Shown piece by piece: positions 1 to 24,799 of a stretch of 24,799 bases of DNA. A model generated the notes under the pieces. It ran no database searches. It was not told the origin of the DNA and worked only from the letters and a program-made list of their open reading frames with translations. The number at the start of each line of letters is the position of its first letter. The stretch's first letter is position 1. A program made the position numbers and the translations under genes. Origin of the DNA: an uncultured Frankiales bacterium. Its GTDB lineage: Bacteria; Actinomycetota; Actinomycetes; Mycobacteriales; SCTD01. The DNA is taken from contig CAMLIA010000042.1 in the NCBI GenBank assembly GCA_946479905.1, positions 1 through 24,799 of the forward strand, given 5' to 3'.

Positions 1-2
1 AC

Positions 3-446
3 AAGGCCACGACCGAGAAGGCGAAGACCTGCCTCGCAGCCGGATGCGACCCCTGCGCACCTCAGTGTCAGGCGTTCCACGGTCAGGAGCGAGCACCTGG
101 GACGACCGAGAACGACGTGTTTCCGTGCTGCGGGCACGCGAGGCCGCACCACGAACTCTGGTGCGAGGGTCACCCGCCCGCGCCTGCACCCAACACGACC
201 GAGCACGCGCAGCCCGACGAGTGCGGGTGTTTCGCCTGCATCGGCAACAAGCCCGCCTACGACGGCGCGTGGCTCACCATCGGCATGAGCCGGATGATCG
301 TGTGCGCGACCTGCGGGAACAAGCGATGCCCGCACGGCACCGACCACCGGAACCCCTGCACCGGAAGCAACGAGCCGGGACAGGAGGGCAGTCGATACGG
401 CACCGCCCTCCGCATGAGCCTACCGCCCGGTGAGGGGCAGCCGTGA
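3..446 (+). CDS. Cysteine-rich putative zinc-binding phage protein (5' partial)
   Basis: The frame is open from the left edge of the window to a TGA at 444-446, so the true start probably lies upstream. An internal GTG at 117 is possible, but the stretch before it keeps GC-ending codons and a cysteine cluster (C-x4-C-x2-C-x3-C), which argues that it is coded. Further Cys and His groups follow: a CCGH motif, a CGCFAC motif, and a C-terminal CGNKRCPH then HRNPC segment ending in TGSNEPGQ. I associate that C-terminal pattern with small actinophage proteins of unknown function. Several zinc sites are likely; nucleic-acid binding is an inference. Its stop overlaps the GTG start of the next gene by 4 nt, so it belongs to the same operon. 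No catalytic motif is visible. I am confident it is coding and do not know its function. Confidence 0.7.
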   Translation, partial: KATTEKAKTCLAAGCDPCAPQCQAFHGQERAPGTTENDVFPCCGHARPHHELWCEGHPPAPAPNTTEHAQPDECGCFACIGNKPAYDGAWLTIGMSRMIVCATCGNKRCPHGTDHRNPCTGSNEPGQEGSRYGTALRMSLPPGEGQP

Positions 447-643
447 AGACCCTCCCGCGCCGCGCCTGGTGGAGGGAAGACCCGGCCGTCGCGCAGTGCC
501 CGATCAAGACGTGCGGCTGCCCGATCCAGCGCACCCCGAGGGGCACGCTGGCCGACGGGATGCGCAAGCACTTCCAGTTCGTGCACCCCGGCCGGACCCT
601 CAACGGGCTGCCGCCGGCGCGCCGAGCGGGGGGTGCGTCGTGA
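443..643 (+). CDS. Small zinc-finger-like protein (66 aa)
   Basis: GTG start at 443, in a 4-nt GTGA overlap with the upstream gene and preceded by GAGGGG at 432-437. The protein is basic and has C19, C24 and C26 followed by H43 and H48. This could form a C2H2-like finger (C-x4-C-x18-H-x4-H). The stop at 641-643 overlaps the GTG start of the resolvase gene. Small zinc-finger proteins of this kind are common in actinophage replication regions and usually have no assigned role. DNA or RNA binding is an inference from the Cys/His pattern and the basic charge. The function is not recognised. Confidence 0.7.
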   Translation: MKTLPRRAWWREDPAVAQCPIKTCGCPIQRTPRGTLADGMRKHFQFVHPGRTLNGLPPARRAGGAS

Positions 644-1119
644 CGAGTCTGCGCGTGATCGGCATCGACCCGGGCCCGACTCCGGGCATGGTGGTGCTCG
701 ACCTGGTCGGCGACCAACTGCTGTCCGCGGACCCCGTGCAGACCAGCGCGCGGCTGGCCCCCGGCTTCCTCGCGTGGCTGATTCACGGCAGCACCGGCCG
801 CGGGATCGTCCAGGTCGAGCAGTTCGTGGTCGGTCGCCGCGCCACCCGGTCGAGTTCGGCGCACGCCGGCGCCGCGACCCGGATGCTGATCGGTCAGCTG
901 GAGCAGGTCAGCCAGACCGCGCTGCTACGCCCGATCTTCCTGACCCGCAGCGCGGCCGCCGTGAAGCCCTGGGCCACCGACGAGCGCCTCGAGCGCGCCG
1001 GTCTCCTCGACCTGACCAAGGGGATGCGCCACGCCCGTGACGCCGCCCGCCACGCACTCTTCGCCGCCGTGCACGACGGCGCGCTACCCGACCCGATGAG
1101 CAAGGAGTGGATCCGATGA
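640..1119 (+). CDS. RuvC-like Holliday junction resolvase / RNase H-fold nuclease
   Basis: 159 residues starting at GTG 640 (GTGA overlap with the previous stop). The protein opens with the RuvC-type first strand VIGIDPGPTPG, giving catalytic D10. A central strand IVQVEQF supplies E60. A C-terminal helix HARDAARHALF carries H131, D134 and H138. That D...E...D/H arrangement is the RuvC acidic set, and the length fits a minimal RuvC-fold enzyme. The expected role is metal-dependent cleavage of branched DNA, resolving recombination or replication junctions before packaging. It sits directly upstream of the replication polypeptide, in line with a role in replication and recombination. The neighbouring start is coupled by an ATGA overlap. 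Other RNase H-fold nucleases remain possible, but junction resolution is the most likely activity. Confidence 0.8.
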   Translation: MTSLRVIGIDPGPTPGMVVLDLVGDQLLSADPVQTSARLAPGFLAWLIHGSTGRGIVQVEQFVVGRRATRSSSAHAGAATRMLIGQLEQVSQTALLRPIFLTRSAAAVKPWATDERLERAGLLDLTKGMRHARDAARHALFAAVHDGALPDPMSKEWIR

Positions 1120-1700
1120 CCGCACCCACCGCTGAGGCCTTCCTGGCGTCCAACGAGCCGGACGAGGACGACGTCGAGTCGTTCACCGGCGTGCTCGTCG
1201 ACACCGCCGACCTGGCGCTGGGGTCCATCGCCACGTCCCTTCGCATGATCGCTGACACCTTGGCGCGCCCCATCGCCGCGCGAGACGCCGAGGCTGCGGA
1301 CGCGCACGGCGAGGAGCTCCGGCTGCTGGGTGAGGCGTACGACGACCTCGAGGCCAAGCACCGGTCGCTGTACGACCTGCTCGCCGAGGTCGAGAAGATC
1401 GTGGCGAAGTCGAAGAGCCAGGTCTCGCTCGAGGTGAAGGCAGCGATCAACGCCTGGCGCAACCCGACCGTCGACGAGGCGGCGCCCGAGCAACCGGTCG
1501 AGCCGGAGCCGGGCTCTGTCGTGATCGAGCCGTCCGAGCCGGTCTACACGCCCATGGACGGCGGCGAGCCTGCTCCGGCTGCCGACGCCCCGATCGAGAT
1601 CTGGCGCGCGTACGCCCACGGCCGCGGCGTCGAGGGCGCCGACGTGATGAACCGGTCCCAGATCCGGACCGCGCTCGGCCTGTCGCACTTCGAGGGCTGA
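1116..1700 (+). CDS. Acidic coiled-coil protein, replication region (194 aa)
   Basis: I chose ATG 1116 because it forms an ATGA overlap with the resolvase stop and has AAGGAG at 1102-1107 in good spacing; an in-frame GTG at 1107 is less likely. The first 125 residues are acidic and helical with probable coiled-coil stretches (around 60-110). A proline/glutamate-rich linker follows (about 125-160). The short C-terminal segment (about 160-194) reads WRAYAHGRGV...RSQIRTALGL. That tail faintly recalls the small helical DNA-binding tails of Lsr2-type or SAP-like proteins, but the match is too weak for a call. Function unknown. The position suggests a co-expressed replication accessory protein. Confidence 0.75.
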   Translation: MTAPTAEAFLASNEPDEDDVESFTGVLVDTADLALGSIATSLRMIADTLARPIAARDAEAADAHGEELRLLGEAYDDLEAKHRSLYDLLAEVEKIVAKSKSQVSLEVKAAINAWRNPTVDEAAPEQPVEPEPGSVVIEPSEPVYTPMDGGEPAPAADAPIEIWRAYAHGRGVEGADVMNRSQIRTALGLSHFEG

Positions 1701-1703
1701 CCG

Positions 1704-1868
1704 ATGGACGAGCACCGGTGTCCCCGGCCGTGGCCAGAGAACGCTTGGCCGACGGCGGAGCAGCTCCTGACCTTCTTCGACACGGCGTGCAACGAGTGCC
1801 GCCTCCGCATGGCTGAGGCCGCGCTTCAAGACGGCGAGCGCGCGGCGCTCTGCCGCGTCCGACACTGA
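1704..1868 (+). CDS. Small cysteine-containing ORF (54 aa)
   Basis: ATG 1704 lies 3 nt after the previous stop, with GAGGG at 1692-1696 as ribosome-binding site. The ORF ends at TGA 1866-1868, 16 nt before the replication polypeptide. It encodes 54 residues with cysteines at 6, 29, 32 and 50. The CNEC pair is followed by a helix (RLRMAEAALQ). Codons end mostly in G or C, as in neighbouring genes. It fills what would otherwise be the only gap between two genes of the operon. Zinc binding is possible. Function unknown. Confidence 0.6.
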   Translation: MDEHRCPRPWPENAWPTAEQLLTFFDTACNECRLRMAEAALQDGERAALCRVRH

Positions 1869-1884
1869 CCCAGAACGGAGCCTC

Positions 1885-4800
1885 GTGAGCAACGAGCACG
1901 CCCGCACCTTCGCCGACCACCTCGCCGACTACGCGTTGGCCGGCTGGCCGTGCATCCTCCCGGTGCCGCCGGAGACCAAGAGCCCGCCACCGATCGGGTA
2001 CACCGGCGCCGAGGGCCGCGACACCGACCCGGTGACGCTCGTCGGCTGGGCTCGGACCCACGCCCACCACTCGATCGCGCTCCGCCTGCCGGACGGCGTG
2101 ATCGGCATCGACGTCGACCAGTACGTGAAGGGCGGCGTCCAGAAGAACGGTGCGGCGACGCTCGCCGTGCGGCTCGCCGAGTGGGGGCCGCTGCCGGCGA
2201 CCTGGACCAGCACCGCGCGGGAGCCGGACGGCCCGAGCCGGATCTACTTCTTCCGCGCGCCGGCCCGGCGGTACGCCACGAAGCTCGGCGCCGACGTCGA
2301 GGTGATCCAGCGCCACCACCGGTACGCCGTGGTCTGGCCGTCACCGCACAAGGACGCGGGCACCTACACCTGGTACGACCCGGCGGGCCGGCCGAGCGCG
2401 CAGCCGCCGAAGCCCGACGAGTTCCCGTGGCTGCCGCAGGCGTGGGTCGACGGCCTCGCGGAGGGCGCCACCAGCACCAGCGCCGCCTCCGCGCCGCGTG
2501 AGGCGGGCCAGTCGCTGCTCGACCAGCTGCTGGACGACTTCCGGCCCGAGTGCGCCGACGTCACCAGCGCGCGGCTGCAGGCCGTCGAGCTGCTCGGCCG
2601 CGCGGACGCCGGCTCGCGCCACGACGCCATGACCGAACGCACTCACCACCTGGTGCAGCTGGCAGCCGCCGGGCACACCGGCGCCGGCGCGGCGCTGCTG
2701 GAGCTGCGCCAGCTGTGGGAGACCGTCACCGCCGGCGAGGACCGCGAGGACGAGTTCCAGCGCGCGCTGCTCACCTCCGCGCGCAAGGCCGTCACCGTCG
2801 TCGGGCCGGTCCAGGTGCCCAACGACCCGTGCCTGCTGGTCGCCGGCGGCTTCCCGATGCCGCCCACTGCCCCGGGCGATCCCGGAGACAGCCCCACGGT
2901 CGTCGACGAGGACGGCCAGGAGCTCGTGCTCCAGATCGCCGAGCCGCCCCGGTGGCAGGGCATCCGTCAGGTGATCGGGGCCCACACCTTCGACCCGAAC
3001 GCCGGCCTCGACCAGCCCCTGGCCGAAGCGGTGCTGGCCCGGACCTACCCGGCACTACGCTACGCGTACGACGCCGACGGCTGGCTGGTCCGGGCCCCGC
3101 AGCGCTGGGAGCTGCACAAGCGCCTGTCGCCGTGGGCCGTGGCCCAGGTGGCGCCGCTCATGCCGTCCGGCGACCCCTCGGCGGAGAAGGGCAGCGAGCA
3201 GTTCGAGCGCGCGAAGCGCCGGGCCCGCTTCATGACCGCGGCCGGGGCGAGCGCCGTCGCCAAGATGATGGACCACCTGGTCGCGGGCGGGATGCACCCG
3301 GCCGCGATCGCGCTGGCCGACCTGGACAGCGACCCCGAAGTGCTCTGGGCCGGCGGCGTGCCGTGGTCGCTGCGCTTCTCGGACAGCGTCCCCGTGAGAG
3401 CGGAGCACGTCGACCTGGCGACCCCGCACCTCCACAACGCCGGGATCACGCCGGAGCCCCGACCGACCCCGCTGTGGGACGCGTTCCTGGCCGCGGTGTG
3501 GCCCGACCCGGAGATCCGGGCCTGGTCGCTGCGCGTGCTGTCGATCGCGCTGACGGGGTACGCCGACCGGGCGCTGCCGATCCTGATCGGAGAGACAGGC
3601 CGCGGCAAGACGCAGGTCGTGCACCTGCTGATGAGCGTGCTCGGCTCCTACGCCCACGCCGCAGACTCCCGGCTCCTGACCCCGGGCGGGGAGAACGCCC
3701 ACGCGAGCATCGTCTACGCGCTGAAGGGCCGGCGGCTCTCGTTCATCGACGAGGGCCCGCGGGAGGGCAAGGTCGCCCAGGAACGGCTCAAGCAGCTGAC
3801 AGGCGGCGGCGAGCTCACGGCCAACCAGATGAACCAGAACCCGATCACCTTCCGGCCCAGCCACACCGTGGTGCTCACGACCAACGACGAGCCCCCGCTG
3901 ACCGACCCGGCCGTACGGGCTCGGTCCCGGCTGATCCCGTGCGACGGCGACCCCGAGGCCGTCAAGACGGCTCGAGCGGCCATCGGCCACGTCTCCGGGG
4001 CGGCGTGGCGGCGGGAGGCGCCCGGCGTCCTGGCCGCGATGATGGCCCAGGCCGCGGCGTGGCTGGCCGACCCCGACACCGCGCTGGTCACCGCGGCGCC
4101 CGAGAGCATCCGGTACCTGGCCGAGCGCATCGGCGCGGAGCAGGACCCGATCTCGCGGTGGGTGGCCGACGAGACCGAGCCGTTCGAGCCCGGCACCTCG
4201 AGCAGCGAGCTGTACCAGGCGTTCACGTCCTCCTGCCTGCGCAACAACCTGCGCAAGGACGCGATCCCGAGCGTCACGAAGTGGGGCAAGGTGCTGACCC
4301 AGCTCGGCTATCCCGCAAGCCACGGCCAGTACGGCAAGAGCCGGCCCCTGAGGCTGCGTACGGGGGGCTTCCTGCCGGGCATGGGACCCCTGACGGGTTC
4401 GGACACCGCAACCCGTCAGCCGGCCGGTCAGCCGCAGGCCGCTCCGGCCGATTCCGGGGCGCCTGCCGAATCCACGGGGACCACCAACAGAACGGGTGGG
4501 GGGTTCGCTGACGGGTCTGACGGGTCGCTGACGGGTTCAGAGGCCAACCCGTCAGGTGCGTTTCCGCAGGTCAACCCCACCGTTTATGTTGATCCTGACG
4601 GGTCTGACGGGTTGGAACAGTTCTCTACGCATGTGCACGCCCACACACACGCGCACAAGACGCCAACCGGGATTTCTTCCCAACCCGTCAGCCGTACTGT
4701 GGCGAACCAGGCCCAGAAGCCCACTCGGAAGCGGACCGAGCCGGACCCCGACAAGGCCGCCACGGCGCGGGCGAAGCGAGCCGAGAAGGCCGAGGAGAAG

Positions 4801-6663
4801 CGCCTCGCGGCGATCACCGAGGCGGCCGGCCCGACGGTCGAGCTCCCGGCGATCGTCCTGCGCGACGGTACGGTCCGGCCGATTGACCTGGCCGACGCCG
4901 ACCAGCTGTTGGCAACGATCACGGGTGAGGCGGGCCACGGGGAGCTTACGGTCGACGTCGAACACACCGGCTACCCGATCGGGCATCGGCACTACGCGCT
5001 CCGGACCATCCAGCTCGGGGACGAGAACCTTGCGGTCGTGCTCGACCACGCCCAGGCCGAGCACAATCGGGTGGCCGCCAGGCACCTGAGCGCGGCCCAG
5101 GTACTCCACGCGCACTCTGCGACTGCCGACCTGGTACCGCTCGCCGTGGCCGGCCTGGTCGACGCCGAAAACGCGTGGGCCAGGATGGTTGACACCGGCG
5201 TGCTGGCCAAGATCGCGGACCCGGCGATGACCGGCAACAACGACGACCTCAAGGGCGCGGCACGGGCCGTCCTCGGTGAGGCTGCTGTGGCGCCGGCCGC
5301 CGACGAGGCCCGCGCGGCGCTGTTCAAGGCCGGGAAGTGGCTCACCGACACCGAAGTGACGACCCCGCTCGAGCGGTCCGGCTGGGCGCAGGTCGACCAC
5401 CGCACCGAGACGATGGCCCGGTACGACGGGGCCGACGTCCTCGATTGCGCGGCCCTCGCCAGGCGCCTGCCGCCGCTCGACCCCTACCAGCTCCACCGCG
5501 AGAAGACCGCGCAGAGGATGACTGCGCGCGTCGCGCACACCGGGTTCCGGTTCGTACCCGAGCAGATTGACCGGCTGCACGAGGAGCACACGATCGCCCG
5601 CGCCGACCTTGCCGACCGGATCCCGGTGGAGAACCCCGGCAGCAACGACCAGATCGGCGCGCTGATAACCGACGCCGGAGCGCAGCTGCCGCGCACCAAG
5701 ACCGGCAAGCCGTCCGTGGCCAAGGGCGTGCTCGAGCCGCTTGCCGGTGCCCGGGACTCGGCCGGGGCCTGGGTCGGAGACGCTGCCGATCCGGTGCAGC
5801 AGATGGCCCGCCTGGTGCTCGACTGGCGGCACCACGACACCGCGCTGAAGCTGTTCCTCGACCCGTGGCGTGACATGGTCCGCAACGGTGACGGGCGCGC
5901 TCGCTCGACGGTCCACACACTCGGCGCCGACACGGGACGCATGTCGTCGGTCCGGTTCAACCTCCAGCAGATCTCCCGCGAGGGCGGGATGCGTGCGTGC
6001 ATCTCGGCTGATCCCGGGCACCTGCTGATCACCGCCGACTTCTCCTCGGTGGAGATCCGCGTTGCGGCCGCACTCTCCCAGGACCAGGCCCTTATCCAGA
6101 TGCTGCTCGACGGTGTCGACCTGCACGCCGAGATCGCCAAGCTGGTCTGGGGCCCGGGCTTCACCAAGTCGAACCGATACATGGCCAAGCGCAAGGTCTT
6201 CGGACGGATCTACGGCCAGGGGCTCGACGGCATGGCTCACACCGACGGTGCCGGCTACCAGGTGGCCAAGCGCGTGATCGACGCGATGGATGCCATGACG
6301 CCCGGCCTGTCCGCATGGTCGGAGGACGTCCGGGGATCGGTTGAGGCCGGCCGGACCAGGTTCCCGACGTACGCCGGGCGCACGATCCATCTGCCCCAGA
6401 AGGCGCCGCACGCCGGCCCGAACTACGCCATCCAGGGCACCGCTCGCGAGCTGCTGATCGACGCGCTGCTGCGCTGGGCTGAGACGCCGTGGGGAGGCTG
6501 CACCCTGATGCCGGTGCACGACGAAATCCTCGGGATGGTCCCTGCCGACCAGGCGCACGAGGCCACTGCCGCCCTGGTCGAGTGCATGACCACGGAGCTC
6601 TACGGCGTACCGATCGTGGCCGCGGCTGACGAACCCAGCTTCGAGTGGAAGGACTCCGCGTGA
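1885..6663 (+). CDS. Prim-pol / SF3 helicase / DEDDy exonuclease / family A DNA polymerase fusion (1592 aa)
   Basis: GTG 1885 follows ACGGAG at 1875-1880. Residues about 8-165 are an archaeo-eukaryotic prim-pol: DxD at D76/D78, SRIYFF at 118-123, and EVIQRHH then VVWPS at 139-153. Residues about 480-760 are a P4/D5-type SF3 helicase: Walker A GETGRGKT 569-576, Walker B FIDEG with D622/E623, sensor N667 in TTNDEP. A disordered linker (about 835-985) holds a His-rich patch. Residues about 1000-1190 are a 3'-5' exonuclease with the full DEDDy set: D1024/E1026, D1082, Y1180/D1184. Residues about 1345-1592 are the family A polymerase core: TGRMSS at 1350, motif A D1385, motif B R1431-x3-K1435-x7-Y1443-G1444, motif C VHDE with D1546. 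All four active sites look intact in one frame with no stop or frameshift. It would prime, unwind, synthesise and proofread. Prim-pol plus SF3 helicase is a common phage pairing; the polymerase joined in cis is unusual. Confidence 0.93.
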   Translation: MSNEHARTFADHLADYALAGWPCILPVPPETKSPPPIGYTGAEGRDTDPVTLVGWARTHAHHSIALRLPDGVIGIDVDQYVKGGVQKNGAATLAVRLAEWGPLPATWTSTAREPDGPSRIYFFRAPARRYATKLGADVEVIQRHHRYAVVWPSPHKDAGTYTWYDPAGRPSAQPPKPDEFPWLPQAWVDGLAEGATSTSAASAPREAGQSLLDQLLDDFRPECADVTSARLQAVELLGRADAGSRHDAMTERTHHLVQLAAAGHTGAGAALLELRQLWETVTAGEDREDEFQRALLTSARKAVTVVGPVQVPNDPCLLVAGGFPMPPTAPGDPGDSPTVVDEDGQELVLQIAEPPRWQGIRQVIGAHTFDPNAGLDQPLAEAVLARTYPALRYAYDADGWLVRAPQRWELHKRLSPWAVAQVAPLMPSGDPSAEKGSEQFERAKRRARFMTAAGASAVAKMMDHLVAGGMHPAAIALADLDSDPEVLWAGGVPWSLRFSDSVPVRAEHVDLATPHLHNAGITPEPRPTPLWDAFLAAVWPDPEIRAWSLRVLSIALTGYADRALPILIGETGRGKTQVVHLLMSVLGSYAHAADSRLLTPGGENAHASIVYALKGRRLSFIDEGPREGKVAQERLKQLTGGGELTANQMNQNPITFRPSHTVVLTTNDEPPLTDPAVRARSRLIPCDGDPEAVKTARAAIGHVSGAAWRREAPGVLAAMMAQAAAWLADPDTALVTAAPESIRYLAERIGAEQDPISRWVADETEPFEPGTSSSELYQAFTSSCLRNNLRKDAIPSVTKWGKVLTQLGYPASHGQYGKSRPLRLRTGGFLPGMGPLTGSDTATRQPAGQPQAAPADSGAPAESTGTTNRTGGGFADGSDGSLTGSEANPSGAFPQVNPTVYVDPDGSDGLEQFSTHVHAHTHAHKTPTGISSQPVSRTVANQAQKPTRKRTEPDPDKAATARAKRAEKAEEKRLAAITEAAGPTVELPAIVLRDGTVRPIDLADADQLLATITGEAGHGELTVDVEHTGYPIGHRHYALRTIQLGDENLAVVLDHAQAEHNRVAARHLSAAQVLHAHSATADLVPLAVAGLVDAENAWARMVDTGVLAKIADPAMTGNNDDLKGAARAVLGEAAVAPAADEARAALFKAGKWLTDTEVTTPLERSGWAQVDHRTETMARYDGADVLDCAALARRLPPLDPYQLHREKTAQRMTARVAHTGFRFVPEQIDRLHEEHTIARADLADRIPVENPGSNDQIGALITDAGAQLPRTKTGKPSVAKGVLEPLAGARDSAGAWVGDAADPVQQMARLVLDWRHHDTALKLFLDPWRDMVRNGDGRARSTVHTLGADTGRMSSVRFNLQQISREGGMRACISADPGHLLITADFSSVEIRVAAALSQDQALIQMLLDGVDLHAEIAKLVWGPGFTKSNRYMAKRKVFGRIYGQGLDGMAHTDGAGYQVAKRVIDAMDAMTPGLSAWSEDVRGSVEAGRTRFPTYAGRTIHLPQKAPHAGPNYAIQGTARELLIDALLRWAETPWGGCTLMPVHDEILGMVPADQAHEATAALVECMTTELYGVPIVAAADEPSFEWKDSA
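4390..4691 (+). repeat. Nine CTGACGGGT(T/C) iterons, candidate replication origin inside the polymerase-fusion gene
   Basis: Direct copies start at 4390, 4508, 4517, 4528, 4595 and 4604. Inverted copies (AACCCGTCAG) start at 4410, 4546 and 4682. All are exact in the first nine bases. The pairs 4390/4410 and 4528/4546 form 10-bp inverted repeats with spacers of 10 and 8 nt. The copies fall in all three codon phases, so the same DNA encodes LTG, DGS, TRQ, NPSG or QPVS. That indicates selection on the DNA rather than on the protein. An AT-richer patch (about 4580-4594) and an alternating purine-pyrimidine tract (4626-4657) lie among them. The layout parallels the lambda origin, where iterons sit inside gene O. 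The binding protein is unknown. Origin function is an inference; the repeat array is directly visible. Confidence 0.85.
4626..4657 (+). other. Alternating pyrimidine-purine tract within the iteron region
   Basis: Bases 4626-4640 and 4642-4657 alternate strictly between pyrimidine and purine, broken only by the C run at 4640-4642. Such tracts favour non-B DNA under negative supercoiling. It encodes five alternating histidines (H916, 918, 920, 922, 924) in the disordered linker of the replication protein. A role in helping the candidate origin open is an inference. A metal-binding role for the histidines is an alternative. Confidence 0.4.
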
Positions 6664-7508
6664 TGAGCGGATCGCTCACCTGTCAGCACTGCACCGCGGA
6701 CACCGCCGGGCTGACGCTCTGCCCGCGGTGCCAGACCACCGTCCGCCGTGCGCTGTCCAACATCACCGCGTACCACGCCGACCTGTTCAGCCTGCCGGGC
6801 CGCGTGTTCGGAGTGCGCTCGTCCGCCGGGGTGTCAGATCCCACGGCCAGCGCCGTGGCCCTGAGCGCCCGCGACCAGGCCGACGACGAGGCCGCGGCCA
6901 CGAAGGCCGCGCTCTCGGTGTGGGTGCGCCGCCTGGTGCGCGACCACCCGCGGGCGTTCTACCCGACCGAGGACACCGTCGAGGCGCTGGCCAAGGTGCT
7001 GGGCCAGCAGCTGCGCGGCATCGCCACGTTCGACTGGGCGGGCGAGTTCGCCAACGACGTGCTCCGCACCGAGCGACGGCTGCGCAAGACCGTGGAGGCG
7101 AACAAGGGCCTGTGGTACGCCGGCGTCTGCGGCACGGTGACCGACGAGGAGACCGGAGCCTTCTGCACCCGCGTGCTCTACGCCGATCCAGACAAGGCCG
7201 ACGTGCGCTGCCCGGTCTGCCGCACGATCTGGCCCGTGGCCGAGCGCCGACGCATCCTGCTCGAGGCGGCCCGCGACGAGGTGACGAACGTGGCGACCAT
7301 CGCCCGGGCGTGCGCCGTCCTGCTCGGTGACCAGACCAGCCAGGCGAAGCTCGAGCGCCGGATCCAGAACTGGATCGACCGGGGCCTGATCGTGCGTCAG
7401 GGCAGCCGCGACGTCGACGGCCGGCTGCGCAAGGTGTACCGGCTCGGCGACGTGCTCGACATGCTGCTCGACACGCGAACTCGCGAGAGTGCAGGACGAT
7501 CGGCATGA
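6663..7508 (+). CDS. Zinc-ribbon and winged-helix DNA-binding protein (281 aa)
   Basis: ATG 6663 shares its A with the preceding TGA stop and follows GGAAGGA at 6647-6653, so translation is coupled to the polymerase fusion. The N-terminus is a zinc ribbon (C7-x2-C10, C20-x2-C23). The middle (about 65-145) is helical. A second Cys set (C156, C168, C183-x2-C186) forms another probable ribbon. Residues about 205-270 read as a helix-turn-helix/winged helix (ATIARACAVL...RRIQNWIDRGLI...YRLGDVLDML). A sequence-specific DNA-binding role is likely. Because it is last in the replication operon, it could bind the iterons at 4390-4691 or regulate the late genes; both are inferences. The stop overlaps an ATG at 7505 whose ORF I do not consider convincing. 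Confidence 0.8.
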   Translation: MSGSLTCQHCTADTAGLTLCPRCQTTVRRALSNITAYHADLFSLPGRVFGVRSSAGVSDPTASAVALSARDQADDEAAATKAALSVWVRRLVRDHPRAFYPTEDTVEALAKVLGQQLRGIATFDWAGEFANDVLRTERRLRKTVEANKGLWYAGVCGTVTDEETGAFCTRVLYADPDKADVRCPVCRTIWPVAERRRILLEAARDEVTNVATIARACAVLLGDQTSQAKLERRIQNWIDRGLIVRQGSRDVDGRLRKVYRLGDVLDMLLDTRTRESAGRSA

Positions 7509-7712
7509 CCTCCTGCTATCTTCTGAGTGACCCGATTCGACGGACGACCTATGTCCCGAGGTCGGGTTTCGCCATTCTCAGGTCGGATCTCAGGCATCGG
7601 GCGGCCCGTCGTGGTTACACGCCCGAGGGACCCCTGGCCGCCGCCGTGGTCTGGCGCCACCGATCGGGAGGGACGGCGGCGCGCGGTTGCAGGGAGCCGA
7701 GGTGGCAGAGCC
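7509..7712. other. Gap between replication and packaging modules, no convincing gene
   Basis: Two ORFs cross this stretch, neither convincing. One starts at ATG 7505 (ATGA overlap, 71 codons, ends 7720) and is arginine-rich and family-less. The other is the in-frame extension of the HNH gene back to GTG 7527, in which many codons end in A or T, unlike real genes here. The first 80 bases are visibly less GC-rich than their surroundings, and TCTCAGG occurs twice (near 7576 and 7591). A late promoter or operator is plausible here, but I cannot point to a clear -35/-10 pair. Confidence 0.4.
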
Positions 7713-7991
7713 GTGGCTAAGCCACAGCACCGCACGCCCGAGTACCGAGCCGCGTACGCCGAGCTGCGCCGAGCCCAGGCCGCCGAGCAGTGGCTGGTGT
7801 GCGTGGAGCCGGTGTGCAAGCAGCCGACCAGGGACATCGCGCCGTGGCACCGCGCCTCGATCAGCCACGACCCGACCGGCACCGTGATCCTCGGCCCGAG
7901 CCACCTCGGCTGCAACCTCTCGGAGGCCGCGAGCCGAGGCAACCGGATGCGCTCCGGCAAGCCCCGGCCGCTGCGCCGCTGGGTGCTGTGA
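7713..7991 (+). CDS. Small HNH endonuclease of the packaging module
   Basis: 92 residues from GTG 7713; codon bias turns gene-like only from about here, which decides the start over GTG 7527. The zinc/HNH core is visible: C30-x4-C35, then SHD at 51-53, GPSH with H64, and GCN with C67 and N68 before a basic tail. Small HNH proteins encoded just upstream of the terminase genes are a conserved part of HK97-type packaging modules. In HK97 the HNH protein (gp74) works with the terminase in cos DNA cleavage. The same position here, next to the terminase genes and the G-rich segment 7992-8103, supports that role. Ribosome-binding site is weak. Acting as a homing endonuclease is the less likely alternative. 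Confidence 0.8.
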   Translation: MAKPQHRTPEYRAAYAELRRAQAAEQWLVCVEPVCKQPTRDIAPWHRASISHDPTGTVILGPSHLGCNLSEAASRGNRMRSGKPRPLRRWVL

Positions 7992-8103
7992 CCCAGGGGT
8001 AGGGGCGGTACAAAGTCTGGGACAAAAGCTGGAAGACCGCCGCAGTCCGCATCGTCTCTCTCCGATCCGTCGCTGGACCCGTCGTCACGCTAAGGAGGGC
8101 CTC
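7992..8103. promoter_or_regulatory. Candidate cos / terminase recognition region
   Basis: This 112-nt non-coding segment separates the HNH and small terminase genes in an otherwise tightly packed genome. It begins with a G-rich run (AGGGGTAGGGGCGGTACAAA, 7995-8014). Two tandem imperfect 12-mers follow, at 8011-8022 and 8023-8034 (9 of 12 matches, consensus CAAArkCTGGrA). It ends with AAGGAGG at 8092-8098, the ribosome-binding site of the terminase small subunit. Cos-type phages with an HNH gene usually carry their cohesive end and terminase-binding sites at this point. A late promoter is the alternative. Confidence 0.4.
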
Positions 8104-8556
8104 GTGGCCGAGCTGAAGCGCTGCGAGGGCCCCGACTGCGAGGTCGAGTTCGAGCCGAAGCGCTCGACGGCCCGGTTCCACTCTCCGACGTGTCGCCAGC
8201 GGGCCGGCCGCGCGCGCAAGGCCGCCGAGGCGGAGGCCGCGGCCGAGAAGGACGCCGGCGGGGACGCCGAGCACGGCCTGGTCAAGGCGGTGCGCAAGGA
8301 GCTCGTCGAGGCCGAGGCCCTGGACACGGTGGCCGGCCAGCTGGCGCTGCAGGTCGCGCGCCGGATCGCTGACCCGGAGTGCTCCGGCGTCTCAGGCCTG
8401 TCGAAGGAGCTCCGCGCACTGCTCGCCGAGGCGAAGGGCGCGACGCCGCCGGACCCGGCGCCCGAGGGCGGGGCCGAGCCGGTCGAGGAAGAGGACGAGG
8501 TGACGAAGGCCAGGAGGCAGCGTGAGGAAGCTCGCCAAGCGGCTGGTCTCGCCTGA
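8104..8556 (+). CDS. terS: Terminase small subunit
   Basis: GTG 8104 with a strong AAGGAGG at 8092-8098. The 150-residue protein opens with a zinc-like motif (C7-x4-C12...C30, with ARFHSPTCR around 23-31). It continues with a helical core about 60-115 (AVRKELVEAEAL, TVAGQLALQVARRI, LSKELRALLAEA), the pattern of actinophage small terminases, and has an acidic proline-rich tail. It recognises the packaging site and stimulates the large subunit. Its last 35 nt overlap the large-subunit gene in another frame, so the two are translationally linked. The assignment rests on position and on the helical pattern rather than on catalytic residues. Confidence 0.8.
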   Translation: MAELKRCEGPDCEVEFEPKRSTARFHSPTCRQRAGRARKAAEAEAAAEKDAGGDAEHGLVKAVRKELVEAEALDTVAGQLALQVARRIADPECSGVSGLSKELRALLAEAKGATPPDPAPEGGAEPVEEEDEVTKARRQREEARQAAGLA

Positions 8557-10057
8557 CCTGGTCTGCCCCGACCACTGGTCCGGTCCTGACTGGGTCCTGA
8601 CCGACGGCCCGGCGGTCGCGGACCTGAACGCGGCGGCCGGCTTCGCGCCGGACCCGCAGCAGGAGCTCGGACTGGACCTGATCTTCGCGGTCGGCGCCGA
8701 CGGGCTGCCGGCCTGCTTCGCGTTCTGCGTGATCTGCTGCCGCCAGAACCTGAAGACGGGCCTGCTGAAGCAGTCGGCGATCGGTTGGCTGTACGTCACC
8801 GACGAGCACCGAATCGTCTGGTCGGCGCACGAGATGGGGACGACCCGGGACGCGCACGTCGACCTGACGCAGATGATCACCGACACCCCGGCGCTGTCGA
8901 AGCGACTCCCGAGGACGCCGAACCGCGGGATCTACGACGCGAACGGCCAGGAGCGCATTGAGCTCGACACCGGCCAGGTGCTGAAGTTCAAGGCGCGCAC
9001 GCTGTCCGGCGGCCGAGGCCTGACCGGCGACAAGGTGATCCTCGACGAGGCGTTCGCGCTGAAGCCGGCGCACGTCGGCGCGCTGCTCCCGACGATGACG
9101 GCCCGGCCGTCCGGTCAGGTGCTGTACGCCTCGAGCGCTGGCAAGGCCGACTCCGACGTCCTGCGTGACGTCCGGGATCGCGGCCGGGCCGGTTCGTCGC
9201 CGCGCCTGGCGTACCTCGAGTGGCTGGCCGAGCGCGAGGACTGCTCGGACCCGAACTGCGCGCACCCGAAGAACGCGAAGGATCTCGGCATCGACTGCGC
9301 GCTCGATCGCGAGCACCTGTGGCGAGCAGCGAACCCGACGATCACGACGGGACGGGTCTCGATCCAGACGATCGCCGACCTGCGGCAGGAGCTGCCGCCG
9401 GAGGAGTTCGCGCGCGAGTCGCTCGGCTGGTGGGACGAGCCGGACGCAGGCGCCGGCGCGATCTTCGGACCCGGCCGCTGGGAGGGTTGTGCGGGCGAGC
9501 CGCTACAGGAGCTCGGGCCGCCCCCGGCCATCGGCGTGGCCGTCTCGGTCGACCGGCTCGCAGCTTCGATCGCCGCCGGTTCCTCGCTCCTCGTTGCGGT
9601 CGACCCGAACGACCCCGACGCGGGCGAGGTGACCCGCCCGTTCGTCGCACCGGTCGACCGCCGGGAGGACGTCCGGTGGCTGGTCGACGAGGTGCTGCGG
9701 ATCCAGACCGCGCACGACTGCGCGGTGATGGTCGACGAGAAGGGCCCGACCGCGGACCTGATCGCAGACTTCGAGGACGCCGGGGTCCGGGTGACCAAGC
9801 TGAGCCTCTACGACTACGCCGAGGCGTGCGCCGGCTTCTTCGACGACGTACGCGACGGGAAGCTCATGCACCCGTCGGCGCCCGAGCTCGACGAGGCGGT
9901 CCGAGCCGCGGTGTGGCGGCCTGTCGGCGACAGGCGGGTCTGGGGCCGCGCGAAGTCGTCCGGAGACATCTCGATGCTCGAGGCAGCCACGCTAGCCCGC
10001 TGGGGCGTCTTCCACGGGCCGTCGGTGTACGAGAGACGAGGACTGGTGACCCTGTGA
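8522..10057 (+). CDS. terL: Terminase large subunit
   Basis: 511 residues from GTG 8522 with AGGAGG at 8512-8517. The ATPase domain has the actinophage variant Walker A CRQNLKTG (R74...K78 T79) and Walker B VILDEA with D175/E176. The nuclease domain (from about 335) offers the expected acidic positions: D344 in VSVDRLAAS, D405 in VMVDEKG and D482 in SGDISMLEA. A Cys-rich insertion (CSDPNC, about 241-246) lies between the domains. The protein drives ATP-dependent DNA translocation into the prohead and cuts the concatemer. Length and motif order are normal for HK97-type large terminases. The stop overlaps the GTG of the next gene (GTGA at 10054-10057). Confidence 0.93.
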   Translation: MRKLAKRLVSPDLVCPDHWSGPDWVLTDGPAVADLNAAAGFAPDPQQELGLDLIFAVGADGLPACFAFCVICCRQNLKTGLLKQSAIGWLYVTDEHRIVWSAHEMGTTRDAHVDLTQMITDTPALSKRLPRTPNRGIYDANGQERIELDTGQVLKFKARTLSGGRGLTGDKVILDEAFALKPAHVGALLPTMTARPSGQVLYASSAGKADSDVLRDVRDRGRAGSSPRLAYLEWLAEREDCSDPNCAHPKNAKDLGIDCALDREHLWRAANPTITTGRVSIQTIADLRQELPPEEFARESLGWWDEPDAGAGAIFGPGRWEGCAGEPLQELGPPPAIGVAVSVDRLAASIAAGSSLLVAVDPNDPDAGEVTRPFVAPVDRREDVRWLVDEVLRIQTAHDCAVMVDEKGPTADLIADFEDAGVRVTKLSLYDYAEACAGFFDDVRDGKLMHPSAPELDEAVRAAVWRPVGDRRVWGRAKSSGDISMLEAATLARWGVFHGPSVYERRGLVTL

Positions 10058-10272
10058 GATCCCGCGTGCTGACCTCGCGCTACCGCGAGCGGGTCCTGGT
10101 GACCACCAAGGCCGGCGACACCTTCGACGGGGTCCTGTACTCCGCCGACAAGACCGCGCTCGTGCTCCGCAACACCGAGGCCGTCGGCGCCGGTGAGAAC
10201 AAGACCAACCTGCCGCTCGACGGCGAGCTCATCGTGCTGCTGGCCGACGTGGCCTTCATCCAGCGGCCCTGA
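10054..10272 (+). CDS. Sm-like (LSm-fold) small protein between terminase and portal (72 aa)
   Basis: GTG 10054 forms a GTGA overlap with the terminase stop. The frame is open far upstream, but that part is a shadow of the terminase gene. Residues 14-45 fit an Sm1 motif: RVLVTTKAGDTFDGVLYSAD then LVLRN, with hydrophobic alternation, a GDTFDG turn and D32 at the conserved aspartate position. Residues 56-70 (LDGELIVLLADVAFIQ) fit an Sm2 motif. The length is that of a single LSm domain. LSm rings usually bind RNA. A phage copy locked between terL and portal could instead be a ring-forming packaging or portal factor. I recall small proteins of this type in the same position in other actinophages, usually left as hypothetical. 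Fold likely, role unknown. Confidence 0.72.
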   Translation: MRSRVLTSRYRERVLVTTKAGDTFDGVLYSADKTALVLRNTEAVGAGENKTNLPLDGELIVLLADVAFIQRP

Positions 10273-10289
10273 CCGGGAGAGGAGGCTGC

Positions 10290-11723
10290 ATGTTCGTCAG
10301 CGGCGGCGCACTCGTCACGACCAAGACGCCCATCAGTCTCACGGACCCGACCTACTGGCCCTCGGTCCCGCCCATGTCGAACGGCTGGCCTTCGGCCTAC
10401 GGCGGCATGTACCGCGGTCAGCTCTGGGTCTACGTCGTGGTCGCGAAGCGCGCGAAGGCCACCGCACGCCTGCCGCTGCCGGTGTACCTCCACGACGACC
10501 AGAACCGGCCCCGCCAGGACGACCACCCGATGGCGAAGCTGCTGGCGCGGCCCAACCCGGCCATGTCGTCATTCGACCTCTGGCTCTGGACGTCCTCGAC
10601 CTTCGACATCTACGGCGAGACGTTCTGGTACAAGCAGCGGCAGGCCGGCCGGGTCGTCGGGCTCTACCCGCTGCACCCGTCCGCGATGCACCTCGACGAG
10701 CGCACCGGCCTGTGGGCGTTCGACAACGGCAAGCTTCGCCTCGAGGACATCCCGGACCGCGACCTGGTCCGCTTCCGCTCGTTCAACCCCGACAGTCTCA
10801 CCCGCGGCCTGTCGCCCCTCGAGCCGCTCCGCGCCACCCTCGAGAACGAGTGGAGCGCCCGCGCCGCCACCTCCGCGTTCTGGCGCCGTGGTGCCCGGCC
10901 GGGCACAGCCCTGGTGCACAAGGCCCAGCTGTCGTCGCCGGCCCAGGCCCGGCTCAAGGCGCAGTTCGAGGACATCTCGGCCGGCGCGGAGAAGACCGGC
11001 GTCACGGTGGTGCTCGAGGAGGGCATGGAGCCCAGGAAGCTCGACCTGACCGCCGAGGAGGCCCAGTACATCGAGACGCGGAAGCTGAACCGCGAGGAGG
11101 TCTGCGCGGCGTACGACATGCCGCCGCCGGCCGTGCACATCCTCGACCGCGCGACGTTCAGCAACATCACCGAGCAGTTCCGCTCGCTGTACCGCGACAC
11201 GATGGCGCCGCACCTGACCGGCTTCGAGTCGGCGATCGAGCGTGACCTCCGCGCGGTCGAGTGGCCGCGCGACAACGTGTACGCCGAGTTCCTGCTCGAC
11301 GGCGTCCTCCGCGGCGACTTCGAGAGCCGTCAGGACGCCCTGAACAAGGCGACGCACATGACGATCGCCGAGAAGCGCAAGGTGGAGAACCTGCCTTTCA
11401 TCGACGGTACCGACCGGATCTTCCTCAACACCGCCACGCTCCCGCTCGACGCCATCGACGCACAGGCCGTGGCCCTGACATCGGCGCTCGAGGGCCGGCT
11501 GGGCCAGGACGCCGCGGACGCACTCCCGGCCGCAGTCGCCCGCTCGGTGATGGGCCGGCTGTCCTGGCAGCAGCAGCTCGACCAAGTCGACCCGAAGGCG
11601 CTCACCGAGGACATCGACACCCCGTCGGCCGGCACCGTGCTGCAGGCCCTGGCGATCGAGAAGGCCAACGGCGGCGACGTCGCCTCCCTCCGCGACCGAA
11701 TCCGCGAACTGGCGAAGGAGTGA
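10290..11723 (+). CDS. Portal protein (HK97 family)
   Basis: 477 residues from ATG 10290 with AGGAGG at 10280-10285. Family features appear in order. They include an N-terminal segment followed by a helix of the VYVVVAKRAKATARLPLPVY type. Next comes HPMAKLLARPNPAMSSFDLW and the GETFWYKQRQ strand with LYPLHPSAM. Then SPLEPLRATLENEWSARA leads to the long stem and crown region with LNREEVCAAYDMPPPAVHIL. All are typical of HK97-type portals. Twelve copies form the DNA gate at one capsid vertex and dock the terminase and later the head-tail adaptor. The length is normal. The protease gene starts 3 nt after the stop, in the usual order. Confidence 0.95.
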   Translation: MFVSGGALVTTKTPISLTDPTYWPSVPPMSNGWPSAYGGMYRGQLWVYVVVAKRAKATARLPLPVYLHDDQNRPRQDDHPMAKLLARPNPAMSSFDLWLWTSSTFDIYGETFWYKQRQAGRVVGLYPLHPSAMHLDERTGLWAFDNGKLRLEDIPDRDLVRFRSFNPDSLTRGLSPLEPLRATLENEWSARAATSAFWRRGARPGTALVHKAQLSSPAQARLKAQFEDISAGAEKTGVTVVLEEGMEPRKLDLTAEEAQYIETRKLNREEVCAAYDMPPPAVHILDRATFSNITEQFRSLYRDTMAPHLTGFESAIERDLRAVEWPRDNVYAEFLLDGVLRGDFESRQDALNKATHMTIAEKRKVENLPFIDGTDRIFLNTATLPLDAIDAQAVALTSALEGRLGQDAADALPAAVARSVMGRLSWQQQLDQVDPKALTEDIDTPSAGTVLQALAIEKANGGDVASLRDRIRELAKE

Positions 11724-11725
11724 CC

Positions 11726-12673
11726 ATGCACGAGACCAAGATGTTCGCCCTGGGCGAGGTCAAGTCGATCGAGGACGCCAACGGCGACCCGAACGGCGAG
11801 TTCGACGTCATCCTCTCCGCGCCGACCCTCGACCGGGACGGCGAGGTCATCGACGCCCGCGTCTTCGAGCCGCTCCCGGACCACATCACCTTCGACATCG
11901 ACCACGGCATGTCCACCGCCACCACGGTGGGCAGCGGCACGCCCGAGTACCTCCCCGACGGCCGGCTGCGGGTCAAGGGCACGTACTCGTCGATCCCCCG
12001 CGCCCAGGAAGTCCGCACGCTCGTCCGCGAGGGCCACATCCGGACCACCTCGGTCGCGTTCATGGGCGCGGTGCGCGAGGAGAAGGACGGCGTCCCGCAC
12101 ATTGTGAAGGCCGAGCTCCTCAACGGAGCCTTCGTGCCGATCCCGTCCAACCGCGAGTCCGTCGTCCTGTCCGCCAAGAGCTTCGCGGAGGCCCTGGCCG
12201 CGGCCGAGGCCTCGGACGAGGACGACAAGACCCCCGAGGCCCCCGAGGCCCCCGAGGCCCCCGAGGCCCCCGAGGCCCCCGAGGCCCCGATGATGCGGAA
12301 GGCGTTCGGCATGACCGCCAACGCGCTCCGCGAGGCGCTCGAGAAGGCCGTTCGCGAGGCGCACGGCTCGACCGACGTCTACGTTTGGGTCCGCGACTAC
12401 ACCGACGAATGGGTCGTGTTCGAGCAGTACAGCGCCGACACCGAGACGCTCTACCAGCAGGATTACGCGGTCGCCGACGGCGTCGCCACCCTCTCCGGGG
12501 ACGCGGTCGAGGTGCGCGCCAGCACCGTCTACGAGCCCGTCTCCGCCGCCAAGGTTCCCTCCACCGCCCCCGAGACCCCCGACCCCGAGAAGGAGTCCGG
12601 CAAGTCTCCGGCAAGCGAAGTGGTGGACCGCCCCGTCGCGACCCGCGTCGAGGCCTTCCTGCTCTCGCTCTGA
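11726..12673 (+). CDS. Prohead (capsid maturation) protease with PEA repeat and extra C-terminal domain
   Basis: ATG 11726 is 3 nt after the portal stop, with AAGGAG at 11715-11720. The N-terminal 160 residues are an HK97/S78-type serine protease: H60 in FDIDHG and S109 in GHIRTTSVAF are the likely catalytic pair, with NGAFVPIPSNRESVV after them. A (PEA)6 tract (170-187) links to a second domain (about 190-280) with VYVWVRDYTDEWVVFE, a module I have seen on actinophage capsid proteases. An acidic proline-rich tail follows. The enzyme should process the capsid protein's N-terminal delta domain during prohead maturation. At 315 residues it is longer than a minimal protease; the extra part may act as internal scaffold (inference). 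Confidence 0.88.
   Translation: MHETKMFALGEVKSIEDANGDPNGEFDVILSAPTLDRDGEVIDARVFEPLPDHITFDIDHGMSTATTVGSGTPEYLPDGRLRVKGTYSSIPRAQEVRTLVREGHIRTTSVAFMGAVREEKDGVPHIVKAELLNGAFVPIPSNRESVVLSAKSFAEALAAAEASDEDDKTPEAPEAPEAPEAPEAPEAPMMRKAFGMTANALREALEKAVREAHGSTDVYVWVRDYTDEWVVFEQYSADTETLYQQDYAVADGVATLSGDAVEVRASTVYEPVSAAKVPSTAPETPDPEKESGKSPASEVVDRPVATRVEAFLLSL
12233..12286 (+). repeat. Six tandem CCCGAGGCC units (9 bp) encoding (PEA)6
   Basis: Six perfect, in-frame 9-bp units encode a Pro-Glu-Ala linker between the two domains of the prohead protease. Being perfect and a multiple of three, the tract can gain or lose units by slippage without breaking the frame, so linker length may vary between relatives. 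Confidence 0.95.
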
Positions 12674-12736
12674 GAGCCGACCACCCGCGACCCGGCGCAC
12701 GCCCGGGCGCTTCGTACTGCCCAGAAAGGGGCTGAC

Positions 12737-14071
12737 ATGGCCACCGCCACCCAGACGCAGCTCGAGGCTGCCGTCCAGAACCTCCAGACCTACGCGGACG
12801 AGATCGACGCGTCCGGCAAGGCCCCCAGCGGCGAGCAGCTCGCCGAGCTGAAGTCGCGCATGGAGGAGGTCAAGAACCTCAAGACCGCTGTCAAGGAGGA
12901 GGGAGAGGCCCGCGGCGAGCTCGCTGAGGCCACCGCCTTCCTCAAGAGCCTGTCCGGCAGCAGTGACGAGGGCACCAAGACCCCGACGATCACCGTGTCC
13001 GGGATGTCCATGCAGACCCAGGGCAAGACGTTCGGGCAGCTGTTCGTCGAGTCCGAGGGCTACAAGGACTTCATCGGCCGCTTCGCGAACAAGGACGGCG
13101 TCATCCCGAACGGCGTCAAGGGCGTCCAGTCCAACCCGTTCGCCGGCCCCGACCTCAAGGCCCTGATCACCGGCGCCTCGGACACGTCGGCCGGCGCCCT
13201 GGTCACCCCGGACCAGTACGGCCCGGTCACCGACCTGGTCGGCGAGCGGGAGCTGACGATCGCCGACCTGGTCACCAAGGGCACGACCACCAGCGACACG
13301 GTCGAGTACGTCCGGGTGACCGGCAAGACCAACAACGCTGCGACGGTGGCGGAGGCCACGACCGCGGCTCTGCCGACGCAGGACGGCTCCACCGGTCCGC
13401 TCGTGCAGGCCGCGGGTGGCGGCTACAAGCCCGAGTCGGGCCTGGCCCTCGAGCGCGTCTCGACGGCGGTCAAGACGATCGCCCACTGGATCCCGATCAC
13501 CAAGCGCGCCGCGGCCGACGCCGGCCAGGTCCGCACCCTGGTGGACGCGTTCCTGCGCTACGGCCTCAACGAGGAGCTCGAGGACCAGATCCTCAACGGC
13601 AACGGTACCGGCGAGAACTTCGACGGCATCATGACCGAGGTCTCCCAGTCCGTCGGTTCCGCCGGTACGGACATCGACGCGATCGTGGACGCGATCCGCA
13701 CCGTCCGGGTGACCGGCCGCCGCCGCCCGACCGCCGTGGTCTTCCACCCGAACGACTGGTTCTCCACGGGCTTCCTGCTCGCCAAGGACAGCCAGAACCG
13801 CTACCTGGTGGGCGACCCCCGGGCGTCGGTCGAGCAGCTCAACCAGCTGTGGGGCCTCCAGGTCGTCGTCTCCGAGGCGATGACCGAGAACACCGCGCTG
13901 GTCGGCGACTTCCGCCAGTCGGTGCTGTGGGAGCGCGAGGGCGTCTCGCTGCTGGTCTCCGACCAGCACGCGGACTTCTTCACCCGCAACCTGCTGGCGA
14001 TCCTCGCCGAGATGCGGGCCGCCTTCGGCGTGCTGGACGTCGAGGCGTTCTGCAAGGTCACCGCGGTCTGA
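12737..14071 (+). CDS. Major capsid protein (HK97 fold)
   Basis: 444 residues from ATG 12737 with AAAGGGG at 12725-12731. Residues 1-75 are a charged helical region typical of the HK97 delta domain, the built-in scaffold removed by the protease encoded just upstream. The rest follows the HK97 pattern. There is an N-arm and E-loop region with GALVTPDQYGPVTDLV and VEYVRVTGKTNNAATVAE. A spine and P domain with HWIPITKRAAADAGQVRTLVDAFLRYGLNEELEDQILNG comes next. The A domain has PTAVVFHPNDW, NQLWGLQVVVSEAM and the C-terminal NLLAILAEMRAAFGV. It assembles into the icosahedral shell. Cross-linking as in HK97 cannot be judged by eye. A strong hairpin begins 6 nt after the stop. Confidence 0.95.
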   Translation: MATATQTQLEAAVQNLQTYADEIDASGKAPSGEQLAELKSRMEEVKNLKTAVKEEGEARGELAEATAFLKSLSGSSDEGTKTPTITVSGMSMQTQGKTFGQLFVESEGYKDFIGRFANKDGVIPNGVKGVQSNPFAGPDLKALITGASDTSAGALVTPDQYGPVTDLVGERELTIADLVTKGTTTSDTVEYVRVTGKTNNAATVAEATTAALPTQDGSTGPLVQAAGGGYKPESGLALERVSTAVKTIAHWIPITKRAAADAGQVRTLVDAFLRYGLNEELEDQILNGNGTGENFDGIMTEVSQSVGSAGTDIDAIVDAIRTVRVTGRRRPTAVVFHPNDWFSTGFLLAKDSQNRYLVGDPRASVEQLNQLWGLQVVVSEAMTENTALVGDFRQSVLWEREGVSLLVSDQHADFFTRNLLAILAEMRAAFGVLDVEAFCKVTAV

Positions 14072-14077
14072 CCGCAC

Positions 14078-14112
14078 GACGGGAGCGCGCCGAGACCCGG
14101 CGTGCTCCCGTC
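14078..14112 (+). terminator. Strong hairpin just after the capsid gene
   Basis: GACGGGAGC at 14078-14086 pairs with GCTCCCGTC at 14104-14112. The stem continues inward for six more pairs (one G-U) to a 5-nt loop AGACC (14093-14097), giving a 15-bp stem. No U-tract follows. It starts 6 nt after the capsid stop. It could be a partial terminator, or an mRNA-stabilising structure that protects the 3' end of the capsid message. Confidence 0.65.
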
Positions 14113-14144
14113 TCCCGCACCCGCCCAACTGCTGAGGAGCAGCC

Positions 14145-14429
14145 ATGACCAAGCCGAACCCGATGGGCGCGACGTTCGCCGAGCGCGCAGCAGCCGCCCG
14201 TGGCGCCGAGGACTTCGACGCCCCGGACCTTGGCGCACCGCGCGCCGTCCCGAACTCCACCTTCGCCTCCCGGGCCGGTCTGACCGAGCCGGAGACCGAG
14301 CCGGACGAGAAGGCCGTCAAGCCCGAGGACGCCGAGAACAAGGCCGTCAAGCCCGAGGACGCCGAGAACAAGGCCGTCCAGGCCAGCGACAACAAGTCGG
14401 AGCGCGGCGGCCGCGGCCGCCGGTCCTGA
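14145..14429 (+). CDS. Small post-capsid protein with duplicated TFAxRA motif (94 aa)
   Basis: ATG 14145 with GAGGAG at 14134-14139. The protein is low in complexity and probably unstructured. Two short motifs repeat: TFAERA (10-15) and TFASRA (39-44). They are followed by two copies of the 10-residue unit KAVKPEDAEN and a basic RGGRGRR end. I have an impression of similar short proteins after capsid genes in other actinophages, without an assigned function. The two hairpins flanking it (14078-14112 and 14439-14477) set it apart from the genes on either side, which would allow its own expression level. A head accessory or decoration role is an inference from position; no fold is recognised. 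Confidence 0.75.
   Translation: MTKPNPMGATFAERAAAARGAEDFDAPDLGAPRAVPNSTFASRAGLTEPETEPDEKAVKPEDAENKAVKPEDAENKAVQASDNKSERGGRGRRS
14310..14377 (+). repeat. Tandem 30-bp repeat (2.3 copies)
   Basis: The units at 14310-14339 and 14340-14369 are identical in all 30 bases, followed by the first 8 bases of a third. They encode KAVKPEDAEN twice. Perfect identity, including synonymous positions, indicates a recent duplication. Confidence 0.95.
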
Positions 14430-14438
14430 CCACAGACG

Positions 14439-14477
14439 CACTCCCGCCTCGCTGTCCTCGTCGGCGAGGCGGGAGTG
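14439..14477 (+). terminator. Perfect 14-bp hairpin between head and connector genes
   Basis: CACTCCCGCCTCGC (14439-14452) pairs perfectly with GCGAGGCGGGAGTG (14464-14477) around an 11-nt loop. It lies in the 74-nt gap after the post-capsid gene and before the adaptor gene. No T-run follows. A terminator or attenuator lowering read-through from the abundant head transcript into the connector and tail genes is the likeliest reading. A processing or stabilising element is the alternative. Confidence 0.7.
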
Positions 14478-14503
14478 CCACCACGCAGCAAGGGAGGTAG
14501 GAC

Positions 14504-14863
14504 GTGCCGATCACCACCACTGATCTGCGCACCGAGCTCGGCGCCGGTGCCGCGGACACCATCGGTGGCGTCCCCGACAGCCTCCTGACCAACTGCATCA
14601 GCGTCGCCGACGAGCTCCTGAAGGAGTACGCCGGCGACGACTACCGCACCGCAGGCGACCCGGTGCCCGTCGTCGTTGCTGAGAAGGCCTGGCTGGCGGT
14701 CTCCGTCGAGATCTTCAACCAGCGCAAGGCGCCCAACGGGATCCTCAACCAGGCCTACGCCGGCGACAACGGGGTCTTCGCGCAGGCTGTGCGGATCGGT
14801 AGCGACCCGCTGCGGCCGGCCTACGGGCTGCTGAGGCGCTTCCTCGGGACCGGGATCGCATGA
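14504..14863 (+). CDS. Head-tail adaptor (connector) protein
   Basis: GTG 14504 with AGGGAGGTAGG at 14489-14499. The 119-residue helical protein starts TDLRTELGAG. A helix LLTNCISVADELLKEYAG follows, then an AEKAWLAVSVEIFNQR helix and a C-terminal RPAYGLLRRFLG. This is the all-helical gp6/gp15-like adaptor pattern: short helices starting with a (T)xLRxxLG-type segment and an internal helix with a bound arginine near the end. Adaptors form a ring under the portal after packaging. The gene order (capsid, adaptor, tail genes) supports it. Its stop overlaps the next start (ATGA 14860-14863). Confidence 0.72.
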   Translation: MPITTTDLRTELGAGAADTIGGVPDSLLTNCISVADELLKEYAGDDYRTAGDPVPVVVAEKAWLAVSVEIFNQRKAPNGILNQAYAGDNGVFAQAVRIGSDPLRPAYGLLRRFLGTGIA

Positions 14864-15261
14864 GTAACGCGCTCACCGACCTGCGGGCCGCGATCGTCGC
14901 TGGTCTCCAAGCACAGAACTTCAGCGCCTTCGACGTGCTGCCGGAGAACGCCACGCCGCCGTGCGTCTGGGTGGTCCCGGCCGATCCCTACGTAACTCAC
15001 GAGGGCGCTGGCTTCGGGCGCGCGCTGATCGTGAGGCACCAGGTGAACTTTGCTGCCGCCGCTGGCGTCAACGTCGCCTCGGCCGAGCAGTTGGACGCAA
15101 TGCTCCTCGAGGTCCTCGACGCGCTCGACGCGCTCACCGACGACCCCGAGGCCCCCGACCTGATCACCGGCGACGTCGACCGGGTCGGCACGACGCCGAT
15201 CGGCGGCCAGAACTATCTCGCCGCCACCGTCAACGTCTCGACCGAGATCCGGAGGAACTGA
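14860..15261 (+). CDS. Probable tail terminator protein
   Basis: ATG 14860 is coupled to the adaptor stop by an ATGA overlap. The 133-residue protein has an N-terminal helix (LTDLRAAIVAGLQAQ), then TPPCVWVVPADPYV. A beta strand RALIVRHQVNF, a helix EQLDAMLLEVLDALDAL, and a final strand region with YLAATVNVSTEIRRN follow. This helix-strand-helix-strand layout and the PP-x-x-V-V-P turn fit the gpU-like tail terminator group, which caps the tube and joins it to the head. It could also be another connector of the same fold family, such as a minor head-tail protein. No enzyme motif is present. Confidence 0.6.
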   Translation: MSNALTDLRAAIVAGLQAQNFSAFDVLPENATPPCVWVVPADPYVTHEGAGFGRALIVRHQVNFAAAAGVNVASAEQLDAMLLEVLDALDALTDDPEAPDLITGDVDRVGTTPIGGQNYLAATVNVSTEIRRN

Positions 15262-15264
15262 CCC

Positions 15265-15666
15265 ATGACCGACGAGTACGACGACCAGGTCCAGGCGTCG
15301 ACCGAGCGCCCTCGCATCGCAGACCTCGTGGCGGGCTCCCCGTCGTTCGGTCCGGTGCACCCGTCCGTCGCGGCCGCCCTCTCCGCAACTACGCCGGAGA
15401 CTGTGAGCGCCAAGGCCGGCGAGGTCGTCGAGATCGGCGTGCGCGCCACGGGGGACGACCCGGTACGCCTGTACGCCGAGGGCATCGACGCGCCGCTGCG
15501 GCTCACGCCCGGCGAGGACGGCGACCTGCGCGCGTTCCTCGCCGTCGGGCCCGGGACCACCCGGGTCACCGCACACGCCGGGGCCGCGAGCCCCGTCGAG
15601 TTCACCATCACCACCGACCCGGCCGCGGTCGAGCCCGCCGCCGACCACGAAGGAGACGACTCATGA
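15265..15666 (+). CDS. Probable free-standing Ig-like protein beside the tail tube gene (133 aa)
   Basis: ATG 15265 with GGAGGA at 15251-15256. Residues 1-37 look disordered. Residues about 42-115 read as a beta sandwich: ETVSAKAGEVVEIGVRATG, PVRLYAEGIDAPLRL, DLRAFLAVGPGTTRVTAHAG, PVEFTITTD. That alternation resembles bacterial Ig-like (Big) domains. The acidic tail ends in an ATGA overlap (15663-15666) with the tail tube gene, so the two are made together. Ig-like domains are often fused to tail tube proteins and help weak surface attachment. Here the unit would be a separate protein. The fold is inferred by eye and the function is not established. Confidence 0.55.
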   Translation: MTDEYDDQVQASTERPRIADLVAGSPSFGPVHPSVAAALSATTPETVSAKAGEVVEIGVRATGDDPVRLYAEGIDAPLRLTPGEDGDLRAFLAVGPGTTRVTAHAGAASPVEFTITTDPAAVEPAADHEGDDS

Positions 15667-16079
15667 CCGCACTCGGCACCCGTGCCCTCACCCTCACCGT
15701 CGGCGGCACCGACGTCACCGTGCAGGTGAGCAACTGCCGGATCACGTCCGCCGCCGCGGACTCCGACTTCACCAGCTTCGCCGACGCCGCGTCCGGCGGC
15801 GCGCGGACCTACCACCTCGCCGGCACCGCGGCCCAGGACGTCGACACCGACACCATCTGGGACCAGATCTGGAACCACGCCGGCGAGACCGTGGCCGTCG
15901 TGGTCGCCCCGAACGGTGGCCCCGCGTCCACGACCAAGCCGACGTTCACGGGCAACGTGGTGATCACCGAGCCCGACGGCGACCTCCTGGGCGGCGAGGC
16001 CAACTCCTCGGCGTCCGCGAAGTTCACCATCGACTTCGACTGGGAGTTCACCGCGAAGCCGACCATGGCGACCGCCTGA
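15663..16079 (+). CDS. Major tail tube protein
   Basis: ATG 15663 is in an ATGA overlap with the previous stop and follows AAGGAG at 15650-15655. The frame is open far upstream, but that part shadows other genes. The 138-residue protein is mostly beta: LTLTVGGTDVTVQVSNCRI, the DFTSFADAASGGARTYHLAG segment, WDQIWNHAGETVAVVVAPNG, FTGNVVITEPDGDLLGGEANSSASAKFTIDFDW. The pattern is that of siphovirus tube proteins, including the D-G-D-x-x-G-G turn and a closing strand with tryptophan. Position before the chaperones and tape measure agrees. It should polymerise in rings around the tape measure. Confidence 0.82.
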   Translation: MTALGTRALTLTVGGTDVTVQVSNCRITSAAADSDFTSFADAASGGARTYHLAGTAAQDVDTDTIWDQIWNHAGETVAVVVAPNGGPASTTKPTFTGNVVITEPDGDLLGGEANSSASAKFTIDFDWEFTAKPTMATA

Positions 16080-16082
16080 CCC

Positions 16083-16469
16083 ATGGCGGGCGTCTACGGC
16101 GGCGTCCGGATCATCGGCCTCAACGCCGTGGTCCGGGCGCTGCTGGAGCTCGGTTTGGAGGTCGACGACCTCAAGGACGCGTTCGCGGACATCGCCGCGT
16201 CCGGCGCCCGCCAGGTCGCGGCCTACGCCCCGAAGCTCACCGGCACGCTCGCCGGGGACGTCCGGGGCAACCGGGCGCGCTCTTCGGCGCACGTCGCCGC
16301 CGGCCGGGCATCGGTGCCCTACGCGGGTCCCATCAACTACGGCTGGGCGGCTCACAACATCGAGGCGTCCGGCTTCATGCAGAAGGCCGATAAGGGCTGG
16401 GGCGACTACGCGTTGCGCCGGCTCGAGGCCGAGATCAACAAGCAGATCCGCATCCGCGGCCTGCGGTAG
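16083..16469 (+). CDS. HK97-gp10-like neck / tail completion protein
   Basis: ATG 16083 is 3 nt after the tube stop, with no clear ribosome-binding site, so re-initiation is likely. The 128-residue protein has the gp10 family signature: a helix with AASGARQVAAYAPKLTGTLAGDVRGN, a strand segment SSAHVAAGRASVPYAGPINYGWAAHNIEASGFM and a C-terminal amphipathic helix LRRLEAEINKQI. The AP-x-x-TG-x-L and YAG-x-I-x-x-GW motifs are diagnostic of this group. Family members are neck or tail-completion proteins. They are normally encoded before the tail tube gene; here the gene comes after it. Confidence 0.82.
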   Translation: MAGVYGGVRIIGLNAVVRALLELGLEVDDLKDAFADIAASGARQVAAYAPKLTGTLAGDVRGNRARSSAHVAAGRASVPYAGPINYGWAAHNIEASGFMQKADKGWGDYALRRLEAEINKQIRIRGLR

Positions 16470-16497
16470 CAACCCACGAGGAGACGAGGACTCCGCC

Positions 16498-16881
16498 ATG
16501 ACTGCCAACGACACGAACGAGACCAGGCGCCCGGCTGCTGGAGAGGTGTACGACAGCCTCACCTGGCACGACGAGACCGCGATCGAGACCGCCTTCGACG
16601 TCAGCGTCCACGACCTCATGGCTGAGGTTGTCGACGACGACGTACCGACGTCGATCAAGACGCTGGTCGCGCTCGTCCGCGCCTTCGAGCTGGTGCACCA
16701 CCGGCGTGAGGGCCTCGGCGACAGGGAGGCGCTCGCGAAGGTCCGGCTTCTGACCAACGGGGAGGCCTCGGAACTCCTGGAGGCCTACTTCGGCGGCGAT
16801 GACGAGGAGCAGGCGCCGGAGCCGCTCGAGATCGGCGACGTGCCCGCGAGCCCGGCGGGGGAAGGCGACGCCGCCGAGTAG
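16498..16881 (+). CDS. Tail assembly chaperone, short form (G-like)
   Basis: ATG 16498 with GAGGA at 16486-16490. The 127-residue acidic protein has a helical core: IETAFDVSVHDLMAEVVDDD, TSIKTLVALVRAFELVHH, ALAKVRLLTNGEASELLEAYFGGDD. It ends in an acidic proline-rich tail at TAG 16879-16881. Position just before the tape measure and the second overlapping frame identify it as the G product of the G/GT chaperone pair, which binds the tape measure before tube assembly and is absent from the mature virion. Confidence 0.85.
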   Translation: MTANDTNETRRPAAGEVYDSLTWHDETAIETAFDVSVHDLMAEVVDDDVPTSIKTLVALVRAFELVHHRREGLGDREALAKVRLLTNGEASELLEAYFGGDDEEQAPEPLEIGDVPASPAGEGDAAE

Positions 16882-17003
16882 AGGCGGCCGAACTGCAGGC
16901 AGCTTGGTGCCTCTCGACGGGCCAGTCGGTAGAGACCTACCGGTCCCTGACTCGCATCGAACGCCAGGCCTTCTACGACGTGATCGACCGAAGCAATACC
17001 TGA
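16498..17003 (+). CDS. Tail assembly chaperone, frameshifted long form (GT-like)
   Basis: A -1 frame (codons at positions divisible by 3) is open from 16803, just after a TGA at 16800-16802, to TGA 17001-17003. Past the G stop it encodes EAAELQAAWCLSTG, then YRSLTRIERQAFYDVID. This is the typical T-part of actinophage chaperones, with a helix and an LT-x-x-E/R-x-A-(F/I) motif. There is no start codon of its own with a ribosome-binding site. Slipping at 16857-16863 gives a 168-residue fusion (121 from G, 47 from the new frame). The new part opens with a run of arginines. The T segment recruits the tape measure. Confidence 0.82.
16857..16863 (+). other. Candidate -1 ribosomal slippery site G GGG GAA
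   Basis: The zero-frame codons GGG (16858-16860) and GAA (16861-16863) are preceded by G, giving the heptamer GGGGGAA. This is the only slippery-looking run in the window where the two frames overlap (16803-16881). A -1 slip re-pairs the P-site tRNA perfectly; the A-site pairing has one mismatch at the second position. Exact slip position is inferred. Confidence 0.6.
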
Positions 17004-17028
17004 CGCACCGATGACGAGGGGGTGACCC

Positions 17029-20000
17029 GTGGCCGGACCGATCCGTATCGCGATCCTCGGCAACGGGCGCCAGGCGCGCGCAGAGGCTGCGCTGACCGCT
17101 CGCGCCTACGGTGTGATGGGCAGGTCGGCCAGCCGCACGGGCAAGCTGATCGCGGGCGCGTTCGCCGTGGGCAGCATCGTGCGGCTCGGTGCTGCGGCCG
17201 GGAAGGCCGGCGCCACCTACGTCGGCGCGCTGAACAAGATCCAGGCGCTGACCGGATCGACCGACCAGCAGATCGACCGCGCCGCCGGACGCATCGAGAA
17301 GAACACCAGCGTGTTCGCCAAGATGGGCCAGACGGCCTCCGATGCGGCGGGCGGCATCGTCGAGCTGACGAAGTCGGGCCTCTCGCTGGGCCAGTCGCTG
17401 CGTGCGGTGCGGTCCACGATGGTGCTGGCCAAGGCCGGCGAGCTCGACGTCAAGGACGCCTCCGAGCTGGTCGCGAACACCCTCAACACCTTCAGCCTGA
17501 AGGCCAAGGACGCCAGCAAGATCGCCAACGGGCTGGCGAACGCTGCGAACATCAGCTCGGCGGACGTGTCCGACCTGGCCGAGTCCTTCAAGTACGTCGC
17601 GCCGCTCGCGGCGAAGGCCGGAGTCTCGCTCGACCAGACCAACGCGGTCCTGGCCGAGCTCTCCAACTCCGGCATCAAGGCCTCGCAGGCGGGTACTGCG
17701 CTGCGCACGTTCCTGCTCAACCTGCAGGCTCCGACACCGGCGGCCACCGAGGCCCTGAAGGCGCTCAACGTCCAGGTGTACGACGCCCAGGGCAACATGC
17801 GGCCCCTGCCGAGCCTGATCGGCCAGCTCAACGACGGGCTCGGCGACCTGAGCCAGGCTCAGCAGAACGCGAAGCTGAGGGACATCTTCGGCAAGATCGG
17901 CATCACCGGCGCCCAGGTGATCCTCAAGAACGGCACCAAGGGGCTGGCGGAGTACACCAAGGGCGTCCAGCGCGCGGGCGCTGCCAACAAGCTCGCGCAG
18001 GCCGCGTCCAAGGGTCTCGCGGGCACCTTCTCGGCCATCAAGGCCCAGGTGGTCTCCACCGTGCAGGGCCTGTACCGGGAGTACTCGCCGGCTCTCGACC
18101 AGGGACTGCGCAGGGGCATCGGCTTCATCGCCGACCACAAGCAGGACTTCAAGGATCTCGCCTCGTCGGCCGTGCCGGCGCTCCAGGCCGTCAGCGACGT
18201 GGCGACCGACCACGTCTACCCGGCCCTGAAGTCGCTGTGGGAGCTGGGTAAGGACACCGCCCAGGCCTTCGGGTCCGGCAACGGTGGGCTGGCCAAGTCG
18301 ATCGGCAAGGACCTGCTCGGCGGGCTCGGCGACCTCGCCGATCTGGTGAAGAAGGCCGCCGACGCGCTCGACCGGCTGCCGGGTCCGGTCAAGGCCATGG
18401 CGGTCGAGGCCGGGTTCGCGGCTCTCGTGCTGCCCCGGTTCGCCGGCGCGATCACCAGCGTGACCGGCGCGGTGACGACGAACATTGCTCGGCTGCAGCA
18501 GTGGCGCGCGGAGATGACCTACGCCGAGACCCGGGCCCAGCAGGTGACCGCCACGCTGAGCCGGCTCGGCGGCGCCGCCCGCACCGCGGCCGGCGTGGGC
18601 GGCATGGTCGCGCTGACCGAGGGTGCGAAGCAGAGCAACGGGGCGCTCCAGGCGCTCGGGAACATCGGCGGCGGCGCACTGCTCGGCTTCTCGGTCGGCG
18701 GCCCGATCGGCGCGGCTGTCGGCGGCACCGCTGGGGCCCTCATCACGCTCGCCCAGAACGCGAACAAGGCCGGCGACGCGGTCAAGGCGCAGATCCCGAA
18801 GTTCGAGGGACTGATCGACACTCTCGACGACGTCACCGCTGCCACAACCGAAGCCACTCGACGGAACGTCCTGTACGGCCTCCAGTCCAACGGCACGCTG
18901 GACACCCTGAACCAGTACGGCATCTCGAGCCGGAGTGCCGTGAGCGCGATCCTCGGCGAGGGCAAGGCGCGCGCCCAGATCGGCCGCGTCATCCAGTCGG
19001 AGTCCGCGCAGCGGCGTGCGGCGATGCAGGAGGCGATGAAGCTCCAGCGCGAGTACGACTCCATCGTCGGGTCGGGCACCGCCGAGGAGAGCCGCCGGCA
19101 GGAGCTCGCGAAGCTCATCCAGGGATGGAAGGATGAGGCGACCGCCCACGGCCAGGTCGTCGACACGATCAAGAAGGCGATCGGTACCACGCGCGAGGAC
19201 GTTCGGGCCAAGCGCGAGCAGATCGCGGTGTCGAAGGACTACAGCGGGCTGCTCAAGGGCCTGCCGCCCCGCGCGGTCACCAAGATCAAGGCCGACGGCC
19301 TCGAGCCCACGATCAAGGCCGTCGCGCAGCTGACGCGCCGGTTCCACCTGACGCCGAAGCAGATCCGGATCGCGCTGAAGGCTGCCGGCTTCGAGGGCAC
19401 CAACAAGCAGATCGACCAGGTCCGCGACCGGCTCAAGAACCTGCGCACCGTGAAGCCCGACCTTTCGCCCGCGCTCCGCTCCGTGCAGCAGTTCTCGCTG
19501 GACGCCAAGCGCAAGGCGATCGAGGGCGGCGACGGTGTCGCGGACGGACTCAGGCGCGGCACCGGCCGGGCGCGCGCCGACCTCGGCCCGTTCCAGCGCA
19601 GCCTCTCCGCGGGGATCGGCGCCGCGAAGGGCACTGCCAGCTCCGGTGGCCAGGGAATCGGTGGCGCGCTGGGCTCCGGCATCTACTACGGCGTCGGCAC
19701 CTGGGCGGGCCCGATCGCGAGCCGCGCTGCGGCCATCGTCAGCGCCGCCGTCGCTGCCGCCCGCCGCGCCGCCGACGCGCACTCCCCGTCCCGCAAGACG
19801 TACCAGATCGGCGTCGACATGGGCGACGGCTTCGTGTTCGGCCTCCGCGCTCGGCAGAAGGCCGTGGCCGGCGCCGGCAAGCACTTCATCGAGAAGATGC
19901 TGCGTGGTGTCACGGACGGCTCGCAGGGCATCTCGAAGGTGCTCGACCGGATCACCAGCCTGATCGAGAAGAAGCTGGACGGGAAGAAGCAGGCCGCCCG

Positions 20001-20841
20001 CCGCAAGTCGCTGCTGAAGAGCCTGAAGGACGAGCGGGCTGCGCTGGTCGCCAACGGCAAGGCCCAGGACCGGAACAACAAGCTGCTGGACAAGGCGATC
20101 GAGAAGTACAAGGCGATCAAGCAGCGCGCCGACGAGTTCGCCAACTCGATCTCCTCGGGGTTCAAGACCTACGGCAGCATCGTCGGGCTCGGCACCACCG
20201 GCGGCGGCACCGCGGTCACGCTCCCCGCGATCCTGTCCCAGCTGCAGGCCCGCGCCGGCGTGGCCCAGCAGTTCGCGGCCATCATCCGGAGCCTGAAGGA
20301 CAAGCTCAACAAGACGTCGCTGCGTCAGCTGCTCGAGCAGGCCGCCGGCGGGGACCTCGAGGGGGCTCTGGCGACCGCTCAGGCCGTCGCGGGCGGCGGC
20401 GCGGCTGCGATCGCGCAGATCAACCACCTGACCGAGCAGATCGCCCAGGCGGGCGTCGACCTGGCCGAGAAGATGCGCACGAAGTTCTTCGGTCACGGCC
20501 TGCAGGTCGCCGAGGGCGTCGTGGAGGGCCTCAAGCGCCGCGAGAAGAAGCTGGACCGGGTCGCCGACCGGCTGGCCGCCCAGTTCGTCCGCAAGGCCCA
20601 GGAGGGCCTCCGGATCTCCGCGAAGCCGTCCACGCTCCCGGCCAGCCAGACCCACAACCGGACGTCCGCGGTCGACACCTACGCGCGGTCGCGTGCATCG
20701 GCCGCAACGGGCGGGAACACGTACCAGATCACCGTTGAGGTGCCGGTAGGGGCCGACCCGGTCCAGATCGGCAAGACCATCACGAAGTACGTCGACGCCT
20801 ATGAGCAGGCCGGCGGGCGCCGGCGAGGGGTCCGCAAGTGA
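17029..20841 (+). CDS. Tape measure protein (TP901 type, 1270 aa)
   Basis: GTG 17029 follows a GAGGGGGTG run at 17016-17024; the ATG at 17011 runs straight into a stop. Residues about 64-330 are the TP901 core (NKIQALTG, DASELVANTLNTF, LANAANISSADVSDLAESFKYVAPLAA, ALRTFLLNLQ, LRDIFGKIGI). A glycine-rich hydrophobic stretch at about 545-575 may be a membrane-insertion segment. Later come an HSPSRKTYQIGVDMGDGFVFGL motif (about 922-943), long coiled coils, and a C-terminal beta segment TYQITVEVPVGADP. No lysozyme or peptidase domain is recognised. At the usual 0.15 nm per residue the tail would be about 190 nm. The stop overlaps the next GTG (20838-20841). Confidence 0.95.
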   Translation: MAGPIRIAILGNGRQARAEAALTARAYGVMGRSASRTGKLIAGAFAVGSIVRLGAAAGKAGATYVGALNKIQALTGSTDQQIDRAAGRIEKNTSVFAKMGQTASDAAGGIVELTKSGLSLGQSLRAVRSTMVLAKAGELDVKDASELVANTLNTFSLKAKDASKIANGLANAANISSADVSDLAESFKYVAPLAAKAGVSLDQTNAVLAELSNSGIKASQAGTALRTFLLNLQAPTPAATEALKALNVQVYDAQGNMRPLPSLIGQLNDGLGDLSQAQQNAKLRDIFGKIGITGAQVILKNGTKGLAEYTKGVQRAGAANKLAQAASKGLAGTFSAIKAQVVSTVQGLYREYSPALDQGLRRGIGFIADHKQDFKDLASSAVPALQAVSDVATDHVYPALKSLWELGKDTAQAFGSGNGGLAKSIGKDLLGGLGDLADLVKKAADALDRLPGPVKAMAVEAGFAALVLPRFAGAITSVTGAVTTNIARLQQWRAEMTYAETRAQQVTATLSRLGGAARTAAGVGGMVALTEGAKQSNGALQALGNIGGGALLGFSVGGPIGAAVGGTAGALITLAQNANKAGDAVKAQIPKFEGLIDTLDDVTAATTEATRRNVLYGLQSNGTLDTLNQYGISSRSAVSAILGEGKARAQIGRVIQSESAQRRAAMQEAMKLQREYDSIVGSGTAEESRRQELAKLIQGWKDEATAHGQVVDTIKKAIGTTREDVRAKREQIAVSKDYSGLLKGLPPRAVTKIKADGLEPTIKAVAQLTRRFHLTPKQIRIALKAAGFEGTNKQIDQVRDRLKNLRTVKPDLSPALRSVQQFSLDAKRKAIEGGDGVADGLRRGTGRARADLGPFQRSLSAGIGAAKGTASSGGQGIGGALGSGIYYGVGTWAGPIASRAAAIVSAAVAAARRAADAHSPSRKTYQIGVDMGDGFVFGLRARQKAVAGAGKHFIEKMLRGVTDGSQGISKVLDRITSLIEKKLDGKKQAARRKSLLKSLKDERAALVANGKAQDRNNKLLDKAIEKYKAIKQRADEFANSISSGFKTYGSIVGLGTTGGGTAVTLPAILSQLQARAGVAQQFAAIIRSLKDKLNKTSLRQLLEQAAGGDLEGALATAQAVAGGGAAAIAQINHLTEQIAQAGVDLAEKMRTKFFGHGLQVAEGVVEGLKRREKKLDRVADRLAAQFVRKAQEGLRISAKPSTLPASQTHNRTSAVDTYARSRASAATGGNTYQITVEVPVGADPVQIGKTITKYVDAYEQAGGRRRGVRK

Positions 20842-23800
20842 CCGACCTGACCCAGCTGCTGCGCCTGGAGGTGGAGCGCGATCCCGACCCGGGTGAGGTG
20901 CTCAACCTCAACCCGAACCCGTCCGGCGAGCTCGGCGCGTGGGCGTACGAGACCCCGGTCCCGGGTTCCGATCTGATCGCGGGCGTCGTCTCCGGCGTGC
21001 CCCGGCTGACGTACTACTCGCCGGGCAGCGTGCCCAGCTACTTCTACACCGAGCCGATGCCGGCGGCGCCGGGCCAGTACGCCGCCGCGCGCTGGCTTGC
21101 ACCGTCCGTGCTCGGTCAGTACGCCGTGCGCTTCGAGTGGCTCGACTCCACGAAGACGGTCATCTCCGCGACCACCGCCTCCGCGGCCATGCCCGGGTCG
21201 TTCAGCCCCCGCGCCTACGCGCCGCTGTCCGCTGCGCCGGCCGGCACCCTCTACGTCCGGTTCCGCTTCGACCACTACAGCGGCTCCGGAGGCAATCCGG
21301 ACGCGCTAACCTCGATCGCGTTCATGAACCTCGTGGTCACCGTCGCGGACAGCGCCGCCGAGGTCACCTGGACCCGCACGAACCTGATGCCCACTCCGAC
21401 CGGCGGCGGTGGCCGTGGCGGCTGGGGCTCCGGTGGCGGGGATGTTGGGGTCTCGTCGACCGTCACCCTCGACGGCCGCTCCTCGCTGACGCTGACCGCC
21501 GACAGCGACCGCCCGGCGGCCCTCGTGTCACCGCCCATCTCGGTCATCGCCGGCCGCGACTACGCCCTGCAGGCGCGCTCCCGGCCGCAGACCAAGCGCC
21601 GGGAGGTCACGGTCGCCGCACGGTTCTTCAAGGCCAACGGCGACGAGATCGGGACCTTCGCTGCCGGCACAGCCATGGAGACCGCCGGCGACTGGACCCC
21701 CGTGGTCGGCGGGGTCGTCACCGCGCCGACGAACGCCGCCACGATGCGGCTGCGCGCCCAGTACAAGAACCTCGACAAGGACGAGGTCCACTACCTCAAC
21801 GCCGTGATGGTCGAGCAGGCGTCGACAGTCGGAGCCTGGTTCGACGGCTTCAGCACGAGTATCGACGGCGCGATCACCGACGTCACCTTCGAGTGGGCCG
21901 GCACCCCGCACGCGTCGGCGTCGGTCGCCACCAGCTCGATCGGCGACCCGGGCGAGCTGGTGCCGGTGCCGTTCCAGAACATCCTCGGCCCGAGTCACCA
22001 CATCAGCGTCGACCGGGAGGGCTTCAACGTCGGGTCGCTCGGCGTGCAGCTCTTCGACGCGGTCCTCGACCCGACCCAGAGCGAGATCATCCGTCCCGGC
22101 CGGCGCGTCCGGCTCGTGACCACCGCCGGGGACGTGGTCTACACCGGGAAGATCTTCACCGGTTCGGTGACCTACCACCTGCTGGAGCACGACGAGCAGA
22201 AGCGTGCCGAGGTCAGCATCACCGCCGTGGACGGCACCAACTCCTTGGCGAGCGCGCCGCGCCGCGAGGGCGTGGCCACGATCGCCGAGCTGCCCTACGT
22301 GCTCGAGGGCGCCGGTGTCCCGTGGTCGTGCAACGGTAGCGGCAACCAGGTACCCACGGCGGACGTCGTGGCGTACAACGACAACGCCTCCGCGCTCGAC
22401 CAGGTGGCCGTCACTCGCGACACCGTGCTCGGCTACGCGTGGGTGGACCGCAACGGCGTCCTGCAGGCGTGGGACCGCGACCAGATCGGCACCACGGTCG
22501 CGGCGGTGCTCGACGAGACGAAGTACAACGCGGACATCGACGTCGACTTCGACCTCGACCGGATCATCAACTCCGTCACCGTGCGGGTGCTTCGGGTGAT
22601 CGCCACGACCGGCGCCAGCGAGGAAGTCGTCTTCGGGCCCTACGTCGACGTCGACTCCTACCGGCAGTACGGCGAGCACGCTCAGGAGTACGTGGTCCAG
22701 GGCATCGACGCGGCCGACACTGCGGCCATCCAGGACTACGCCCAGCAGATCCTCGACGCGAACGCGCAGCCGCGGATCCGGGTCAACCAGCTGGTGCTCC
22801 CGATCCGGGAGTCCGACGACCTGCCGATGGCGCTGCTCGACCTGTACGACCTGGTCACCGTGCAGAACGACCGCGCCGGCGTCGACGAGGCCGCCCGGCT
22901 CACGACCATCCAGCACGAGATCACCGCGACCCCCTCGGGGTTCAAGTGGCTGGTCACGGTCGGCTTCTCCGCCGAGGGCTCGGTCGCCCCGTCGACCGCT
23001 GTCCCGGCCCCGCCACCGGGCGTGGGCGAGGTGAAGGACGAGATCGACGGTTCGCTCGACCAGCTCAACACCGACCTCGACACCCTCAACACGGTCACCC
23101 TGCCGGGTGTGCAGGCCGACCTCGCTGACGCGCAGGCACAGATCGCCACGCTGGACGGGCTGTTCCCGATCACGTCGACCAGCATCAGCGACGGCGCGAT
23201 CACCACGCCGAAGATGATCGCCAACAGCATCAACGGCGACCGCATCACGGCGAACACGCTGAACGCCTCGAAGATCGTCGCGCTGAGCATCACCGGCGAC
23301 AAGATCGCCGCCAACGCGATCAGCGCCGACAAGATCGTCGCGAACACCATCGGCGCCGGTCAGCTCGCGGCCAACGCCGTGACGGCGGGGAAGATCGCCG
23401 CCGGTGCGATCGACGGCATGACCCTGACCGGCGTCAACATCGCCTCCGGCACCGTGTCGGCCACCAGCGGGAGCTTCAGCAGCGTCTTCGTGAACGGCTC
23501 CGTCACCGCGGTCGGATCCATCGGCGGCGCTTCCCTGTCGGCGTCCGGTCCGCTCAGCGCCGCGAGCGCCGACATCAACGGCGATGCCCACGCGAACCGG
23601 CTCTACGCGGATAGCTTCAACGGCGGCGGCGTCACCGGAGCCTCGATCGGGGATTCTGGCCAGGTCATCCGCACCCCATCGACCCGGCGCGTGAAGAAGG
23701 ACATCCGGCCGCTGCCGCTGGAGCGTGCGCGCAAGGTGCTCGGCGTCGAAGCGGTGACTTTCAGGTACCGGGACCGGAAGAACTTCGGCGACGCCGTGAT

Positions 23801-23966
23801 CCCCGGGGCGATCTCCGAGCAGGTCGCTGAGGACGTCGACGAGCTCTGGATCACCACCGACGCCAAGGGGCGACCGTCCGGCCTTCGGCTCGCCGAGATG
23901 GTCCCGGCGCTGATCGCCGTGATCCGCGACCAGCAGGCACGCATCGAAGCACTGGAGGCCAGATGA
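20838..23966 (+). CDS. Tail hub / fibre fusion with two CBM-like modules and S74 chaperone end (1042 aa)
   Basis: GTG 20838 is coupled to the tape measure stop. Residues about 22-175 and 182-340 look like two related beta modules, each opening with N-L-x-P-x-P and later aligning segments such as YAVRFEWLDSTKTVIS and VTVAARFFKANGDEIG; these resemble carbohydrate-binding modules. Residues about 370-715 are a tail-hub region (FQNILG...VDREGFNVGSL...RPGRRVRLVTTAG...YAWVDRNGVLQAWDR). A helical linker leads to 10-residue repeats (788-857). The C-terminus from S948 is an S74 intramolecular chaperone: STRRVKKDI (S948, K953/K954), FRYRDR, GAISEQVAEDV, closing helix IRDQQARIEALEAR. Such domains help fibres trimerise and then cut themselves off. 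It is the only receptor-facing tail gene in the window. Confidence 0.85.
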   Translation: MTDLTQLLRLEVERDPDPGEVLNLNPNPSGELGAWAYETPVPGSDLIAGVVSGVPRLTYYSPGSVPSYFYTEPMPAAPGQYAAARWLAPSVLGQYAVRFEWLDSTKTVISATTASAAMPGSFSPRAYAPLSAAPAGTLYVRFRFDHYSGSGGNPDALTSIAFMNLVVTVADSAAEVTWTRTNLMPTPTGGGGRGGWGSGGGDVGVSSTVTLDGRSSLTLTADSDRPAALVSPPISVIAGRDYALQARSRPQTKRREVTVAARFFKANGDEIGTFAAGTAMETAGDWTPVVGGVVTAPTNAATMRLRAQYKNLDKDEVHYLNAVMVEQASTVGAWFDGFSTSIDGAITDVTFEWAGTPHASASVATSSIGDPGELVPVPFQNILGPSHHISVDREGFNVGSLGVQLFDAVLDPTQSEIIRPGRRVRLVTTAGDVVYTGKIFTGSVTYHLLEHDEQKRAEVSITAVDGTNSLASAPRREGVATIAELPYVLEGAGVPWSCNGSGNQVPTADVVAYNDNASALDQVAVTRDTVLGYAWVDRNGVLQAWDRDQIGTTVAAVLDETKYNADIDVDFDLDRIINSVTVRVLRVIATTGASEEVVFGPYVDVDSYRQYGEHAQEYVVQGIDAADTAAIQDYAQQILDANAQPRIRVNQLVLPIRESDDLPMALLDLYDLVTVQNDRAGVDEAARLTTIQHEITATPSGFKWLVTVGFSAEGSVAPSTAVPAPPPGVGEVKDEIDGSLDQLNTDLDTLNTVTLPGVQADLADAQAQIATLDGLFPITSTSISDGAITTPKMIANSINGDRITANTLNASKIVALSITGDKIAANAISADKIVANTIGAGQLAANAVTAGKIAAGAIDGMTLTGVNIASGTVSATSGSFSSVFVNGSVTAVGSIGGASLSASGPLSAASADINGDAHANRLYADSFNGGGVTGASIGDSGQVIRTPSTRRVKKDIRPLPLERARKVLGVEAVTFRYRDRKNFGDAVIPGAISEQVAEDVDELWITTDAKGRPSGLRLAEMVPALIAVIRDQQARIEALEAR
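23199..23408 (+). repeat. Seven 30-bp units encoding a 10-residue fibre repeat
   Basis: Units start at 23199 and every 30 bp after it to 23379, with a decayed eighth at 23409. The encoded consensus is I-(T/N/S)-(G/A)-(D/A)-K-I-x-A-N-(A/T/S), for example ITGDKIAANA and ISADKIVANT. A regular hydrophobic period of this kind suits a trimeric beta-helical fibre shaft lying between the hub and the S74 domain. Confidence 0.85.
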
Positions 23967-24025
23967 GGACCACGCCCGACGACGCGCTCGCGCAGCGGAT
24001 CGAGGCGCTCGGAGCGGTGCAGTGA
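23963..24025 (+). CDS. 20-residue micro-ORF bridging the tail and lysis genes
   Basis: ATG 23963 overlaps the hub stop by 4 nt (ATGA), follows GGAGG at 23954-23958, and runs 20 codons to TGA 24023-24025. That stop itself overlaps the GTG of the holin-like gene by 4 nt (GTGA). The peptide has a short amphipathic helix-like part (ALAQRIEALGA). Overlaps at both ends suggest it is translated, either as a real peptide or as a ribosome bridge that couples the two genes. It could instead be the remnant of a longer gene. No function is recognised. Confidence 0.5.
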   Translation: MRTTPDDALAQRIEALGAVQ

Positions 24026-24408
24026 GTGAGGCCGTGGTTGTCGCGATCATCGTCGGCATCCTTGGCCCGGTCCTGACGCTGCTGGGCACCTGGGCAGCCG
24101 GCAAGCGGAAGACCGACGTCGAGATCGACGTGTCGGTGGCCGCGCAGTGGCAGGCCTGGTCCAAGGAGCAGGGCGAGCGGATCAAGTCGCTCGAGGAGCG
24201 CGTCGAGCAGTTGGAGACCGACCTCGCGGCGGCCCGGGAGACCAACAGCAGGCTTGAGGCGCAGAACATCCGCCAGGCCGCCCTGATGACGTCGCTGATC
24301 GAGTGGGCCCTGAAGCTGCGCGACGAGGTGCTGAAGCTCGGCGGCCACCCACCCGCGGCGCCGCCCGAGGTGCAGGCCGCGCTGACGTCGCTCGACGCGC
24401 CCCTCTGA
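24022..24408 (+). CDS. Holin-like membrane protein with coiled coil (128 aa)
   Basis: GTG 24022 with GGAG at 24011-24014 and a GTGA overlap with the micro-ORF. Residues about 4-26 are one hydrophobic transmembrane segment (VVVAIIVGILGPVLTLLGTWAA) followed by GKRK, suggesting N-out/C-in by the positive-inside rule. Residues about 45-85 form a long coiled coil (IKSLEERVEQLETDLAAARETN). The tail is proline and alanine rich. It lies directly before an endolysin gene. A single-TM holin or other lysis accessory protein is the likeliest role. Proteins of this build are common in actinophage lysis cassettes but are often left unassigned. Confidence 0.6.
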   Translation: MSEAVVVAIIVGILGPVLTLLGTWAAGKRKTDVEIDVSVAAQWQAWSKEQGERIKSLEERVEQLETDLAAARETNSRLEAQNIRQAALMTSLIEWALKLRDEVLKLGGHPPAAPPEVQAALTSLDAPL

Positions 24409-24536
24409 CCTGGTGCGGGCGCGGGATCCGCATCGCCCTTTTGCTCGACCGTCTCGACTCACTCGGGAGCCGACCCATGTCCTCGCAGCCGATCAACGGC
24501 CTGCCCTCAACCCGTCGCGTGACCAAGGAGGTCGCC

Positions 24537-24799
24537 ATGACCAAGATGCCCGACCCGCTCGACCACGTCACGTTCCGCGGCAAGGTCATGGACCGGAAGA
24601 CGGCCGCCGCGCTCGCGGTGCTCGAGCAGCGCCTCGGCTACGAGCTGACCGTCGTGCAGGGCTGCTACAACGGCGGCGCTGGCGCGGTCGCCGCGTCGGC
24701 CGGTACCCACGACCGCGGTGGCGTCGTCGACCTCGCGGCGTACGACGGGGTGCGGAAGATGCGCAAGGCCCGCGAGCTCGGCTTCGACGCCTGGGTCCG
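24537..24799 (+). CDS. M15-like peptidase, probable endolysin (3' partial)
   Basis: ATG 24537 is chosen because AAGGAGG lies at 24525-24531; an in-frame ATG at 24477 has no good ribosome-binding site and would add 20 residues of unlikely sequence. The frame is open to the right edge (87 full codons). The visible part has an N-terminal helix (RKTAAALAVLEQRLG), the strand ELTVVQGCYNGGAG, and SAGTHDRGGVVDL, where H58-x6-D65 matches the zinc-binding H...D motif of M15 (VanY/D-Ala-D-Ala carboxypeptidase-type) peptidases. A second His should follow outside the window. It would cut peptidoglycan peptides for host lysis. Whether other lysin domains follow is unknown. Confidence 0.78.
   Translation, partial: MTKMPDPLDHVTFRGKVMDRKTAAALAVLEQRLGYELTVVQGCYNGGAGAVAASAGTHDRGGVVDLAAYDGVRKMRKARELGFDAWV

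Follow-up and report, generated by a model that had tools for sequence, protein, structure and literature searches.

The fusion gene and the repeats in its linker

The window, by which we mean the whole stretch of 24,799 nucleotides that was analysed, carries an open frame whose listed Pfam and PHROG matches are to primase, helicase and polymerase families. This fusion gene has the following parts:

1885..6663, + strand: fusion gene, 1592 aa; open frame with an assumed GTG start, Pfam and PHROG matches
residues 15-175 of the 1592-aa fusion, + strand: Prim-Pol domain (Pfam/PHROG)
residues 567-672 of the fusion, + strand: DUF5906 helicase, followed by the linker (Pfam/PHROG)
4150..4362, + strand: part coding for the winged-helix (wHTH) domain, residues 756-826; AlphaFold2 models, predicted to bind the array
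4321..4338, + strand: wing codons of H813, Q815 and K818, which covary with iteron bases 6, 9 and 5
residues 1249-1578 of the fusion, + strand: DNA polymerase A (PolA) domain (Pfam/PHROG)

The AlphaFold2 model of the wHTH domain comprises a helix at residues 797-806 and wing strands at 812-814 and 817-824. Its best match among solved structures, obtained with VIA-align, was the P4 origin-binding domain (1ka8); a Foldseek search with the same model gave no match at E 0.001 or better (1ka8 was returned at E 0.017), and the likeness in fold therefore rests on VIA-align and not on Foldseek. The helicase model of the fusion matched the SaPI5 primase-helicase (7ola). The gene had originally been described as P4-type, which holds, in fold, for the helicase and the domain C-terminal to it but not for the primase, which is a Prim-Pol; no Toprim domain was found in the fusion by Pfam at E 0.001.

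Directly downstream of the wHTH coding part, in the linker that joins the helicase half of the frame to the polymerase half, exact word counts located nine copies of CTGACGGGT, six direct and three inverted. All nine lie at 4390-4691, as had been predicted, and a search of the rest of the 24,799-base window gave no further exact copy. The elements of the array are:

4390..4398, + strand: iteron 1, direct; exact word match
4411..4419, - strand: iteron 2, inverted; exact word match
4508..4516, + strand: iteron 3, direct; exact word match
4517..4525, + strand: iteron 4, direct, in tandem with iteron 3; exact word match
4528..4536, + strand: iteron 5, direct; exact word match
4547..4555, - strand: iteron 6, inverted; exact word match
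4565..4573, + strand: non-iteron box CGCAGGTCA (consensus CNCAG[GC]TCA), conserved across arrays
4595..4603, + strand: iteron 7, direct, in tandem with iteron 8; exact word match
4604..4612, + strand: iteron 8, direct; exact word match
4613..4682, no strand: spacer from the tandem pair to the last inverted copy; alternating CA/CG tract within a G+C dip
4683..4691, - strand: iteron 9, inverted; exact word match

When one mismatch was permitted, the window gave 19 matches against 10.6 expected, indicating that the clustering is a property of the exact word. CTGACGGGT forms the strongest 9-mer cluster of the window, with nine copies; the runner-up, at ~12.2 kb, has six. A six-copy CCCCGAGGC-type repeat at 12231-12288 is an EAP peptide repeat in frame 11261-12673.

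The direct copies occur in two codon phases (4390 and 4528 versus 4508, 4517, 4595 and 4604), the three inverted copies span all three, and the peptides encoded by the copies differ, each point agreeing with the original prediction. Among 5000 synonymous-codon shuffles of the same peptide, no 9-mer reached more than four copies. Together with the mixed phases, this bears out the earlier claim that the constraint acts on the DNA rather than on the peptide. The array also shows two features of iteron origins, namely short repeats clustered beyond chance and an A+T-richer stretch beside them. The dip that holds the spacer 4613-4682 has a G+C content of 57-60%, compared with ~71% for the window, suggesting the spacer as a candidate melting region.

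Arrays and words in homologous loci

An alignment-based scan yielded 64 viral and 8 genome loci, many of which match the Prim-Pol part only. We kept 45 distinct linkers, the window's included, leaving out six duplicate loci, two loci without the helicase part and one that was truncated. Two relatives, whose best segments are 69% and 58% identical, have arrays in the same place, composed of nine copies of GTGACGGGT and eight of GTGGAGGGT, respectively. An array, defined as one iteron-form 9-mer present at least four times, was found in 38 of the 45 linkers; a clear array was absent from the other seven (L060, L064, L068, L074, L075, L077 and L080). In all 38, the top 9-mer cluster of the entire locus is that of the linker (those of L057 and L071 start up to ~50 bases earlier), and in 36 of them the top 9-mer of the linker has no exact copy elsewhere in the locus.

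The word differs from phage to phage and is nearly uniform inside each array. The form ACCC-5-6-CA-9, in which the numbers denote base positions, fits 34 of the 38 words, the exceptions being ACTG-type words in L047, L059 and L067 and ACCCGCCTG in L079. The order of elements recurs. Two or three direct copies usually come first, then one inverted copy, the CNCAG[GC]TCA box and often a T-rich stretch; these are followed by two direct copies in tandem, a tract that is either G+C-poor or CA/CG, and between one and three inverted copies. Start-to-start distances of 11, 19, ~48, 8-9 and ~80 recur. Of the 38 arrays, 36 have the tandem pair of direct copies and 25 have the box, which occupies three codon phases (0.028 occurrences are expected per linker). 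The lowest 80-bp G+C interval of the linker falls in the lowest 2% of the locus for 34 of the 38, the window's array among them.

Codon phases are mixed in the homologous arrays as well. Since frame and peptide differ, the shared anatomy of the arrays points to a constraint on DNA. The original prediction thus survived the comparison that it had itself proposed, because homologous linkers keep the array and its layout while both word and peptide change. These data also bear on the converse reading, in which the repeats serve the linker peptide and their DNA sequence is a by-product. Tandem copies do share a frame and encode similar peptides (DGSDGS), but this reading is contradicted by the sequence and we give it practically no credence: copies lie in several phases and on both strands, in homologues too, the box occurs in three phases, and synonymous shuffles fail to give an array. 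Peptide-level selection for the repeats was ruled out by the codon phases and the shuffles.

Matches to the bare word were considered separately. In L006, L013, L014, L016, L018, L031 and L034, collagen-like DGSDGS repeats yield tandem CTGACGGGT through codon choice; because such coding produces tandem copies, an origin cannot be argued from the word by itself. Accordingly it was rejected as evidence: only L007, L012, L015 and L019, out of 35 viral stretches with a tandem pair, match the polymerase of the fusion. Five viral contigs without the fusion (L008, L017, L021, L029 and L037) share a layout of two direct and two inverted CTGACGGGT copies within ~100 bases.

Related genes also occur outside the fusion. 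Three named phages, Wildwest, Mabodamaca and BabyYoda, match both helicase and polymerase, and phiAsp2, GRU1 and NC1 match only in part; none of the six has a comparable array near its helicase or polymerase gene. At L173:4300-4900, in a fusion with a helicase of another type, the linker between this D5_N/DUF5906 helicase and a related PolA holds GGGGGCAG eleven times, six direct and five inverted. These are all the copies in the 11.7-kb locus, and they occupy the same place as the window's array with an unrelated word. No linker array was the top cluster in L167, L176 or L194, where other helicases precede a related polymerase; within the D5-type helicase fusion of L167 (978-5000) lies a LAGLIDADG-like domain, perhaps an intein or homing insertion. 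In L189, a Prim-Pol/AAA_25 gene lies upstream of a related polymerase, and 11 of the 22 GGACAG copies of the locus fall at 4350-4800; no frame was found there that runs on unbroken into the polymerase.

Covariation of wing residues with iteron bases

Comparison of the proteins with their words showed that each of three wing residues varies with one base of the word: residue 818 with base 5, residue 813 with base 6 and residue 815 with base 9. Residue-by-base tables and mutual information were obtained from the 38 phages with arrays, leaving out the seven linkers with fewer than four exact copies; the L065 label was register-shifted, and in L067 one base was treated as unknown. Residue 818 is K in 17 of the 19 phages with G at base 5 (W in the other two) and N in 13 of the 19 with T. 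Where base 6 is T, residue 813 is H in 18/20 phages; where it is C, residue 813 is K or R in 12/15. At base 9, C is accompanied by R or K at residue 815 in 20 of 23 phages, G by E or A in 8 of 10, and T by M in three of four. For its own base, each of K818, H813 and Q815 gave the highest corrected mutual information of 1425 protein columns (0.71, 0.79 and 0.90 for bases 5, 6 and 9, respectively), the best columns outside the wing reaching 0.39, 0.58 and 0.48.

Only 50-70 bp separate the wing codons from the array, and phages commonly exchange cassettes, raising the possibility that the covariation reflects linkage without contact, the wing codons travelling with the nearby array. We consider this very improbable, as the signal for bases 5 and 9 is limited to single residues. 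For base 9, it was 0.87 at Q815 against at most 0.14 elsewhere at 810-820; for base 5, it was 0.70 at K818 and 0.51 at H813 against at most 0.18 for the rest of 807-820. The case against linkage is weaker for base 6, since the neighbouring residues 816-819 are raised as well (0.37-0.48).

Mutual information and shared parsimony changes were chosen as statistics after the residue-by-base table had been seen, which is a weakness. Three other statistics were computed, again without the seven linkers having fewer than four exact copies. Partial distance correlation, which is driven by a few odd lineages, ranked neither 813 nor 815 first. Branch co-change put neither 813 nor 818 at the top for base 5 or base 6; at base 9 it ranked residue 785 first and 815 eighth. 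Nearest-pair contrasts placed 818 first for base 5, but for base 6 residue 813 ranked 147th and for base 9 residue 815 ranked 32nd.

As a check on this after-the-fact choice we used further proteins (P0001-P0135), of which 12 overlapped loci already used, seven had no linker found and 116 were examined. Twenty-nine were left unscored because they had fewer than six compatible sites or a tied best word, and 87 were scored. The words of these 87 were inferred from the linker peptide by codon compatibility, not from DNA, using a method whose best candidates included the true word for 34 of the 35 cases in which it was known. The rule, read beforehand from the residue-by-base table, predicted, from residue 818, G for K and T for N; from 813, T for H and C for K/R; and from 815, C for R/K/N, G for E/A and T for M, with P/A/S813, G/V815 and R818 outside the rule and counted as not called. 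Measured against the peptide-inferred words, it was right in 85 of 85 calls at base 5 (two proteins not called), 73 of 77 at base 6 (ten not called) and 78 of 79 at base 9 (eight not called). A later-broadened rule, applied to the 38 phages with words known from DNA, made two, five and no errors at bases 5, 6 and 9, leaving six, three and three not called.

We then counted changes on a tree of 122 proteins, 35 with words known from DNA and 87 with peptide-inferred words, the ACTG-type L047, L059 and L067 being left out. Parsimony gave 20 changes at base 5, all 20 shared with residue 818; 34 at base 6, of which 32 were shared with 813; and 34 at base 9, every one shared with 815, although one switch can change two bases. 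By shared changes, 818, 813 and 815 each ranked first of 1313 columns. With the 35 DNA-known words alone, again without L047, L059 and L067, residues 818 (8/8) and 815 (10/10) were still first and 813 (8/10) was third, tied with ten others. Later scans provided 18 loci from contigs new to the analysis, and the helicase end was found in seven. For L133 the predicted word was ACCCGTCAC, of which the linker holds eight copies; for L123 and L188 bases 5 and 9 were predicted correctly, but base 6 was not. In L122 the wing residues are present but the locus contains no array, and the linkers of L128, L135 and L180 contain no clear array.

Some arrays hold two variants of the word, differing at base 6 in L039 and at base 5 in L050 and L068; these arrays may have been caught midway through a word switch. 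The word of L038, ACCCGTCAC, goes with H813 and K818, and its sister L039 has ACCCTCCAC and ACCCTGCAC with R813 and N818, the array of L039 thus mixing TC and TG words where residue 813 is R. Base 5 varies between T and C in N818 arrays (nine copies), and no base-5 variant was present among the one-mismatch copies of K818 arrays.

That the fusion's own wing tracks the word also argues against the product of the next gene, 6663-7508, as the protein that binds the repeats. The original prediction had named it as a candidate, and the gene is adjacent and of unassigned function (PHROG 908), but a relative of it is present in only seven, one of them the window's, of the 40 loci whose sequence extends far enough downstream, as against arrays in 38 of 45 linkers. 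We regard its binding to the array as exceedingly unlikely.

Predicted role of the array and known systems

Judged from sequence, the nine CTGACGGGT copies are very probably the iterons of a phage replication origin; the gene in which they lie encodes the winged-helix domain that is predicted to bind them. The wing covariation points strongly to the fusion protein as the probable binder of the array; the origin activity we infer. The proposal of an origin in a tolerant linker, with the protein made and acting at one locus, is thereby supported, in that the array and its layout are kept and the wing covaries.

In the mechanism that we propose, the fusion protein would bind the array, inside its own gene, through the winged helix, wing residues 813, 815 and 818 contacting bases 6, 9 and 5 of ACCC-5-6-CA-9, respectively. 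Helicase rings would load on the iteron sets flanking the G+C-poor stretch and melt it. Priming by the Prim-Pol part and extension by the PolA part of that chain would follow. The array would be tolerated in the linker because the peptide there is free to vary.

Covariation would also be expected if the array were an operator, bound by its own gene product, through which the fusion protein controls transcription through its own gene and not the start of replication. However, the array lies 2.5 kb inside the gene and has a two-sided layout round a G+C dip, and the domain looks like an origin-binding domain attached to a helicase. A purely regulatory role is therefore unlikely; operator and origin roles could exist side by side. 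Iteron arrays in plasmids also serve partition, packaging and incompatibility-type roles, and here a site of this kind might be bound by the replication protein or by another phage protein. Yet the covarying residues belong to a replicative helicase protein and a terminase is encoded elsewhere in the window (8522-10057), and we hold this to be most improbable.

If the array is an origin, its specificity poses a puzzle: one change in the binder should spoil all nine sites, so how does specificity shift? Within the fusion family, the iteron word has changed repeatedly together with the wing, as the covariation shows at the sequence level. This probably reflects a combinatorial protein-DNA code in which three wing residues read one base each (818, K/R-G and N-T; 813, H-T and K/R-C; 815, R/K-C, E-G and M-T). 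Origins would have been re-coded repeatedly by one or two wing changes, the approximately nine sites in the same gene following, and replication identity would resemble a fast-evolving replicon type, driven by phage-phage exclusion or by origin-targeting nucleases. While a switch is under way, two words may be bridged by a relaxed wing, as the T/C variants at base 5 with N818 and the mixed words of L039 with R813 would suggest. With 20, 34 and 34 base changes and mixed-word arrays in one family, the puzzle can be tested directly with natural variants. From protein sequence one can locate the likely origin of these phages and, for the most part, predict its word.

Among open-licence PMC papers we found none that treats this array, a wing code or an origin within a fusion of this kind, and two features look new: the location of the array within the reading frame of a primase-helicase-polymerase, and the residue-by-base code and its repeated changes. 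To in-gene origins, the locus adds one whose origin, binder, helicase, primase and polymerase share one reading frame. The repA genes of N15 and PY54 are multidomain primase-helicase genes with the origin inside, and the lambda O protein is neither a helicase nor a polymerase. Lambdoid gene O carries iterons and an AT-rich tract in mid-gene, and extra iterons lengthen the protein (PMC7466680). As in lambda O, the iterons here lie in the middle of the coding sequence of their own initiator gene; unlike O, the predicted initiator is a Prim-Pol/helicase/PolA chain.

SaPI Rep and SCCmec Cch2 are initiator helicases that use their C-terminal domain to recognise iterons adjacent to the gene encoding them (PMC7581432), and in PICI origins two iteron sets flank an AT-rich region (PMC6092414). 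The fusion resembles these in having an initiator helicase, structurally matched by 7ola, with a C-terminal domain predicted to read iterons. Their origins lie directly downstream of the gene, whereas the array described here is in frame, between the helicase and the fused polymerase; moreover, residue-by-base tracking over many phages is seen here, and none was found for them in the open-licence literature. P4 alpha protein, which has a Toprim-type primase, binds repeats at its origin (PMC4234260). The two are alike in a winged-helix origin-binding domain that follows the helicase, 1ka8 being the best fold match; they differ in that the fusion has a Prim-Pol, a fused polymerase and repeats inside the gene.

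In the PLEs of V. cholerae, the RepA_N DNA-binding domain and the origin covary between types, and an ICP1 phage nuclease that mimics this domain cuts the PLE origin (PMC8263062). Covariation of a DNA-binding domain with an origin is thus common to both systems. In the PLEs, whole domains are swapped among few types and the origin is intergenic, whereas in the fusion family single wing residues track single bases and the array is intragenic.
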